Positions 1-64,000 of a DNA stretch of 64,000 bases are shown here, in pieces. A model generated the notes under the pieces. That model was not told where the DNA came from. It saw nothing but the letters and a program-made list of their open reading frames with translations, and ran no database searches. This DNA comes from Pontibacter sp. Tf4 (lineage in GTDB: Bacteria; Bacteroidota; Bacteroidia; Cytophagales; Hymenobacteraceae). How positions within the stretch are numbered: position 1 is the stretch's first letter; each line of letters opens with the position of its first letter. The position numbers and the translations under genes are program-made. Where the stretch lies: contig NZ_JACKZC010000001.1 of NCBI RefSeq assembly GCF_014212495.1, forward strand, positions 310,001-374,000, read 5' to 3'.

Positions 1-590
1 GCGTGGTGGCACAGCAGTTTGCCTTCGTCCAGTTCACGGTCTACGGATGGCAGGTCCAGGAGCAGGTGCTGTACACCTTTCTCGGCTAAATACTGGCCTA
101 TAGTTGGCTCTAAGTATGGCGGGTTGGTGCCGGAGTAATGGCGGGTGAGTTTATCGTCGGTGTTAGGTAAGGTGCGGAGAATAACGGCTTCACATTTTAT
201 GCCCTGTAGTTGTTCGCGTACATCGTCCAGCAATACTACTTCGTCGCCGTTCTGCTGTTTCTGCGGAGCTATAGTTATGAGCTGGGCTACAAATAAAAAG
301 CGTTTCAGGCAGTTGTGGATGGTGGCATACTCATCGGCGGAGATGTGGCCGTAGCACTCGGTGTGGGTACCGTTGCCGTGTGGCGTAAGGTGCACGCGCT
401 TATAGTTGGTACTGCCACCGTTGGCTACTGAGCCTACAAAATCGCCTACCCGGATCACATCAAACTGAACCGGCTCTGCCCAGAAACACTCCGGCTGTGG
501 TTGCCTGTCGTGCAGCGGCATCGAGATATCCAGTGGCTGCAGCGGGTTGAAACTATAGGTCTGGTTGTGGTAGGTAATGGTGGCTTCCAT
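1..590 (-). CDS. Cyclase family protein (kynurenine formamidase-like), partial
   Basis: The ATG at 588-590 opens a frame that runs leftward off the window edge, so the C-terminus is missing. The translation (MEATITYHNQTYSF...) contains PHGNGTHTECYGHI, which matches the metal-binding HxGTHxD/ExxxH type motif of the cyclase family (PF04199). Members are metal-dependent hydrolases such as kynurenine formamidase; Bacteroidota carry many whose substrate is unknown. The family is well supported by this motif, but the substrate cannot be inferred. The gene reads in the same direction as the next two genes but is separated from 644-1057 by 53 bases. Codon use and CTATAGTT words match the local backbone. 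Confidence 0.8.
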   Translation of the reverse strand, partial: MEATITYHNQTYSFNPLQPLDISMPLHDRQPQPECFWAEPVQFDVIRVGDFVGSVANGGSTNYKRVHLTPHGNGTHTECYGHISADEYATIHNCLKRFLFVAQLITIAPQKQQNGDEVVLLDDVREQLQGIKCEAVILRTLPNTDDKLTRHYSGTNPPYLEPTIGQYLAEKGVQHLLLDLPSVDRELDEGKLLCHH

Positions 591-643
591 GGTTTGCGGG
601 CTTTTTAACAAGTATAGCAGAAAATCCCGAAACTATAGGTATC

Positions 644-1057
644 CTATTCTTCCAACAGCCAGCGCAAAGCTTCTTCTTCCGAAGTAAAATCCTCGATCTC
701 GTAGTTTAACAAGCCCGTAGCATCAGCCCGCGCTACTACCGAGGCCAGTGCCAGCTTCTTGAACAGGTTATCGGGCATGACGCGTGCCATTCTGCGCAGC
801 GGTGTTTGCGAAAATAAATTGTAGTAGGTGTTGGAGAGCCAGTCTTTGGTTTCGGGACCAAGCACCGATACCTGTTGTGCGTTTACCAGTACCAGCTCAG
901 CTGCCCGGGCTGCAATCACATCGTAGGCCCGCATGGTTTCGGTCTTAAACTGCTCATCGGTTAAAGGGCGCAGCCATTCCGTCCTGACGTAAGAAAGCGC
1001 ATCATCAGCTTCTATTTTAAAATCATCGGAAAGAAAGACTGTAATAAGTTGCGGCAT
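644..1057 (-). CDS. STAS/SpoIIAA-like hypothetical protein
   Basis: 137 aa, starting at the ATG 1055-1057. No catalytic motif is visible. The alternation of predicted strands and helices and the C-terminal FTSEEEALRWLLEE segment resemble small SpoIIAA/STAS-fold proteins of Cytophagales, which usually end with a D/E-rich EEAxxWL helix. This family is structural and regulatory in other bacteria; no partner is visible here. No signal peptide or membrane segment is present, so a cytoplasmic location is likely. It lies between hemW and the cyclase gene on the same strand. The assignment rests on pattern memory, so treat it as a hypothetical protein with a likely STAS-like fold. Confidence 0.6.
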   Translation of the reverse strand: MPQLITVFLSDDFKIEADDALSYVRTEWLRPLTDEQFKTETMRAYDVIAARAAELVLVNAQQVSVLGPETKDWLSNTYYNLFSQTPLRRMARVMPDNLFKKLALASVVARADATGLLNYEIEDFTSEEEALRWLLEE

Positions 1058-1140
1058 TTATTTTCGGGCATTGAGGATCATGCGGTAGTCCCAACATACG
1101 CAGCAAACAAAATTAGGTGTAAACTATATTATTATTTTAG

Positions 1141-2268
1141 CTATTCCGTCATCAGATCCAGCGTGATCTGGTCGGCCAATAGTTTGCCTTTGTCGGTCAG
1201 GTATAGCACATCATCTTGTATAGTTGCCAGTTCTTTCTGCTGTAGCTCCTGCAGGAATAGTTGGTGTGTTGCCAGCACATCGTAGCTATAGTTGGTGCGG
1301 AGTTTTGCCAGGTCGCAGCCCCAGGTGGTGCGGAGGGTAGTCAGCAGGTAGTCGTTGGCCTGGTCAGCTATAGTTAGCTCTTCTACTTCGGCAGGTATCG
1401 TTTGCTGCGCGATGGCATCGATGTACTTGCGGTTATTGGCTACATTGTACTGCCGGCTGTGGCCGTTAAACGAGTGCGCGCTCGGCCCCACACCCAGGTA
1501 GTGCACGCCACGCCAGTAGTTGCTGTTGTGTTTCGATTCGTAGCCTGGTTTACAGAAGTTAGAGATCTCGTACTGCACAAAGCCATGCTGCGCCATCTGC
1601 GCTAACAGGATCTCGAACTGCTGGGCCGTAAAGTCGTCTTCCGATGGCTTGAACTTGCCTTTCTTGCTCCAGCGGCCCAGTGCCGTGTCAGGCTCAATAG
1701 TTAGGGCGTAGCACGAAACATGCTGCACGTTCAGCGAGAAAAGCGTTTCTAAATCTTGTAGCCAGATGCTGTGATCCGGTGCCGGGATGCCGTAGATCAG
1801 GTCCACGGTAATGTTATCGAAACCGGCAGCCTGCGCATCTTTCACGCATTGTAAACTTTCGGTAGCGTTGTGGGCGCGGTTCATCAATTGCAGGTGCGGC
1901 TCATGAAACGATTGCAAACCTATACTTAAGCGGTTGATGCCGGCGGCTTTCAGTTCCTGTAGTTTCTCCGGTTTCAGGTCATCAGGGTTGGCTTCCAGGG
2001 TTATTTCCGCATTATCCGAAACTATAAACAGCCGATCTATAGTTTGTAGCAGAAGCTGGAGTTCTGGTTGGGTGAGCAGTGAAGGGGTGCCGCCACCAAA
2101 GTAGATGGTCCGTACTTCCTGGCCCTGCAAATAATCTTTTCTGAGTTCCAGCTCGCGGGCAATGGCCTGTATCGTTTTCTCTTTCGTCCCCATCGAGGTG
2201 CTAAAGTGAAAATCGCAGTAATGGCAGGCCTGTTTGCAGAAAGGAATATGTAAGTAGATGCCGGACAC
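1141..2268 (-). CDS. hemW: HemW, radical SAM haem chaperone (HemN-like)
   Basis: 375 aa, starting at a GTG (2266-2268); no better ATG exists upstream of the conserved MSGIYLHIPFC start. The radical SAM cluster motif CxxxCxYC appears as CKQACHYC (residues 11-18), binding a 4Fe-4S cluster and SAM. The GGGTPSLL motif and the GLQSFHEPHLQLMNR segment are typical of HemW/HemN. The short N-terminus before the cysteines argues for HemW, a haem-inserting chaperone, rather than true coproporphyrinogen dehydrogenase HemN. It is cytoplasmic, and length is normal for HemW. Genes so labelled are often annotated as oxygen-independent coproporphyrinogen oxidase. The gene contains several CTATAGTT words. Confidence 0.9.
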   Translation of the reverse strand: MSGIYLHIPFCKQACHYCDFHFSTSMGTKEKTIQAIARELELRKDYLQGQEVRTIYFGGGTPSLLTQPELQLLLQTIDRLFIVSDNAEITLEANPDDLKPEKLQELKAAGINRLSIGLQSFHEPHLQLMNRAHNATESLQCVKDAQAAGFDNITVDLIYGIPAPDHSIWLQDLETLFSLNVQHVSCYALTIEPDTALGRWSKKGKFKPSEDDFTAQQFEILLAQMAQHGFVQYEISNFCKPGYESKHNSNYWRGVHYLGVGPSAHSFNGHSRQYNVANNRKYIDAIAQQTIPAEVEELTIADQANDYLLTTLRTTWGCDLAKLRTNYSYDVLATHQLFLQELQQKELATIQDDVLYLTDKGKLLADQITLDLMTE

Positions 2269-2355
2269 GGGTTAAATTGCTAAATTGTTAGATTGTTAAA
2301 TTGTTGATGATCTGGAAACTATAGTTTGTGGTTCTTAAAGTACAGTTGAACCCGT

Positions 2356-2363
2356 TACCTTTG
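2356..2363 (+). promoter_or_regulatory. Putative Bacteroidota -7 promoter element for the Omp85 gene
   Basis: TACCTTTG matches the Bacteroidota consensus TAnnTTTG and lies about 97 bases before the start codon at 2460. The only TTTG further up (2325-2328) is 27 bases away, longer than the usual 19-20, so the -33 box is weak. The spacer 2269-2459 also holds three copies of the ACTATAG word and TAAATTGTTA-like direct repeats. Confidence 0.4.
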
Positions 2364-2459
2364 TTGCTAAACTATAGCTCCCTTTAGGATGACCAATTAT
2401 GATGACCAACTATAGTTTAACAATTTAGCCATCAAACAATTCAACTAGTAAGAGTACAA

Positions 2460-4217
2460 ATGTATAAAATAGCTGCCGTAGTTTGGTGTTTGCTTTTGTG
2501 GCTGCCGTTTGCGCAGGCCCAGACGCAACCAGTTGCGCCGCAGCCAAAAGTGATACTCAAGCTACACACCACGCCGCAGGATGCTCCCCGTCTGCGCGGC
2601 TATAGTTACCAAAGCACCCATCCCGATTCGGTAACGGCGGCTAAAGAAGTAAAAGCGCTGGTGTACCAGATGCAGCAGGATGCGTACCTGCTCACTTCTG
2701 CGGATAGTTTATTTCTGCGCAACGACACGCTTCACGTGAAACTGTACATCGGCAATCGCTTTGAGTATGCCCGCCTGCGCAACGGTAATTTAAGCGAAGG
2801 AATTCTGATCGAGTCTGGTTTCCGGGAGAAGTTTTACCGCGATGTGCCTTTTAAACCTGCCGAGTATGTAAAGCTGCAGCAACGCATACTGGATTATGCC
2901 GAGCGCAACGGCTACCCTTTTGCCAGTGTGTGGCTGGATACGATAAAGATAGAAAACGGTAAGATTGATGCAGCCCTGATGGTGGAAAAAGCCTTTGTGG
3001 TAACCTACGACTCGGTGCAGGTAATGGGCGGCAGCAAAACCAAACCAAAGTTTCTGATGCGTTACCTGCAGCTGCAACCAGGGCAGCCTTACAACCAGGA
3101 ACAGATCGAAGCTACCCAGCGCATGCTCACTGCTTTGCCTTACATACGCATAACAAGGCCGCCTCAAGTGCGCTTTGCCCGCGACAAAGCCCGGGTTATT
3201 TATTTCCTGGAGGACCGGCAGGCCAACCAGGTGGATGGTATCGTTGGTTTCCTGCCCGACCCGACCCGCCAGGACAAACTGCTGATCACCGGCGAAGCCA
3301 ACCTGAACATCCGGAACATAAAAGGAACCGGCAAAAGTATAGGGCTGCAGTGGCGGCGCGTCAACAAAGGCTCAGTTATACTCAATGGCGAATACCTGCA
3401 CCCTAACCTGTTTGGTACACCGTTCGAGCTGGGCACACGCTTTAGTTTACTGAAACAGGATTCCTCCTTCATTACCATCCAGCCGCGTCTGCAACTGGGC
3501 TATTATACCTTAAAGTATGGCAAGTTTAGTGTGTATGGCGAGTGGCGCAACTCCCGTATTCTGGGCGCTGCTAATCCGCAAAGCCTGCGTAATTTAGACC
3601 TGGCCGATGCCCGCACCAGCACCTATGGCTTCAACTACATCTGGAATAACCTCGATGATTTCTATTTCCCGCGTAGTGGCCGCTTAGTAGAGTTTGACCT
3701 TGCTGCCGGTACCAAAACCCTGCTGCGTAACCCCGACCTGGAGAAAAGCTTTTACGACACGTTGGACATGCGCACTACACAGTTAAGCATAAGCCTGCGC
3801 GCCGAGAACTTTTTCCGGGTGAGTAAGAACAGCGCCTTACTGGCCAGGCTGCAGGGCGAAGCACTGCTAAATGACCAGCTTTTCCTGAACGACATGTACC
3901 GCCTGGGCGGCCTTACCTCTATCCGCGGCTTCGACGATTACTTCTTTTATGCTTCCTCCTACGCCATCGGGACTATAGAATACCGCCTGTTCACGGCCTC
4001 CGATTCCTATGTGCTTTTGTTCTACGACCAGGCCTATTACCGCAGCGAGTTGGAGAAATCGAAAGCCAGTGGCTGGCCATCGGGTGTAGGTGGCGGTATA
4101 AGTTTCAGTACCGGTGCCGGAATTTTTCAGCTGGTGTATTCGGTGGGGTGCTCTGAGCAACAGCCACTTTCGCTCAAATACTCTAAAATCCACTTCGGGA
4201 TAACCAGCAAATTTTAA
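2460..4217 (+). CDS. Omp85/BamA-TamA family outer membrane beta-barrel protein
   Basis: 585 aa with a clear signal peptide (residues 1-21, ending AQAQ). A periplasmic region of POTRA-like modules (about 110-225, including LQPGQPYNQEQIEATQRML) precedes a C-terminal barrel (about 240-585). The RLGGLTSIRGFDDYFF segment carries the Omp85 RGF motif of barrel loop 6. The last residue is Phe after alternating hydrophobics (HFGITSKF), the usual signal for insertion by the BAM complex. It is shorter than BamA, so it is more likely a TamA-like or two-partner-type Omp85 protein; its substrate is unknown. It stands alone on the + strand, upstream of the tRNA. Confidence 0.82.
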   Translation: MYKIAAVVWCLLLWLPFAQAQTQPVAPQPKVILKLHTTPQDAPRLRGYSYQSTHPDSVTAAKEVKALVYQMQQDAYLLTSADSLFLRNDTLHVKLYIGNRFEYARLRNGNLSEGILIESGFREKFYRDVPFKPAEYVKLQQRILDYAERNGYPFASVWLDTIKIENGKIDAALMVEKAFVVTYDSVQVMGGSKTKPKFLMRYLQLQPGQPYNQEQIEATQRMLTALPYIRITRPPQVRFARDKARVIYFLEDRQANQVDGIVGFLPDPTRQDKLLITGEANLNIRNIKGTGKSIGLQWRRVNKGSVILNGEYLHPNLFGTPFELGTRFSLLKQDSSFITIQPRLQLGYYTLKYGKFSVYGEWRNSRILGAANPQSLRNLDLADARTSTYGFNYIWNNLDDFYFPRSGRLVEFDLAAGTKTLLRNPDLEKSFYDTLDMRTTQLSISLRAENFFRVSKNSALLARLQGEALLNDQLFLNDMYRLGGLTSIRGFDDYFFYASSYAIGTIEYRLFTASDSYVLLFYDQAYYRSELEKSKASGWPSGVGGGISFSTGAGIFQLVYSVGCSEQQPLSLKYSKIHFGITSKF

Positions 4218-4246
4218 CTTTTTTTGCCCTTTTTAAGTATAACCAC

Positions 4247-4277
4247 TTGCAAAGTATACACCGATGTACTACTTTTG
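4247..4277 (+). promoter_or_regulatory. Promoter of the initiator tRNA
   Basis: A TTGC -33 box (4247-4250) and TACTTTTG -7 box (4270-4277, consensus TAnnTTTG) are separated by 19 bases, an excellent match to the Bacteroidota primary sigma factor promoter. It would start transcription roughly 8 bases before the tRNA 5' end. Confidence 0.75.
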
Positions 4278-4291
4278 TAACACAATAACAG

Positions 4292-5917
<1,626 letters not shown>

Positions 5918-5925
<8 letters not shown>

Positions 5926-6100
5926 TGCTCAAGCTTTTAAAGGTTCTTACTGCGCATTGTGCGATCGTCCATAAGGATTGTACTAGCTCATTAGCCTCTG
6001 CGTCTGAAATAGTTTCAAATCCAGGATAGGTGCGAAGTTTCTCTACAGTTAATGGTGATGATGTTTTTTGTTTTTTCTGGTTTTGCTTAAAAGGTTTCAA
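5918..6100 (-). CDS. Small recombinase-associated protein, 60 aa
   Basis: A 60-residue basic N-terminus followed by a compact helical segment (RTYPGFETISDAEANELVQSL). Short proteins with this type of sequence are commonly found directly upstream of serine recombinases in Bacteroidota elements; their role is not established, and a directionality or regulatory function is only a guess. It overlaps the recombinase start by 8 bases. No membrane segment or metal motif is present. The conserved position in the operon, the overlap and the codon pattern make it a real gene rather than noise. Confidence 0.65.
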
Positions 6101-6199
6101 AATAGTAATTGGTCTAGCACGTACCTGTTATCTGCAGTGTATGTACCGATAGTTATTTGACCCGCTTTCTACGGTGTCATTTGGGCAGCAATTGTTATT

Positions 6200-7063
6200 T
6201 TAAAATCGCAACCTTTTAATATAATTGTAAAACACTGTTTTGTTTTTTATAGAAACCATTGGAGCACTATGGTATGTTGGTAAACTTTCAATAGTTTCAT
6301 GATATTTCTCTAATGATGATGATTTACTTTTCTTAAGAGTTAAGAGCCAGTTAAAGTTTTTATCAGCTGCAGCTCTATCAACTTGAATGCTCTCCCATTC
6401 TTTAGTTCTCATCGATTTTAAAACCTCATTTTCTGATTGTGAAACTAATGTTGAATAAGAAGTTAGGTTCGGTAAGTTTTTATCACCGACAAGCTGTAGT
6501 AAAATTTCGTGTACAGAGAATGAAACAGAGCCATTAATTTTTTTGGCTTCTTCAACAGGCACAAAACGGCCAACGAATCCCATTCTCCCATCTTTATTAA
6601 AATATATTTGTAAGTCTTCTCTATTACTTATAACTGTGCCTATAATAAAATCAAGCAAAGTGGGCGTTGTTGCAATGTTATATGTAATTCTGAGTGGGTT
6701 GCCTATACTATCTCGTTCGAGTTCTTGGTAACTGTGCTCTGACGGGAATATATCTGCAAAGAGCCACAGCTTGAAGTTGTACAAAATATTTGATGGGAAG
6801 TTGTAACTGATTAGGTTGTCCAAAATTCTCAACCATATATATTGGCTAGTATTTAATGATGTTTCTTTGTCTTCTGGTAGAAATGCCCATTTCTTCAAAA
6901 GTATTTCTTCATATGTACAGTTCTCTAACTCTAGCAAATCAAGAGTTACGATGCCTTTCTTTAAACGAGGTAATAGACTAGATTCAGGGTAATTTAAGCT
7001 ATAGTTCACTAGACCTTGTTTTCTTTCTTTGAAAGCAGGTTGGCTAACACTTTTGTTGTTCAT
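6200..7063 (-). CDS. Hypothetical protein of the integrative element, 287 aa
   Basis: I do not recognise this protein. It is rich in Ser, Lys, Asn and aromatic residues, has no signal peptide or membrane helix, and lacks visible catalytic motifs. The middle part (LLDFIIGTVISNREDLQIYFNKDGRMGFVGRF) looks like alternating strands. It starts 13 bases after the stop of the XRE gene, so the two should be cotranscribed, and 99 bases separate it from the 60-aa gene. The region is more AT-rich than the backbone, consistent with acquired DNA. A role in element maintenance or excision is possible from position only. Confidence 0.6.
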   Translation of the reverse strand: MNNKSVSQPAFKERKQGLVNYSLNYPESSLLPRLKKGIVTLDLLELENCTYEEILLKKWAFLPEDKETSLNTSQYIWLRILDNLISYNFPSNILYNFKLWLFADIFPSEHSYQELERDSIGNPLRITYNIATTPTLLDFIIGTVISNREDLQIYFNKDGRMGFVGRFVPVEEAKKINGSVSFSVHEILLQLVGDKNLPNLTSYSTLVSQSENEVLKSMRTKEWESIQVDRAAADKNFNWLLTLKKSKSSSLEKYHETIESLPTYHSAPMVSIKNKTVFYNYIKRLRF

Positions 7064-7076
7064 ATGATGGGTTGCG

Positions 7077-7646
7077 TTATTCTTTGTCCTTTTTCTGTGA
7101 ACCTTTAGATGTTTCTTTTATCAAAGCATCTAAAAATAGACCGATGCCATATCCCAGGAGGCTGATCTTATATTGCTTATAAGCAGCTAAAAGAGGGTGA
7201 TCTTCTCCAATATTATCTTTGTTCAATATGAAGTCTACTCCATCAATTGCAAAGACAGAGGCTATAGCATTTGGTATATCATTCCCGCTATCTAGTTTCG
7301 ATGAGGTGATCGGCTTTTGAAAGTGTTTTATTAGAGCTTCTAGCAGATTTTCTGAATTTGACTTCATGCGTTCAATTTGAGCTGCCTGTTGCTTTACTAT
7401 TTCCTCAAGGGCTCCATGGTTTGGTAAGCCCAATCTTTCTTGTGCAGTCTCATGGTTGAGTATTTCTTCACTTGTCATGTTGAAAACACTCTGCAGAATT
7501 TCGAGCTTCTCAGGTGAAAGTGTTATATCTCCTTTTTCAATTCTGCTATAATTAGCTTTACTCATGCCTAGCTTTATAGCTATATCTTCTTGTTTGAGAT
7601 TTTTTGCTAGTCGAATAGATTTGATTTTGCTATGTATATTTTGCAT
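7077..7646 (-). CDS. XRE-family transcriptional regulator
   Basis: The frame is open from 7682, but the ATG at 7644-7646 (MQNIHSKIKSIRLAKN) is the likely start because the helix-turn-helix begins right there; this gives 189 aa. The HTH_3 domain (about 3-58) shows LAKNLKQEDIAIKLGMSKANYSRIEKGDITLSPEKL, a classic Cro/cI-type fold. The C-terminal part contains a helical stretch (EEIVKQQAAQIERMKSNSENLLEAL) that could dimerise, with no peptidase motif. It is the first gene of the leftward element module and probably controls it. An inverted repeat overlaps its start codon. Confidence 0.85.
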   Translation of the reverse strand: MQNIHSKIKSIRLAKNLKQEDIAIKLGMSKANYSRIEKGDITLSPEKLEILQSVFNMTSEEILNHETAQERLGLPNHGALEEIVKQQAAQIERMKSNSENLLEALIKHFQKPITSSKLDSGNDIPNAIASVFAIDGVDFILNKDNIGEDHPLLAAYKQYKISLLGYGIGLFLDALIKETSKGSQKKDKE

Positions 7647-7663
7647 AAAGCAAATATATGCAA
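7641..7663. promoter_or_regulatory. Candidate operator overlapping the XRE start codon
   Basis: TTGCAT (7641-7646) and ATGCAA (7658-7663) form an inverted repeat with an 11-base spacer; the left arm covers the start codon. More TGCA words follow upstream (AATGCAAC, GTGCATTAATTGCA, TTGCAAAAGTTGCG). Autoregulation by the XRE protein is inferred. Confidence 0.35.
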
Positions 7664-7682
7664 TCTTTATTTTATAATGCAA

Positions 7683-8311
7683 CTATATCAATAGAATAAA
7701 TTTAAGTGCATTAATTGCAAAAGTTGCGCGCAGCCTGTTTGAGCTTGATAGTTGATTTAGTAGAATTCTATGTGAGGGGGTATAATATAAACAGTGATTT
7801 CAAATACAACTTAGTTTTTTCGTTTCTTATAAGATGGAATGTTAATGAAATAAGGAATCTCTAAATGTTAATAAGCATTTCTATCACCATGATTACACTA
7901 ATTAAGAGCACATTTTTAATCAATGATATGATATGAGTAAGATACCATATGAATTAAGATGTGCAAAATCCGACGGCACAGATAACGGTAGATAGATTAG
8001 GATAACTAAAGAGATTTGCCAGTGAAAAAGAAACAGAAGTGCGATAAAGAATGCTATTTTGCTGACTAAATTATAGTCTCATTTTTATAAGGCGCAATAT
8101 TCTACTAGGTTCATACTTGGATCATGCTGGATTTCTAAACCTAATCAGTGTATTACCATTGTCATAAAAAGCTTCTCCTTTCGGGAAGCTTGTGTAGCAT
8201 AGATTACTGGAAATTATAGAAGTAAAGTAATTTAAATAGAAACTCCATTTCCAACATAAGCTTCCTACATATATGAACCGGCTTGGTAAAGTATGCTCAT
8301 ATATGCATTAC
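7683..8311. other. AT-rich intergenic region without genes
   Basis: No credible coding frame in 629 bases. The right end (near the XRE gene) contains clustered TGCA-type palindromes that may be regulatory. The stem-loop at 8169-8191 serves the next leftward gene. Nothing else is recognisable; the low GC content suggests acquired DNA. Confidence 0.6.
8165..8191 (-). terminator. Terminator of the 8312-9040 gene
   Basis: AAGCTTC (8169-8175) pairs with GAAGCTT (8185-8191), and two inner pairs extend the stem. On the minus strand the hairpin is followed by TTTTT, as expected for a leftward terminator. Confidence 0.6.
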
Positions 8312-9040
8312 TTAGCAGATCTCTGCAGGTTCAAAAAAGAGCTCCTTAAAAAAGTGAGGAGCATGTGTTGGAGCAAAGTGCACAAGGCTGAAAGCAAACT
8401 TAATAGCATACTCTTGTTCGTTAAAAACAGCATACTTTACTAGGTTGTACTTACTAAGTTGATCCAAATATAATTTAAAAATCTTTGGAGCCAGGTTAAA
8501 ATGGGCTGGCGTAAATACAGCGCCTCCTATGCCTAAGGCTATCTTAGAACCAGTTCCCGCAAAAGCGCCTCTCACCAAGTTTAGGCAGAAGGTTCGTGTG
8601 GAATGAGAGAGTAAAAGCTCATCTAGGGCCAGTGGAACTTTGGCCGTTACATGGGTAGGATCATTCGGTTTTGAAATACTCACCAGTACCCGCTGCGCGT
8701 GCTTCCACCTCATGCTAGCTGGACAGAAACAAAGCATGTGCTTGAGGTTTTCTATCTGGTTAACAGGATCTGATAATGGAATCTGCAATTTAGTGTATAC
8801 CTCTGCTGAGTTAAGTTTCCACAGCGTCTTTTCCCATAAAAAAATCCGCATATTGTTCCCATATCCTTCTAGAAAATAGCCATTCCCCAGCACTTCAAGG
8901 TGGTACACTCTGCGCAGGAAGTCCCTTCGCCTTATAACGAATTGTGATGAAGATGATTCTGGTTGCATTTGATCACTCTGTTTGGGTGGTCCAGCGAAGT
9001 TATCGTACTTTAGAACTTTAGCTTGAATTCTAAAACACAC
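8312..9040 (-). CDS. Hypothetical protein, 242 aa
   Basis: Not recognised. The first possible start is a GTG at 9038-9040; an ATG at 8966-8968 would give 218 aa, and the sequence does not decide between them. It has no signal peptide. Hydrophobic and aromatic patches (FCLNLVRGAFAGTGSKIALGIGG) may be buried strands or a helix-turn rather than membrane segments. It is transcribed divergently from the XRE gene at 9138, with a 42-bp perfect palindrome between them, and has its own terminator. That arrangement suggests it is a target of the neighbouring regulator. The function is unknown. Confidence 0.6.
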   Translation of the reverse strand: MCFRIQAKVLKYDNFAGPPKQSDQMQPESSSSQFVIRRRDFLRRVYHLEVLGNGYFLEGYGNNMRIFLWEKTLWKLNSAEVYTKLQIPLSDPVNQIENLKHMLCFCPASMRWKHAQRVLVSISKPNDPTHVTAKVPLALDELLLSHSTRTFCLNLVRGAFAGTGSKIALGIGGAVFTPAHFNLAPKIFKLYLDQLSKYNLVKYAVFNEQEYAIKFAFSLVHFAPTHAPHFFKELFFEPAEIC

Positions 9041-9074
9041 TTTATATTTAACTCAAGGTCCCCAAATATAAGCA

Positions 9075-9116
9075 ACAAACCTTTATTATAGCATATATGC
9101 TATAATAAAGGTTTGT
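9075..9116. repeat. 42-bp perfect palindrome between divergent genes
   Basis: Every base from 9075 to 9095 is complementary to its partner up to 9116, centred on GCATATATGC. It lies 34 bases from the GTG of the leftward gene and 21 bases from the rightward XRE gene. Transcripts would form a hairpin followed by TCTTTTT on the + strand, so it could be a terminator-like structure, but its place between two divergent starts fits a dimer operator better. Confidence 0.8.
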
Positions 9117-9137
9117 CTTTTTCCAGTCCTTTCATGG

Positions 9138-9392
9138 ATGGAAAGAAAAGAGCTGTTTGATGAGGAGGGGCTACGCCTTTTTGCAGAGCACCTGAAGCAG
9201 TTGCGTAAGTCAAAGGGCGTATCACAGGAAGAACTCTCTTATCGTTCCGGCTTAGTACTCAGTCAGATTGCCCGCATTGAGACAGCCAGAACTAATCCTC
9301 GCTTGAGTACTTTGTTTCAGATTGCCCGCGGATTGGATATTGAACTAGCGGAGCTGTTCAGCTTTAGACTTCAGCCAAAACAACAATCCTAA
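9138..9392 (+). CDS. XRE-family HTH regulator, 84 aa
   Basis: A single helix-turn-helix domain covers nearly the whole protein (about 14-75): LKQLRKSKGVSQEELSYRSGLVLSQIARIETARTNPRLSTL, then ALD-type helix ARGLDIELAELFSF. Small proteins of this type in Bacteroidota act as local repressors, often in mobile elements or toxin-antitoxin and restriction loci. An ATG also exists at 9134 in another frame; 9138 keeps the domain intact. The nearest dyad is the palindrome 9075-9116. No effector domain is present, so it probably binds DNA as a dimer. Confidence 0.85.
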   Translation: MERKELFDEEGLRLFAEHLKQLRKSKGVSQEELSYRSGLVLSQIARIETARTNPRLSTLFQIARGLDIELAELFSFRLQPKQQS

Positions 9393-9568
9393 ATAGGTTA
9401 GATTCGTAGATAGAGGTTTTCTATTTATGGAAAAACCTATAATCATTGCTTATGTTAGACAGATATAATATGAGTCTATATTACGTAATTAATTTTTACC
9501 TGAAATACTAGCAAGCATTCAAATGGATGATCTGCTTTCTAGAAAAGCAGCTTCATTAACCTTTATTA

Positions 9569-11215
9569 TTAGCCTTTCCTGAAAAGGTGACTTAATATCT
9601 CTAATCCTAACTTAGTGGTGTAGTACTGTTGTGCCGGACTGCTTAGCTTATCCTTCACAGTTCGATCTAATAGCTTGAACTCAAGTAAAGGTTCAATGTA
9701 TCTTCTCACATTATCAGTATGATTAGAAAGACCTAACTCCTTCTCTAGTATATCTTTTCGCTTAACAGGTCTAGTCGCATAAGCTAGTATCTTTACTATC
9801 TCTAGTCCAATTCCTGCTATGGTCTTTCTTAGCTTCTTCTGTTCTGTAACTCCTAGTACTTGTTCAAGTGTGTCCTCTAACTCCTTTTGAACCTCGCTTC
9901 TAGTTTTAGTTCCTAGCCTATCTTGGTCGTTATCTTGGTCGGTTCCGACTAGGTCTTCGACTAGGAATGAAAGATGACAAAAGATCTCTACCTCAAAGAA
10001 AGTATGGTTATCATCTGTTCGAAAAGAAGGAACAGGAGATCCATTAATTTCTAGGGTTCGTTTGATAGTAGGAATACCAGTAGCTCTACCCTCAGTAAGA
10101 TCTAGTTCTTTTAAGAAGTCTCCCAGTCTTCGGTTGCGGTAGCGCCTAGGTCTGATCCTGCCACTTTCTAAATCTTCTTGTCGGATAGAACGGTCTGGAC
10201 CTCCGTAATTAAGAATGACAATAGAAGCAGGCGTAATGCGAATCTCTACTTGTTCCCGAACCTGGTAATCCCGGTGGTACAGGGCATTTACTATCGCCTC
10301 TTCTAAAGCTGCATAAGGATAATTCCAAACACGTACAGCTTCAGGTTGGTCGTGCTGCTTAATTATCTTTCCCCTGAGAAAGTTCGTCTGCAGTAGGTCT
10401 AAGGTTTTCTGGATCATGGAAGGCACAGGACCGGTTATCTTGGGGAATTCCGTAAATTCTGGATCTGCCTCACCTTTAGGAAAATATACTACATCCACCC
10501 AAGTAGCAGGAAAGAATTGTTCAGGATGTTCATGAAACATCATCAAAGCCACGTTTCGAGGAAACCGATGCTCTGATGGCCCTTCCACGAGTAGCATTTA
10601 TTCAAACACATTAACTTTGTTTAACTGTGTTAGAGAATGCACTAACCTGCTACCTACTTTTCGTAAGTGATCTTGCACAAGCACAATGGATACATCATCA
10701 AGGCTTGCATTAGTATTAGGACGGTCGTCAAAGGGCACCTGGTTCGCTAAACTGATCAGCTCTTGCTGCGTCTCCTGATCCGCCTTAACAGAATTAGCAT
10801 AACGGCGAACGTAGTAAAAATATCGTTTTTGATTAGCTGTTATCTGCTCGGGTACTTCATAAGGACAATTTGATACACTAGGCATCCAAATGATTATTAG
10901 CTGCTGAACATCTACTTCTTCTATTAAGATCTTAGGGCTATAGAGTGGCCTAATCAGATTATTAAACCCGATCAACTTCTATTGAATCTCGGCAATTCCT
11001 GAAGTGGCAAGTCCTTTTACTGGAGGCTTTGCAGACCAATTTTCTTCCGCTATCCCTACAATGATGTACCCACTGCCCGTAATATTAAAATCATTAGCAA
11101 AGGCACAAATAGACCTATAAATAGCATCAGGGTTCCAGCCTTCTTTAAACTCAATGCGGTCTGATTCGATGGAGCGGTGATGCAGCAGGTCTTCTATATT
11201 TATATGTAAGGGCAT
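9569..11215 (-). pseudogene. Schlafen AlbA_2 / RecG-like ATP-binding protein, interrupted by two in-frame stops
   Basis: One continuous frame of 549 codons is broken by TAG at 10979-10981 and TAA at 10598-10600, with no frameshift. Part 1 has the AlbA_2 signature (IESDRIEFKEGWNPDAIYRSICAFANDF). Part 2 continues it (KLIGFNNLIRPLYSPKILIEE). Part 3 holds the LLVEGPSEHRFPRNVAL and YAALEEAIVNALYHRDY segments of the HATPase_c_4/RecG-like region, followed by a C-terminal winged helix (about 9590-9830). Intact relatives are putative ATP-binding nucleic acid enzymes or regulators, often in defence islands. Both stops could come from CAG and CAA by a C-to-T change. Decay is the simplest reading; suppression or re-initiation (an ATG directly follows the second stop) cannot be excluded. 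Confidence 0.8.
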
Positions 11216-11371
11216 AAAGTAAAAGTAACATAGTCAAATGGATTGAGCAACATTCTAAAGAGCGAAAAGGCAATCAAATAATATTATAACAATGTAAAGA
11301 TTTAATGACTAAAGAAATGTGCTTGGGATAGAAAACTCTTTCTATATTTATGTATTGTTATCTATAAGTCT

Positions 11372-12559
11372 ATGACAAAGTCTAAAATTCGCATCTTTAA
11401 AATGGAGAACAGCCGGGTGTACTATACTCCGAATGCTTTTATTCCTATCATGAATACTTCCCTGGCAGGCAAAAACGTGCAGTTTGCGCCTAATACCTAT
11501 TGGGAAGTAGAAATAAATAAATATGATGCTGCTACCGAGGAGATAGAGGTGAAAGTTACGGACTTTAGAAGTACAGCCATAAACGCATTTAAGGTACAGA
11601 CAACATCAGTACAGCTTAACAGTTTAAAATTTGAACACCTCGCTAAATCTTATGCAAGATCTTCTGATTCAGAGTTTGAGTATCTAGTAAATAAACAAGT
11701 TGATTATATAGTACTTAAACAACCAATTGAAATTGAAGAGCAAGAAGAAAAACACCAAATAAGTTACTCTTTAAAGGATTTGGATTTTCAGAATGGGAAA
11801 GTCAACCTTACACTTAATGGAAAACACATCCCTGGAATCCTACAGGATGTGCAAGTAACTATCCCCAACCCGGCTTCTATAGAGCAACTAAACGCAATCA
11901 AGCCTTATATCATAAAAAGTCTAGGCTCCGAGCTGGTAACAGTACATGTACAGCTGAAAAGAAAAGGACCACGTGTGTATGGGATAACCGGCCACTCTGA
12001 CGAGTTAGGAAAGATAAATGAGCAGCTTATTGAAAAAGCACAGTATGATTACCTGGTGCACATGATTGCTTCTTCACCTGCTAATCACACTACATCATTT
12101 AGCCCTGAAGAGTTTGGAGAGCAGTTAAACCTAAAGATCAATCCGGTTAAAACATTAGACTTTCTTCGGGATCTGAATCAAGTAAAAAAGGCACTTCATT
12201 TTGAACACATAGAGTACCTATGTGTTCGGCAGAATGATAGTTTTCCCATCAGGTTTATTACAGCTCCAGCATTTGCCTTTTTACTGGTTATAGAAGCACG
12301 TAACAGCTTTTATGCTGTCTTAGAGTGCTATGATAAACCTTTAGCCACCTATATCTGGCGCTATAGTAAAACTACGGAAGACATTAAGACGCAGCTAAAA
12401 CAAGTGTATGCAGCGGTAGAGAAAGAAGTTGTAAAAGCGGGCAAAAGAGCTAGTTATATTAAAGACAAACCTGATAATTTCGTGAAAGTTGAGCATAACT
12501 ACAAAGCCTTGAATGGTGCTCAATTATGGCAGCAAGAAATGGAATCGATACTGCTATAA
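11372..12559 (+). CDS. Unknown protein, 395 aa, in the defence region
   Basis: I do not recognise this protein. It is soluble, without signal peptide. The N-terminal half (to about 190) is rich in beta-type alternation (VYYTPNAFIPIMNTSLAGKN), with an acidic stretch EIEEQEEKHQ near 130. The C-terminal part contains ITAPAFAFLLVIEARNSFYAVLECYDKP, whose acidic residues within hydrophobic strands recall a nuclease-like core, but no complete PD-(D/E)XK motif is evident. It is followed 73 bases later by a 109-aa gene on the same strand and lies between the schlafen pseudogene and the qat operon. A defence role is suggested by location only. Confidence 0.55.
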   Translation: MTKSKIRIFKMENSRVYYTPNAFIPIMNTSLAGKNVQFAPNTYWEVEINKYDAATEEIEVKVTDFRSTAINAFKVQTTSVQLNSLKFEHLAKSYARSSDSEFEYLVNKQVDYIVLKQPIEIEEQEEKHQISYSLKDLDFQNGKVNLTLNGKHIPGILQDVQVTIPNPASIEQLNAIKPYIIKSLGSELVTVHVQLKRKGPRVYGITGHSDELGKINEQLIEKAQYDYLVHMIASSPANHTTSFSPEEFGEQLNLKINPVKTLDFLRDLNQVKKALHFEHIEYLCVRQNDSFPIRFITAPAFAFLLVIEARNSFYAVLECYDKPLATYIWRYSKTTEDIKTQLKQVYAAVEKEVVKAGKRASYIKDKPDNFVKVEHNYKALNGAQLWQQEMESILL

Positions 12560-12632
12560 CTAGCCTGACGAAGGGCTAGGAAAAACCAAATGCTAAATCA
12601 ATAGATATTATTCTTAAAGAATTGCTGAGCTT

Positions 12633-12962
12633 ATGAGTTGGAACGTTGAGAGTGCAAACGATTATTTCATAAAGGAATATGAGCGATATAGCCCAGACAA
12701 ATACAAGCACAAGCCTCAGAACATTATTTATAAAGGTTTGCATGACTTGGAACTGGCATACCAGGACTTATATTACAACTGTGCCCTTAACGCATGTTCC
12801 AAAGACGAGCTATTAGACTTCTTAGACTCTGTAAAGCACTCTAAGCTATTACTTGCAGGGAACAGCAAAGCTTTGGATGTAGAGAAATATGCTACTGTGT
12901 ACGCTGAAAAAGCGACTAAGCTTAAGATAGAGATTGAAGAGGGTAAACTATCTTTCGCTTAA
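12633..12962 (+). CDS. Hypothetical protein, 109 aa
   Basis: A small, mainly helical, Tyr- and Lys-rich protein (SANDYFIKEYERYSPDKYKH...) with no recognised domain, signal peptide or metal motif. It follows the 395-aa unknown gene by 73 bases on the same strand and may be its partner. Two Cys (NCALNACSKDE) are the only notable residues. It converges on qatD, whose stop lies 134 bases further. The codon pattern is consistent with a real gene; the function is unknown. Confidence 0.5.
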   Translation: MSWNVESANDYFIKEYERYSPDKYKHKPQNIIYKGLHDLELAYQDLYYNCALNACSKDELLDFLDSVKHSKLLLAGNSKALDVEKYATVYAEKATKLKIEIEEGKLSFA

Positions 12963-13095
12963 GATATAGCCGACGTATGTACATTTAACTATTCTCATTT
13001 GAAAAAGCCTAAGGAGGATGATTTATATTTTTTTATAATACTTAAGGATAAATAGTATAAAGCATTTCACGAAATCAAATTATTTAATTGGGATT

Positions 13096-13824
13096 TTATC
13101 GTAATGGCTTTAGCAAAGATTGGAAGTTGTGCTTTATCTGTTGTTGCACATCATTAGCAGCGATACCCCAAGCTTTCGACAGAAAATTAATAACAACTTT
13201 CACATCAGCTGGCTCGACTATTCTATTGTTATATTGGACATAAGGACCATCTGTTTCAGTTAACAGTTGGTTTCTAGGAATTTGCTTAATTAAAGTTTGT
13301 CCTTTATTTGATCGAATCATTTCTGGATTGACAGAAAAGTAATAACCCGATTCTGCAATTGTCTTTAGAATACTAGCAGAACCAGTATACCAATGAAATA
13401 TAGCCAAATTAATCTGGTGCTTCTTTAGCATTGTTAAGGTATCACTCTCCGCACCACGAGAGTGTAAACTTAAAAGCTTTTTTTTGCCTCTTACCTTACT
13501 CAAAATATAATCAAAGCTCTTGATTTGTCTTTTTTTAGTTGCTAAGCCAATACGGCTAAAGTCAAGACCTACTTCACCTATATAAGATGTAAGATCGAGA
13601 TACTTGTCAAAAAGGGAATATTCTTCTGCATGCCGATCTGCATAAAGAGGGTGCATTCCTAAAGCAATTCTAATATTTTTAAATCCCTGCAGATGTTGTA
13701 TGCCTTGCCCGAAGTGACTAGGAAGATTAGTCATTGCTAAAGTAGTTACACCTGCCTGGTCACAACGTTTAGCTACCGCAATGGGATCAGGATAAAGATC
13801 TAAATGACAGTGAGAATCTATCAT
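13096..13824 (-). CDS. qatD: QatD, TatD-like metal-dependent DNase of the Qat defence system
   Basis: 242 aa, TatD/amidohydrolase fold. The start has the metal-binding HxH (MIDSHCHLDLY, His5 and His7). Further ligands are visible in GEVGLDFSR, LLSLHSRGAE, AIFHWYTG and LLTETDGPYV. TatD enzymes are Mg-dependent DNases. In the Qat system described by Gao and colleagues (2020), the fourth gene is a TatD-like nuclease. The start codon overlaps the stop of qatC (ATGA), so the two are coupled. It is the last gene of the leftward four-gene operon. Family and context agree, so the assignment is firm. Confidence 0.9.
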   Translation of the reverse strand: MIDSHCHLDLYPDPIAVAKRCDQAGVTTLAMTNLPSHFGQGIQHLQGFKNIRIALGMHPLYADRHAEEYSLFDKYLDLTSYIGEVGLDFSRIGLATKKRQIKSFDYILSKVRGKKKLLSLHSRGAESDTLTMLKKHQINLAIFHWYTGSASILKTIAESGYYFSVNPEMIRSNKGQTLIKQIPRNQLLTETDGPYVQYNNRIVEPADVKVVINFLSKAWGIAANDVQQQIKHNFQSLLKPLR

Positions 13825-15194
13825 GGCATTCCGGCTTTGTGTCTGATTACGGAATCAGGATTTTGTCTAATCCAATCTTTTAGCTCTTTACGAGTTTTCT
13901 GGACTACATTAGCAAACTGCGGTACCATAGAAAAGTCATTTAGTCCGTTAACTATGAGCTCGGTTTGTATGTCATCAAAGCTTAAGTTATTTTTTAGAAA
14001 TTCAAGGCATGCGTCAAGATCTTGACCTCGTTTGCCAATTAATCTGGAATTTGATGAATCACGTTTTAACTCTTCTATATAAATACCATATGTAGTATTA
14101 TCAGCATAATTAGCTAGTGCTGCACGTCGATATACACAAGGCATACAGACACCACAATGGGTTGCACTACGCTTCCACCCGTTTTTGTGCCCACGTTTAC
14201 CACATGAATTTGAAAAGTTAATGATACTTAGTAAAAATGGCAAGTCTGCGCAATTTACTACCATCTCCCCTTTAGTTAGAGTCTCATAGGGGTTTGTCAC
14301 ATTATTCGCCAATTGTAAGCCACCAAGAAGCTGTCTTACATCTTCAAGTAAACGTGGATGCGTTGTACGGGTACTGCAAGCAGAACGTCTTGAAGGACTA
14401 AGTGGGTAATTCAACGATACGCTTCCGTTCTCAGGAACCCATACAGGTATGCTATGACCATATGCGTTCGCTGCAAGTACTGCTAAGCTAATAAACAAAA
14501 GAGATCGGCTTCGTAGGGTATTTTCTCTGGTGCCTAAGGACGCATTTTCCAAATACACTCCCACAGATTCGCTCCAAGCGATTGGCTGCTTAAATCTACT
14601 AGATAGTTCAGTATATAACTTTATTTGATCCCCTTTAGGCCCAGCCATATTTGGGTCATAATGTGAAATTAATAGTAAGTTCTTAGTCGGTTCTTGTTCC
14701 AGGAAGTCTATTGCACCGATTAAAGAGTCCAGACCTCCAGAAAAAAGGTTTACATGATCAATTGTTTTATGTGATAGCAGAACAGTGGCTTGGGAAGGTA
14801 ATACCAATGAACTTGTTGTGAATTGTACATCCCAATAATCACCAGTTAGAAAAGATAAAATTCCAGCCACTTCCTGCTCTTTACCCTGCCAATTAGTAAT
14901 ATCCAATACAGGCACTGTCATCTTCAGCTCGCGCGACCAGCCATCGACCGAGTAAGGACGACGCTCAATAAATCTATCAATGCCATATGCACAAGCTGCT
15001 ATAAAGAAAAAATCAAAGGCACTTGCTGGAGCATGAGCGCACAAATCTAATATTCCGTCGCAGTTTATAATAATGTCCGCACTTTGACTTTGATTAGGCG
15101 GTGTAGTTCGAGGATCGTTAAATACTATATGAGCGCGCAAAATATTGTCAGCTCCTATTGCTGAACCTGAGCTAATACGTAAATCTAATTTCAT
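13821..15194 (-). CDS. qatC: QatC, QueC-like protein of the Qat defence system
   Basis: 457 aa. The PP-loop motif SGGLDS is at residues 152-157, followed by a QueC-type ATP pyrophosphatase fold. A zinc site like that of QueC is formed by Cys331, Cys347, Cys350 and Cys353 (CGKRGHKNGW...HCGVCMPC). QueC makes the nitrile of preQ0; QatC is the QueC-like member of the four-gene Qat anti-phage system. The N-terminal 150 residues are an extra domain absent from housekeeping QueC. It shares TAATG with qatB and ATGA with qatD, showing tight coupling. No queuosine genes lie nearby, which supports a defence role rather than tRNA modification. Confidence 0.92.
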   Translation of the reverse strand: MKLDLRISSGSAIGADNILRAHIVFNDPRTTPPNQSQSADIIINCDGILDLCAHAPASAFDFFFIAACAYGIDRFIERRPYSVDGWSRELKMTVPVLDITNWQGKEQEVAGILSFLTGDYWDVQFTTSSLVLPSQATVLLSHKTIDHVNLFSGGLDSLIGAIDFLEQEPTKNLLLISHYDPNMAGPKGDQIKLYTELSSRFKQPIAWSESVGVYLENASLGTRENTLRSRSLLFISLAVLAANAYGHSIPVWVPENGSVSLNYPLSPSRRSACSTRTTHPRLLEDVRQLLGGLQLANNVTNPYETLTKGEMVVNCADLPFLLSIINFSNSCGKRGHKNGWKRSATHCGVCMPCVYRRAALANYADNTTYGIYIEELKRDSSNSRLIGKRGQDLDACLEFLKNNLSFDDIQTELIVNGLNDFSMVPQFANVVQKTRKELKDWIRQNPDSVIRHKAGMP

Positions 15195-15994
15195 TATTGA
15201 AAGATAACTAGTACACTATCGAAAATATCGTCTATAATTTGATGCCCCTGTGGCCCGTGCCAATTTATTTGTGATATAGGTTTTGTGGCTCCCATTACAC
15301 GTACACGGCCAATTATGTCCAGCTTAATTTCATCAAACGTGGCTGAAGAAACTGCCTTTCCTCGATCTTGTGTAATTTTCTCCTGAAACCTCTGAGATAG
15401 ATGCTCAAAAATGTAAAATCCGAAATATTCGCATAATAGAAACTCTACACCATTTGCAGCGATTGCGCCTTGCATAACTCTCTCAAGGTCTTCTGGTGTT
15501 TGGGCTTGTTCAGCATAATGTTGCATGAGGTGATTACAGGCTGCGTTAGCTGCCGTTTCATCCATTCCTGTGCTTGCATCGGAGCAATAAGCCACAATAC
15601 GTCGTATGATTTCATCATTGGTGAGGCCAGTAAGATTAGCTAAAGGGCTGGTGACAGTAGACAATGCCGCAGCTAAACCACCAGTAGCAACTACTGACAA
15701 AAATCCAGAGAGACGCTGAGCTCCACGACGACCTGAGCGGCCGAGCGTAGCAGAGCGACCTGATTTTACTGCTGCTCGCCCACCGGAAGCTTGAATAAGG
15801 CGCCCTACAGTTTGTTTTACCTGTTCTTGCCGACGCTTAGTGAGTTGTTGTTGCTTTTTAGTATTAGGTTCATCTTTTTTTTCTTCAGTTTGTTCTTTTT
15901 GAATTGTGCCAGCAACAGAAGTAACACCTCTTGATATGTTCCCCCAGTTGGGCTCTCCAGTAACTCCCGGTACAATGCGTTGTGTAGTTCCCAT
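15194..15994 (-). CDS. qatB: QatB, accessory protein of the Qat defence system
   Basis: 266 aa. The N-terminal ~100 residues are low complexity and basic (Lys/Gln/Arg stretches such as KKQQQLTKRRQEQVKQTV, then RSGRRGAQRL). The C-terminal ~165 residues are a helical domain with acidic patches. No enzyme motif is visible. QatB proteins have no assigned activity; the identity here comes from its size, its composition and its place between the KAP ATPase and the QueC-like gene. The start overlaps the qatA stop by one base (TAATG), as does its own stop with qatC. It is probably part of a complex with QatA or QatC. Confidence 0.85.
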   Translation of the reverse strand: MGTTQRIVPGVTGEPNWGNISRGVTSVAGTIQKEQTEEKKDEPNTKKQQQLTKRRQEQVKQTVGRLIQASGGRAAVKSGRSATLGRSGRRGAQRLSGFLSVVATGGLAAALSTVTSPLANLTGLTNDEIIRRIVAYCSDASTGMDETAANAACNHLMQHYAEQAQTPEDLERVMQGAIAANGVEFLLCEYFGFYIFEHLSQRFQEKITQDRGKAVSSATFDEIKLDIIGRVRVMGATKPISQINWHGPQGHQIIDDIFDSVLVIFQ

Positions 15995-17904
15995 TATTTC
16001 TTTTTAGTAATGAAAGCCTTTCCAATCTTAGATTTAGGATCATAAACAGTAGCTAGCTCCATAATAGAAGGTGTTTTGTTTGAGATCAATTCTATAGTGT
16101 TATGTATGTGGTATGGAATGTCCGTATGATTGGTTTTACCTAGTGCTTCCTTATAACGAACAAGAGCATTAGGCATTTCTATAGCTATAAATTCCAAGAA
16201 TATGCGATGTCCTTTTACCAAAGCAGGTCGCTTAACGACTTCCTTTACTAACATTTCTAATAGTATTTCCTGCTCTGTTTCAGTTAAAGTTGCAGTTGCA
16301 TTTAGTGCTTTAGCCCGTAGAATAGTTTCAGAGCCGTAGTCCATTAAATCCCTGAAGATATTCTTTATATGTGAAGGAATAAGCGAGGCTCCACTTATGC
16401 TAGTTGATAGCTGATCTCGTGATAACCAGAAGTAATCTCTCAAATCAACTTCAGTAAGCTTGGGTTCAACTAACAGCCATCTTACTAATTTAGAAGACTT
16501 CCAAACTGCCCCATACTTGGCACTGATCTCGTCAAACTTAGAATCACTAGCCCAGCTTTCTAGTTCAGCTAATTCAACTGACTCTCCCTGTTGTGAAGCT
16601 TGCCAATCATATAGCTTCCTGAATTGCTCAGGCTCTACATATTCTAACACCATAAGCTTAGCTAAAACATCAAGTTCGAAAGTGGCTAATTTAGCTACAC
16701 CAGCTAAGCGAGTGCGCAGGGTAAATGAATTTAAGAACCGTTTAATTTGTCTTGGATTACCTTTAAGTCCTTCTGTAATGACAGGTGCTAATGATGTTAT
16801 TAAAGGAGCACTCTGCCGCAGTTGCTCTTCTTCTGTAGCTGTTAATAGAGTTTGAATATCACCGAATCCAAAGGTTCCATAGCGATTAGCCGATCTAAAC
16901 TCTGTAAATTTATCTAATACACATTGCTGCCTTTCTGTAGTCAAGTACTTTTCACAGAACAACAATGACAAGTAAGTCTCTACTTCTGGGTCAGATAGAC
17001 GCGGTAAGTGATATGGCACTTGAATTAGCTTTTCAAGATAATCTTTTACGAATTGATTACTTATTTGCTCTGTCCTTGTGTCAGCGTTTGCAGGATCATC
17101 AGAGGTCATACGAGATTTGTATCGAAATTCTATCGCATGTTTAACGATACGGGGATCAGCACCTATTACAAAAGCTGTTTTGGGAACATTTAGGAAAAGC
17201 TTAATAGCCTCTAAATTCTCAATAAGTCGCTCAGGACTACAACGGTCTAAGTCGTCAATCAAGACTACTAGACGCTTGATTCTTGTTTCTGCTAAAAGCT
17301 CTTCAAACCTATCTCGGAATTCGCGAATGAGCATAGCTTTTTCCTCTGGCGCTTCGTTAAAGATTGAGTTTGAATCGGCTGGTTCAGCCATAGCTTTATC
17401 TGAGACTAACTCCTCACCTAAACCAACTATACCTGCTACCTTTTCGCCTAATCCTGTAGGTAATGCGCCCGAAAATGCAGCAGCAATACCTACAGGACCA
17501 CCTACAGAAGCCATAATTAGTGGTAGCGCTACATTCTTAAATCCTAAGCCCATTGCCCGCATCCAGTTAACAGATTTAAATAGCTGCGTAACTCTAGATT
17601 TAACCTCTGCTCCAAACCTCTTCTCATCATCAAAAGCCTTAAGAATAGAGTCAAGTAAGGCGGCTTTGGCATCATCATATCCTTCAAACACCCAACCGTT
17701 AAAGTATAGGCAAACGGTATCATCATCAAGTGCCTGCAATCGATTCTCCATCATCTTCATGATGCTGGATTTACCACTTCCCCAATCGCCAAACACGCCT
17801 ATTGTCACAGGTAGTATTCCATCATCCAGCACTAATGCTTCCAGTAAATCGGCATGCACCCTAAAACCAAGTAAATCATTGGTGGTTTCGCTATCTGACC
17901 ACAT
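15994..17904 (-). CDS. qatA: QatA, KAP-family P-loop ATPase of the Qat defence system
   Basis: 636 aa. Walker A is GDWGSGKSS (residues 39-47). Walker B is RLVVLIDDLDRC (211-222). These are classic KAP NTPase motifs; between them lies a hydrophobic, Gly/Ala-rich insert (about 115-165), as in KAP proteins, that may touch a membrane. The later FVIGADPRIVKHAI and NPRQIKRFLNSFTLR segments also fit the KAP family. QatA is the first gene of the operon QatABCD. The ATPase probably senses or powers the response; the trigger is unknown. The promoter must lie in the AT-rich gap 17905-17982, but I see no clear TAnnTTTG there. Confidence 0.92.
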   Translation of the reverse strand: MWSDSETTNDLLGFRVHADLLEALVLDDGILPVTIGVFGDWGSGKSSIMKMMENRLQALDDDTVCLYFNGWVFEGYDDAKAALLDSILKAFDDEKRFGAEVKSRVTQLFKSVNWMRAMGLGFKNVALPLIMASVGGPVGIAAAFSGALPTGLGEKVAGIVGLGEELVSDKAMAEPADSNSIFNEAPEEKAMLIREFRDRFEELLAETRIKRLVVLIDDLDRCSPERLIENLEAIKLFLNVPKTAFVIGADPRIVKHAIEFRYKSRMTSDDPANADTRTEQISNQFVKDYLEKLIQVPYHLPRLSDPEVETYLSLLFCEKYLTTERQQCVLDKFTEFRSANRYGTFGFGDIQTLLTATEEEQLRQSAPLITSLAPVITEGLKGNPRQIKRFLNSFTLRTRLAGVAKLATFELDVLAKLMVLEYVEPEQFRKLYDWQASQQGESVELAELESWASDSKFDEISAKYGAVWKSSKLVRWLLVEPKLTEVDLRDYFWLSRDQLSTSISGASLIPSHIKNIFRDLMDYGSETILRAKALNATATLTETEQEILLEMLVKEVVKRPALVKGHRIFLEFIAIEMPNALVRYKEALGKTNHTDIPYHIHNTIELISNKTPSIMELATVYDPKSKIGKAFITKKK

Positions 17905-17982
17905 ATATTTTTATGTTAACTGAATAAAACATCTTTAATCATGATCTGTAGATTCAACTAATAAATTGAAGTTAATTGATAA

Positions 17983-19257
17983 TTATAAATCCGCTTTGAA
18001 TTCGACCGGCTCCTCCACAATAGCAACAACCTCTACGGCAAAGTGAATACCATCCAGACTAGCAGGATTGTAGAAGCCAAGAAATAAGTTCTCTCCTTTT
18101 TGCTTTACAGGTACAATTGCAGCTGTTAAATTTTCGCGTGAGCCTTCCCACACTGGGTTTGGATTCTGCTTCTGCATAAAATGATTCACCTTTGCTTTGC
18201 TGTCGAAGAGATAGACATTACACACGTCTCCTCCTGGGGGCGCAGTTAAAAAATCGGTGGTTAACTTTAATATGCCAGACTGGTCAATCAAAAGTGTCAG
18301 TTCCGAAGCTAATTTAAATTTATCCTGAGCAGCTTGCAATTCAGCCTTATTGCGAAAGGCGATGAATTCATAATACCACTCTAGCGTATTATCGGGTAAT
18401 TTTATGGGTATAAATGTCCGGCTTGGTTGACTATTGTAGTAACTGAAGAGATAACCTTCATGAGGAGGTATCACGGTAACAGTCTTATATACTTTTCTTA
18501 TATTTATCTCCTTACCATTAATATCCCATCGTCGAACATTTCCGACTATTTTTCCTTCGTGGTAAACAGCTTCTTCTATCTTTTGGCCCTTCTCATCATA
18601 TGTTATGGAAGTACCCTGACGCACCTCCGGATGTTCCTTTAATAATTTACCATCCCATTGCAACATATTGGAATTTGCATAATAATCGCGTACCAGGCCT
18701 ATTGGCTTTCCATTCTGATAGGTAACATTTCGAATAAAAGCAGCATCCTGTTGCTGCTGCACTTCTTCTTTATCGCGGTCTAGGTAAACTGTCCAAGCTC
18801 CTTGCCTGACGCCATTCTGGGTACAATTAACCAACGGCAGCTGCAGCGTATACTGCCTTTTGCCCTCCGGCACGTCTACTTTGACAAAGCCTACTTTCTG
18901 CAGGCCTTTGCTCAGGGTAATGGGACTATCTGTTGCTGCGTTAGCAATGGAAAAGGCTTCTGTTGGTTGAATTTGCATAGCATACTGCCCCTGAAAGAGC
19001 TGGTCGCAACCTGCAAGCTTACCAAAGTAGTAGAACTGCCCGCTAGCAATGCCTTCCGGTAGTAGGGTAGCAGAATCATGAGCCGCAATGTTGATCCAGC
19101 CCTGTGTGTGCCAGCCTTTAAAGAGTCCCTTCTCATGGTAAAAGCCGATGGCAATCGAGACGGTTTGATTAGAAGGATTAATGACTTTTAGCTGCGCAGA
19201 AACTGGCCTGATTGCAAATAAGCTGCAGGCAAGAAAAATAAGTAAAAGTTTATGCAT
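17983..19257 (-). CDS. Secreted DUF1036/MORN-type repeat protein
   Basis: 424 aa with a signal peptide (MHKLLLIFLACSLFAIRPVSAQ). The N-terminal region (about 22-100), with GLFKGWHTQGWINIAAHDSATL and an exposed Trp/Gly pattern, resembles DUF1036. The middle (about 150-260) has MORN/YwqK-like strands (NGKPIGLVRDYYANSNMLQWDGKL, GTSITYDEKGQKIEEAVYHEGKIVG). The C-terminal third is unassigned. The protein is probably periplasmic or surface attached. Function unknown. It reads in the same direction as qatA but 78 bases upstream of its start and is not obviously part of that operon. Its codon use is more like the backbone than the defence genes. Confidence 0.6.
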   Translation of the reverse strand: MHKLLLIFLACSLFAIRPVSAQLKVINPSNQTVSIAIGFYHEKGLFKGWHTQGWINIAAHDSATLLPEGIASGQFYYFGKLAGCDQLFQGQYAMQIQPTEAFSIANAATDSPITLSKGLQKVGFVKVDVPEGKRQYTLQLPLVNCTQNGVRQGAWTVYLDRDKEEVQQQQDAAFIRNVTYQNGKPIGLVRDYYANSNMLQWDGKLLKEHPEVRQGTSITYDEKGQKIEEAVYHEGKIVGNVRRWDINGKEINIRKVYKTVTVIPPHEGYLFSYYNSQPSRTFIPIKLPDNTLEWYYEFIAFRNKAELQAAQDKFKLASELTLLIDQSGILKLTTDFLTAPPGGDVCNVYLFDSKAKVNHFMQKQNPNPVWEGSRENLTAAIVPVKQKGENLFLGFYNPASLDGIHFAVEVVAIVEEPVEFKADL

Positions 19258-19655
19258 TTCGCTTTCGGTTTATTTTACAGCAACTGTTTAAGCTGATGCC
19301 ATGGCTGTTAAGGGATTGGATAATAAGCATCTTTGCAGTGCATGCAGCTGCGTGCATTGTCTTTGAAGTAGGTCATGCGGATGTGGAGTAAATATCATTT
19401 GTTTTCAATAGTCTTAGGTAGCTTTAGTAATGCTAAAATACTATAATTTTATATTTAATATATAGTAAGTTGCTAATGTTTATTTTCCCGCACAGCAGCT
19501 AATTCTACTGCTAGACATCCCATTGCAAAAACGGCCAGCGTATTACCTGCACCGGCCCTTTGTTTCTTATTTTGTAAAGCAGCCACTGCTTTAGCAGCTA
19601 ATTGGGTATGCCTAATTTATCCGGCATCTGTGGCCTATACCCGACATTCCGGCCA

Positions 19656-19993
19656 TTATAGACATAAACAGTGGCTTTTTTCCTCCCCTTCTTTGGTAAG
19701 TAGGTCTTCCTCCACTAATTCTGTTAAATCCCGTAAGGCTGTTCGGTCTGTTATGCTAAATTTTTCTTTGTACTTACTGTTCTGAATCCTGCAATCATTT
19801 TTCCAAAGCAGCAATGTCTCTACTGCCGGTTATTTAGTGCTAGCCCCTTAAGATGCTCTTCTGAATAGATGTCTTTGAATAATGTCAAGGAAACTCCGCC
19901 AATGGTCTTAATCTCTGGCTACGGAAATCCCAGGCGCCGGCACTCTTCTATGATCTTTACTGTGTACCGGAGCATCTTCATAATGCGGCGCAT
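19656..19993 (-). pseudogene. Remnant of a schlafen/RecG-like ATP-binding protein C-terminus
   Basis: Reading leftward from 19993 gives KIIEECRRLGFP-stop-PEIKTIGG, then LTLFKDIYSEEHLKGLALNNRQ-stop, then, after a frameshift near 19795, SKYKEKFSITDRTALRDL and TELVEEDLLTKEGEEKSH before a TAA at 19656-19658. These match, in order, the C-terminal region and winged helix of AlbA_2/HATPase_c_4 proteins as I know them. Two stops and one frameshift show decay. It may come from the same family as the pseudogene at 9569-11215, but it is a different copy. Confidence 0.65.
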
Positions 19994-20473
19994 TTATAGC
20001 CTCTATAAGGTTTTATTTTGTACGTAAGCTTACAGATGGTCAGGAGTCGTCTGTTCTGCGGCTAGAAACGCTGTTTAGCGACAAAAGGCACTACAAATAC
20101 TACATTGATACACCGCTGAAACCAGGTCCACAACTGCGACTGTTGCCAGCTCTCTAATAGTACCTTACCTGATTGCTTCGAAGGGCAAATACAAGCTTCT
20201 TCAACTGCCCAAATGAAGTTGCTTTGAAGCCAGGCTTTTCTACTGGAAAAACATTCCTGCCGCAGAAAAGCTATTTCTTACAACTGTATTATCGATACAA
20301 AATTTCAGGTACATACAGGTACAACTACTTTAAGCTTATTTAGCATAGAATCTTCCGTGTCAAAAAGCAACTCAATAATAGCTGCAGGGGCAAAGGGCAA
20401 TGCGGTGAAGATTAATCAAATGCAGTGCTCAAGAAAATGATCTTTTCTCATAGGTAGAATGGCCAGGTACTAC

Positions 20474-21861
20474 CGCAAAATAGCCAAAAGCTATTCTCCC
20501 GTAGTTGCGGTTCTACCCAATGCCTTTTTGATCTATAAAATCATGTAATTTTAGTAGTCTTTTCTGGCAGCTGATGCAGTTTAAAAGTGTTAAGTAAGAA
20601 AGCGTTATTAACCGGTCTATTGTTATCCTAATTTTACGTCGGCGGATCTAATTTAACGCAAAATAGATTAACGCATGCCCACGCATTTGCAACGGATTTA
20701 TGTGCTGAATCTAGCTGTTCTAAAAAGGCAGCAAAAACGGCGCAAGATTACGGCAACAACACCGGTGCTTTGTAGCCAGTTTATCTATTCAGAGCAGCCA
20801 CATTTACGCACTTCTTAATTGCTACTCTCCATATGAAGAAAAAGCAGGTGGTCTAGAGACTAGGCAACATGCCATTTTGCGTAAATCCGATGCCACAAAA
20901 ACAACCCATTTTTTTAAGTAATACTTGAGTGATAATATCTGTTAACTAACAGCCTATTTTGCGGCCCCATTACTACTATTCCATGAAATTAGAGTAGGTG
21001 CAGAACACGCAACAATAGCGTAAAAAGGAGCTAACTTTAAGCAAACCGCGCGTATACACTAAAAGCGCTATAATGGCTGCCAAGTATGCCTGCTAAAATA
21101 GTGCACCCTTACAGGCCTTTGTACCACATAAATAGTTCGTTGCTGTGCTTCAAATCAAAACGAACTTTACTTGGCTATTTATAAAAAACAAGAGCAGGAC
21201 ATTTATACGGCTCAGGACGTTGTAACACGATAAATGACCCACTGCAGGAAACTATATATTATGGGATTTTATGCTGTATTAACTACCGCTTATTATTCTA
21301 GTTTCTATTCAAGTCTTAAAGCAAAGAAGTAGGTGCCTTTTTAGGCAGCATAGCTTGCCATAAAACAGAGTAGAGCTGTCGTGATAGAATCAGCAGCTTT
21401 TATCGCAAAAACAGCATTTTTTGCGCAGAAACTAGCATCCCATTTTAGATTTTTATTAACAATGTTTACCTATAATAGCCCTTGTTCGAACTTCCCGTAA
21501 AAGGGGTGTATTTGAACATATTACAACAAGTTTCCTAAGCGCATGATTTATTGCTTCATCGGCTACCATATTTATAGGGCAAAAAATCCTTTCGCAGACG
21601 TGCCGTTATAACGCAGAAATGTGCACTTCATACGACCGCAAAAAAGGGTATGCACTAACTTCTGTTTTAGACTACTTCCGGTACGGCTAGTTGGCGTGCA
21701 AAATCTGGTCATTTTAAGAGCCTATTTTCGTGCTACAGATGAGCGGAAACAGGTATGAAAAATACCACCTAAAACTGCGCTAGTTTATGGTCATTTTGCG
21801 GCATAAAAAACATTGTTGTTTTAGGTATGCATTGTTGCGTGTCTGGAGCACCTATTTTGCG
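20474..21861. repeat. Cluster of nine TTTTGCG/CGCAAAA words
   Basis: Perfect copies at 20474, 20657, 20875, 20957, 21404, 21419, 21637, 21794 and 21855 (first base). A 7-mer read on both strands is expected about 0.2 times in 1.4 kb at even base composition. Several copies sit next to CCTA or GTCA. The copies are not evenly spaced and no longer repeat unit was found by eye. Confidence 0.6.
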
Positions 21862-22794
21862 GCTTCGTTGGCTGCATTCGCACAAAATTGATTTTACAGC
21901 AGGTATGTAAAATGCGGGGCTCAAACAATAGAAAATATGACCAGTTTTCTGCCTGACTAGTAGCACCTGATCTTACGTCTAAAAAACGATTATTTGCGGC
22001 CGCAGAAAGTAGCGTTTTAGAACAGAAAATTCTCCTGCTGAATTTTACTTAGCAGAGCGTTAAAAAAGTAGATCTTTTACGGAGTGTTATCTGCTATTTT
22101 AAAAGGCATTTTCTTTAATGGTTACTTTGCTACCGAGAGCAGTCGTAGGTATCGCTTTTAGGTTGTAAAAAACAGGAGTTTTATGGCAGAAGTTAATTTG
22201 CAAAAGCAGCATTATTGGATGGGAATTATGACATGTAAAGTCCACCATTTGGAGTAGGACTGTTTTACGTTGGAAGCGCTTCATTGCCACAAATAACTTA
22301 TACAACTTTACTGTTTACGCGGTAAAATATAGCTGTAAGAAAGGCCTTCTTTTTGGGCATTGAGTAAGGCTACTTTGGCTATTGGATATGCAATATCTGC
22401 AGACACCGAAAAATAGCCATTTTAATACACTTTAAGATCATTAATCTCACTACCTAACACAGTTGGACGGAACTCCACGCAGATGTTTTTAGCGTGCACT
22501 AAGATCTGTTTATAAAGTCTCTGCCGAAGAAGCGCATCACACCCTACAAATGCGGTAAATTAAGTCGATTTTTTTTATAGTTCTATGCATAAATCCTACA
22601 AGAAGATAAAGTGAAAAAAATACCAAACTGACAGCTAAGCAACGTACCTTTCGAGAGAGCGAACAAAGAAGATTAGATAACAAGGTAATAGAATTACATG
22701 CGCACTTTCAATGACTCTAGAATATTGATAAGAGTAAGTTTAACTAGTAGATGTAATACAAATTCATTTATTTACCTGTTAAAATAAATACAAG

Positions 22795-22802
22795 TAGCTT
22801 TG
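22795..22802 (+). promoter_or_regulatory. Putative -7 box of the FtsZ-Septu operon
   Basis: TAGCTTTG matches TAnnTTTG and lies 75 bases before the ATG at 22878. The -33 position only offers TTTA-like sequence, so the call is tentative. No other convincing promoter is seen in the 300 bases upstream. Confidence 0.4.
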
Positions 22803-22877
22803 CTAAGTCTTTTAACTGATTATACTACTACGAGTTAGTGACGACTATTCATACGCAAATTGTAAAAAGATCTTTAA

Positions 22878-25250
22878 ATGAAGGTACTTGAAGTAAATCT
22901 GGAAAATATCCGAGCTATTGAGAAGCTAACTTGGAAATTACCTGATAAATGTCCGCCAGCTGGATGGCATGTTATCTTAGGTGACAACGGATCAGGCAAG
23001 TCGTCATTCTTAAGAGCTTTAGCAATAGGTTTACTTGGGTTAGAAAGATCCACAGCACTTTGGGTAGATTATGCTGCCTGGTTACGGCAGAATGCAGATG
23101 AGGGCCATATTTCCATCAATATACAAGCTGACGCAGGTGATGAGTTAAGTAATGCGAATGACGGCATCATTAAGGTGATTGGTGTTGGGGGCGGTGGAAG
23201 CAACGCTGTGAACCATATGTATAGCCAAGGCATTAAAGATGTTGAGTTTGTCATATGTAATACCGATGCTCATGCTCTTAAAAGTAGCACCGTTCCAACA
23301 AGGCTTTCTATCGGCCAAAACCTTACTGAAGGTTTTGGAGCTGGCGCTAACCCTGAGAAAGGCCGTCAGGCTGCTCTGGAAAGCAAAGAAGAAATTCGCG
23401 AAATGCTGGGCAATGATACCAAAATGGTATTTATTACAGCAGGTATGGGCGGTGGTACCGGTACAGGTGCTGCTCCGGTAATCGCTAAAGTTGCAAAAGA
23501 ACTAGGTATACTTACTATAGGAGTTGTCACCATTCCCTTTGCTTTCGAAGGTCGCAAAAAAATGCAGGCTGCTGAAGTTGGCGTGAAAGAACTACGCGAA
23601 AACTGCGACACAACGCTAGTTATCCACTGTGACAATTTACGAGAGATATTTGGTAACCTTACTATTCGTGAGGCATTTACAAAAGCAGATAATATAATAA
23701 TGGCAGCAGTAATGCCTGTTATCGATTTGGTAACGATTACGGCTGAAGTCAACATCGATTTTGACGATGTTAAAACAGTAATGAAAGACTCTGGTGCCGC
23801 AGTGATGGGTTCTGCGATAACAGAAGGCGAAGGCCGCGCGCTACGTGCTGCTGAAGAAGCTCTTTCATCTCCGTTATTGAACAACACTGACATCCATGGT
23901 GCTCAGAAAATCCTTCTTTCAATCATGTCTGGTGAGCAGGCTGAACTTGAAATGGACGAACTGACTGAGATTACAGAATATATCCAGGACAAAGCAGGCC
24001 AGGAAGCTGAAGTTATCTTTGGACATGGTATTGATGCTGACTTGGGTCAAAGCATCCGTGTTACGGTAATTGCAACTGGTTTTGAACTTAGAACTACAAC
24101 TTATACTTCAGCTAATTCAACTCTAAATGATTCTGATTTAATAGAGCCTTCTCAAGAAGAAAATAGTATTTTATTTGAGCATTCAGGATTTGAGAAACTA
24201 TCTGAAAGTTATTCTGAGGAACATTTACAGCATAAAAAGTACGTACTAAAAATAAACTTTGGCTTTAATAGTTCATTAAACACATACTGGACAAAGTCTA
24301 CAGAAAACGGAGTTGATTTTTCCTATAAAACAGCATGGGGCCATAACAACGGATGGTTTTCAGCAGGGTTTGGTCCCTTCAGACGATTTACCGGAGGGGA
24401 TGCCGAGTATGAAAAGCTTTTAGACGGTCCTAAAAACAAAAAGCTTGCTGCCCACCTTTCCCTTTTCAAAGAAAATGTTGCGTTGTCTGAGGCACTTAAT
24501 TGGCTTCGCGAGTTGAAATTCCGAAGCCTTGAGTCGCATACTTCTGGTTTTTTAGACCTAATGAAGTCTTTTATAAATCAACCTGATTTTTTACCCCATA
24601 ATACTCGGCTAGAAGAAGTTTCATCCGAAGGTATTTTCTTTTGTGATGCGAACCATAGCAGAGTAAATATTTTTGAATTGAGTGACGGCTTTCGCTCTGT
24701 GTTAAGTTTAGCGTTTGAACTGCTCCGCCAATTAGAAAGTAATTATGGGGAAAACATTTTTGAAGTAATACCTGATACTGAGATGATTCGAGTTAAAGTG
24801 CCAGGTGTTGTTTTAATTGACGAAATAGATGCTCACTTACATCCTGTATGGCAAAAACGGATCGGGTACTGGTTAACGAAGCATTTCCCGAAGATTCAAT
24901 TCTTTGTAACTACACATAGCCCTCTTGTCTGTCAAGCATCTGAAAAAGGATCGGTTTTCCGGTTACCAGTTCCAGGAACAGACGATTTGGGAGGTATGGT
25001 AGAGGGGGCTGATTTAAATCGCTTGATATACGGCAATGTATTAGAAGCTTATGGTACAGAAGTTTTTGGGTTGGCATATACGCAATCAGAAGCAGGTCAA
25101 GCTTTGGCGACACGGCTTACTACTTTAAATGAAAAGGCACTTAAGACCGAGTTGACTGATGCGGAAAAGATAGAACGGGATGATTTGCGAAAGATTCTCC
25201 CAATAAGTGACTCTGAAGCCTTTGTAAAGAAAATATTAGGTGATTTATGA
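22878..25250 (+). CDS. ptuA: Septu (PtuA)-like ABC-type ATPase with an inserted FtsZ GTPase domain
   Basis: 790 aa in one open frame. Residues 1-90 are the N-terminal ATPase half with Walker A GDNGSGKSS (35-43). Residues about 96-402 are an FtsZ core: GVGGGGSN (102-109), NTDAHALK, GGGTGTGAAP (191-200), FAFEGRKKM and the T7-loop NxDxxD as NIDFDD (292-297), ending VTVIATGF. Residues about 403-790 resume the ATPase: the Q-loop region GWFSAGFGPFRRFTGGD, signature LSDGFRSVLS (601-610), Walker B VVLIDEIDAHLHP (644-656) and H-loop VTTHSP. Without the insert the protein would be about 480 aa, close to its AAA family. It overlaps the HNH gene by ATGA. ATPase plus HNH is the Septu PtuAB pattern. The FtsZ part lacks the C-terminal linker and tail. 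I know of no described defence protein with this architecture. Confidence 0.88.
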   Translation: MKVLEVNLENIRAIEKLTWKLPDKCPPAGWHVILGDNGSGKSSFLRALAIGLLGLERSTALWVDYAAWLRQNADEGHISINIQADAGDELSNANDGIIKVIGVGGGGSNAVNHMYSQGIKDVEFVICNTDAHALKSSTVPTRLSIGQNLTEGFGAGANPEKGRQAALESKEEIREMLGNDTKMVFITAGMGGGTGTGAAPVIAKVAKELGILTIGVVTIPFAFEGRKKMQAAEVGVKELRENCDTTLVIHCDNLREIFGNLTIREAFTKADNIIMAAVMPVIDLVTITAEVNIDFDDVKTVMKDSGAAVMGSAITEGEGRALRAAEEALSSPLLNNTDIHGAQKILLSIMSGEQAELEMDELTEITEYIQDKAGQEAEVIFGHGIDADLGQSIRVTVIATGFELRTTTYTSANSTLNDSDLIEPSQEENSILFEHSGFEKLSESYSEEHLQHKKYVLKINFGFNSSLNTYWTKSTENGVDFSYKTAWGHNNGWFSAGFGPFRRFTGGDAEYEKLLDGPKNKKLAAHLSLFKENVALSEALNWLRELKFRSLESHTSGFLDLMKSFINQPDFLPHNTRLEEVSSEGIFFCDANHSRVNIFELSDGFRSVLSLAFELLRQLESNYGENIFEVIPDTEMIRVKVPGVVLIDEIDAHLHPVWQKRIGYWLTKHFPKIQFFVTTHSPLVCQASEKGSVFRLPVPGTDDLGGMVEGADLNRLIYGNVLEAYGTEVFGLAYTQSEAGQALATRLTTLNEKALKTELTDAEKIERDDLRKILPISDSEAFVKKILGDL
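23163..24083 (+). other. Inserted FtsZ core domain within the ATPase gene
   Basis: 307 codons, in frame at both junctions, encode the FtsZ nucleotide-binding and C-terminal core subdomains but not the FtsA-binding tail. From memory of Bacteroidota FtsZ, most of the sequence is close to host FtsZ, whereas residues about 246-284 (the loop before and along central helix H7) differ strongly. That pattern suggests capture from a Bacteroidota host followed by local divergence. The junctions fall between secondary-structure elements of the ATPase. Confidence 0.85.
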
Positions 25251-26044
25251 TCTACCTAACTGCCCCATTAGCTCTTGAGGTAGCTGATCAGCAAGCTCTG
25301 CAAGCTATCCAACAACAAGTAAATAATGAAATAGATTATAGTACTCGGGTTTCACAAGCTAATCAACGCTGGAAGACTAAGCCGGTAGCACTTTTTCAAC
25401 GAGTTCGTACAGCTCTGGAATCAACCTGTCCGGGAGCTCGACGTTGTGGCTACTGCGAAGATTCTCTTGCGGATGAAATAGAACATATCCGTCCTAAAAG
25501 TTGGTTTCCTGAGCTATCCTTCGACCCAAACAACTACCTCTTTGCTTGCGGTCCTTGCAATGGTCCTAAAAATAACTCTTATGCTGTTGTCGATGCAACC
25601 GGTGTATTAACAGAAGCAATCCGTTCTATACATCAAGCTGTTGAGCCACCTCCAGCTGGCAAGGAAGCCCTATTACATCCTCGCCATGACAATGCCATTG
25701 ATTACTTCTTTTTGGATTTAGAAAATACTTTCCAATTTAAACCGCACCTTACTCTCGATACCCAACAGAAAGTTCGTGCTGAATATACATTGAAAGTACT
25801 TCGTATTAACAAAGATCCTTTATGTGTAGCTCGTAAAGAAGCTTTTTATGATTTTGTAAGTCGGATGAAGAGTTACTATTTAGCAATGAAGAGTGACGAG
25901 TCACTAAATAACCTCACTCGCTATCGTAGTGAACTACTTCAGAAACAACATATATCTGTTTGGCGCGAAATGCAAAGACAATCTATCTCTCTACCCTTCT
26001 TACGAGAGCTTTTTGCTCTCGTGCCAACCGCAATAAGCTGGTAA
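25247..26044 (+). CDS. ptuB: HNH endonuclease partner (PtuB-like, TIGR02646-type)
   Basis: 265 aa. The zinc-finger HNH core is clear: CGYC (Cys67, Cys70), DEIEHIRPKSWFP with His80, NNY (about 95-97) and ACGPCN (Cys101, Cys104). The remainder is helical, as in TIGR02646-type HNH proteins that pair with AAA/ABC ATPases in Septu and related defence systems, including the PtuAB module of retron Ec78. The ATG shares bases with the stop of the upstream gene, so both proteins should be made together. It would be the DNA- or RNA-cutting effector. An IS1182 element starts 39 bases after its stop, leaving the gene intact. Confidence 0.85.
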   Translation: MIYLTAPLALEVADQQALQAIQQQVNNEIDYSTRVSQANQRWKTKPVALFQRVRTALESTCPGARRCGYCEDSLADEIEHIRPKSWFPELSFDPNNYLFACGPCNGPKNNSYAVVDATGVLTEAIRSIHQAVEPPPAGKEALLHPRHDNAIDYFFLDLENTFQFKPHLTLDTQQKVRAEYTLKVLRINKDPLCVARKEAFYDFVSRMKSYYLAMKSDESLNNLTRYRSELLQKQHISVWREMQRQSISLPFLRELFALVPTAISW

Positions 26045-26082
26045 AGTATTCTTTACTGTGCCATTATCTTAAAAAAACGAGG

Positions 26083-27737
26083 GTGGTTGTTGCACAACTA
26101 CGTTTAAGAATTACACTTTCTGCGTCTAAACTTCCTAAACTTATAGCTTCACACTAGCTTCAGGAGTTTCCGTTTCATAGCGCAGTAAAAACGTAAAAGA
26201 GTTGCTTACAAAAGCTCCTTTTTCCAGCACCTGCGCCATGCTTACAGCTCTGGCTGGCTTGCATTTCATGTACTTTTTGAGGTTGAAGGCAACGGCTGCC
26301 AGCAGCATTACTTTATGCGCTCCTGATTTGCCCAGCCCGTTGATCTTGCGCAGCCCATAGTGCTGCACCAGGCTTCCAAACACTGGCTCTATGGTGCTTT
26401 GGCGAAGCTTCTTCATGCGATTTCCTTACTTGCTATGTTGCCTGGCGAAAGCCCGCTGGTATTGCTCGTCATACGCGGTGCGGGTAATTTTGCGGCACCT
26501 GGTCTTAGGGGCACAGGTAGCTTTGCGAGGACATTGCCTGCAATCACTGGGTGCTGCCCAGTAATGTTTCAGTAACCTGCCGTCTAGTGTATGATCAAAG
26601 CTTTTGAACTGTAACGGTTTGCCCATCGGGCAGTTAAACTGATCTGCTTTCTTATCATAGGGAAATCCATTGATTTCAGGCTTGTACATTCCAAAAACCG
26701 GTATCCAGGCAGTAATCCCCCGTAGTTCCAGAAAGTAATAGTTCGACCCATTCGAATACCCTGCATCGGCCAGCAGATCTAGCATCAATAGCCCATTGGT
26801 TAGGAGTCGGCTTTGCACCTGCCCAGTCAGGTTTGACAGATACTGGCTATCACGGCCATCTGCATAATCGGCCTGTATATGTGAGTTCACTCCCATTGCT
26901 GTATCAACTGCCATGCTGCAGTGGTAGTTGAGCTTTCTGGCCTTTCCTGTCTTGACAGAGATGCGGGCATCCGGATCATGTGGGGCATAATGCCTTTTGT
27001 TACTAACCAGCTGCGCCTTCTCATGATTTGCCCCTAAAGCAGTTGGAGCGCTTTTGAGATTTTGCTGATGCTTTTCCAGCTTCCTGAGCTGATGGGCAGG
27101 AGCGGTAATAAATGGTAGCGGCTTAATGTTCTTAGAATGTTGAACGTCATGAAGCGTAGTGGCCAGGTGCACTTGCTCAGTCTCCTGCGGTTGTTTTAAC
27201 AGCAGGCTTTCCATCGAAGCGTTGGCTTTAACAGGAGCGGAATCGATTGCCTACACACTGCCCGAGACCATGCCTTGTTCTACGCACAGGCTGACAACCC
27301 TGTCGAACAGGGTTTCAAACAGGCGTTCAGGGTACAGCTTGCGGGTGCGTGATACGGTGGAGTGCCAGGGTAACGGTTCGTCGAGCTGGTAGTCCAGAAA
27401 GTATAACAGGTCCAGCCGAAGACTGCAGTGTTCGATCAGCTTTCGGTCTGATATGATGTTTTCCAGATAGCTTATCAGGCAGAGCTTGAAGAAGACGACC
27501 GGATCAATACTTTGATGGCCGCACTTGCCGTAGAAGGGAGCCGTCAGCTCATAGAGAAACGAAAGGTCAATCCTGTCCTTGAGACGCCGGTAAAAGTTAT
27601 GTTCCGGCACATGAGCCGAAAGCGAAAAGAGCAATTGCCGCTCATCTTTAAAATTCTTCCTTCCCTGTATAACACCATAGAATTAACCACTACCTATTAT
27701 TTAACGACTATATCTAAGTTGGTTGTGCAACAGCCAC
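26083..27737 (-). mobile_element. IS1182-family insertion sequence, degenerate
   Basis: The ends are inverted: GTGGTTGTTGCACAAC (26083-26098) on the left and, read inward from the right, GTGGCTGTTGCACAAC (27722-27737), one mismatch in 16. Inside is one transposase frame on the minus strand with two nonsense codons. Length about 1.65 kb fits the family. I find no clear target duplication: the flanks are CGAGG and GGAGA. The element separates the defence genes from the arsenic operon. Confidence 0.85.
26141..27634 (-). pseudogene. IS1182 transposase, inactivated by two in-frame stops
   Basis: A single frame of about 497 codons is interrupted by TAG at 27251-27253 and TAA at 26426-26428. The three parts read FYRRLKDRIDLSFLYELT and SIDPVVFFKLCLISYLENI (N-terminal helical domain), AIDSAPVKANASMESLLLK and AVDTAMGVNSHIQADYADGRDS (DDE core), and MKKLRQSTIEPVFGSLVQHY (C-terminal, with the conserved E). 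All are typical of IS1182 transposases. Because neither frame nor spacing is lost, the mutations look recent. The element is probably immobile unless helped by an intact copy elsewhere. Confidence 0.88.
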
Positions 27738-27797
27738 GGAGATATTTTAAGATTGAAGTAAACTTATTTCAGACTAGACAACTAGACAAAGCTTTTC

Positions 27798-28859
27798 TTA
27801 TCTATACCACTTCCGCTTAAACCAAAACGCAGCGTTTACCAGCAGGATCAACGCTGGCACTTCCACCAACGGTCCGATCACGCCTGCGAACGCCTGACCT
27901 GAATTAATACCAAAGATACCGATGGCAACCGCAATGGCTAACTCAAAGTTGTTACCCGTAGCCGTAAAGGAGATGGCTGCGTTCTTGGAGTAATCTGCAC
28001 CCAATTTCTTCCCAATAAAAAAGCTGATGAAGAACATGATCACAAAGTACAGTACGAGTGGAATGGCGATCTGTACCACATCAGACGGAATCTGCACAAT
28101 CAATTCCCCTTTCAGGCTAAACATCAGCACAATCGTAAACAGTAACGCAATCAGCGTGATAGGCGAGATCAAGGGGATGTACTTATTGTTGAACCAGTCC
28201 AGCCCTTTCCAACTGATCAAGGCATAACGACTGATCACGCCAGCAAAGAACGGGATGCCCAGATAGATCATCACGCTCTCGGCTATCTGCCCGATGGTAA
28301 TGTTGATCTCGGCACTCTTTACCCCAAAATATGGTGGTAGCACTGATATGAACAGGTAAGCGTACAGGCTGTAGAAGAAGATCTGGAAGATACTGTTCAA
28401 CGCCACCAGGCCTGCAGCATACTCCCTACTGCCTTCTGCCAATTCGTTCCACACCATTACCATGGCAATGCAACGGGCAATGCCGATCAGGATCAGGCCG
28501 ACCATGTACTCAGGCTGGTCATGAAAGAAAATGATCGCCAGAAAAAACATCAGCAGCGGTCCGATCACCCAGTTGAGCATTAGTGATATGCTCAGGATCT
28601 TCACATTTCGGAACACTTCACCCATCTTCTCAAAGCGAACCTTTGCCAGTGGTGGGTACATCATCAAAACCAATCCGATGGCAAGCGGTATGTTAGTCGT
28701 TCCACTGGAAAAGGAATTGATGAATCCAGAGGATTCAGGTAAAAGATACCCGATACCCACGCCAATAAACATGGCAAGGAAGATCCACAGGGTGAGGTAG
28801 CGGTCGAAGAAACGTAGCTTTTTCCGCTCGTGTGTTGGGGCACAGTTGGTAACACTCAT
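27798..28859 (-). CDS. acr3: Arsenite efflux transporter ACR3
   Basis: 353 aa with about ten membrane helices. The segment [16 protein letters not shown] carries the conserved Cys of ACR3 transporters in helix 4, needed for arsenite transport, and NPLAxG-like motifs are replaced here by the usual ACR3 sequence [22 protein letters not shown]3 exports arsenite through the inner membrane using the proton gradient. It is the last gene of the leftward ars operon, 11 bases after the metallophosphoesterase gene. Start [21 protein letters not shown] is typical. It differs in sequence from ArsB. Confidence 0.93.
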
Positions 28860-28870
28860 ATCGTACAGTT

Positions 28871-29647
28871 TTAACAGCCTTTTCTTAAATTTTCAGCATA
28901 ATCGTTCGGCAGAATGCATTCTTCAATGGCACGGGCAGCTTTCTCGTAATCGTATTTGAAGCGGATAAACTCTACCTGAATGCTGTTTTTGTCCAGCACC
29001 GAACTGTTCTCGTCAATAGTCAGCAGCACGTAGCCACCACGGTTATCGCCATCCTTGGGCTTGCCCACCGATCCGATGTTAATAGCATGTCTGTAGTGTG
29101 GCTTGCCCTCTTCCCCAGAATCCAAGATCCTGTGGTACGGCTTGTGCGTGTGCCCGAAGCACATGATGTCGGCATCAGCATCCTTCATAATGCGGAGCAT
29201 GCTTTTTTCATCCCGATCTTCAAAGAGATACTCGTTTATTTTTCTTGGGCTTCCATGCACCAGCAGCAAGTTCAACTTATCATCGTTTAGCTGGTACTCT
29301 ACTTTTATATGGGCTGGCAGCGACCGCAGGTACTGGCGTTGTGCTGGTTGGATGATCTCATTGGTAAAAGAGATGGATACTGCACCGTTGGCTTTTTCCT
29401 GCTCGGTCTTGTAGGCACAGCCACAATCGTTGCTTTCCCTGCCAATGCCGAAATCATAGTTGCCAGCAATAGTCGGGATGTTGCGTTTACTGATCTCGTC
29501 CACCACCTCGTTTGCCCAGATGTTATAGCCCACCAGATCCCCGAGGCAATAAATGAAATCTGGTTTTCTGGTTTCCACATCTTCAAAGAAAGCTTCCAAG
29601 GCTGGCAGGTTGGCGTGAATGTCGCTGAAGAGTACAATCTTACTCAT
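28871..29647 (-). CDS. Calcineurin-like metallophosphoesterase of the ars operon
   Basis: 258 aa, with the five metallophosphoesterase motifs in order: [11 protein letters not shown] (D-x-H), CLGDLVGYN (GDxxxxG), AGNYDFG (GNYD, usually GNHD), LVHGSPR and FGHTHKPY. These bind two metal ions for phosphoester cleavage. Proteins of this YfcE/DUF2156-like type are frequent neighbours of acr3 in Bacteroidota arsenic operons, but their substrate is unknown. It has no signal peptide. It lies between the DUF6428 gene and acr3 with short gaps, so cotranscription is likely. Confidence 0.88.
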
Positions 29648-29707
29648 AGTGTCTTGTATAAGGGTATATTATATAAGTCTGGATAGCTTTAAAAGAATAG
29701 TGGCTGC

Positions 29708-30175
29708 TTAGCAGCAGCCACTACCTGGTGTACAGGCGTTACCTGACTGCATCTCTTTGAGGTTGATTCTGATTTTCTCTTTCGGGATGCCGCACTTGTC
29801 TGGCGAAAGGCAGTTGGTCGTCTTTGACTGTAGCACGAAGGTTTTACCGTTAAAGCCAAGGTCGTACTTGCCGATGGTTTCGACTTGGTACTCTACTTCA
29901 ATGTCCAGATCTTCCATACCCAACGCCTTTTCAGAAAGGGCGATAATGTTTAGCAGCTTCTGGGGCTTTAAGCGATGTTCGAAGTCGTTGGCTTTCCATA
30001 GCTGGAAGTTCGCCACTTTCTCAGTACGCACCGTGCCACCACAGTCAATGAAGTTCTTGGTTACCACACCTACCTCGGTTACGTGGAAATGCTCAGGCAC
30101 TTTTACTCCGTTATCTAACTGAAAATCCACCGCATCGGCAGTTTGCAGTATATTTTTTACTTGGGATAGTTTCAT
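29708..30175 (-). CDS. DUF6428 family protein of the ars operon
   Basis: 155 aa. The sequence (LKDxx-type start MKLSQVKNILQTADAVDFQLDNG and VPEHFHVTEVGVVTKNFIDCGG) matches the DUF6428 family, which is almost always linked to arsR/acr3 in Bacteroidota. The C-terminus is cysteine rich (SGNACTPGSGCC, plus a Cys pair in TTNCLSPDKCG), suggesting metalloid binding, but no activity is known. Together with the ArsR tail CQQSNCC this shows a theme of C-terminal Cys pairs in this operon. It lies 19 bases after arsR. Confidence 0.85.
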   Translation of the reverse strand: MKLSQVKNILQTADAVDFQLDNGVKVPEHFHVTEVGVVTKNFIDCGGTVRTEKVANFQLWKANDFEHRLKPQKLLNIIALSEKALGMEDLDIEVEYQVETIGKYDLGFNGKTFVLQSKTTNCLSPDKCGIPKEKIRINLKEMQSGNACTPGSGCC

Positions 30176-30194
30176 GGTCGTCTTGTTTAAGATG

Positions 30195-30527
30195 TCAACA
30201 ACAGTTTGATTGCTGGCACTTTACGTCTGCCAGTATGTTAGAAAAGTAACCTTTCAGGTAGTCGAATGCGTTTTCATCGAGGCAGTAGCAAACAGCGTTT
30301 CCTTCCACCGTGCCTTTGATGATGCCAACGTTCTTCAACTCTTTCAGGTGCTGCGAAACGGTGGCTTGCGCTAACGGAAGTTCGCTGACCAGATCACCGC
30401 ACACGCAAGTTTTCATTTTCAGCAGGTGTTCGATGATAGCGATCCGTGCTGGATGCCCCAAAGCTTTGAGCAGTTTGGCTATATCGTTTTGCTTTTCGGT
30501 AAAGTTCTCTGTTTTCGTCAATCCCAT
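30195..30527 (-). CDS. arsR: ArsR-family arsenic-responsive repressor
   Basis: 110 aa, winged-helix HTH. The metal motif appears as TCVCGDLV in the alpha-3 helix, with the recognition helix LPLAQATVSQHLKELKNVGII. The C-terminus ends CQQSNCC, adding possible As(III) ligands. ArsR proteins release DNA when they bind arsenite or antimonite. It is the first gene of the leftward operon arsR-DUF6428-phosphoesterase-acr3, and an inverted repeat lies just before it. No second ArsR-like gene of the same type is needed for arsI, which lies upstream in the same direction with its own terminator. Confidence 0.92.
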   Translation of the reverse strand: MGLTKTENFTEKQNDIAKLLKALGHPARIAIIEHLLKMKTCVCGDLVSELPLAQATVSQHLKELKNVGIIKGTVEGNAVCYCLDENAFDYLKGYFSNILADVKCQQSNCC

Positions 30528-30533
30528 AGATTC

Positions 30534-30561
30534 TAATCGTATGATTGCAATATTGCGATTA
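30534..30561. promoter_or_regulatory. Putative ArsR operator
   Basis: TAATCG (30534-30539) and CGATTA (30556-30561) form an inverted repeat, with the palindrome ATTGCAAT (30544-30551) inside. It starts 7 bases before the arsR start codon. The form fits a dimeric winged-helix repressor that controls its own operon. Confidence 0.6.
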
Positions 30562-30601
30562 ACTTTTCATAAGGCATAACGGTTCAGAATATTTTGTACA
30601 T

Positions 30602-30634
30602 AAAAAAAGAGGCAATGCCAGATGCACCGCCTCT
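30602..30634 (-). terminator. Terminator after arsI
   Basis: AGAGGC (30609-30614) pairs with GCCTCT (30629-30634), extended by inner pairs; on the minus strand a run of seven T follows. It separates arsI transcription from the arsR operon. Confidence 0.7.
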
Positions 30635-30656
30635 ATCTGATAATATATTCTACGTG

Positions 30657-31154
30657 TTATTTTGCAGAGCAGCTTCCATCGCAAGCAGCCTCGGTTACAG
30701 CTTCGCTGACTACGGCATCTATACCATCATTGCCATCCCACTTCTCCATAACCTCTGGTGCTGGTCGGGCATTGATTCCCTCTCCATAAACAGTGGCAGT
30801 ACCATGCGTATAGAATGCTTCCCAATCCACGCCCTGCGGATCTGTGATCCAGGATTTCTGGCTTTTAGAGTAGCAGCAGGTGCATTCGCCTTCTTCGAAT
30901 ACCTTGCCTTTGGCTTCCTGCATGTTGGAATACACGTGCTGTAGTTCCGCTTCGGTTTCCACCTGCAAGCCCAGATGCTCAATGCCAGTTTCGGCATGTC
31001 CTGTGGAGATAGCAAAGTTCACCCGTGGATCTTCCAGCATCCACTTGGCGTAATCTGCCTTTAAAATGGTAGCACCAGTATTAAACAATGCGTTGTAGAA
31101 AGCTACACTTTCCTCTAAGTTCTTAACTCTAACGTGTACGTGAAATCTTTTCAT
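30657..31154 (-). CDS. arsI: ArsI/CadI-family glyoxalase-fold metalloenzyme
   Basis: 165 aa. Vicinal oxygen chelate fold: KRFHVHVRVKNLEESVAFYNALF with the first His ligand, IEHLGLQVET with the second, DWEAFYTHG with the Glu ligand. The vicinal cysteines GECTCCYSKSQKSW are the As(III)-binding pair seen in ArsI C-As lyases, which cleave methylarsenite; the related CadI proteins respond to cadmium. The C-terminus adds Cys residues (AACDGSCSAK). It lies upstream of arsR on the same strand but is separated by a terminator. ArsI-like activity is the best guess; substrate preference cannot be read from the sequence. Confidence 0.88.
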   Translation of the reverse strand: MKRFHVHVRVKNLEESVAFYNALFNTGATILKADYAKWMLEDPRVNFAISTGHAETGIEHLGLQVETEAELQHVYSNMQEAKGKVFEEGECTCCYSKSQKSWITDPQGVDWEAFYTHGTATVYGEGINARPAPEVMEKWDGNDGIDAVVSEAVTEAACDGSCSAK

Positions 31155-31277
31155 GGCTGTAGCAATTATAGTTTTTTAGTCCTTGTTTGTAAGGAAGACT
31201 GACAAGCCAGCGAAAAGACGCAGGTTTTAAGAAATATTTTATTCAGTGCCTCTGACCCTCTTGGAGCTAATAGTAGG

Positions 31278-31493
31278 CTATGAGCAACAAGACTTGTTTA
31301 ACTGGATAGGTGGGCATGCTACCGTGCCATAGCTGCAATACACGCAACAATCACCCTGTTTAGGTTTCAGTACGATATGGCAATTAGCACACTCGTAAAA
31401 GTATTGGCAAGCATCCGTCGGCATTGTTTCTTCCTTAACAAAGCCGCATTCAGGACACGTAAGTGTTGACTGTAGATTAGGCGTATTTTCCAT
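31278..31493 (-). CDS. Small GDCCxxC-type cysteine-rich protein
   Basis: 71 aa with two zinc-ribbon-like knuckles: CPECG at residues 14-18 and CANC in the middle, followed by the GDCCVYCSYGTVACPPIQ block that names this family. A final CCS adds more thiols. Proteins of this type lie beside mercury and other heavy-metal genes in Bacteroidota and may bind metal ions. No signal peptide, so cytoplasmic. It begins 6 bases after the MerTP stop, which argues for an operon ArsR-MerTP-GDCC. No enzymatic role is known. Confidence 0.8.
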   Translation of the reverse strand: MENTPNLQSTLTCPECGFVKEETMPTDACQYFYECANCHIVLKPKQGDCCVYCSYGTVACPPIQLNKSCCS

Positions 31494-31499
31494 CGTAAA

Positions 31500-32774
31500 T
31501 TATTTTTTAGAACAGCATGATTTACCACTTTCTGCCGAGCATGCTGGCTCTTTTCCAAAGACTGAGCTAGTAGCAGTGCATAGTTCCACATGCGGCATTT
31601 TACCCTTCCCTACATACTTTTCTCCAGCTTGCTGAATCTGACGCTCTACTTTGTTATAGGCTTCGGTGGTCAGGTCTTTGTAAGAAGAAATAGACAAAAA
31701 CAGGTTTGTGTAGATGCCAGCGATGTCTTTCTCAAACTGCTTTTCAAATGCTGGCTTGATAAGGCCCTCTTTTTTGTAGCCAGCAATCGTGTTCTTCGCA
31801 ATAATAGCGGCTTCCTGCTGGCTTAACTTATCCACTTCTCTGCCTTTGTACCAGGCGCTACCTTTAGGAAAAGAGGCAGTATAGCTCTTTGCTTCTGCAG
31901 AAGCTAATGCAGTTAATTCAATACTATGACTAGTACTTACCGTTTGGATGATCTCAGCTCTCTTGCTGTTAGCAGTGTTTGGTAGCCATTTAATAGCTAC
32001 CACAGTTCCTTTCTTGTTCAGCCAAGCTCCCTCTACTGCCTCTTTGTGTTTCTCCAGATCGATCAGCATGAACTTGGCTTTACTACCACAGCCGATAGTA
32101 GGTGCTGCCTGGCAAACCAACGGGGCTTTATAGAAAGATACATTTGAAGTAGATGCAGTCACAAGGTTATGCGCGGTTACTTTATAGCCTGTCTTTTGTA
32201 TGGCTGCTGTAATGGTCTTCACATCAACCTTTGCCTGATCAAAAGTCACTAAACTACTGTTGGTCGCATACGAAGTATTGAAGACCTCCACCCCTTTTAC
32301 CTTAGCAAGTTCTTTGTTTACATGGCTTTCACAACCTGTACAAGTCATGCCCTGGATGGCGAACCTTACCTGTTGTTTAGTGTCATTTAACGCCACAGGA
32401 GTAGCCTGTGGTTGTGGCTCAGGATAGAAAACGTTCGCATAGAGCGGGAAGGACATCAGGCCAATCGCAACCACGGTTACGATGGCCAAAAAAGCCTTGG
32501 ATTGAAGGAAGGATGCCATCTTCGGTGATTCGCAGTTACAGTCCATTGTAGTTGTTTTAACAGGCTTAAGTTTACTATACCAGGCTATGGCAAGCACTAC
32601 CAGAGACACGCCTATCAGATAAGGCCTGGCTGATTCAAGCCATGAAAAGCTCGCAGCTAAACTGCTGCTGCCAGCCAGTAAGGCAATAACAGGTGAAACA
32701 CAACAAAGCGATGCTGCCATCGCAGACAGGAATCCAGCACCAGTAAAGGTGCCTGACAATTTTAGACCGCTCAT
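31500..32774 (-). CDS. MerTP-type mercury transporter with a C-terminal extension
   Basis: 424 aa. Residues 1-115 are a MerT-like membrane part with the cysteine pair LCCVSP and NCNC (CNCE) after a helix, and three helices. Residues about 130-205 are a MerP-type HMA domain with GMTCTGCESH. Normal Bacteroidota MerTP stops near 200 aa, but here about 215 more residues follow in frame, with VCQAAPTIGCGSKAK, a long helical region and a Cys-rich tail (ACSAESGKSCCSKK). MerT and MerP carry Hg(II) into the cell for MerA; no merA is visible here. The role of the extension is unknown. It overlaps the ArsR-type gene by 4 bases. Confidence 0.85.
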   Translation of the reverse strand: MSGLKLSGTFTGAGFLSAMAASLCCVSPVIALLAGSSSLAASFSWLESARPYLIGVSLVVLAIAWYSKLKPVKTTTMDCNCESPKMASFLQSKAFLAIVTVVAIGLMSFPLYANVFYPEPQPQATPVALNDTKQQVRFAIQGMTCTGCESHVNKELAKVKGVEVFNTSYATNSSLVTFDQAKVDVKTITAAIQKTGYKVTAHNLVTASTSNVSFYKAPLVCQAAPTIGCGSKAKFMLIDLEKHKEAVEGAWLNKKGTVVAIKWLPNTANSKRAEIIQTVSTSHSIELTALASAEAKSYTASFPKGSAWYKGREVDKLSQQEAAIIAKNTIAGYKKEGLIKPAFEKQFEKDIAGIYTNLFLSISSYKDLTTEAYNKVERQIQQAGEKYVGKGKMPHVELCTATSSVFGKEPACSAESGKSCCSKK

Positions 32775-33148
32775 ACTTTTTCCAGTTCGTTTGCTTGCTG
32801 ATTGATATGTTTGAAAAATGGCTGCAGGATTTCCATATTATCCTGTGTGAGTGAATAAAAAATTGTTTGCCCTACTTTTCGGGTCTCCACAATGCTTCCA
32901 TCCTTCAACTTCCTTAAATGTTGTGAGACGGCAGGAATACTGATACCTAGAATGTCAGCCAGGTCGCAAGGACATAATTCCTTTTCCGCTTCAAGCAGGT
33001 AGAGCATTTTTAACCTTACCTCATTGCCCGCTAAGGCTAATATATTGGATAGGTCGGTTAAGGATTTTTGGGCTATATCAAGCTTATCTTTACAATTTCT
33101 AATTTGGCCTTGATCTGCAAATAAGCGGCTGCAACTTTTACTACTCAT
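32771..33148 (-). CDS. ArsR/SmtB-family metal-responsive regulator
   Basis: The frame is open from 33196, but MSSKSCSRL at 33146-33148 is the best start because the preceding residues are unlike the family; that gives 125 aa. Winged helix with the metal motif ELCPCDL in alpha-3 and recognition helix ISIPAVSQHLRKLKDG. CxC in this position binds soft metals such as Hg, As, Cd or Pb. An extra Cys pair is near the N-terminus. The stop overlaps the start of MerTP (ATGA), so it probably represses the MerTP operon. A mercury-sensing ArsR-type protein would substitute for MerR here. Confidence 0.85.
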   Translation of the reverse strand: MSSKSCSRLFADQGQIRNCKDKLDIAQKSLTDLSNILALAGNEVRLKMLYLLEAEKELCPCDLADILGISIPAVSQHLRKLKDGSIVETRKVGQTIFYSLTQDNMEILQPFFKHINQQANELEKV

Positions 33149-33313
33149 ACTGTAAAGATAGTCAGAATAAGTATTTAAGCAAATTCTTAAATACAAACTT
33201 TTTATAATCTTAGCTTATCATCGTTGTATCAAAATGTTTACATTAAAAAAGGTGTTGTATCAAGTACTATATTGATAAGTGTCTTCTTAACGTTGTATTG
33301 TTTGTAAAATAAA

Positions 33314-33342
33314 GAAGGAGACCCATACAACAGATCTCCTTC
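33314..33342 (-). terminator. Terminator after the P1B ATPase gene
   Basis: GAAGGAGA (33314-33321) pairs with TCTCCTTC (33335-33342). On the minus strand the hairpin is followed by TTTATTTTAC. It marks the end of the large zinc/cadmium operon. Confidence 0.65.
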
Positions 33343-33355
33343 CTATTATTAAATC

Positions 33356-35383
33356 TTAATCAAAGTGCATCCGTTGAATACGCACCGCATTTAAGATAGC
33401 CAAGAAAGCTACGCCTACATCTGCAAATACGGCTTCCCACATGGTAGCCAGTCCACCTGCACCTAAGATCAACACAATGGCCTTCACGCCGAAGGCAAGT
33501 GCAATATTTTGCCATACGATCTGCTTCGTTTTCTTGCCAATGTTGATCGCGGTTGCTATTCTGGCAGGATGATCTGTCTGAATCACTACGTCTGCTGTTT
33601 CAATAGCAGCATCCGATCCAAGGCCGCCCATGGCCATGCCTACATCAGCCAGGGTGATCACAGGCGCATCGTTGATGCCATCTCCCACAAAGGCTACCAT
33701 GCGCCCTTGGGCCTTCAGTTTTTCTACATGGCCTACCTTGTCCTGTGGTAATAGTCCACCATACGCTTCATCTAACTGTAGTTCTTTAGCTACCTTCTGT
33801 ACAATAGAGTCTTTATCCCCCGAGAGCATCACCAATTTCTTTACACCCAGCTCCCGCATTCGCTTCACAGCCAGTGGTGCATCTGCTTTCGTTTTGTCGG
33901 CAATGGTAATGTAACCTGCGTAAATACCGTCCACAGCGACCAATACAATCGTCTCTACTATCTCTTTTATACTCGGGTCATAGATGACATTAAACTTCTC
34001 CAGCAGTCTTCCATTTCCAACCAGCAGTTCTTTGCCATCCACTGTACCCTTCAAGCCATGACCGGATATTTCTTCTACATTGCTTACAGCATGTTGTTGG
34101 TAGGCTTGGCCTGCTTCAGCAACAACAGCTTGTGCAATGGGATGGTTAGACTTGCTTTCGAGAGCGGCCACTGCAGATAAGAACCAAGCCTTATCGGACA
34201 AGACCGTTTCTATCTGCTGCACCTGGAAAACGCCTTCGGTGAGTGTGCCGGTTTTATCCATTACCACGGTGTCCACCTGTGTCATCAGGTCTAGGAAATT
34301 AGAACCTTTGAACAGTAAGCCGTTGCGCGAAGCAGCCCCGATGCCGCCGAAATAGCCGAGTGGTATGGAAATGACCAGCGCACACGGACAGGAGATGACC
34401 AGGAAGATCAGCGCCCGGTACAACCACTCGTTAAAGTCATAACTTTCGAAAACGATGTAAGGAATGAAGGTAAGTCCTACGGCCAGGAAAAACACGATCG
34501 GTGTGTATACTTTGGCAAATTTGGTAATGAACTGCTGGGTTTTAGCTTTGCGGCTGCCTGCTTCTTCCACCAGTTTCAGGATCTTTGACAAGGCGCTGTT
34601 TTCATAGGCAGAAGTAACCTTTAGTTCGATCACCTGATCCAGGTTGATCATCCCTGCCAGTACAGTTTCGCCTTTTGCCTTGGTATCCGGCTTGGATTCG
34701 CCTGTCAGGGCAGCGGTATTGAAAGAAGCGCGTTCGGTCAGCAACTCCCCATCCAACGCTATTTTTTCACCGGCTTTCACCTGCACGACCTCACCTATTT
34801 GTACATCCTTTGCCTTTCTCCTAGCCACGCCATTGGCAGTAACCACCCCTACTTCATCCGGTCTATTATCAATAAGTGCTTTGATGGAGCGCCTGGAGCG
34901 TAGCACTGCTGCTTCCTGGAAGTGTTCGCCGATCACATAGAAAAGCATCACGGCCACCCCTTCAGCATACTCTCCAATATAGAAAGCCCCAAGCGTTGCC
35001 ATGCTCATCAGAAAGAACTCGTTAAAGAAACTCGCACGCAGGCTTTTGATGGCGTGCCATACCACCCGCCAGCCAACCAGCACATAAGCAATTCCATAAC
35101 TTAAAAGGCGTATATAGCCTGTAAACCAAAGGGTATCCAGGTAGTCTAGCAAGATACCACCCAGCAGTAGAGCAAGGCTCAGGGCTGTCGGCAGATAAGA
35201 TGCTTTAGCCTCTTCTTCGGCATGCGCATGCTCGTCAGCACCCTTTACCTTAGTTTTGCCATCTGCTGAGCAGCACTCTGCACCTACGTTTGGCCCAGGT
35301 GCTTCCGCAGTTCTTGGCGAAGTGATCTCTAGTGGTTTAAAATCTTCTTCTATATTTTTAGTTGATTCAGCGTTCTTATCCAT
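33356..35383 (-). CDS. Heavy-metal P1B-type ATPase (Zn/Cd/Co/Pb type)
   Basis: 675 aa. CPC motif in SCPCALVIS (Cys332, Cys334), phosphorylation site DKTGT (Asp376), and the GDGINDAPVI hinge. The HEGT-like and TGES (about 226-230) actuator motifs are present. No HMA domain is found at the N-terminus; instead there is AECCSADG followed by a His-containing stretch EHAHAEEE, which may serve as a metal docking site. The CPC motif with this membrane layout fits ZntA/CadA-type export of divalent metals. Last gene of the leftward czc operon, 18 bases after the DUF3703 gene. Confidence 0.92.
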   Translation of the reverse strand: MDKNAESTKNIEEDFKPLEITSPRTAEAPGPNVGAECCSADGKTKVKGADEHAHAEEEAKASYLPTALSLALLLGGILLDYLDTLWFTGYIRLLSYGIAYVLVGWRVVWHAIKSLRASFFNEFFLMSMATLGAFYIGEYAEGVAVMLFYVIGEHFQEAAVLRSRRSIKALIDNRPDEVGVVTANGVARRKAKDVQIGEVVQVKAGEKIALDGELLTERASFNTAALTGESKPDTKAKGETVLAGMINLDQVIELKVTSAYENSALSKILKLVEEAGSRKAKTQQFITKFAKVYTPIVFFLAVGLTFIPYIVFESYDFNEWLYRALIFLVISCPCALVISIPLGYFGGIGAASRNGLLFKGSNFLDLMTQVDTVVMDKTGTLTEGVFQVQQIETVLSDKAWFLSAVAALESKSNHPIAQAVVAEAGQAYQQHAVSNVEEISGHGLKGTVDGKELLVGNGRLLEKFNVIYDPSIKEIVETIVLVAVDGIYAGYITIADKTKADAPLAVKRMRELGVKKLVMLSGDKDSIVQKVAKELQLDEAYGGLLPQDKVGHVEKLKAQGRMVAFVGDGINDAPVITLADVGMAMGGLGSDAAIETADVVIQTDHPARIATAINIGKKTKQIVWQNIALAFGVKAIVLILGAGGLATMWEAVFADVGVAFLAILNAVRIQRMHFD

Positions 35384-35400
35384 ATTTTTTACTTTTATAG

Positions 35401-35766
35401 TTAGCGGGCAGCCTGTATGATTTGCTGCAGATCAAGTGGAATAGGCATCGGTTTTAGTGGTGGTACGCTTGCCCCACCGGTATTGCCAAGCGGGATCATG
35501 CCAGCCCAGGATTTGATACCGCCTACTAGCAATCGCGGGATTTGCCCCATGACTTCTTTTCTATCCCTGGTACGAAAGCCAAACAAAAGCATTCGCCAGT
35601 GAACAGCGGTATGTGCAACCGGGTAGGGTTGTCCCAGAATATGCGCGCGTTCTAAGTGCTGCCATGCTTGTACTACTTTCCCCTGTTCCCAACTAGTATA
35701 GTAAGCAGCTAGCTCCTGCTGGTAATAAGGGCGGAGCGCAGCAGGCATGTTCCAGTTAAACTTCAT
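35401..35766 (-). CDS. DUF3703 family protein
   Basis: Start chosen at the ATG 35764-35766 (MKFNWNMPAALRPYY) because the longer frame begins with TTG; 121 aa. The protein matches DUF3703, a small helical family that in many bacteria sits next to metal resistance genes. The conserved block WQHLERAHILGQPYPVAHTAVHWRML carries His residues that may bind metal. No signal peptide is present. It lies between the Fur-family regulator and the P1B ATPase on the same strand. Molecular function is unknown. Confidence 0.85.
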   Translation of the reverse strand: MKFNWNMPAALRPYYQQELAAYYTSWEQGKVVQAWQHLERAHILGQPYPVAHTAVHWRMLLFGFRTRDRKEVMGQIPRLLVGGIKSWAGMIPLGNTGGASVPPLKPMPIPLDLQQIIQAAR

Positions 35767-35796
35767 GATCAAGTTCTTTTAGTTTCTGTTACAAAT

Positions 35797-36246
35797 CTAC
35801 TGTTCCTTTGCCTGCAACTGCATTGCATTTTCAGGTATGCAGCTTCCACAAATACCCTTTACGATCAGGCTGACTTCTTCCGCTGCAAAATCTGTAGGTA
35901 TGGAGACTTCAGGAATGCGAGTTGTGGGCAGGCAATACGTTTCGGCACATTTGCTGCAATGGAAATGAACATGCAGGTCCTGATGGTTCTCGGTCTGACA
36001 ATCACCTGCACACAGCGCGAACTTTACCGATCCCGTTCCGTCTGCAATAGGGTGTACCAATCCTTTTTCTTCAAAGGTCTTTAGCGTGCGGTACAAGGTA
36101 ATGCGGTCTGAACGGTGAAAAGCGGTTTCCAGATCATTCAGGCTTACTGCTGCCCTTTGGGATTTCAGAAAATCTAGCACCAGCAAGCGCATGGCCGTGG
36201 GCCGAATGTGCTTTTCTTGCAGCAGCCTATCTAAGTTTTGTAGCAT
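35797..36246 (-). CDS. Fur/Zur-family metal-responsive repressor
   Basis: The frame is open from 36324, but that start lies inside the upstream adaptor gene; ATG at 36244-36246 (MLQNLDRLLQEKHIR) gives 149 aa, a normal Fur length, and clears the adaptor stop at 36257. Domain order: winged helix (HRSDRITLYRTLKTFEEKGLVHPI) then dimerisation with HVHFHCSKCAETYCL and GICGSC, the two CxxC zinc sites of Fur proteins. Given its place between CzcB and DUF3703 it probably senses zinc or a related divalent metal. The regulated promoter would be upstream of the DUF6660 gene. Metal preference cannot be decided. Confidence 0.88.
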   Translation of the reverse strand: MLQNLDRLLQEKHIRPTAMRLLVLDFLKSQRAAVSLNDLETAFHRSDRITLYRTLKTFEEKGLVHPIADGTGSVKFALCAGDCQTENHQDLHVHFHCSKCAETYCLPTTRIPEVSIPTDFAAEEVSLIVKGICGSCIPENAMQLQAKEQ

Positions 36247-36256
36247 AGCTTCTTGA

Positions 36257-37441
36257 TTAATGATGACCTTCTTCCTCGGCATTTCGCATTTTGGCCAGCA
36301 GCGAATGTGCGCCTTTGGTGACAAAGTTACTTTGTGCCGTATCGACTCCGGCAGGAAGGGCTACCTGTACAAAGCCACCTTCCTCTATGCCGCGTTCTAC
36401 CGGCACCATGCGGAATTGCTTCATCACAGCCTCACCTTCCTTTGCTTGCCCTGTGTATAGAAAAATAAAGTTGCTGTTATTTTCCTGTACCACTGCCGCC
36501 TCCGGTAAAGCCAGTACCTGCCGGTTATCCAGTGCTACCTGTGCCTGCACATACATGCCGGGTACCAGGTCCTTGTCTTCATCTTCCATGTGCGCATGCA
36601 CCTGTACGGTCCGTTCCGGGCTAATCTCTTTACCAATCAGGTAGATCGTAGCCTGATGGTTCACGACGGTTTCACCCGGAAGCGAGTAATGTACTCTCTG
36701 TCCCTTTTTCAACGTAGCCAGGTCTTTCTCGAACACGGTCAGCTCTACGTGCATGTGGTCAGTATCTGCGATGCGGAAAAGCACATCAGTTGGGGCTACA
36801 TATCGTCCCACATCGGCATTAACATAGGTTATATAGCCTTCCAACGGGGCATAAATAGGTAAAACACGTTTGATCTTACCAGTTCGCATTGAACCGTTGG
36901 TAATACCGATGATAGCTAAGCGTTCCTGCAGCGCCTGTACCCGCGTTTGCATGCTTTTATATTCTGCAACGGTTTGCTGGTAAGTTTTCGCAGCTGTGAC
37001 CTGCTCTTCGTGCAATTCCTTTTGGCGTTTATATTCCAGCTCCAGGTAATCCAGGCGGCTTCTTGCTTCCAGGTAATCTTCCTGTAAGGTCACAAACTCG
37101 GGGTTTTCAATCGTAGCCAGTAATTCCCCCTTTCGCACGAAGCGGCCTTCCAGCACTTCTGTTTTCCGGATAAAGCCGCCCAGCGGTGCAGTCACTGAAG
37201 CCATGTTTTGCGGTGGCAGATCCAGTTTACCAGTTAATGTAAGCATGTTGCTCAGGTTGCGCATTTGAGGTTTACCCAATGTAATCCCTGCTACCTGATA
37301 CTGCTCTGCGGTAAGTTCTGCTCTATAGGGGCTTTCTTCTTCATGGGCTTCCGCCTCTTCCTGAACCGGTTCAGCCGTGTTACCACAGGAAGTAAAAATT
37401 AGAATGCACATAACGTATGCGATATAGATGATCCTTTTCAT
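36257..37441 (-). CDS. CzcB/CusB-type RND periplasmic adaptor lipoprotein
   Basis: The ATG at 37439-37441 starts MKRIIYIAYVMCILIFTSCGN, with a lipobox ending at Cys20, so the longer frame from 37516 is rejected; 394 aa. Membrane fusion protein domains follow: barrel-sandwich hybrid (APLGGFIRKTEVLEGRFVRKGELLATI), coiled-coil hairpin (about 120-190), second lipoyl half (IYAPLEGYITYVNADVGRYV) and beta-barrel. The adaptor links the inner-membrane pump to the outer-membrane channel. It starts 25 bases after the CzcA-TolC fusion and is in the same operon. No N-terminal metal-binding heavy His/Met cluster, unlike CusB. Confidence 0.9.
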   Translation of the reverse strand: MKRIIYIAYVMCILIFTSCGNTAEPVQEEAEAHEEESPYRAELTAEQYQVAGITLGKPQMRNLSNMLTLTGKLDLPPQNMASVTAPLGGFIRKTEVLEGRFVRKGELLATIENPEFVTLQEDYLEARSRLDYLELEYKRQKELHEEQVTAAKTYQQTVAEYKSMQTRVQALQERLAIIGITNGSMRTGKIKRVLPIYAPLEGYITYVNADVGRYVAPTDVLFRIADTDHMHVELTVFEKDLATLKKGQRVHYSLPGETVVNHQATIYLIGKEISPERTVQVHAHMEDEDKDLVPGMYVQAQVALDNRQVLALPEAAVVQENNSNFIFLYTGQAKEGEAVMKQFRMVPVERGIEEGGFVQVALPAGVDTAQSNFVTKGAHSLLAKMRNAEEEGHH

Positions 37442-37466
37442 ATCGGATGATTTCTCTTGTACTTGA

Positions 37467-40400
37467 TTATAGTTGATTTTCCAGGAGGTACTGCAATTCG
37501 ATAACCGCTCGATCATAAGTATAAAGCGTTTCCAGGTAGTTGGTTCGAATAGTCAGGCCCCTGTTTAAATTCAGAATGTAGTCCTGGTAGCTTATCTCTC
37601 CAGCCCGGTAAGCTTTCGTGGCCTGGGTAATAATAAGCTGAGCCTGTGGCAAGGCAGTCTTTTCGTAATAAGCTAAGCTACTTTGTAGTTTTAGAGCTTG
37701 CTGTAGTGCAACTTCAGCATCTGCCTGCACCTCGTTGCGGGTCTGCTCTAGGTTCAACTCTGCTGCTTCTGATTGTAGTTTAGCAGCATCTATGCGCCGC
37801 TTCTGTGGTCTTGCCCAGAGTGGGATAGCAAGCCCAACAGAAACTTCCTGTGGCGCTTCAAAAGCTTCTGCACCATCGCTGACATGGTTGCCCCCCAGGG
37901 TCCGGTTCGTATACCCAAGTTGCAGGTCTGGTAACAACTTCGCGCGTTCCAGCTTTGTTTCTGCCTGCCGTACAGCTACTTGCTGCTGTGCCAGGCGAAG
38001 CCTTGGATTTTGTTCCAGTTGCGCCTCAGTTATGATAGGCATAGGCAGCCGGTTCAGCATTGTATCTGTCGTCGCAACAAGCGTATCGGTTACCAGCAAT
38101 GCCTGTAGCCTTTCCTGGAAGACGGCAACATCAGTTTCTGCCTGAAAAGCGCTGTTACGCACTTCAGACAGTTGTGCTTCGGCAGTTACTTTCTCGAGCA
38201 AGTTCGTTTCTCCTGTGCGCAGCCTCGTCTGTGCAGCTTTGGCAAACTGCACATATAAACTGTCCTGGTAGGCAAGTAATCGTAACCGTGACAGGGCATA
38301 CACCAAACCGTAGTAGTTAAGTCTCACATCCCGTATAACTTCCCGCTGGCGTTGCGTCAGATTAACTTTGCTTACCTGGGTGAGTTCATTGGCAAGCTTG
38401 GCCTGCCTGCTATATAAAGTAGGCAGTGAGAAGGACTGCGAAACAGAAACTTCGTTGTCATAGGTGCCAGTGGAGAGTTTACCGGTTGAAAACTGTACTT
38501 GCGTTTTGTCCAGATCCCAGGAAGCTCCCTGCAAAGCTTGACTTCTTTTTACCTCTAACTTCGCAGCGCCTACAGCAGGATTCTGCGCGAGTGCGCGTAC
38601 CTCTGCTTCACGCAAGGTATACTGTATGGCAGACCCTTGCGCTTGTGCAGCAGGTGCTGCGCCTACTATAAAGCCGAAGGTGGCAAGGATAAGGAATACA
38701 GAGACAGCAGTTGTAGAAAAATTACCACCGCCCGATCTTCTTTGCTTGCGCTGCAGGTAGTAGTTTTCCAGCAGGATGTAGAGTACAGGCAAGACCACCA
38801 GCGTAAGCAACGTGCTTGTAACAAGCCCACCAATCACTACGGTAGCCAATGGTTTCTGAACTTCTGCTCCTGCCGTACTGGAGAGTGCCATTGGCAGAAA
38901 GCCTAACGAAGCTACGGTAGCTGTCATCAGCACCGGTCGCAAGCGGATCGCAGTACCGTTCAACACCACATCCCGCAAGCTCATACCGGGCTGCTCTTTG
39001 CGCTGCCTGTTAAACTCCGCAATCAAGACGATACCATTCAACACGGCTACGCCAAACAAAGCAATAAACCCAACCCCGGCAGAAATACTAAACGGCATCC
39101 CGCGCACCCATAAGGCGAGTACCCCGCCTATAGCGGATAACGGAATCGCTGTAAAGATCAACAGCGAATGACGAACAGAACGGAATGTCAGGAAAAGCAG
39201 CAGGAATATCAGCGCCAAAGCTGCCGGTACAGCGACCGAGAGCCGTTTGTTGGCTTGCTCCAGGTTTTCAAACTGGCCACCATAGGTAACAAAGTACCCT
39301 ACGGGCAGCTGTACGGCACGATCAATCTTTTCCTGTACTTCTTCCACGACACTAGCTATATCACGGCCACGAACGTTAAAGCCCACAATAATACGTCGTT
39401 GGGCATCTTCGCGCTGGATCTGGTTAGGCCCCTGTCGGTATTGGATGTTGGCCACCTGCGTGAGCGGTACCTGTAGGCCATTCGGCGTCGTAATATACAG
39501 GTGCCGCACATCGTCGATGTCCTGCCGCTCTTCCTGCGTAAGGCGCACGACTATTTCAAAGCGGCGATCCCCTTCATACACCATCCCGGCGCTTTGGCCG
39601 GCAAATGCAGCATTGATAGTCTGGTTGACTGTTTCCACATCCAGCCCGAACTTGGCAATCTGGTCACGGTTAATGTCCACTACAATTTGGGGAAGCCCCG
39701 ATACCTGCTCTACATACAGATCTTCTGCTCCTTCGACGGATGCCACTACGCGGCCTACTTCCTGAGACAATCGGGTTAGCTCTGCCATATCTTCTCCAAA
39801 GATCTTGATGCCTACGTCCTGCCGCACACCTGAAATCAGTTCATTGGACCGCAGTTGAATGGGCTGTGACACACCAAACGTAACACCTGGAATAGTTCCC
39901 AGTGCTTCGGTCATCTGACTGGCCAGTTCTTCCCTGGTTTCTGCGCTGGTCCATTCTGATTTGTCCTTCAGCATGATGGTAATGTCAGCCGATTCCATTG
40001 GCATGGGGTCTGTGGGAATTTCAGCTGCACCGATCTTGCTGATGACTTCCTTTACTTCCGGAAACTGCTCTTTAAGGATACGGGATGCCAGGGATACTTT
40101 TTCTATCGTTTCAGATAAAGAGCTGCCGGTCAGCAACCTGGTTTCCAGCGCAAAATCGCCTTCTTCTAAGGTAGGAATAAATTCGCTGCCCATGCGCGAG
40201 AAAATAACCATGGACAAGGCAAACAACCCCACTGCCAGCAGTAAGACCAATGCTTTAAACTTTAGCGCGCCCCGAATAACCGGATCATAAAGACGTTGAA
40301 AGAAGTCCATCATCTTATCTGAAATATTGCGCTTACGATTCGTGTTTTTGCTAAGTACCAAGGCAGACATCATCGGCACATAGGTCAGCGAAAGTATAAA

Positions 40401-41858
40401 AGCTCCCAGGATTGCAAATGACACGGTCAAGGCCATTGGGCGGAACATCTTCCCTTCGATGCCTACCAGTACCAGGATAGGTAAATACACGATCAGGATG
40501 ATGATTTCCCCAAAGGCAGCGGATGTACGTATCTTACGGGCGGAGTCGTAAACTTCTTCGTCCATTTGTGCCTGGGTGAGCCTGTTACCATTCCGAAGCC
40601 CCAAATGGTGCATAGTGGCTTCTACAATGATTACGGCACCATCTACAATGATCCCAAAGTCAATCGCTCCCAAGCTCATCAGGTTGCCTGTAACACCAAA
40701 CAGGTTCATCATGATAATGGCAAAGAGCATGGAAAGCGGGATCACAGATGCTACCACGAGTCCTGCACGGAAATTACCCAGGAATAGTACCAGCACAAAG
40801 ATCACGATCAAGGCCCCTTCAATCAGGTTACGCTCTACCGTGCCAATCGCCCGGCCTATTAACTCGCTGCGGTCTAGGAAGGCTTCCACGGCCACCCCTT
40901 CCGGCAGTGACTTTATGATCTGAGCCATCTTCTCCTTCACGCGAGCTACTACCTGGTTGGTATTCTCGCCTTTAAGCAGCATCACAATACCACCTACAGC
41001 TTCGCCTTTTGCATCTGTTAAAGCACCATACCGGTTAGCGGCACCAAACTGCACCTGCGCAATATCCGAGATAAGCACCGGTGTGCCATCTGATGTGTTT
41101 TGTACCACCACTTTTCCTACTTCCTCCAGGCTTTCGATCAGGCCTTCGCTGCGGACAAAATAAGCATTCGGTTTCTTATCAATATAGGCTCCCCCGGTGT
41201 TACCGTTGTTGCGTTCCAGTGCTTCAAGCACATCTGCGATGCTCAGGTTATGCGCCTTTAACCGGTCAGGATCTACCGCGATTTCATATTGCTTTAAATA
41301 GCCGCCAAAGCTGTTTACTTCAGCCACCCCCGGTGTGCCGAGCAACTGTCGGCGAACGATCCAGTCCTGGATGGTACGTAATTCCACAGGGCTATATTGC
41401 TTTTCGTAGCCTGGCTTGGCATGAACCACATACTGGTATATTTCCCCAAGACCGGTAGAAATTGGGGCCATTTCGGGACTGCCCACTCCAGGTGGTATGT
41501 TTTCGGCAGCTTCTACCAAGCGTTCTGCCACCTGCTGCCTGGCCCAGTACACATCTACCCGCTCCTTAAAGACGATGGTCACTACAGAGAGGCCAAAGCG
41601 GGATATGGAGCGTACTTCTTCGATGTTTGGGATAGTAGACATCGTTTGCTCTACCGGGAAGCTGATAAGTCTTTCTACTTCCTGGGCAGCCAGCGAAGGG
41701 CTGGTGGTAATAACTTGAACTTGATTATTGGTAATATCCGGTACGGCATCGATGGGCAGCTGCGTCAGGGAATAGCCGCCCCATACAACAAGCACCAGCG
41801 TAAAAAGGCCGATAATAAGCTTGTTGTAGATAGAAAAATGAATGATTCTGTCTAGCAC
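37467..41858 (-). CDS. CzcA-type heavy-metal RND pump fused to a TolC-like outer-membrane factor
   Basis: The open frame begins at an ATG at 41924, but family members start at VLDRIIHFSIYNKLIIGL; the GTG at 41856-41858 gives about 1463 aa. Residues 1 to ~1040 are an HME-RND pump with 12 helices; DFGIIVDGAVIIVEA is the Czc-type proton-relay motif (D, D, E). Residues ~1060 to the end (after a signal-like stretch VFLILATFGFIVGAAPAAQAQ) are an outer-membrane efflux domain with the two repeated coiled-coil halves (e.g. LNYYGLVYALSRLRLL and YRAGEISYQDYILNLNRGL). Such CzcA-CzcC fusions occur in Bacteroidota. The pump expels Zn/Co/Cd-type ions. How the fused OMF crosses the inner membrane is not obvious. 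Confidence 0.92.
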   Translation of the reverse strand: MLDRIIHFSIYNKLIIGLFTLVLVVWGGYSLTQLPIDAVPDITNNQVQVITTSPSLAAQEVERLISFPVEQTMSTIPNIEEVRSISRFGLSVVTIVFKERVDVYWARQQVAERLVEAAENIPPGVGSPEMAPISTGLGEIYQYVVHAKPGYEKQYSPVELRTIQDWIVRRQLLGTPGVAEVNSFGGYLKQYEIAVDPDRLKAHNLSIADVLEALERNNGNTGGAYIDKKPNAYFVRSEGLIESLEEVGKVVVQNTSDGTPVLISDIAQVQFGAANRYGALTDAKGEAVGGIVMLLKGENTNQVVARVKEKMAQIIKSLPEGVAVEAFLDRSELIGRAIGTVERNLIEGALIVIFVLVLFLGNFRAGLVVASVIPLSMLFAIIMMNLFGVTGNLMSLGAIDFGIIVDGAVIIVEATMHHLGLRNGNRLTQAQMDEEVYDSARKIRTSAAFGEIIILIVYLPILVLVGIEGKMFRPMALTVSFAILGAFILSLTYVPMMSALVLSKNTNRKRNISDKMMDFFQRLYDPVIRGALKFKALVLLLAVGLFALSMVIFSRMGSEFIPTLEEGDFALETRLLTGSSLSETIEKVSLASRILKEQFPEVKEVISKIGAAEIPTDPMPMESADITIMLKDKSEWTSAETREELASQMTEALGTIPGVTFGVSQPIQLRSNELISGVRQDVGIKIFGEDMAELTRLSQEVGRVVASVEGAEDLYVEQVSGLPQIVVDINRDQIAKFGLDVETVNQTINAAFAGQSAGMVYEGDRRFEIVVRLTQEERQDIDDVRHLYITTPNGLQVPLTQVANIQYRQGPNQIQREDAQRRIIVGFNVRGRDIASVVEEVQEKIDRAVQLPVGYFVTYGGQFENLEQANKRLSVAVPAALALIFLLLFLTFRSVRHSLLIFTAIPLSAIGGVLALWVRGMPFSISAGVGFIALFGVAVLNGIVLIAEFNRQRKEQPGMSLRDVVLNGTAIRLRPVLMTATVASLGFLPMALSSTAGAEVQKPLATVVIGGLVTSTLLTLVVLPVLYILLENYYLQRKQRRSGGGNFSTTAVSVFLILATFGFIVGAAPAAQAQGSAIQYTLREAEVRALAQNPAVGAAKLEVKRSQALQGASWDLDKTQVQFSTGKLSTGTYDNEVSVSQSFSLPTLYSRQAKLANELTQVSKVNLTQRQREVIRDVRLNYYGLVYALSRLRLLAYQDSLYVQFAKAAQTRLRTGETNLLEKVTAEAQLSEVRNSAFQAETDVAVFQERLQALLVTDTLVATTDTMLNRLPMPIITEAQLEQNPRLRLAQQQVAVRQAETKLERAKLLPDLQLGYTNRTLGGNHVSDGAEAFEAPQEVSVGLAIPLWARPQKRRIDAAKLQSEAAELNLEQTRNEVQADAEVALQQALKLQSSLAYYEKTALPQAQLIITQATKAYRAGEISYQDYILNLNRGLTIRTNYLETLYTYDRAVIELQYLLENQL

Positions 41859-41968
41859 TTGTGAGTTGATTAAACTTAAACAACCACATACAAAAGATGT
41901 ATGCGCACGCTTTCCTGGTCGCATATAGTTGCAACTAAGCGTGTTTTCTTACTCTAAAGAAAAGTAGG

Positions 41969-42286
41969 TTAAGCTTTAGGCGGGTGCCAGAAGGGGATGA
42001 TCGGAGCCACAGGCCCACGGACCATATAGGTCGGATGGTAAGTACTTTGTGGAAGCACCAGCGGCTGGGTTACTTTCTGAAATTGAATAGTTAAGGTAAT
42101 ACCTCCGCAGCAGTTGCATTCACATAAAGGGGAACATAGGTCTGCTTCCTGATCAGCGTCTGAATGGGTTAAATCAGCTTGTACTTCTGTTTCTATACCC
42201 TGGGCATAGACTGTCCCGCTGTCCGTGCAAGGCAGGCACGCCAGTAGAAAGATAACTATCCCCCAAATGACTGATGGGTACTTCAT
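41969..42286 (-). CDS. DUF6660 family small secreted protein
   Basis: Start placed at ATG 42284-42286 (MKYPSVIWGIVIFLLACLPCTDSG), giving about 105 aa and a normal signal sequence. A cysteine-rich block CSPLCECNCCGG follows. This combination (hydrophobic start with CLPCxDS, then CxPxCxCxCC) is characteristic of DUF6660 proteins found just ahead of CusA/CzcA-type genes in Bacteroidota. The Cys cluster probably binds metal in the periplasm or at the surface. It is the first gene of the leftward czc operon. A TACCTTTG box lies only 5 bases upstream of the ATG. Confidence 0.82.
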   Translation of the reverse strand: MKYPSVIWGIVIFLLACLPCTDSGTVYAQGIETEVQADLTHSDADQEADLCSPLCECNCCGGITLTIQFQKVTQPLVLPQSTYHPTYMVRGPVAPIIPFWHPPKA

Positions 42287-42291
42287 ATACG

Positions 42292-42299
42292 CAAAGGTA
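42292..42299 (-). promoter_or_regulatory. Possible -7 box upstream of the DUF6660 gene
   Basis: TACCTTTG on the minus strand fits TAnnTTTG, but it lies only 5 bases from the start codon, so transcription would begin close to the ATG, giving an almost leaderless mRNA. No TTTG is visible 19 bases upstream. The call is tentative. Confidence 0.3.
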
Positions 42300-42307
42300 A
42301 GAAACAA

Positions 42308-42862
42308 TTTTTATAGGTGTACTCTATTTGCAGCGATGCTGTTTCTGCTTATCCTAATTTAAACCATACATTACAAACAACTTTCAGTCGTACAACCTTA
42401 CAGAAGTACGATTCTTTGTACTACAAAACATACCGTTCAAGCTGGAAAGTAATCTTCTATATAAGCTAAAACCTTGTGAAAAGAGTTTAACAATGCTGCA
42501 CTTTGGTCTACTGCAGTAATGCTTAAGAACCCGCTCATTTAGATAAACAATCGTTTATTTCTAGATTATCAAAAAGTTAGCTTGTTGTTAGTTAGCTTTT
42601 TAGGTTTTGGTGTATTGTTTCAACTTCAATAGTAAGTAGCATTCAAAGAAAATTTTTTTTCTACAAGATTTGCTAAAGGAGGTTGGCTGCTGCACAACTT
42701 TAGAAAAAGATATGATAATGTTTATCGCCTTGCTGCAGTGCGGATTTTCCGTGTCACATCAGCCTAAATTAATTGATAATATTGAATAATGTTACCCTAT
42801 TAAGCACTTGTTTGTCATCCCGCATTGTGGCAAACCGCTGTTAGTGGCAGATGTTCTTCTTT
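42308..42862. other. Regulatory intergenic region of the czc operon
   Basis: 555 bases without genes. It contains an inverted repeat TCGTAC (42388-42393) / GTACGA (42406-42411) with a 12-base spacer and ATAAAC (42543-42548) / GTTTAT (42553-42558); both could be binding sites. At 42683-42698 lies an IS1182-like terminal sequence. The rest is AT-rich with no recognisable element. Confidence 0.5.
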
Positions 42863-43510
42863 TTAGTTGTCGTTATAAAATGTCCACTCAAGTTTCAAGG
42901 TTTCTTTTGATATGAATTCTTTTATTTTTTTTCTAAATGGTAGTCTGTGTTCTGCACCACAAATAAACAATGCTCTTTCAAATGGATACTGCTTACTGAT
43001 GTTATATATGTTGCTTAACATAACGTATTCACGTTTGTCATGAAGTATCTTTTCTGCTTTGTGTTGGTTCAATAACTTTAAGTCGTTAATTTCTGTCAAA
43101 ACTGCTTCTTCGATAGTACTTATCCTATCCAACATTGCTGTACATTCATTGCTGTTTAAAAAAACGTAACCGTCTTGGTTAACTCTCAATAATTTTTGAT
43201 TCCAAAGGTCACGGTATTCACTACTGGTGTCCCATATGATTTGTGCATCACTCAAAAGTTCAGTTTCCTTGATTGGATAATTATCAACGGGAAAATGCTT
43301 AATTGAATGCGTGCGTAAATAGTGTGTGATTGTAATAGCCTCTACTGTTTGTGGTTGATAGCCTGCAGAATAAATTATGTCAAAACCAACATTAGAAAGC
43401 TCTTCAAAAATTATTTCTGGCTCTATTTCTTGAATGATTTTATATAATTCATGAGGATTGCATTTACCATGTATTTTGTGAAATGAAGAAAGTAGGGTGA
43501 TGTTAAACAT
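42863..43510 (-). CDS. Hypothetical protein, TraB/Tiki-like, 215 aa
   Basis: The start LLSSFHKIHGKCNPHELYKIIQEIEPEIIFEELS resembles TraB/GumN/Tiki-type proteins, which share a GxxH, an ExxxE helix and a late (C)GAEHR motif; here LFICGAEHRLPFRKKI is present near the end. Tiki proteins are metal proteases, but I only see this as a remote resemblance. No signal peptide. The gene stands alone on the minus strand, transcribed divergently from the 121-aa gene, and lies within the possible insertion cassette. AT-rich codon use suggests acquisition. Confidence 0.55.
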   Translation of the reverse strand: MFNITLLSSFHKIHGKCNPHELYKIIQEIEPEIIFEELSNVGFDIIYSAGYQPQTVEAITITHYLRTHSIKHFPVDNYPIKETELLSDAQIIWDTSSEYRDLWNQKLLRVNQDGYVFLNSNECTAMLDRISTIEEAVLTEINDLKLLNQHKAEKILHDKREYVMLSNIYNISKQYPFERALFICGAEHRLPFRKKIKEFISKETLKLEWTFYNDN

Positions 43511-43641
43511 ATCTGAAAACAGGTAGATATAATCAATGATTTAATCTAGGGTCATGGAACCGCAAAGTTAAGTTTATCTTAAATAGGTCAAAGCTGCGTT
43601 GAATTTGGAAACTGTTAAGAGATACACCTTAATTCAGCAAT

Positions 43642-44007
43642 ATGAAACTAAACAAACAATCAACCAAAGCAGGCAGGAACGTTAGAAATCTAGCAGGAAG
43701 AGATATTTCAATCCTAACGGGGAACAACAATATGGCATTCAACAAGATAAGGGGTAATCACAATATTCAGGCAGCCGGTACTGTGATCATCAATTACAAT
43801 TTCAATAAAAAGCACCTTCAATTTCTTGAGTCTTTAATCGAACGCCTATACAACGAGAAAGAATGCTTACAAACAGAAAACAAAGAACTTAAAGCCCAAT
43901 TACAGAAGCTTCAATTTGAAGTTAAACAGCAGCTACAAACAGCTCGTGATGTTTCAGGGCAAACTGCTTATAATGCTGATTTGAGTGCTCAGCTGCTTTC
44001 TACTTAA
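43642..44007 (+). CDS. Hypothetical coiled-coil protein, 121 aa
   Basis: Not recognised. The N-terminal ~55 residues are Asn/Gly-rich with short alternating strands (AGRNVRNLAGRDISILTGNN, FNKIRGNHNIQAAGTVIINYN), like one or two turns of a beta-helix. The next ~45 residues form a coiled coil (LESLIERLYNEKECLQTENK and ELKAQLQKLQFEVKQQ). Such a beta-rich plus coiled-coil layout suggests oligomerisation. It has no signal peptide. It is transcribed away from the TraB-like gene inside the possible cassette. It could be a small partner of another protein; nothing more can be said. Confidence 0.45.
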   Translation: MKLNKQSTKAGRNVRNLAGRDISILTGNNNMAFNKIRGNHNIQAAGTVIINYNFNKKHLQFLESLIERLYNEKECLQTENKELKAQLQKLQFEVKQQLQTARDVSGQTAYNADLSAQLLST

Positions 44008-44543
44008 ACTCTGTACAACAGCCCTAATTTTAGTGTTGGGCCAATACCCAGGCAATGCCAATCTTGTCTCAGTAACTCATATCAAATACAAGAAAATGCT
44101 TTTGATTTTTGAGAAGTCAATTTGAGAAAGAATCAAGAAGTATAAAGAGCGGTTTCTACCTCAATCATTTGTATCATAAAATGGAGTTTTGGTGAGAAAA
44201 CTATTAATATCTAGACAGTAATTTATAGTGATTACTTCAAAAGCTGTGCAGTTGCCTCTTGTGATTTTGCTAGCATTTCCATGTTTATATCATAAGCATT
44301 ATGATATAAGCGCAGCTCCATGAATTATTCCACAGTTGAGATCTCTCCGAGCAGCAAGGCCTTATCCAAAATTCTTACAGTGTCGGATTTTTCTTAACGA
44401 CCAGTTACGTACATGTGGTACATTGAACAACTATTTAATTAATTTTAGACCCGGAACTCTACTTGTTAATGCTTCTGAACTTATGAGATTAAATTTTCAA
44501 GTAACTATTGTGATGCACTTACTTTAATCTAATTTATCGTCTT
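44008..44543. other. Intergenic region with a perfect hairpin
   Basis: 536 bases with no credible gene. A hairpin lies at 44285-44309: TTATATCATAA, loop GCA, TTATGATATAA, eleven perfect pairs. It has no following T run and may be an operator or an RNA structure. The right IS1182-like end lies at 44011-44024. Confidence 0.5.
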
Positions 44544-45590
44544 ATGCTACTTAAAAGATATTTCATTGCAGTCTTACTACTTACTAGCATTTTCCCTAGC
44601 TGTAATGACCTTATGGTACATGAAGAGCAGACGATACCTCTAAACATAAACTACCCGGCAGCCTTTGTTGTGAATGGGCAGGATAATACCATCTCCGTTA
44701 TTAAGCTTAGCGAAATGAAGGTAACCGAAACAATTAAGCTCAAAGATGCCACCACACCACATCATATCACGCTAAGCCCTAATAAAAAACAGCTAGCAGT
44801 AGCTATTACATCTGCTGATCTGAGCGGAGGACACGGTGGAATGGAAGAAGATGCCAGTAACTATAAAGTTATTATCCTTGATGCTGTAACAGGGTTGGTA
44901 ATCAAAACTATCGTTTTACCTAAGATGCCCCACAATGCAGCTTATAATACTACAGGAGATGAACTTTGGATGGGACAGCAAGCAGAAGGTGCCGGGTCAG
45001 TTATAGTGTACAATACCACCGACTGGTCTATAAAAGATGTTATACCGGTAGGTAAAAGCCCATCAGAGATTACTTTCTCTGCAGACGGTTCATGGGCATT
45101 TGTAGCCAATACTGATGATGCCACAGTCTCTGTCATTGATCCGGTTACAAAATCCATTTCAGCAACTCTTCAAGTTGGGGAAGATCCTGTAGGTGCCTGG
45201 CCTGCTGCAGACGGTAACATGTACGTGGACAACGAAAATTCACAAACCATCAGCATTCTAAACGTAGCAACTAAAACTGTAGCGGAAACACTTAACCTGG
45301 GCTTTAAGCCTGGATATGCTGCTTACCAGGAAAAAGCCGGAGAGCTATGGGTGAGCAATGCCACGGATGGTAAAGTTGTGATTTACTCCCGCAACAATAA
45401 CAGCTGGCAGCGCAAAACAGAAATTGCAACAGGAGCTGACGCACACGCCATTATCTTCGATGAGGATATGAAACTTGCCTTTGTCACAAATCAGGGAGCA
45501 CACACTGTTACGGTTATTAATGCAACAGATTATTCCAAAATAACTACCCTTACAGTAGGCAGAATGCCTAATGGTATTGTTATCCGATAG
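44544..45590 (+). CDS. YncE-like beta-propeller lipoprotein
   Basis: 348 aa. A lipoprotein signal (MLLKRYFIAVLLLTSIFPSC, Cys20) precedes seven blades of a YncE/YVTN-type beta-propeller. Repeating units read AAFVVNGQDNTISVIKLSEMK, AFVANTDDATVSVIDPVTK and AFVTNQGAHTVTVINATDYS. These proteins bind DNA or ligands in the periplasm or at the cell surface, or act in copper homeostasis in some bacteria; the exact role is unclear. It is followed 26 bases later by the DUF2231-like gene, so the two form a short operon. No enzyme motif is visible. Confidence 0.82.
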   Translation: MLLKRYFIAVLLLTSIFPSCNDLMVHEEQTIPLNINYPAAFVVNGQDNTISVIKLSEMKVTETIKLKDATTPHHITLSPNKKQLAVAITSADLSGGHGGMEEDASNYKVIILDAVTGLVIKTIVLPKMPHNAAYNTTGDELWMGQQAEGAGSVIVYNTTDWSIKDVIPVGKSPSEITFSADGSWAFVANTDDATVSVIDPVTKSISATLQVGEDPVGAWPAADGNMYVDNENSQTISILNVATKTVAETLNLGFKPGYAAYQEKAGELWVSNATDGKVVIYSRNNNSWQRKTEIATGADAHAIIFDEDMKLAFVTNQGAHTVTVINATDYSKITTLTVGRMPNGIVIR

Positions 45591-45616
45591 TATACTTTAA
45601 ACCCTCTAATTACCCC

Positions 45617-46327
45617 ATGTTTATCAAACCTTACCTGGCGAAACCTATTTTAGGCATAGCTACCTTATACTTACTCTCATTTGCTCCGGCCCTGGCACAT
45701 GGCGGCGAAAAGCATGAAAAGAAGAAAACTGAAGCCACAGCAGTAAAAAAAGAAGCAGCTGATACTGCCACGTCACAGCAAACTGCACCTGACACGGCAG
45801 CAGCATTAACTCCTGCTCCTACAGTTCATATAGAGGCGCACGAGCAAACTCCCAGCAAGGTACATGCTTCGCTCAGCGATTTTCCGAACACGCACCCGCT
45901 TATCGTTCATTTCCCGATCATGCTGTTGATGGTAGCGGCTGCTGTACTGCTGGCAAACATTGTTTTCCTCAGAAATGAATTAGACTGGGTAGCAACTATA
46001 GCTGCGTTAATAGGCTTTATAACTGCTTACCTGGCTGCTAACTATAACCATCCGCATACCGACGGATTGACTGCACACGCGCAGCTTGTACTGGACCAGC
46101 ACGACCTGTATGCAGAATGGACAGTATACCTAGGCGGGATTGGTCTGGTAGCACAGCTTCTCAGCCAGTTCCTGTTCAAGGGCAAACGCTGGAGCGTAGC
46201 AGTGGCTGCGCTTATTTTAACAGGCTCAGCTTACGCAGTATCTATGGCCGGACATTATGGTGCGCAACTGGTGCACATAGAAGGTGTAGGCCCACAAGGT
46301 AAGTTCTTAGAAGAACACCATCATTAG
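45617..46327 (+). CDS. DUF2231-like membrane protein
   Basis: 236 aa. A signal-like helix (MFIKPYLAKPILGIATLYLL) is followed by an Ala/Thr/Lys-rich periplasmic linker (about 30-90), then FPNTHPLIVHFPIMLLMVAAAVLL, the start of four membrane helices. The HPLxVHFP motif marks DUF2231. C-terminal EEHHH and scattered His may bind metal. Family function is unknown; membrane-bound metal or redox roles have been suggested from context. The operon with the YncE lipoprotein, next to the copper genes, supports a link with metal homeostasis. Confidence 0.75.
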   Translation: MFIKPYLAKPILGIATLYLLSFAPALAHGGEKHEKKKTEATAVKKEAADTATSQQTAPDTAAALTPAPTVHIEAHEQTPSKVHASLSDFPNTHPLIVHFPIMLLMVAAAVLLANIVFLRNELDWVATIAALIGFITAYLAANYNHPHTDGLTAHAQLVLDQHDLYAEWTVYLGGIGLVAQLLSQFLFKGKRWSVAVAALILTGSAYAVSMAGHYGAQLVHIEGVGPQGKFLEEHHH

Positions 46328-46363
46328 AAGTAGCTAAACTTAAGAAAGTATAAGTTTAAATCT

Positions 46364-46408
46364 AAAGAAAACGGCTACTTATCATCTTGATAGGTAGCCG
46401 TTTTCTTT
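46364..46408. terminator. Bidirectional terminator between convergent genes
   Basis: A 21-bp stem (46364-46384 with 46388-46408, one wobble) with a TCT loop and flanking A/T runs on both sides. It can end the DUF2231 transcript and the multicopper oxidase transcript. Confidence 0.9.
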
Positions 46409-46455
46409 TATAGTTACCAGACTATATGCAGTATCAATAATTATACTTACCTGCT

Positions 46456-49089
46456 TTAATACACCAAGGTAAGACCGGCACCATACTTCATGTCGCTGTC
46501 GTAATGCGTAGATAGAGATACATACTTGGTAACCACATATCGCAGGCCGGCCATATATTCTTTATCGGTGTTGCCCATCAGGTTTAAGCGCAGGCGGCTG
46601 GTCAGTGGTACATCTTCGCGCCGCAACTGGAAACGCAGTTTACCTTTAGTGTCAATCCTCGCTTCTGATACGATCAGCATCGGCAACGTATACTGCACAC
46701 CGGCCACTGCCACCTTCCGATTGTCCTGGTTGCTTAACTGTCCAAACATGTTTTCCTCTGGCTCATTCTCTATACTATTATAATGATAGTCAAAACCTAT
46801 GAAAGGGAAGAGCCACTGCATTTTACCGAAATAACGACCAAAGTAGGTCTCGCTTTCAATTCCGTACTCTTTCTTAAATCCGATCCGCCACTCAGTAGAA
46901 AGCTGGTAGCGGGAGTTAGCAAGTATAAACTCTCCGTCGCTGCCGTTGCTTTCCAACCCTACCATCCCCGAGGGCAAAAACATTTTTTCCTCCATGTTCA
47001 ATCTTTTCCAGGCCAGCTTCGGGTCCGGAAGTTCTGGGTTTGGCGGGGAATTCTGGTAGGTGAATACCCGACCCATACCCGCCATCATATGGTAGAGAAT
47101 ATGGCAATGGAAAAACCAGTCGCCGCTCTCGGAGGCTGCAAACTCCAGGGTATCGGTCTCCATCGGTAAAATATCGACTACGTTTTTCATAGGCGCATAT
47201 TCGCCATGCTTGTTCAGCACCCGGAAATCGTGTCCGTGCAGGTGCATGGGGTGGCGCATCATGGAATTGTTGAACATGATCACTTTTACATTCTCCCCTT
47301 TTTTGATTAATATCTTATCTGATTCTGATACCGTCTTGTTATCCAGGGTCCAGACGTAGCGATTCATGTTGCCGGTTAGCTCAAAACGCAGCACTTTTTC
47401 CGGCCCGGGTTTAAGGGTTGTTTTCTCAGTTGCACGCAGCATGCCATAGTTCAGGGTTACCATCTCGCCATCGCTGCTACCGGCCGTTTTCATGCTGTGC
47501 ATGTCATGCCCCTGCATGGTATGGCCCTGGTGTGAGGTGGTATCAGCTTTCTGCTTTATGTGCATACTTGTATCAGTAGCTGGTTTAGCCGCATCTCCTC
47601 TGTGTATGCTATGATCCTGTGCTGAGGCTTCCGGGTACATCACGCTGTTCATGTCCATCTGCTGGTTGCTCATGACCATGTCCATCGGCTCCATGTCCCC
47701 GTTCATTTTCATCATGTCGTTCATCATCTTCATGCCTTCAAAGTATTTCAGCTTGCCCAGACGCTTTGCGGGCATTTTCATGCCCCTGCCCAGCCACAGC
47801 GAGGTAGCATTTGTACGGTCTTCGGCAGTTGCCAGAAATTCGTATTGCATGTTCTCGGGTATGGTCACCAGCAGGTCGTAGGTCTCGGCAGGCGCGATGA
47901 TCAGGCGGTCTACTTCTACGGGCTCTACATCGTTTCCGTCGTTACCAACCACAGTAATTTTGCTCCCGGAGTAGGTTAGCCAGAAGTAGGTAGAGGCCCC
48001 GCCATTTACCACCCGAAGCTTTACGACATCCCCGGCTGTAAAATGTGTCTGCTCGGCAACGTCCTGCCCGTTAGTCAGGAACTTCTCATACGCCACGTCG
48101 CTCACATCCATGGCTGTCATCCGCTTCCACTCATTTTTAAGCTTGGTACCGAAGTGCCCTTTCCGGATAGCCTCCGCATAGCCCTGTGTTGCCTCTTTCT
48201 GTATGGCAAACCAATCGTTGGCGCTACGCAGCGAACGGTAAACTTCCTTCGGGTTCATATCGGTCCAGTCGCTGAGAACTATAGGTATAGCCGGCATATC
48301 GGGCTCATTTACTTTATTAAAGATCAAGGCGCCGTACATACCGCTTTGCTCCTGGAACCCGCTATGGCTATGATACCAGTAGGTGCCGTTCTGGATGATC
48401 GGGAATTTGTAGAGGTAAGTAGAATGCGGCTTGATCGGTTTTTGGGTAAGCCACGGAACGCCATCAAATCGGTTGGGCAAGAACACCCCGTGCCAGTGTA
48501 TAGAGGTTTCCACATCCATCTCATTGTGCACATAGATCTCAGCTGTATCGCCCTGGGTAAAGGTTAAGGCAGGCGCCGGAATGCTACCGTTTATAGCCAC
48601 CGCTCTCCTGGTTCTTCCGGTAAAGTTTACAAGCGTATCCCTTACATAGAGGTCGTAACGAACGGTGCGGGGTTTATAGGTCTGCCCCGGGCTCTCGGGT
48701 TTATGCCCTGCTTTATGTACAGGCTTTTCTTTTTCTTCCGGATTTTGTACAGGTGTGACTGGTTTTTGCTGCGGCGGTTGAGCATGTTTATGTGCAGGCT
48801 GTGGTTTTTTCTGCTGCACAGTTTTTTTAGAAGGTGTCGCAGGCTTAGCTTTTACAGCTTTCTTTGGCGGAGCCTGTTGTTGTTTTTTAGCCGGAGCTTT
48901 GGGTTTCTGCTTTACCAGCGTCATGCCGCACTTTGGGCATTTACCGGGCTTAGTGCTTTGCACTTCCGGGTGCATGGGGCAAGTATAGATCTCGGTCTGT
49001 TGCTGCTGGGTTGGCTTATGCTGTTCGTGCTGTGCGAAAGTGAATTGCCCTATTCCGAGCAATAACACTAATATCAAAAGTTTATACAT
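46456..49089 (-). CDS. Multicopper oxidase (CopA-like) with heavy-metal-binding and outer-membrane barrel domains
   Basis: The frame opens at 49161, but MYKLLILVLLLGIGQFTFAQ at 49087-49089 is a signal peptide, giving 877 aa. Order: heavy-metal-binding domain (CPMHPEVQST...CPKCGM, Cys37, 51 and 54), a Lys/Pro/Gln-rich linker (about 60-145), three cupredoxin domains with HWHGVF, WYHSHSG, HPMHLHGHDF and HCHILYHMMAGM copper motifs, a Met-rich insert (about 450-560), and a C-terminal ~200-residue region with the CopB-type sequence (DYHYNSIENEPEENMFGQL, ending AGLTLVY) that looks like an outer-membrane beta-barrel. CopA oxidises Cu(I) and binds copper. Fusion of CopA and CopB-like parts is notable. 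Length is far above the usual ~600 aa. Confidence 0.88.
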   Translation of the reverse strand: MYKLLILVLLLGIGQFTFAQHEQHKPTQQQQTEIYTCPMHPEVQSTKPGKCPKCGMTLVKQKPKAPAKKQQQAPPKKAVKAKPATPSKKTVQQKKPQPAHKHAQPPQQKPVTPVQNPEEKEKPVHKAGHKPESPGQTYKPRTVRYDLYVRDTLVNFTGRTRRAVAINGSIPAPALTFTQGDTAEIYVHNEMDVETSIHWHGVFLPNRFDGVPWLTQKPIKPHSTYLYKFPIIQNGTYWYHSHSGFQEQSGMYGALIFNKVNEPDMPAIPIVLSDWTDMNPKEVYRSLRSANDWFAIQKEATQGYAEAIRKGHFGTKLKNEWKRMTAMDVSDVAYEKFLTNGQDVAEQTHFTAGDVVKLRVVNGGASTYFWLTYSGSKITVVGNDGNDVEPVEVDRLIIAPAETYDLLVTIPENMQYEFLATAEDRTNATSLWLGRGMKMPAKRLGKLKYFEGMKMMNDMMKMNGDMEPMDMVMSNQQMDMNSVMYPEASAQDHSIHRGDAAKPATDTSMHIKQKADTTSHQGHTMQGHDMHSMKTAGSSDGEMVTLNYGMLRATEKTTLKPGPEKVLRFELTGNMNRYVWTLDNKTVSESDKILIKKGENVKVIMFNNSMMRHPMHLHGHDFRVLNKHGEYAPMKNVVDILPMETDTLEFAASESGDWFFHCHILYHMMAGMGRVFTYQNSPPNPELPDPKLAWKRLNMEEKMFLPSGMVGLESNGSDGEFILANSRYQLSTEWRIGFKKEYGIESETYFGRYFGKMQWLFPFIGFDYHYNSIENEPEENMFGQLSNQDNRKVAVAGVQYTLPMLIVSEARIDTKGKLRFQLRREDVPLTSRLRLNLMGNTDKEYMAGLRYVVTKYVSLSTHYDSDMKYGAGLTLVY

Positions 49090-49271
49090 TTTAAGCTGGT
49101 ACAAAATAAAAACGTTCCTAGTTTGCCTGTTACTCGCAATGCTAAACGGGTCTTTGAACAAGCTAAGCGAGTGCGGCCACAGTTATAATTCTGTTTTACA
49201 CAAAACAGCTTAATAGGTTGGATGAATTAATTTTTATGCCTGTGGAAGATGACATTGTGCTTTCGGACAGG

Positions 49272-49292
49272 ATGTAAAATGTAAAATGTAAA
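49272..49292. repeat. Short tandem repeat (ATGTAAA x3)
   Basis: Three tandem ATGTAAA units in the spacer upstream of the multicopper oxidase gene. It may be a slippage-prone site affecting spacing within the promoter region, but that is speculation. Confidence 0.5.
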
Positions 49293-49378
49293 ATTTAAGA
49301 TCAAAGGAGCTTTAAAGAAGCACTTCAGGTCAAGGCTTCCGTATCCTTATAGATGTAGGAATACAGGAGTACAGCGTG

Positions 49379-49663
49379 ATGGAAGACAGAACAAATCAAC
49401 AGCAGTTTGCCCAGTCCGCTTCAGCACTTGGTGCAGGTATACTTGGCTTTGGCCTTGGAGCTAAATGGGGAAGTATAGCAAGTGATTATGCTTTAGTTAT
49501 TATTCTGGTAGGTGCCGTGCTGCATGTTAGTGGGATGTACTTAACGCAGATGAGAAACACATCCAATACAACAAGTAAAGCTGCTAAAATGCTTTGGTTT
49601 TCAGCATGGGTGTGCTTTGTGGTATTAGTTGGCCTTTTAGTATACTTACTAATTAAATCCTAA
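49379..49663 (+). CDS. Small membrane protein
   Basis: 94 aa starting at ATG 49379 (a GTG lies directly before it). It has three hydrophobic stretches (GAGILGFGLGAKWGSIASDY, ALVIILVGAVLHVSGMYL, MLWFSAWVCFVVLVGLLVYLL). No metal motif or recognised domain. It stands alone on the + strand between the divergently transcribed oxidase gene and the convergent adaptor gene. Its location suggests a link with the copper cluster, but this is inference. Confidence 0.55.
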   Translation: MEDRTNQQQFAQSASALGAGILGFGLGAKWGSIASDYALVIILVGAVLHVSGMYLTQMRNTSNTTSKAAKMLWFSAWVCFVVLVGLLVYLLIKS

Positions 49664-49671
49664 TATTTATA

Positions 49672-50802
49672 TCACATGCCCAGCATGGTATGGGTAGCCC
49701 CCTTATCGATGATGTTTTTGCTGTTTAATAAGTATGCTCCCGAGGTCACAACCACCTCCCCTTCCTTCAATCCTTTGAGCACTTGCACCCTGTCTTTGTT
49801 TTCTATCCCTGTCTTTACCAGTCGCATCTCGAACTGATCGGTTGATGTCTCCACCCAAACAGCAGTATCTTCCGAAAACAGCAGCGCAGATTTAGGAACC
49901 GTAAGCGTCTTTACTTTTGCACCGCTCAGACTCACGTATGCCATCATGCCGGGCCTGAGTGTTCCTGCTGGATTAAGTACTTTGTAGCGCATTAGGTATA
50001 CCTGGCTGTTCTTCTCAAGAGCAGGGCTCCGAAATGCAGGTATACCTTTGAACATTTGTCCAGGGTAGCCCTCGAATTCGATCTCAACAGGCACCCCGGC
50101 CTTCAGGTAGTCCAACTCATTTGAATATACTTGCGCTTCTACCCAAACGTTCGACAGATTGGCTATTCCCATCAGTGGGGTACCTTCTGCCACGTACTCC
50201 CCTTCTCTTACCTTCAGGTTCGTGATAAAGCCTGAGGCTGGGCTGTAGAAGGTAACTTTTGGATCGACCCTGCGGGTAGTTGCTAGGGATATGATCTGGT
50301 TTTCCGTAAGCCCCCATAACTGTAGCCTTTTTTTAGCTCTGCCTAGCAGTTGTACCATCGTCTGATCTGTGCTTTCCGCAGTTTGAACCAGCTCCAGCGC
50401 ATTCAGGTATTCGTTTTCGGCAATCAGTAGCTCTTCGCTGTATAGGGCATACAATGCTTCTCCTTTAAGGATCTTTTCCCCGGAATTGCGAACGAACAAT
50501 TTGTCTAGCCTACCACTTACCCTGGCACTTACCTCCTCTGTTTGGTTTTCAGCTATTACCACTGTACCAAGTATAGCCTGCTGATCTCCCATCCAGGTAG
50601 CCCTGGCAGTATCTGTTTCAATATTTGCCAGCAATTTCATCCGCCCGGTCAGGTGTATGGCGTTGTGTTCTTGCGGCGTTTCCATTGTATGGCCAACGTG
50701 CCCAGAACTTTTCTTGTCCGATTTACAGGCTGAAGTTATAACCAGAAGCATAACTATTGTAGTTATAGTAAGAACATACGTATGTAGACTGAGCTTTTTC
50801 AT
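49672..50802 (-). CDS. CusB-like efflux adaptor lipoprotein (second copy)
   Basis: 376 aa with lipobox ITSAC (Cys26). The Met/His-rich stretch SSGHVGHTMETPQEHNAIH after it resembles the metal-binding N-terminus of CusB. Adaptor domains follow: beta-barrel and lipoyl halves (VSARVSGRLDKLFVRNSGEKI, YSPASGFITNLKVREGEYVA), coiled coil (about 120-180). CusB couples CusA and the outer-membrane channel and receives Cu/Ag from chaperones. Its start overlaps the stop of the other adaptor (ATGA). Two adaptors in tandem are unusual. No CusC or CusF-like gene is seen beside it. Confidence 0.88.
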   Translation of the reverse strand: MKKLSLHTYVLTITTIVMLLVITSACKSDKKSSGHVGHTMETPQEHNAIHLTGRMKLLANIETDTARATWMGDQQAILGTVVIAENQTEEVSARVSGRLDKLFVRNSGEKILKGEALYALYSEELLIAENEYLNALELVQTAESTDQTMVQLLGRAKKRLQLWGLTENQIISLATTRRVDPKVTFYSPASGFITNLKVREGEYVAEGTPLMGIANLSNVWVEAQVYSNELDYLKAGVPVEIEFEGYPGQMFKGIPAFRSPALEKNSQVYLMRYKVLNPAGTLRPGMMAYVSLSGAKVKTLTVPKSALLFSEDTAVWVETSTDQFEMRLVKTGIENKDRVQVLKGLKEGEVVVTSGAYLLNSKNIIDKGATHTMLGM

Positions 50803-52067
50803 TCCTTTAGAGCTGCCGCATTAATCATACTTTCACTGTCGGCGAGCAGGCCGGCATCAGAAGCAATTTCCTGCCCTTCTTTTAAACCACTTATGACCTC
50901 AGTGGCATTTGCAGTAATGCTTCCGGTTTTCACTTCTATGGCCTCGAATATTTTTTTCCCCTGAGGTGTTTTGCCTGTTAGCAGCCATACTACTTTTTTT
51001 CGACCCAGATCCAGGAGCGCAGTGTTCGGAACCGTTAATACCTCTTTGCTGCCGCTTGCAATCATAGCTCGAACCAGGGCGTTTTCCTTGAAGTGCAAAT
51101 CCTTGTTGGGCAGGTATACCCGTACTGTCACAAATTTCTGCCCTGGCTCAAACACCGGCTCTATCAGATCGATCTTTCCTGTAGTATACCTGGCAGGCTC
51201 TCGCTCGCTGTATACTTTAACAGGTGCGCCTGCTCGCAGCTGAGACTGGTGCCGGGCATCTACTGAAAGTAGAGCCCATACTTCACGGTAATCGTTCACT
51301 TCAAAAAGCGTTTGTCCCGCTTTTACATAATTCCCTTTCCGAAGCACACCTGGTCTGCTTCCTTCAGCACTTTGAGCTGTATTTAAGCTTGCAGTTTCTT
51401 CCCCCATACTGCCCATGCCATTACCCTGATTCGTACCCTGCATCCTTGCTGCTGGTTTTGCCGTAGCATCAGAAAATAAAACAAATCCCTCTGCAGGGCT
51501 TTCGATTTCAACTTTCGATTTTGGTATTTTACTAGTTTCTATTTCCCTGACCTGCTTGTTTGATAAACCGAGCAGGCGCAACCTTTGTCTGGCCTGTTCT
51601 AGCAGTGCTGCATCTTCAGGGTACTGGCGCAAGTAGCGCAATTCCTGCTGCATAGTGTTCAGCGTAGGGCTGTAAAGCTCCATAATCGGCTGGCCTTTCC
51701 TAACGTAGGCGTAATTATACTTTACATGCAGGTCTTCAATGCGACCTTCGAAGCGAGCAGCTACCTTCACATTTCTTCGCTCGTCGCTGCGAATGTAGCC
51801 TGTACCACTGAATTCAGATTCTCCAGTTACCGCACCCACTTTTACTGTTTTCTGGTCTGAGATTACATACTTATTTGTTGATTGGGCAATCGTTGCCAGG
51901 TAAGCTTCTTCTTCTGTTTTGCCTGAGTGTTCATGGTGGCTGCTATGCTCTTCATTTTTTTTGCCTGAGCAAGCTGATAGCGCAATAAGCAAGACTGCCA
52001 AAAGAAAGTATAATGGGTACTTATACTTTAAAGCTCTTCTTTTCCGGTATGGAGGTTGTCTATACAT
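50799..52067 (-). CDS. CusB-like efflux adaptor lipoprotein (first copy)
   Basis: 422 aa. N-terminal signal with lipobox LSAC (Cys33), followed by a His-rich linker (HSSHHEHSGK) that can bind copper. Domains typical of a membrane fusion protein: RNVKVAARFEGRIEDLHVKYN, long coiled coil (about 140-190), ESPAEGFVLF and a C-terminal membrane-proximal part with KEGQEIASDAGLL. It starts 3 bases after CusA-C and overlaps the next adaptor by 4 bases. It is longer than the second adaptor, with a GNGMGSMGEE Met stretch. Probably forms the Cu/Ag RND complex with CusA. Confidence 0.88.
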   Translation of the reverse strand: MYRQPPYRKRRALKYKYPLYFLLAVLLIALSACSGKKNEEHSSHHEHSGKTEEEAYLATIAQSTNKYVISDQKTVKVGAVTGESEFSGTGYIRSDERRNVKVAARFEGRIEDLHVKYNYAYVRKGQPIMELYSPTLNTMQQELRYLRQYPEDAALLEQARQRLRLLGLSNKQVREIETSKIPKSKVEIESPAEGFVLFSDATAKPAARMQGTNQGNGMGSMGEETASLNTAQSAEGSRPGVLRKGNYVKAGQTLFEVNDYREVWALLSVDARHQSQLRAGAPVKVYSEREPARYTTGKIDLIEPVFEPGQKFVTVRVYLPNKDLHFKENALVRAMIASGSKEVLTVPNTALLDLGRKKVVWLLTGKTPQGKKIFEAIEVKTGSITANATEVISGLKEGQEIASDAGLLADSESMINAAALKE

Positions 52068-52070
52068 CTG

Positions 52071-53990
52071 CTATTCCTTTACATCCAACACTCTGATGGT
52101 GCCATACTTTCTAAGGTGCCATTCGTGCACTAACTGATAAACGACAGGTAGCACAATCAGAACAAACAGTGTAGCGGAGATTAGCCCGAATACAAAAGGG
52201 ATCGTGATTGGCCGCATTACGTCGCTACCTGTTCCAGTTGCTAGTAGTACTGGCAAGAGCCCAAGGGTATCTGCCATAACCGTCATTAAAATAGGCCTTA
52301 CGCGTAGAGCGGCACCACTGAAAACAGAATGGCTGATGTCGGTACTATTGATAGTTTTACTGCTATTCCCCTTTCTGATAGTAAGCCTGCGGAGTTCTTC
52401 ATTCATGTAAAGTATAATCAGTACCCCCGTTTCGATGGCTACTCCAAAGAGTGCAATAAAACCGACCGCTACAGCCACCGAAAAATTCACGTTGAACAGG
52501 TATAGGGAGTATACACCACCAATCAGGGCAACCGGCAGGCTGGTAAGTATAATCAGTGATTCCCGGACTGAGTTAAAGGTGAAGTAAAGTATAAAGGCAA
52601 TGATAACAAGCGTAATTGGGATGATGATGGATAACCGCTTCTGCGCCCTGACCTGATTTTCATACTGCCCACTCCACTCTATGTAGTACCCTTCGGGCAG
52701 TTTTTCGAAGCGTTCGCTTATTCGTTGCCGGGCCTCCTGCACTACACTTCCCATGTCCCGGCCCCTAATGTTGAAGAGCACCGTACCGCGCAGCATGGCA
52801 TTTTCTGAACTGATCATGGGCGGACCTTCCTGCACCAGAATGTCTGCCACAGCAGATAGCGGAATCACACCATACTTGTTTGTTTGGATAGGTATCCTTT
52901 TGATCTCCGACAGATCATCCCGGTAATCCTGTGCAAGCCGCAGGTTTACATTAAACCGCTGTCTGCCCTCTATGGTAGTGGTAAGCGGCATACCACCAAT
53001 GGCAGTTTCGATTACCATGTTCACGTCATCAATGCTGAGGCCATACCTGCCCACTTCCTTCCGGTTGATCTTAATGTCTAAATACTTTCCGCCTGTAAGC
53101 TGCTCTACATATAAATCCTGCATACCTTCCACGCCTTGTAAAGCTTTCTCAATCTCCAGCGATAGCGAGTAAATGCTATCCAGGTTCTGACCATATACTT
53201 TGATACCCACATCAAGTCGGATGCCGGTAGACAACATGTTGATGCGGTTGATGATAGGTTGTGTCCAACCTGATATGACACCCGGTATCTGCACTTTCTC
53301 GTTCAGCTCCTGCACCAGTTTTTCTTTGGTCATGCCACTGCGCCACTCGGATCTTGGTTTCAGGATAATGATAGTTTCGATCATACTCATTGGCGCGTTA
53401 TCTGTAGCCGTATAAGCTCGGCCTGCTTTCCCCAGCACATTTTCGACCTCAGGTACTGATTTAATGATCCTGTCCTGCACCTGCAGGATGCGCTTAGCTT
53501 CTGTGTTGGAAATATCAGGCATGGTAACGGGCATGAACAAGAGCGATCCTTCGTCCAGCGGCGGCATAAACTCGGTACCCATATTGAGTACCAACGGAAT
53601 GCTGCCCAGCACAATAAGCAGCGCGATAGCTATCACCGTTTTCTTCCATTTCAGGCACCAGCGGATAATGGGGCTATATACCTTGATGAAAAATGCAGAC
53701 ACCTTATTGCGACTCTCCGGCACTAACCTGCCTTTCATAAACGTGCGCAGCAACATTGGCACGATCAGGATGGCTACGATTGCGGAGCCTATCATGGTAA
53801 AGGTTTTGGTCAGCACCAGCGGCGAAAACAGTTTCTGTTCCTGCCCGGTAAGCAGCAGGATGGGCATCAGGGAGATCAGCGTGATTAGGATGGAAAAGAA
53901 AACAGCCCGGCCTACCCTTCTGGAAGAGCGTTCGAGTACCTCCACTCTTTTTTCTTCTGAAAATTCCTTTGTGTTGCCTATTCTCTCCAT
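52071..53990 (-). CDS. CusA-type RND pump, C-terminal part
   Basis: 639 aa. It begins at MERIGNTKEFSEEKRVEV, just after TM4 of a normal CusA, and covers the remaining helices and second porter domain (LFFSIL-like VFFSILITLISLMPILLL, RGRDMGSVVQEARQRI, VGFIALFGVAIETGVLI). It lies two bases after the stop of the N-terminal ORF in a different frame. Together the parts make 1064 aa, the usual CusA size, with nothing visibly missing. So it is either a split pump made of two polypeptides or a gene broken by a recent frameshift. The break falls in a cytoplasmic loop, which is compatible with assembly of two halves. Confidence 0.85.
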   Translation of the reverse strand: MERIGNTKEFSEEKRVEVLERSSRRVGRAVFFSILITLISLMPILLLTGQEQKLFSPLVLTKTFTMIGSAIVAILIVPMLLRTFMKGRLVPESRNKVSAFFIKVYSPIIRWCLKWKKTVIAIALLIVLGSIPLVLNMGTEFMPPLDEGSLLFMPVTMPDISNTEAKRILQVQDRIIKSVPEVENVLGKAGRAYTATDNAPMSMIETIIILKPRSEWRSGMTKEKLVQELNEKVQIPGVISGWTQPIINRINMLSTGIRLDVGIKVYGQNLDSIYSLSLEIEKALQGVEGMQDLYVEQLTGGKYLDIKINRKEVGRYGLSIDDVNMVIETAIGGMPLTTTIEGRQRFNVNLRLAQDYRDDLSEIKRIPIQTNKYGVIPLSAVADILVQEGPPMISSENAMLRGTVLFNIRGRDMGSVVQEARQRISERFEKLPEGYYIEWSGQYENQVRAQKRLSIIIPITLVIIAFILYFTFNSVRESLIILTSLPVALIGGVYSLYLFNVNFSVAVAVGFIALFGVAIETGVLIILYMNEELRRLTIRKGNSSKTINSTDISHSVFSGAALRVRPILMTVMADTLGLLPVLLATGTGSDVMRPITIPFVFGLISATLFVLIVLPVVYQLVHEWHLRKYGTIRVLDVKE

Positions 53991-53992
53991 CT

Positions 53993-55270
53993 TTACTCTT
54001 CCGAACTTTGAAGCATTTCATTGGTCAGCGATTTGTAGGCATTTTCCGACATTACAATGCCGGCATCCACGAGGTCGCCAATAGCCAAGGCTATACCACC
54101 TAGGGACATAATGTTCAGGCTGATGTCGAAGAAGTGGATGAGCATGAAGCCAATTAGGATAGACAAGGGAATGGTGATAAGCGCTACCGCAGCACTCCGC
54201 AGGTGAAACATAAACAACGTAACTACCAGCGCCACTACCAGTATCTCTTCCCATAATGCCTCTTTGAGCGTCGCAATGGCAGCCTCTATCAGATCGCTAC
54301 GGTCGTAGGCTACTTTGAATTTTACCCCGGGCGGCAGGCCTTTTTCAATTTCGGCAATTCTTGTCTTCACGCGGTCAATCACGACTTTGGCATTTTCCCC
54401 GTACCGGCTGATCACGATACCGCCAACTACTTCACCTTCTCCGTTCAGGTCTGTAATGCCGAACCGTAAATCTCCTGTTACCTGCACCGACGCTACATCA
54501 TTTATCGTAACCGGAACAGATTTATAGTTTCCTATAGCAATGTCCTTAATGTCGTTTATATCGGTGATGTATCCGAGCCCCCGCACCAGGTAACCACTAG
54601 CATTTATCTCGTAAATACTGCCGCCTACATCGCGGTTGTTGCTGGCAATGGCATCCGTTACTTCCATCAACGGAATACCATAGTAAACCAGTTTGTTGGG
54701 ATCGATATTAACCTGGTAGCGTTTCTGGAAACCTCCAAAAGAGGCTACTTCGCTTACACCTTCGGTATTCTGCAGCGCAAATTTGATATACCAGTCCTGC
54801 AGGGCACGGAGTTCTCCCAGGTTATAACCTGGGGCTTCCAGTGTATACCAGTATACATGACCAAGCCCGGTGCCATCGGGCCCGAGCGTAGGAGAAATGC
54901 CTGGGGGTAAAAAGCGTTGCGCGTAATTCAGCCGTTCCAGCACCCGGGTTCGGGCCCAGTAAATGTCCTCCTCATCTTGAAATACCACAAAAATAAAGCT
55001 CATCCCGAACATGGATGCTGCCCGTATGGACTTGACACTTGGAATACCCTGTAGGTTTGAGACAAGCGGATAAGTTACCTGGTCTTCAATGATACGGGGG
55101 TTCCTTCCCATCCATTCTGTGTAAACGATCACTTGGTTTTCAGACAGATCCGGAATGGCATCAACAGGGGTTTGCTGTGCAGAATAGATACCACCTACCA
55201 GAATAAATAGAATACCCAGCCAGACAAAAAACCTGTTATGCATGGACCAGGAAATGACTCGTTCGATCAT
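53993..55270 (-). CDS. cusA: CusA-type Cu/Ag RND pump, N-terminal part
   Basis: 425 aa, from MIERVISWSMHNRFFVWLGILF to SENAYKSLTNEMLQSSEE-stop. The first periplasmic porter domain and TM1-4 are complete. The helix-4 motif ALAIGDLVDAGIVMSENAYK is of the Cu/Ag type (HME4), distinct from the DFGIIVDGAVIIVEA motif of the czc pump. Three-Met copper sites cannot be checked easily in two pieces. The stop TAA is followed two bases later by the ATG of the C-terminal part, allowing translational re-initiation. First large gene of the cus operon after the HMA-like protein. Confidence 0.88.
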   Translation of the reverse strand: MIERVISWSMHNRFFVWLGILFILVGGIYSAQQTPVDAIPDLSENQVIVYTEWMGRNPRIIEDQVTYPLVSNLQGIPSVKSIRAASMFGMSFIFVVFQDEEDIYWARTRVLERLNYAQRFLPPGISPTLGPDGTGLGHVYWYTLEAPGYNLGELRALQDWYIKFALQNTEGVSEVASFGGFQKRYQVNIDPNKLVYYGIPLMEVTDAIASNNRDVGGSIYEINASGYLVRGLGYITDINDIKDIAIGNYKSVPVTINDVASVQVTGDLRFGITDLNGEGEVVGGIVISRYGENAKVVIDRVKTRIAEIEKGLPPGVKFKVAYDRSDLIEAAIATLKEALWEEILVVALVVTLFMFHLRSAAVALITIPLSILIGFMLIHFFDISLNIMSLGGIALAIGDLVDAGIVMSENAYKSLTNEMLQSSEE

Positions 55271-55419
55271 GCTGTATAAGCTATAAGCACAGTATTATAG
55301 TTTTATACGCAGCACAACTTTTAATAAGTATAAGTATTATATAAATAACACCATAAATCAATTCACATCTCATCAAAAAAAGATGGTGGTCACAAGACTA
55401 GCAGTTCCTACCAGCAGTT

Positions 55420-55659
55420 TTATAAGCCATCCCCGCCAATGCCTATAGCTCGGATGATTTCAGCCATAAATCCTGCTTGCTTCACCACGTTTTCGATCTG
55501 CTGGGGATCAAGATCATTGCCAGAAACACTTAACAACTTATCCTGACTTTCTGTGTCAATGTGCCAGCGGCTTATACTTTCTTCTTTATCCAGGAAAGGT
55601 GCTACCTTGGACAAGGCTTCCTCATTCTCTACGTTGGTTTTAAACTTGATTATTTCCAT
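55420..55659 (-). CDS. HMA-fold protein without the metal-binding Cys pair
   Basis: 79 aa. The sequence IIKFKTNVENEEALSKVAPFLDKE, SISRWHIDTESQDKLLSVSG and DPQQIENVVKQAGFMAEII follows the beta-alpha-beta-beta-alpha-beta pattern of heavy-metal-associated domains, but no CxxC is present in the first loop. Such Cys-free HMA-like proteins commonly precede Cus operons in Bacteroidota; they may regulate or scaffold, but cannot carry copper in the usual way. It lies 149 bases before CusA-N on the same strand. The IS5 element lies 111 bases upstream of its start. Confidence 0.75.
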   Translation of the reverse strand: MEIIKFKTNVENEEALSKVAPFLDKEESISRWHIDTESQDKLLSVSGNDLDPQQIENVVKQAGFMAEIIRAIGIGGDGL

Positions 55660-55770
55660 AGCAATACGTGTGTTTTTACTTAAAATGAACGTGGCCTATG
55701 ATAACTGGTTGAGTAATAGACATGGTTTATGGGCTATACACTTTCATTGTACGAGTTGAACTAAACCTGC

Positions 55771-56678
55771 TAGGGTGTGTCTGAAAAATGGAATTTAGTT
55801 AATTCTGCTCTGGTTGTTTCTAGTGGAGGGAGTAGAGAAAGTGAGCCACGGCAGGTACGAGTTAAGTGAGCGGCAATGGGAACTGGTAAGAGAAGAATTG
55901 CCACAGCCAGTTGTCAGAGCGGATGGTAAGGGCAGGCCCAGCAGATCCGACAAGGAAATTCTAAACGGGATTTTCTGGATCTTATGTTCGGGCAGCCCCT
56001 GGCGGGATTTGCCAGAGAAGTACGGCCCCTGGCAGACAGTGTATGACCGCTTCAGAAAGTATCAACAGCAGGGTGTTTACGAACGGATCCTTCAGAAACT
56101 AAGGTTACGCCTGCAACAGGACGGATACCTGGATTTGAGTACCTGGTTTGTAGATGCCACCATCAACAAGGCGCATAAGTCAGCCGCTGGGGCTAAAAAA
56201 AAGAAGCAGCAGACCAGGCCTTAGGCAGAAGCAGAGGAGGGTTCTCCACAAAGGTTCACCTGCTGTGCTGTGGCAAAGGTTTTCCCTTGCAGGTGCGGCT
56301 AACGGCCGGGCAGGCTGGGGAAGCCGGGCAATGTGTCAGGTTACTGGAACTGGAAGAGAAAAAGCCGAAGGTCTTAGTGGCTGACAAGGGCTATGACAGC
56401 CAGCTGATCAGAAAAGCACTGCGTGAGCGCCTGATAAGGGCGCAAATACCGGAGAGAAGCCTTCCGAAAGGAAACAGACGCCGCAGAAAAGGAAGGCCAC
56501 CTGTGGTAGACAAAATACTCTACAGCCAGCGAAACATTATTGAACGGCTCTTTGGCAGACTCAAGGAAATGAGAAGGTTTGCTTGCAGGTTCGATAAACT
56601 GGCTGCTACTTACATGGCTTTTATTCAGCTGGCCTTTATGAGAATATGTCTAAAACCTTATTTTTCAGACACACCCTA
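55771..56678 (+). mobile_element. IS5-family (IS427-like) insertion sequence
   Basis: Perfect inverted ends GGGTGTGTCTGAAAAAT (from 55773) and its complement (to 56676), flanked by TA at 55771-55772 and 56677-56678, or by CTAG if one includes neighbours. Two overlapping transposase frames lie inside. The element sits upstream of the leftward cus operon and downstream of the leftward PepSY gene's terminator. Confidence 0.93.
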
Positions 56679-56679
56679 G
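55814..56679 (+). CDS. IS5-family transposase, two frames joined by -1 frameshift
   Basis: ORF A (55814-56224) has the helix-turn-helix part (LSERQWELVREELPQPV, SGSPWRDLPEKYGPWQTVYDRF). ORF B is read in the -1 frame after a run of eight A at 56195-56202 (slippery AAAAAAAAG): KEAADQALGRSRGGFSTKVHL, then LVADKGYDSQLIRKAL and NIIERLFGRLKEMRRFACRF (the DDE residues). This is the usual programmed -1 frameshift of IS427-group elements and gives a fusion of about 285 aa. The stop codon TAG (56677-56679) lies in the target duplication, so it is contributed by the insertion site. The element seems intact. Confidence 0.9.
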
Positions 56680-56760
56680 GATGATATTTCTGTAAACTCC
56701 TCTACCTTACAGTATACTCTGGTTTATACTTTTAAAAACATTAAAACATTGATTATACTC

Positions 56761-56803
56761 AAGCAAAAAGCCGCTCTTCATACTAAAGAGCGGCTTTTTG
56801 CTT
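56761..56803. terminator. Strong bidirectional terminator
   Basis: An 18-bp perfect stem (56761-56778 with 56786-56803) with a 7-base loop and A/T runs inside the arms. It lies after the PepSY gene on the minus strand and after the IS5 element on the plus strand, insulating the two. Confidence 0.92.
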
Positions 56804-56853
56804 ACAAGATTTAATTTTAATGTTTAGGTACTAAAGTATAAGGGGTGCAAGTT

Positions 56854-57663
56854 CTAGCTAACTTGATGCATTCTCTTTTTTACTTTTTTTACGGAAGGTG
56901 AAGAAACGTAATAAAGTACAAAGCCGGAGAGAACAGTAAATAGTCCGAATATAGAAAATGCTCTTAACAGGATATTTCCGAAGTTATCCCTTCCTTCATA
57001 ATCCATTGTGTGTAGCATCCATAAAAAATCGAACACGCGCCATTGGTTATGCCGGATAGCCTGAAAAGTACCTAACTCCGCAGAAACATACACTGTGCAA
57101 TTATCGGGTTTGCTAAAGGTAACTGCATACGCTGGCAAAGGTTTTTCGCGGTACTCGTGGTGTGCGCCTACTTCTGTTAAATACTCTACCTTCTCTACTT
57201 TTACGGGATCTGCCATCTGGTTTTTGGCTACAGTTACAGCCTCCACTTCAGACAGGGCAGGTATAAATTTTCCGGTTTCGGCATTGGCCAGCTGCACTTT
57301 TATATTGGTTGGCTGAGCAGGCATATGCGTTCCTGCCTTGTGTGCTGAGTGGTCCATTTCTCCTGAAAAATACCGGACCTGGTAAGCAGGTGTACCTGCA
57401 ATCTCAATTAACTGAACAGAATGTACAGAATCGACTTTAGAGCTGGTTTTAAGGGCATCCATCACCACCCTGGGAGATACCAATTTCAGATCGGTGGGAA
57501 AATAGCGCTTTTCTTTACGCAGGTGGTCGCCATGTACTTTGTCGATGTCGTTCCAACTGAAGTATAGGCCACCAAGGGTCCAGAACAGGAATTGCACACC
57601 AAGAATAATACCCAGGTAGCGGTGAGATTTGCGGATATAGTAGTTATTGCTCTTTAGCTTCAT
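56854..57663 (-). CDS. PepSY domain-containing membrane protein
   Basis: 269 aa. A membrane helix near the start (YLGIILGVQFLFWTLGGLYF) follows the PepSY-type KSHRYLGI motif; a periplasmic loop with PepSY-like YQVRYF (about 50-210) and a C-terminal helix (FSIFGLFTVLSGFVLYYVS) complete it. A His/Met-rich stretch (MDHSAHKAGTHMP) may bind copper. PepSY-TM proteins act in iron or copper handling, often as reductase partners. Here it lies upstream of the IS5 element with the same direction as the DUF305 gene, supporting a role in copper homeostasis. The exact function is unknown. Confidence 0.78.
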   Translation of the reverse strand: MKLKSNNYYIRKSHRYLGIILGVQFLFWTLGGLYFSWNDIDKVHGDHLRKEKRYFPTDLKLVSPRVVMDALKTSSKVDSVHSVQLIEIAGTPAYQVRYFSGEMDHSAHKAGTHMPAQPTNIKVQLANAETGKFIPALSEVEAVTVAKNQMADPVKVEKVEYLTEVGAHHEYREKPLPAYAVTFSKPDNCTVYVSAELGTFQAIRHNQWRVFDFLWMLHTMDYEGRDNFGNILLRAFSIFGLFTVLSGFVLYYVSSPSVKKVKKRMHQVS

Positions 57664-57755
57664 TCAGCTAATATAACAATAAATTAATATGATATAGTTA
57701 GGTCTTAGTCAGGCTTTGGTGTTGGTAAAAAGGAAAATGAGTACACCACTAAGTT

Positions 57756-58205
57756 CTATTCCATTCGCTTCAGAATTGCCTTCATTTCTGCTATTTCCTT
57801 TTCCTGCGATTCTATTATTTGCTCTGTTAGCTTTTTTACTTCAGGGTCTTTTATGCTTGCTTCTTGGCTTACCAATATGGCTGAGGAGTGATGTGGGATC
57901 ATGGATTTTAAAAACTGTTCATCATCCACTAACGCCTGTTTCCTTAGCATGAATAATGTGCCGGCAAACACAACTATACTTACAACTACAATTATAATGT
58001 TGAGTTGTTTGTTCTTATACATCCCTGACATAAAACCTAACATAACCAGTGCCATAGGTGATACCATCAACAAAGCCATGTACAGCCTGTTCAGGTTCAG
58101 GTATACATGATCAAACTTATCGGCATTCAGGTACATTACCCCGTACATAATTACAAACGATACGCCGAGCATTAAAAGAAACTTCTTATAATTTCCTTTT
58201 TCCAT
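57756..58205 (-). CDS. DUF305 membrane-anchored protein
   Basis: 149 aa. Three membrane helices occupy the N-terminal ~95 residues (FLLMLGVSFVIMYGVMYL, LYMALLMVSPMALVMLGF, LNIIIVVVSIVVFAGTLF), followed by a short DUF305 domain with FLKSMIPHHSSAILVSQEA, where the two His are characteristic metal ligands. The DUF305 core here is half the usual length. It lies 93 bases before PepSY on the same strand. Membrane-attached DUF305 proteins are common in copper-resistance clusters but have no defined activity. Confidence 0.8.
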   Translation of the reverse strand: MEKGNYKKFLLMLGVSFVIMYGVMYLNADKFDHVYLNLNRLYMALLMVSPMALVMLGFMSGMYKNKQLNIIIVVVSIVVFAGTLFMLRKQALVDDEQFLKSMIPHHSSAILVSQEASIKDPEVKKLTEQIIESQEKEIAEMKAILKRME

Positions 58206-58314
58206 TTTTTGACTGTTAAAGTATAACCGTACACTTACTTGACTTCTTCAGGTAAGCAATATTGCTTTTGTTCATTATACCGATACAACTATACTCAGGT
58301 TCTGTAATAAATCT

Positions 58315-58348
58315 AAAAGCCACTCTGGCAACAGTCAGAGTGGCTTTT
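58315..58348. terminator. Terminator between DUF305 and DUF2911 genes
   Basis: AAAAGCCACTCTG (58315-58327) pairs with CAGAGTGGCTTTT (58336-58348), 13 perfect pairs with an 8-base loop. It ends the leftward DUF2911 transcript. Confidence 0.9.
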
Positions 58349-58375
58349 AAATAAAAATATTTTGATGAGTAATAC

Positions 58376-59008
58376 CTATACAGCAACCGGTACTGTAACT
58401 TTCAACTTGTCCCAGCTTATGTTAATGGCGCCTTTACCGTCAGCTTCTGCTGCGATCTCGTAACGAAGGCGCTCCTGTGGCTGAGCTGTTATTTCAGGCT
58501 TTATGGTAATGCGCAACACATCTTCCTTTTCTGAGTAATCGTCTGCCAGGTGCTGCTCCCAATTCTTGTTAATGATAATGTTCCACTCGTCTTTACCCGG
58601 TATGGTAAACAAGGCATACTTACCGGCAGGCAACTGCTTCCCTCCTATGGTGATGTCTTTGTCTATAGTTAGGCTGGTAGCCGAATGTGCGCCCGTTACC
58701 CATACCTGATCGTAAGCCACCAAGCCACCCCAGATGTTACGTCCGCGCACGGCTGGTGAATGGTAGTTGATCGTCAGATGTGCATCATCTATCATACCAT
58801 GTGCTTCCGCTTTCAGGCTGCCTTTCAACGTATCCGGCTCTGCCTGTTCCTGTATCACCACGGCACCTTCGCTTACTTTTGGAGTATGGTTGGCATGCTC
58901 TGTTGCCTGGGCTGCAGGTATTTCCTGCTCCGGCGCCTGCTGGTTGCAAAAAGATAGGGTGCCGCAAAGTACAAGGGCTAAAAAGCTGTTAGAAATTCTG
59001 GAGTTCAT
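58376..59008 (-). CDS. DUF2911 family lipoprotein
   Basis: 210 aa. Lipoprotein signal (MNSRISNSFLALVLCGTLSFC, Cys21). The DUF2911 domain (about 75-205) shows the recognisable blocks INYHSPAVRGRNIWGGL, VAYDQVWVTGAHSAT, PAGKYALFTIPGKDEWNIIIN and a C-terminal strand repeat ISWDKLKVTVPV. These proteins are abundant in Bacteroidota; function unknown, periplasmic. A His stretch (TEHANHTP) lies in the linker. The gene is single in its unit and is bordered by terminators at 58315 and 59132. It belongs to the copper region by location only. Confidence 0.85.
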   Translation of the reverse strand: MNSRISNSFLALVLCGTLSFCNQQAPEQEIPAAQATEHANHTPKVSEGAVVIQEQAEPDTLKGSLKAEAHGMIDDAHLTINYHSPAVRGRNIWGGLVAYDQVWVTGAHSATSLTIDKDITIGGKQLPAGKYALFTIPGKDEWNIIINKNWEQHLADDYSEKEDVLRITIKPEITAQPQERLRYEIAAEADGKGAINISWDKLKVTVPVAV

Positions 59009-59131
59009 GGTATTAGGGCGTAGTATGGATGTAAAGCTGGTTCTAGCAAAGTAACCAGTACGTGCTGTTTTTTTTAACTAAAGTTTAAAACTACAAATTT
59101 TATACTCCTGAAGAAACGGCTCTTACATAAA

Positions 59132-59163
59132 AAGCCCGGCTACTGGAAATGTCAGCCGGGCTT
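59132..59163 (-). terminator. Terminator of the DUF305 gene at 59194
   Basis: AAGCCCGGCT (59132-59141) pairs with AGCCGGGCTT (59154-59163); on the minus strand TTTTT follows. It ends the leftward DUF305 transcript. Confidence 0.85.
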
Positions 59164-59193
59164 GTAAATCGTAAGTAAATTAAGATAAGACTA

Positions 59194-59904
59194 CTACATT
59201 TTATGATGCTTGGCAGGGATACCATGTTCATTTAAGAATGCTGCCAGTTCCATTATTTCCTGTGATTGCTCTTCAATAATCAGTCTGGCTTCTTCTAATG
59301 CCATTGCATCATCTCCCCACTTCAACTCAGTTTCTGACATGGCTATCGCACCCTGGTGGTGGCATATCATTAACTGGGCAAAATCAACATCCGGATCAGG
59401 CGTATCTTTTACGGAACGCATGCAGTGCATCATAGCCATCATATCTTCCCGCATTTCCATCATAAACATCTTGCATTCTTCTTTCGATAGCGGCTCTGCA
59501 CCGGGGTGCGAAGCAAGAAAAGCCTCCAGCCGTTCTTTGCTTTCCAGGTTACCAGCCTTTGTCTTTTCTGCCAGTTCCAGTGCTTCCGGTTCGTGCCCAT
59601 ACTTCAGCTCAATATCAGCCATCTTCACACCCATTTCGTGGTGCATGATCATCATGTGGGCAAAATCAATATCCGGGTCGCAGGTCATTTCCATCTGGTT
59701 CATCATCTTCATCATGGAGTTGATCACCTGCTGCATTTCCTTATCAAATGCTTTGTCATTTTCCCGGTAGGCTCCTTTTGCCGCTTGTTCTGAAGTAGCA
59801 GTTAATGGATTGACAACATCTTGATCTTTTTCGCAGCTGCTGAACACAAAGACGGCAACTAGCATAAGCGCAAAGATCTTGAAACTGTTAAATTTTGTTT
59901 TCAT
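59194..59904 (-). CDS. DUF305 lipoprotein with two copies of the domain
   Basis: 236 aa. Lipobox VFSSC (Cys24). Two DUF305 repeats are visible: the first with DIDFAHMMIMHHEMGVKMADIEL (about 80-102), the second with DVDFAQLMICHHQGAIAMSETEL (about 170-195). Each carries the paired HH that binds metal. Met-rich stretches (MMKMMNQMEMTC, KMFMMEMREDMMAMMHC) suggest copper affinity. Three further DUF305 or Cys-rich copper-binding genes lie nearby. Secreted and membrane-attached; function is likely copper sequestration, inferred from composition. Confidence 0.85.
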   Translation of the reverse strand: MKTKFNSFKIFALMLVAVFVFSSCEKDQDVVNPLTATSEQAAKGAYRENDKAFDKEMQQVINSMMKMMNQMEMTCDPDIDFAHMMIMHHEMGVKMADIELKYGHEPEALELAEKTKAGNLESKERLEAFLASHPGAEPLSKEECKMFMMEMREDMMAMMHCMRSVKDTPDPDVDFAQLMICHHQGAIAMSETELKWGDDAMALEEARLIIEEQSQEIMELAAFLNEHGIPAKHHKM

Positions 59905-60015
59905 AAGTAATAGAATATGTGGTAAAAAAATTTTGATCTAGTAATCACTTATTAAGTCTCTTTAACTTGGAGAAACGTATGCCTTTGCCCTGTATCGGAC
60001 TGTCGCTAAACAAAA

Positions 60016-60054
60016 CACCCTGACCATTCTATAAAGCATAAAAAAATCAGGGTG
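60016..60054 (-). terminator. Terminator of the Csp-like gene
   Basis: CACCCTGA (60016-60023) pairs with TCAGGGTG (60047-60054) around a 23-base loop; on the minus strand TTTTG follows. Its long loop makes the call moderate. Confidence 0.5.
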
Positions 60055-60109
60055 ATTTTATTAGTAATTATTAAGTTAGCATGTATTGGCTACTAAATTT
60101 ATATTAGTA

Positions 60110-60436
60110 CTACGCCTGCTGACAAGCTTGCTCGCAGCGGCGGCATGCTTCGGCGCACATCTGGCAATGTTCCATATGCGAATGTTTCTCACACTCTGCA
60201 CCGCACTCGCGGCACACTCTGGCGCAAAGATCCAGAACTTCCCTTTGCATAGTAGAGTCGCGGGATACATAGTCCAGTGCCATCTTACAGATCGCAGCAC
60301 AATCCAAATCGAGGCGAATGCAGCGCTCCATCATCTTCACATCATCTTCTTGTAAACAGGAAACGACACAATAGTTACAAGCGGCTGCACATTCGGCCAG
60401 CACTGAGATAAGTTGCTTATTCATAGTTACGTTCAT
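60110..60436 (-). CDS. csp: Four-helix-bundle copper storage protein (Csp/DUF326-like)
   Basis: 108 aa with 15 Cys in a helical repeat pattern: ECAAACNYCVVSCL, RCIRLDLDCAAICKMA, LCARVCRECGAECEKH and HCQMCAEACRRCEQAC. The spacing CxxxC/CxxCxxxC lines the core of a four-helix bundle that stores many Cu(I) ions, as in Csp3. No signal peptide, so cytosolic like Csp3. It is divergently transcribed from the copB gene (254 bases apart), implying common control by copper. Family assignment is strong. Confidence 0.93.
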   Translation of the reverse strand: MNVTMNKQLISVLAECAAACNYCVVSCLQEDDVKMMERCIRLDLDCAAICKMALDYVSRDSTMQREVLDLCARVCRECGAECEKHSHMEHCQMCAEACRRCEQACQQA

Positions 60437-60689
60437 GGTTTTATCGTTTAAGTGTAATATTCTAAAAGTATACCCATACCCGTAACTGTCGGTTACAAAA
60501 GATTAAAATTGAAAGCAATTATACTTACAGGCACAGCTTAATAGTGCTAATCGTTGGGAGTTGATGGAGCGCAACACATGCATAAATAGATAAGGATCCA
60601 CCAGCAAAGTATATTAGAAACTGAACATCCTCATCAGGAGTATAAAAACAGGCAAAGGCCGCTCTTTTATTATGAACAAATAAAAAAAC

Positions 60690-62795
60690 ATGGACCACAA
60701 CCATCAGCACCACGGGCATAATATAAAACAACAAGCAAGGCAGCAGAAAGACCAGGTAACGGAAAGGCTGGAAGAAAAAACGCTGCACGGCCATGAGCAA
60801 GCCATGCACCAGGATACCTCTGGCCATCCACCGCACGGGGCGCACGGCCACGACCATCACCGCATGATGATCGAGGACTTTAAAAAGCGCTTTTGGATCT
60901 CGCTCGCGCTGTCTGTACCTGTGATCATCCTGAGCCCGATGGTGCAGCACATTTTGGGCTTTACACTGAATGTACCCTTTGGCATGTACATCGCTTTTGT
61001 ACTCTCCTCTATCATCTATTTTTACGGTGGCTGGCCTTTTTTAACAGGTCTGGCCGAAGAGGTGAAGAAAGGTGTGCCAGGTATGATGACGCTAATCGGT
61101 GTGGCTATCACAGTGGCGTACCTCTACAGTACGGCCATCGTGTTTGGGCTGAAAGGGATGGACTTTTTCTGGGAGCTGGCAACGCTTATAGTTATCATGT
61201 TGCTGGGCCACTGGATCGAAATGAGGTCTGTATTGGGGGCATCCAAAGCGCTGGAGCTGCTGGTAAGTATGATGCCTGCTGAAGCCATGCTTATACGGGA
61301 TGGCGAACCCATAAAAGTACGTATCGAGGACCTGCAGAAAGGAGACCTGATACTGGTAAAGCCCGGCGAGAAAGTACCTGCAGATGGTAAAGTGGAGGAT
61401 GGCGAAAGTTACCTCAACGAAAGTATGCTGACCGGAGAGAGCAAGCCGGTAAAAAAGAACAAGGACGACAAAGTAATCGGCGGCTCCATCAACGGAAACG
61501 GGGCATTGCGGGTGCGGGTGGAGTATACCGGCAAAGAGAGCTACCTCAACAAGGTGATTAAGCTGGTGCAGGAAGCACAAAAGACTAAGTCGGAAACACA
61601 GCGCTTGGCAGACCGCGCTGCAAAGTGGCTGACCTATATTGCCTTATTTGCCGGCTTTGGTACGTTTGCCATCTGGCTTATATTGGGGCAAGACCTGGCT
61701 TTTGCACTGGAGCGTATGGTAACGGTTATGGTTATTTCCTGTCCGCATGCGCTGGGTCTGGCCGTGCCGCTGGTGGTGGCTATTTCCACAGCTGTTTCTG
61801 CCAATAACGGGCTACTTATTCGCAACCGCACTGCCTTTGAGAACTCCCGCCTTATCACCACCATCATCTTCGACAAGACCGGTACCCTTACGCAGGGCTC
61901 CCATGAGATTGCCTCTGTGGTAACATTTGATAATGCGATAACTGAGCGTGAAATGCTGCGCCTGGCATCAGGTGTGGAGCAGAATTCGGAGCATTTTATT
62001 TCCCAAAGTATACTTCGCAGGGCAAAGGAACAAAGTATAACCGTGCCACCTTCCACGTCTTTTAACTACCTGCCAGGCAAAGGCTTGGAAGGCCTAGTAG
62101 AAGGTAGAGATGTAAAAGTGGTAGGTCCAAACTATATAAAAGAGTACAACATTGCCGTACCAGCCAGCCAGGCCGAAGAAGGTGTGGAAACAGTAGTTTA
62201 CACGATAGTAGACGGAACACCTGTCGGTTACATTGCTATGCGCGACCAAATTCGCCCAGAATCTGCAGAAGCCATACGGGTGTTAAAAGAAAACGGAATC
62301 AAAAACCTGCTGCTGACCGGTGATAACGAGCGTGTAGCCAAAAGCGTGAGCGACAAACTGCAGATGGACGGTTACCTGGCTAATGTACTACCGCACCAGA
62401 AACAGGAAAAGGTAAGAGAGCTGCAAGCAAAAGGTGAATTCGTAGCAATGACCGGCGACGGCGTGAACGATGCCCCTGCCCTGGCGCAGGCCGACGTAGG
62501 CATAGCCGTAGGCTCCGGTACCGATGTAGCCGCCGAAACCGCCGACATCATACTGGTAAACAGCAACCCAGCGGATATTGCTTCGCTTATACTTTTCGGG
62601 AAAGCAACCTACCGCAAGATGATACAGAACCTGATTTGGGCCACCGGCTATAACGTCATCGCGTTACCACTGGCAGCAGGCGTGCTCTACAACCAGGGCA
62701 TTATGGTGTCTCCGGCAGTTGGTGCAGCCCTTATGAGTTTAAGTACTGTAATTGTAGCCATAAATGCCCAACTGCTGCGAAGGCAAATAAAGTAA
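60690..62795 (+). CDS. copB: CopB-type copper P1B ATPase (CPH motif)
   Basis: 701 aa. His-rich N-terminus (MDHNHQHHGHN... and HGAHGHDHHRMM, about 1-60) instead of CxxC HMA domains. Membrane motif SCPHALGLAVP with CPH at 351-353, phosphorylation site DKTGT at 395-399, TGES at 248-251 and GDGVNDAPAL. CPH marks the P1B-3 subgroup, which exports Cu(II) or Ag(I). It is divergent from the Csp-like gene and followed 92 bases later by a DUF305 gene on the same strand, which may be cotranscribed. Length and order are normal. Confidence 0.93.
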   Translation: MDHNHQHHGHNIKQQARQQKDQVTERLEEKTLHGHEQAMHQDTSGHPPHGAHGHDHHRMMIEDFKKRFWISLALSVPVIILSPMVQHILGFTLNVPFGMYIAFVLSSIIYFYGGWPFLTGLAEEVKKGVPGMMTLIGVAITVAYLYSTAIVFGLKGMDFFWELATLIVIMLLGHWIEMRSVLGASKALELLVSMMPAEAMLIRDGEPIKVRIEDLQKGDLILVKPGEKVPADGKVEDGESYLNESMLTGESKPVKKNKDDKVIGGSINGNGALRVRVEYTGKESYLNKVIKLVQEAQKTKSETQRLADRAAKWLTYIALFAGFGTFAIWLILGQDLAFALERMVTVMVISCPHALGLAVPLVVAISTAVSANNGLLIRNRTAFENSRLITTIIFDKTGTLTQGSHEIASVVTFDNAITEREMLRLASGVEQNSEHFISQSILRRAKEQSITVPPSTSFNYLPGKGLEGLVEGRDVKVVGPNYIKEYNIAVPASQAEEGVETVVYTIVDGTPVGYIAMRDQIRPESAEAIRVLKENGIKNLLLTGDNERVAKSVSDKLQMDGYLANVLPHQKQEKVRELQAKGEFVAMTGDGVNDAPALAQADVGIAVGSGTDVAAETADIILVNSNPADIASLILFGKATYRKMIQNLIWATGYNVIALPLAAGVLYNQGIMVSPAVGAALMSLSTVIVAINAQLLRRQIK

Positions 62796-62887
62796 GCTAG
62801 CAGCAACAAGGTATCCCTCTCTTATACAACTACCTGAATAACAAGGCGTAAAACTGATCTTATAGACACATAAATAAACTTAAGACT

Positions 62888-63583
62888 ATGAAAAATTTAG
62901 GAAAGCAGATCCAAATATTGGCCCTATGTGCAGTAACAGTGCTATTCGTTACAGCTTGTGGTGGGCAAGAAAGTAAAACAGAAGAAACCACTACAACCAC
63001 TACAGAAGAGACAACAATTGAAACTGCTTCAGACACTACTATGGATACCGCAATGGCGGGCGGTGGCATGATGGCGCACATGCACCAGAACATGGAAGAA
63101 ATGCAAGGTATGAAAGCTAATATGACCGGCGATCCCGATTATGATTTTGCCCTGATGATGACACACCACCATCAAGGGGCTATCAGAATGGCAGATGAAG
63201 AAATAGCAAACGGCACAGATGCTAAAATGAAGGAGATGGCTCAGAAAACAAAGACATCTAACCAGGCTGATATACAAAAACTACAGGCATTTACCAGCAA
63301 GCACACGCCTGCTAAAGGCGACACTACCACTACCATGCGTATGATGCACCCCATGAACCGTATGATGCAGCAGATGCATCAGCAGGATATGAGCAACATG
63401 AATACTGACCAGAACTTTGCCACTATGATGATTCACCACCATCAGATGGGTAATGAAATGTCGAAAGAGTTTCTGAAGATTGGAAAGACACAGGAAATGA
63501 AACAAATGGCGCAAAAAACCATAGACCAGCAGACAAAAGAGATCAAAGAACTGGAAGCCTGGCAGCAACAGAATAAAGAATAG
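62888..63583 (+). CDS. DUF305 lipoprotein downstream of copB
   Basis: 231 aa. Lipobox VTAC (Cys24) followed by a Thr/Glu-rich linker, then DUF305 repeats with DYDFALMMTHHHQGAIRMADEE (about 82-103) and NFATMMIHHHQMGNEMSKEF (about 177-196). The Met-rich middle (MRMMHPMNRMMQQMHQQDMSNM) is typical of copper-binding proteins. It lies 92 bases after copB on the same strand, suggesting a copB-DUF305 operon and possibly metal delivery at the outer side of the inner membrane. Confidence 0.87.
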   Translation: MKNLGKQIQILALCAVTVLFVTACGGQESKTEETTTTTTEETTIETASDTTMDTAMAGGGMMAHMHQNMEEMQGMKANMTGDPDYDFALMMTHHHQGAIRMADEEIANGTDAKMKEMAQKTKTSNQADIQKLQAFTSKHTPAKGDTTTTMRMMHPMNRMMQQMHQQDMSNMNTDQNFATMMIHHHQMGNEMSKEFLKIGKTQEMKQMAQKTIDQQTKEIKELEAWQQQNKE

Positions 63584-63622
63584 ATTTTAAAATCGCACCT
63601 TAGACTTTTATGGAAATCCAAC

Positions 63623-63660
63623 ATAACAACCGCTTGTTTAATCAAGTAAGCGGTTGTTAT
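63623..63660. terminator. Bidirectional terminator between DUF305 and SRAP genes
   Basis: ATAACAACCGCTT (63623-63635) pairs with AAGCGGTTGTTAT (63648-63660), 13 perfect pairs. T runs follow on both sides. It separates convergent genes. Confidence 0.85.
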
Positions 63661-63741
63661 ATTTTAAAGAGCTACATAAAACTAACTACATTCTTGTTTA
63701 AATCTTACCTTCAAATTTACTTGTAACAATATGTTACACGC

Positions 63742-64000
63742 TTAAAACAGACTACCTTGTTCTGGTGCCGGAATTAAAATGGCAGGTGTATTATTTGTTA
63801 CGGAATTTACTAACGGTGATACCGCATAGGCCTTCATTTCAGCTGCTGGAAAAGGCTGCAATAAGTCTAGTAACAACTTGTTACTAGAGTTTTTATCCAG
63901 CCAAGATTCTTCATTTTCCGGAGCTAAAATTACCGGCATCCGGTCGTGCGTCGGCTTTACCAGTTCGTTGGCCTGTGTCGTAATGATCGTAAAAGTGTTC
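63742..64000 (-). CDS. SOS response-associated peptidase (SRAP/YedK), partial
   Basis: The frame runs off the right edge; the visible 86 C-terminal residues read NTFTIITTQANELVKPTHDRMPVILAPENEESWL. The segment TTxANxxxxxIHxRMPVIL is a signature of SRAP proteins, where the His (here HDRMPVIL) participates in forming or resolving DNA-protein crosslinks at abasic sites. The N-terminal catalytic Cys lies outside the window, so it cannot be checked. It begins the next leftward unit. Confidence 0.85.
   Translation of the reverse strand, partial: NTFTIITTQANELVKPTHDRMPVILAPENEESWLDKNSSNKLLLDLLQPFPAAEMKAYAVSPLVNSVTNNTPAILIPAPEQGSLF

Follow-up and report, generated by a model that had tools for sequence, protein, structure and literature searches.

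The window (the whole 64,000-nucleotide stretch of Pontibacter sp. Tf4 DNA under analysis) contains a Septu PtuA-PtuB pair with a complete FtsZ core between its ATPase parts. The stop of ptuA and the start of ptuB share 4 bases, and the identical overlap occurs in three other intact fusion loci. The locus has the following features:

22878-25250, + strand: ptuA, carrying FtsZ; 790 aa, zero internal stops in the ORF
22878..23135, + strand: PtuA ATPase N-terminal part (aa 1-86), aligned with the plain PtuA P0059, P0080 and P0089
22980-23003, + strand: Walker A GDNGSGKS (aa 35-42), a motif identified by reading
23160..24092, + strand: embedded FtsZ core (aa 95-405) with GTPase and FtsZ_C domains, without the C-terminal linker/tail of division FtsZ
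24093..24245, + strand: linker returning to the ATPase (aa 406-456), probably flexible (predicted pLDDT <50 over aa 406-450)
24246..25250, + strand: PtuA ATPase C-terminal part (aa 457-790 and stop); PADLOC PDLC00269 best stretch 474-779, invariant alignment columns
Within the C-terminal part, named by reading: signature LSDG (aa 601-604), Walker B VVLIDE (aa 644-649) and H-loop His (aa 680)
25247..26044, + strand: ptuB, HNH nuclease, 265 aa (PADLOC PDLC00340), with the 4-base overlap with the ptuA stop

Domain architecture and the genome's own ftsZ

An earlier note, made from the sequence alone, read these genes as a Septu-like ATPase and HNH pair whose FtsZ core is intact and in frame, and profile searches bear out both points. 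The PADLOC PtuA model PDLC00269 scores 465 bits against the 790-aa protein, the PtuB model PDLC00340 scores 298.2 bits (protein 1-265 against model 1-268 of 268), and the Pfam HNH match to PtuB reaches 21.4 bits, exactly its cut-off of 21.4. Pfam finds a Tubulin/FtsZ GTPase domain at aa 98-257 (160.9 bits) and FtsZ_C at aa 306-403 (82.2 bits), NCBIfam ftsZ TIGR00065 scores 372.2 bits over aa 87-412 (cut-off 295.2), and the FtsZ motifs GVGGGGSN (aa 102-109), GGGTGTG (aa 191-197) and NIDFDD (aa 292-297) are all present. The best stretch for Pfam AAA_21 is aa 445-684 and, by reading, Walker A lies upstream of the FtsZ core, with the signature, Walker B and H-loop downstream. The pair has the PtuA-type ABC ATPase motifs and adjoining PtuB HNH gene of Septu, but instead of an uninterrupted ATPase without a foreign domain it has an FtsZ core at aa 95-405, and we therefore class it as a Septu variant.

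Structure prediction places FtsZ in a loop of PtuA. In the predicted model, both ATPase halves reproduce the secondary structure, strands and helices alike, of P0080, a plain sister PtuA folded separately to represent the ATPase; this bears in part on the earlier note's question of whether the halves can close around the FtsZ core. A fold search with the whole 790-aa model gave FtsZ chains alone among the matches listed.

The embedded copy shares its tubulin-GTPase and FtsZ_C domains and its FtsZ fold with division FtsZ. Alignment shows that it is missing the C-terminal tail, the FtsA-binding peptide, and the linker/tail and ftsA neighbour of a division FtsZ are lacking at this locus. Elsewhere in the Tf4 genome, a different contig carries a separate ftsZ beside an ORF reading like ftsA; that ftsZ, unlike the embedded copy, has the tail. 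The missing tail and the flanking ATPase parts rule out a second intact division FtsZ. The embedded copy and the genome's own ftsZ share 80% DNA identity over 920 ungapped bases, so the former is no recent misassembly of the latter. At silent sites, the window core diverges less from the FtsZ gene of another Pontibacter genome (dS 0.73) than from Tf4's own ftsZ (dS 1.39), and it thus follows the genus, not the strain.

Distribution and origin of the fusion

The earlier note argued against a random insertion and asked whether the identical fusion exists in other genomes. It does: proteins of Pontibacter fetidus, P. flavimaris and Hymenobacter radiodurans (90%, 70% and 64% identity, respectively) carry FtsZ at the equivalent position in the alignment, and because the profile scores are joined by the same fusion in independent genomes, we exclude a chance origin. 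Further fusions (P0003-P0006 and P0008, 48-59% identity) also have FtsZ at this position. Another candidate, P0103, proved on alignment to be a plain FtsZ and was dropped. Distribution in the family is patchy (5/204 genomes, one of the five copies, that of H. arizonensis, being broken). The fusion was not found on plasmids (0/202 matching records reach 80% query coverage) or in phages (0/33 matching records), and viral contigs yielded no relative of it.

The genes QatA, QatC and QatD lie approximately 5 kb upstream of the window's pair, and CBASS genes are close to the P. flavimaris copy. A search for a direct repeat of 30 bases marking island ends found none, and an Rfam search at gathering thresholds over window positions 1-40000 returned a single tRNA and nothing else.

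In a quick tree of 60 PtuA, nine fusions cluster in a single group by their ATPase parts (SH-aLRT 98; 51 of the 113 listed plain PtuA were sampled). Their FtsZ cores, by contrast, fall at three positions among host FtsZ (a selected subset of those available) and are joined in 0% of 200 bootstrap trees. The window and P. fetidus cores sit within Pontibacter FtsZ (98/94, 100/99), the P. flavimaris core also groups with Pontibacter FtsZ (97/96), and the remaining six go with Hymenobacter FtsZ (99/97), so cores of known host cluster with the FtsZ of their own genus. A single clade of cores is rejected (AU p 0.0256, quick tree with 10 cores). At third codon positions, the window and P. fetidus cores stay in the same Pontibacter subgroup (97/92), so their placement reflects descent and amino-acid convergence is ruled out for these two; the P. 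flavimaris core has no firm place within Pontibacter in that tree. P0093, a fragment of a broken gene, was excluded from the PtuA tree, the 200-bootstrap FtsZ tree and the third-codon-position tree but kept in the fusion/FtsZ alignment, the 10-core quick tree, the host-invariant-site count and the FtsZ profile.

One ATPase group with three FtsZ positions means that a single ATPase chassis has been repeatedly loaded with host-lineage FtsZ, as a bait requires. The embedded cores evolve faster than division FtsZ yet are under purifying selection: dN/dS is 0.06-0.36 over all compared parts and, between the window and P. fetidus, 0.151 for the FtsZ part and 0.064 for the ATPase C-terminal part.

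Retention of FtsZ surfaces

Retention was judged with 29 further FtsZ from the class as reference and with significance from 259 circular shifts, and P0003 and P0005 were excluded as near kin of P0004. The footprint of the T7 protein Gp0.4 was preset by its paper, while the H6-H7 and C-terminal segments were picked after viewing the alignment. Mann-Whitney values for Pontibacter-type cores were set aside, these being coarse 0/1 data.

The C-terminal subdomain, which contains most of the Gp0.4 binding site on E. coli FtsZ, is retained in all three core groups (3, 33 and 2 of 259 shifts), which supports it, with mixed statistics, as the best-kept part of the cores. The Gp0.4 footprint itself is kept above expectation in four Hymenobacter-type cores (4/259 shifts as high), whereas the window and P. 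fetidus give no signal (137/259). Tested core by core against the remaining sites, it is significant in H. radiodurans only (Fisher p 0.015; the other six 0.136-0.721), and the synergy loop (E. coli 199-206), a part of the footprint, has no special retention (mean residual -0.04). H6-H7 is the least kept segment of Hymenobacter-type cores (11/259 shifts as low; 27/259 for the window and P. fetidus, 75/259 for P. flavimaris), although ordinary FtsZ retain it at an average rate (0.69 vs 0.71). The T7-loop residues N207, D209 and D212 are retained in 8/9, 8/9 and 9/9 cores, respectively, and the GGGTGTG loop is intact in 7/9. At some of the positions that contact nucleotide in FtsZ, several cores have altered residues. 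Some cores are strongly diverged, P0008 having 114/241 host-invariant sites, which is odd for a mimic.

Proposed function and known systems

The pair is probably antiviral, judging from its Septu homology and defence neighbours. We lean, at slightly better than even confidence, towards the FtsZ part being a built-in bait for phage division inhibitors that is wired to PtuAB. A phage protein which targets host FtsZ to halt division would bind the embedded copy, and binding would alter the ATPase state of PtuA via the loop that holds FtsZ. The altered ATPase would unleash the PtuB nuclease on tRNA or DNA, as reported for other PtuAB, and the infected cell would likely be stopped. The ligand would then be a phage division inhibitor. 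The earlier note had offered two ideas, a decoy or sensor and attachment to the Z-ring; the former is now the better one because there were several host-lineage FtsZ acquisitions and the C-terminal subdomain is best kept.

Docking, in which the FtsZ part would enter or cap filaments of host FtsZ, is in our judgement unlikely. The nuclease complex would thereby be brought to the place of division, or the FtsZ part would sense the state of the filaments by touching host FtsZ itself, and a phage inhibitor could act by displacing this part. Docking would suit the retained C-terminal subdomain and, in most cores, T7-loop residues, and host-lineage supply would likewise preserve filament compatibility, but it fits poorly with the weak keeping of H6-H7 in Hymenobacter-type cores, the altered nucleotide-contact residues in several cores and the absent tail. 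Less probable again is a general growth-arrest device triggered by a host division inhibitor or by FtsZ loss under stress: the patchy spread, defence neighbours and Septu homology favour defence, even though the host inhibitors SulA and MciZ block FtsZ much like Gp0.4, according to PMC13423816. We consider it equally improbable that FtsZ serves without recognition, by aiding PtuA oligomerisation or adding GTP control. PtuA is a trimer of dimers according to PMC11980606 and most cores have an intact GGGTGTG loop, but such a role leaves the renewed supply from host-lineage FtsZ unexplained, and nucleotide-pocket residues have drifted. We give almost no credence to an assembly chimera or neutral insertion. 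The oddity itself and the one broken copy among the family's five speak for it, whereas the three other genomes with the same fusion and the low dN/dS across compared parts speak against it, and a chimera specifically is refuted by the independent genomes and the 80% DNA identity to the genome's own ftsZ.

The bait reading resembles the integrated decoys of plant NLRs, in which a copy of a pathogen's target is fused into an immune receptor; the principle is similar, and the plant proteins are unrelated. PtuA P0161 has a TIR domain in roughly the FtsZ loop, and other PtuA have TPR or TIR modules in a second loop. It is an evenly balanced proposition that this is a bacterial integrated decoy which renews its FtsZ from host ftsZ while the receptor otherwise stays constant, with PtuA as a two-loop chassis for baits, sensors or effectors (FtsZ, TPR, TIR).

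Among bacterial systems, described Septu PtuA is a continuous ATPase, whereas here a 310-residue FtsZ core lies inside it. PARIS AriA (entry 8v45, AriA-Ocr complex) is not known to carry an inserted host protein, and its effector differs. Retron I-A (Eco7/Ec78) likewise places a PtuAB effector under an added control part, which PMC11555353 describes as a reverse transcriptase and msDNA; here, PtuA has FtsZ added within its own chain, and the pair falls below the retron PtuA/PtuB NCBIfam cut-offs (NF041760, 106.8 vs 500 bits; NF041761, 49.4 vs 150 bits). The earlier note's view that no system of this type had been described holds in part. CapRel-Ebc, shown in 2026 to be triggered when Gp0.4 and FtsZ are in complex but not by either one alone (PMC13423816), already ties bacterial immunity to an FtsZ-targeting phage protein, while an FtsZ core within an immune protein was not found in the literature searches made on Septu and FtsZ. 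The proteins are unrelated: CapRel-Ebc uses FtsZ as a separate host protein and a fused toxin-antitoxin as effector, in contrast to an FtsZ copy built into an immune ATPase with an HNH nuclease.

If the bait reading is right, bacteria have evolved the integrated-decoy trick of plant NLRs too, and a genome reveals which host protein its lineage's phages attack. The fusion would offer a direct way to the division inhibitors of Pontibacter and Hymenobacter phages, and the source of specificity in a generic ATPase-nuclease pair would become testable. Current annotation conceals the fusion: in P. fetidus BT213, as in H. radiodurans, the relative goes under the name 'cell division protein FtsZ'.

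A conserved fusion of FtsZ and PtuA

The FtsZ-PtuA fusion of the window is real and conserved. The ordinary ftsZ of this genome sits on a different contig, apart from the embedded copy, and the two share 80% DNA identity over 920 ungapped bases. Among the best 120 of 7,999 scored candidates, seven protein relatives (P0002-P0008) carry FtsZ and ATPase domains across 87-100% of the query, and a further one (P0093) is a fragment of one FtsZ-PtuA fusion. The earlier note had asked whether other ATPases with an FtsZ insert exist; they do, and the same fusion occurs intact in three further named genomes.

Other genomes with the fusion, and identity to that of the window
P. fetidus BT213 (G161): fusion, 90% identity
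P. flavimaris (G162): fusion, 70% identity
H. radiodurans (G072): fusion, 64% identity
H. arizonensis (G017): fusion, broken copy

With the C-part of the ATPase as query, 19 of 204 family genomes have a match at E 1e-15, and 5 of those 19 have the fusion; a separate FtsZ match is also present in each of the four genomes with an intact fusion (4/4). Wider sets gave matches in 3 of 395 genomes (phylum, E 1e-60) and 19 of 390 (order, E 1e-40), and all except those of the window and P. fetidus lie in frames of 368-513 aa, which by length alone is below insert-bearing size. In a species-level collection, FtsZ lies inside the ATPase at 3 of 32 loci, one of the three being a broken copy. The 4-base overlap with ptuB is common to the three other intact fusion loci. 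In H. arizonensis (locus L037, 9544-11708), the FtsZ-PtuA gene and ptuB both appear broken, as if they had decayed jointly.

Among the matches listed in our search of 5.39 million open-access papers, there is no account of an FtsZ domain in Septu/PtuA or as an anti-phage decoy; a single paper, a toxin-antitoxin network study (PMC10440598), contains both words, Septu and FtsZ. The pair is a Septu variant with a possibly new recognition principle. In public records the fusions go under the name "cell division protein FtsZ" (P0002, P0007; locus L006), and the P0007 record begins within the FtsZ part, while the locus itself reads 794 aa.

Conflict between the ATPase and FtsZ trees

The key evidence, which we consider decisive, is the conflict between the ATPase tree and the FtsZ tree. 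In the ATPase tree (a quick tree without bootstrap, with insert columns removed and 51 of 113 plain PtuA used), the nine fusions form a single group among 60 rows (SH-aLRT 98), adjoined by P0059, P0080 and P0089, which are plain PtuA proteins. In the FtsZ core tree (59 rows, an outgroup and 200 bootstrap trees), however, well-supported branches require three label changes, and the cores form one group in 0% of the 200 bootstrap trees. The window and P. fetidus cores are nested, with support of 98/94 and 100/99, among FtsZ sequences from one Pontibacter subgroup; the P. flavimaris core groups with Pontibacter (97/96), its basal placement there being weak (86/32); and the remaining six fall with Hymenobacter FtsZ (99/97), H. 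radiodurans being the sole member of known host. Long branches for P0008, P0006 and H. radiodurans leave the exact placement inside this last group unsure. For the 10 cores of an earlier quick tree, the AU test speaks against a single group (p 0.0256).

When third codon positions alone were used, with four embedded cores in the tree, the window and P. fetidus again fell inside that Pontibacter subgroup (97/92), so their place there reflects descent, not look-alike selection. Silent divergence agrees with the core tree: dS for the window core is 0.73 against the ftsZ of one congeneric genome and 1.39 against its own genome's ftsZ, and reaches 2.8, near saturation, against the P. flavimaris core. 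The FtsZ segment was either replaced by recombination or captured afresh in the same loop; by either route, the ATPase received host-lineage FtsZ on more than one occasion.

Selection on the embedded core and a proposed trigger

Comparing the window with P. fetidus gives dN/dS values of 0.151 (FtsZ part), 0.064 (ATPase C-part) and 0.142 (PtuB); for ordinary FtsZ, the window's genome compared with five congeneric ones yields 0.021-0.029. The embedded FtsZ part is therefore kept, but is drifting faster than division FtsZ.

In an alignment of 33 host FtsZ, 259 sites reach at least 90% conservation; retention at these sites was assessed relative to 29 further FtsZ from the class. The footprint of Gp0.4 (the T7 inhibitor of FtsZ) was set in advance from hydrogen exchange in PMC13423816 (E. 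coli 199-206, 262-270 and 292-303). Its retention is above expectation in four Hymenobacter-type cores (4/259 circular shifts as high). That excess comes from 262-270 and 292-303, with none in the synergy loop 199-206. The P. flavimaris core gave 16/259, and the window and P. fetidus cores showed no footprint signal (137/259). Tested core by core, the footprint is significant in H. radiodurans only (Fisher p 0.015; other six tested cores 0.136-0.721). Two segments picked after inspection are a well-kept C-terminal subdomain (aa 343-403; Hymenobacter-type 3/259, window and P. fetidus 33/259, P. flavimaris 2/259) and a poorly kept H6-H7 (aa 258-292; 11/259, 27/259 and 75/259 shifts as low, respectively). 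The retention pattern lends moderate support, not proof, to the embedded FtsZ as a lure for phage division inhibitors.

Such a lure would present an inhibitor-binding face on which a phage division inhibitor could dock; the signal would pass on via the ATPase loop, and PtuB would be freed or positioned to cleave an essential nucleic acid. Cleavage of tRNA-Tyr is reported for two PtuAB systems (PMC13096335 and PMC11555353), DNA nicking is cited there for another, and no tRNA is lowered by the Eco4 effector. The nearest functional precedent for an FtsZ-linked trigger is CapRel-Ebc, an unrelated immune protein which is triggered by Gp0.4 together with FtsZ, neither alone sufficing (PMC13423816). 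With host FtsZ in cis, capture of a separate complex would become unnecessary.

Other PtuA modules and genomic surroundings

In three Hymenobacter PtuA (950-970 aa), NPHP3-type TPR repeats span roughly 500 residues at a second ATPase site (after residue 199 of P0080); a fourth (L069) is cut by a contig end.

PtuA genes with other modules at the second site
L065, 219-3068: Hymenobacter, TPR insert; next ORF reads like PtuB
L067, 2763-5672: Hymenobacter, TPR insert; next ORF reads like PtuB
L068, 2811-5672: Hymenobacter, TPR insert; next ORF reads like PtuB
L062, 2724-4529: Thiodictyon, TIR domain

In the relative P0161, a TIR domain lies in the FtsZ-loop region, with an approximate boundary (insert placed after residue 105 by the aligner; domain match from aa 110). 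PtuA thus looks like a chassis offering two sites for plug-in modules such as FtsZ, TPR and TIR.

About 5 kb upstream of the fusion, window 13096-17904 holds a Qat-like operon with PADLOC model matches to QatA, QatC and QatD; a 266-aa protein without a PADLOC match occupies the QatB position between QatA and QatC. The P. flavimaris fusion neighbours a CBASS cyclase, a SAVED-HNH effector and a phospholipase. By reading, the end of a recombinase-like gene overlaps the 3' part of a tRNA-Met (window 4292-4366; the pair spans 4292-5925), which suggests an integrated island, the opposite end of which was not found. The stretch of about 3.6 kb that precedes the fusion (window 19258-22877) has no ORF of at least 69 aa and no Rfam match at gathering scores. 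Directly 3' of ptuB, window 26141-27634 reads as transposase-like ORFs in several pieces, probably a decayed insertion sequence. Past the defence genes, window 31500-63583 reads as a long metal-efflux-like run (P-type ATPases, RND pumps and a multicopper oxidase).
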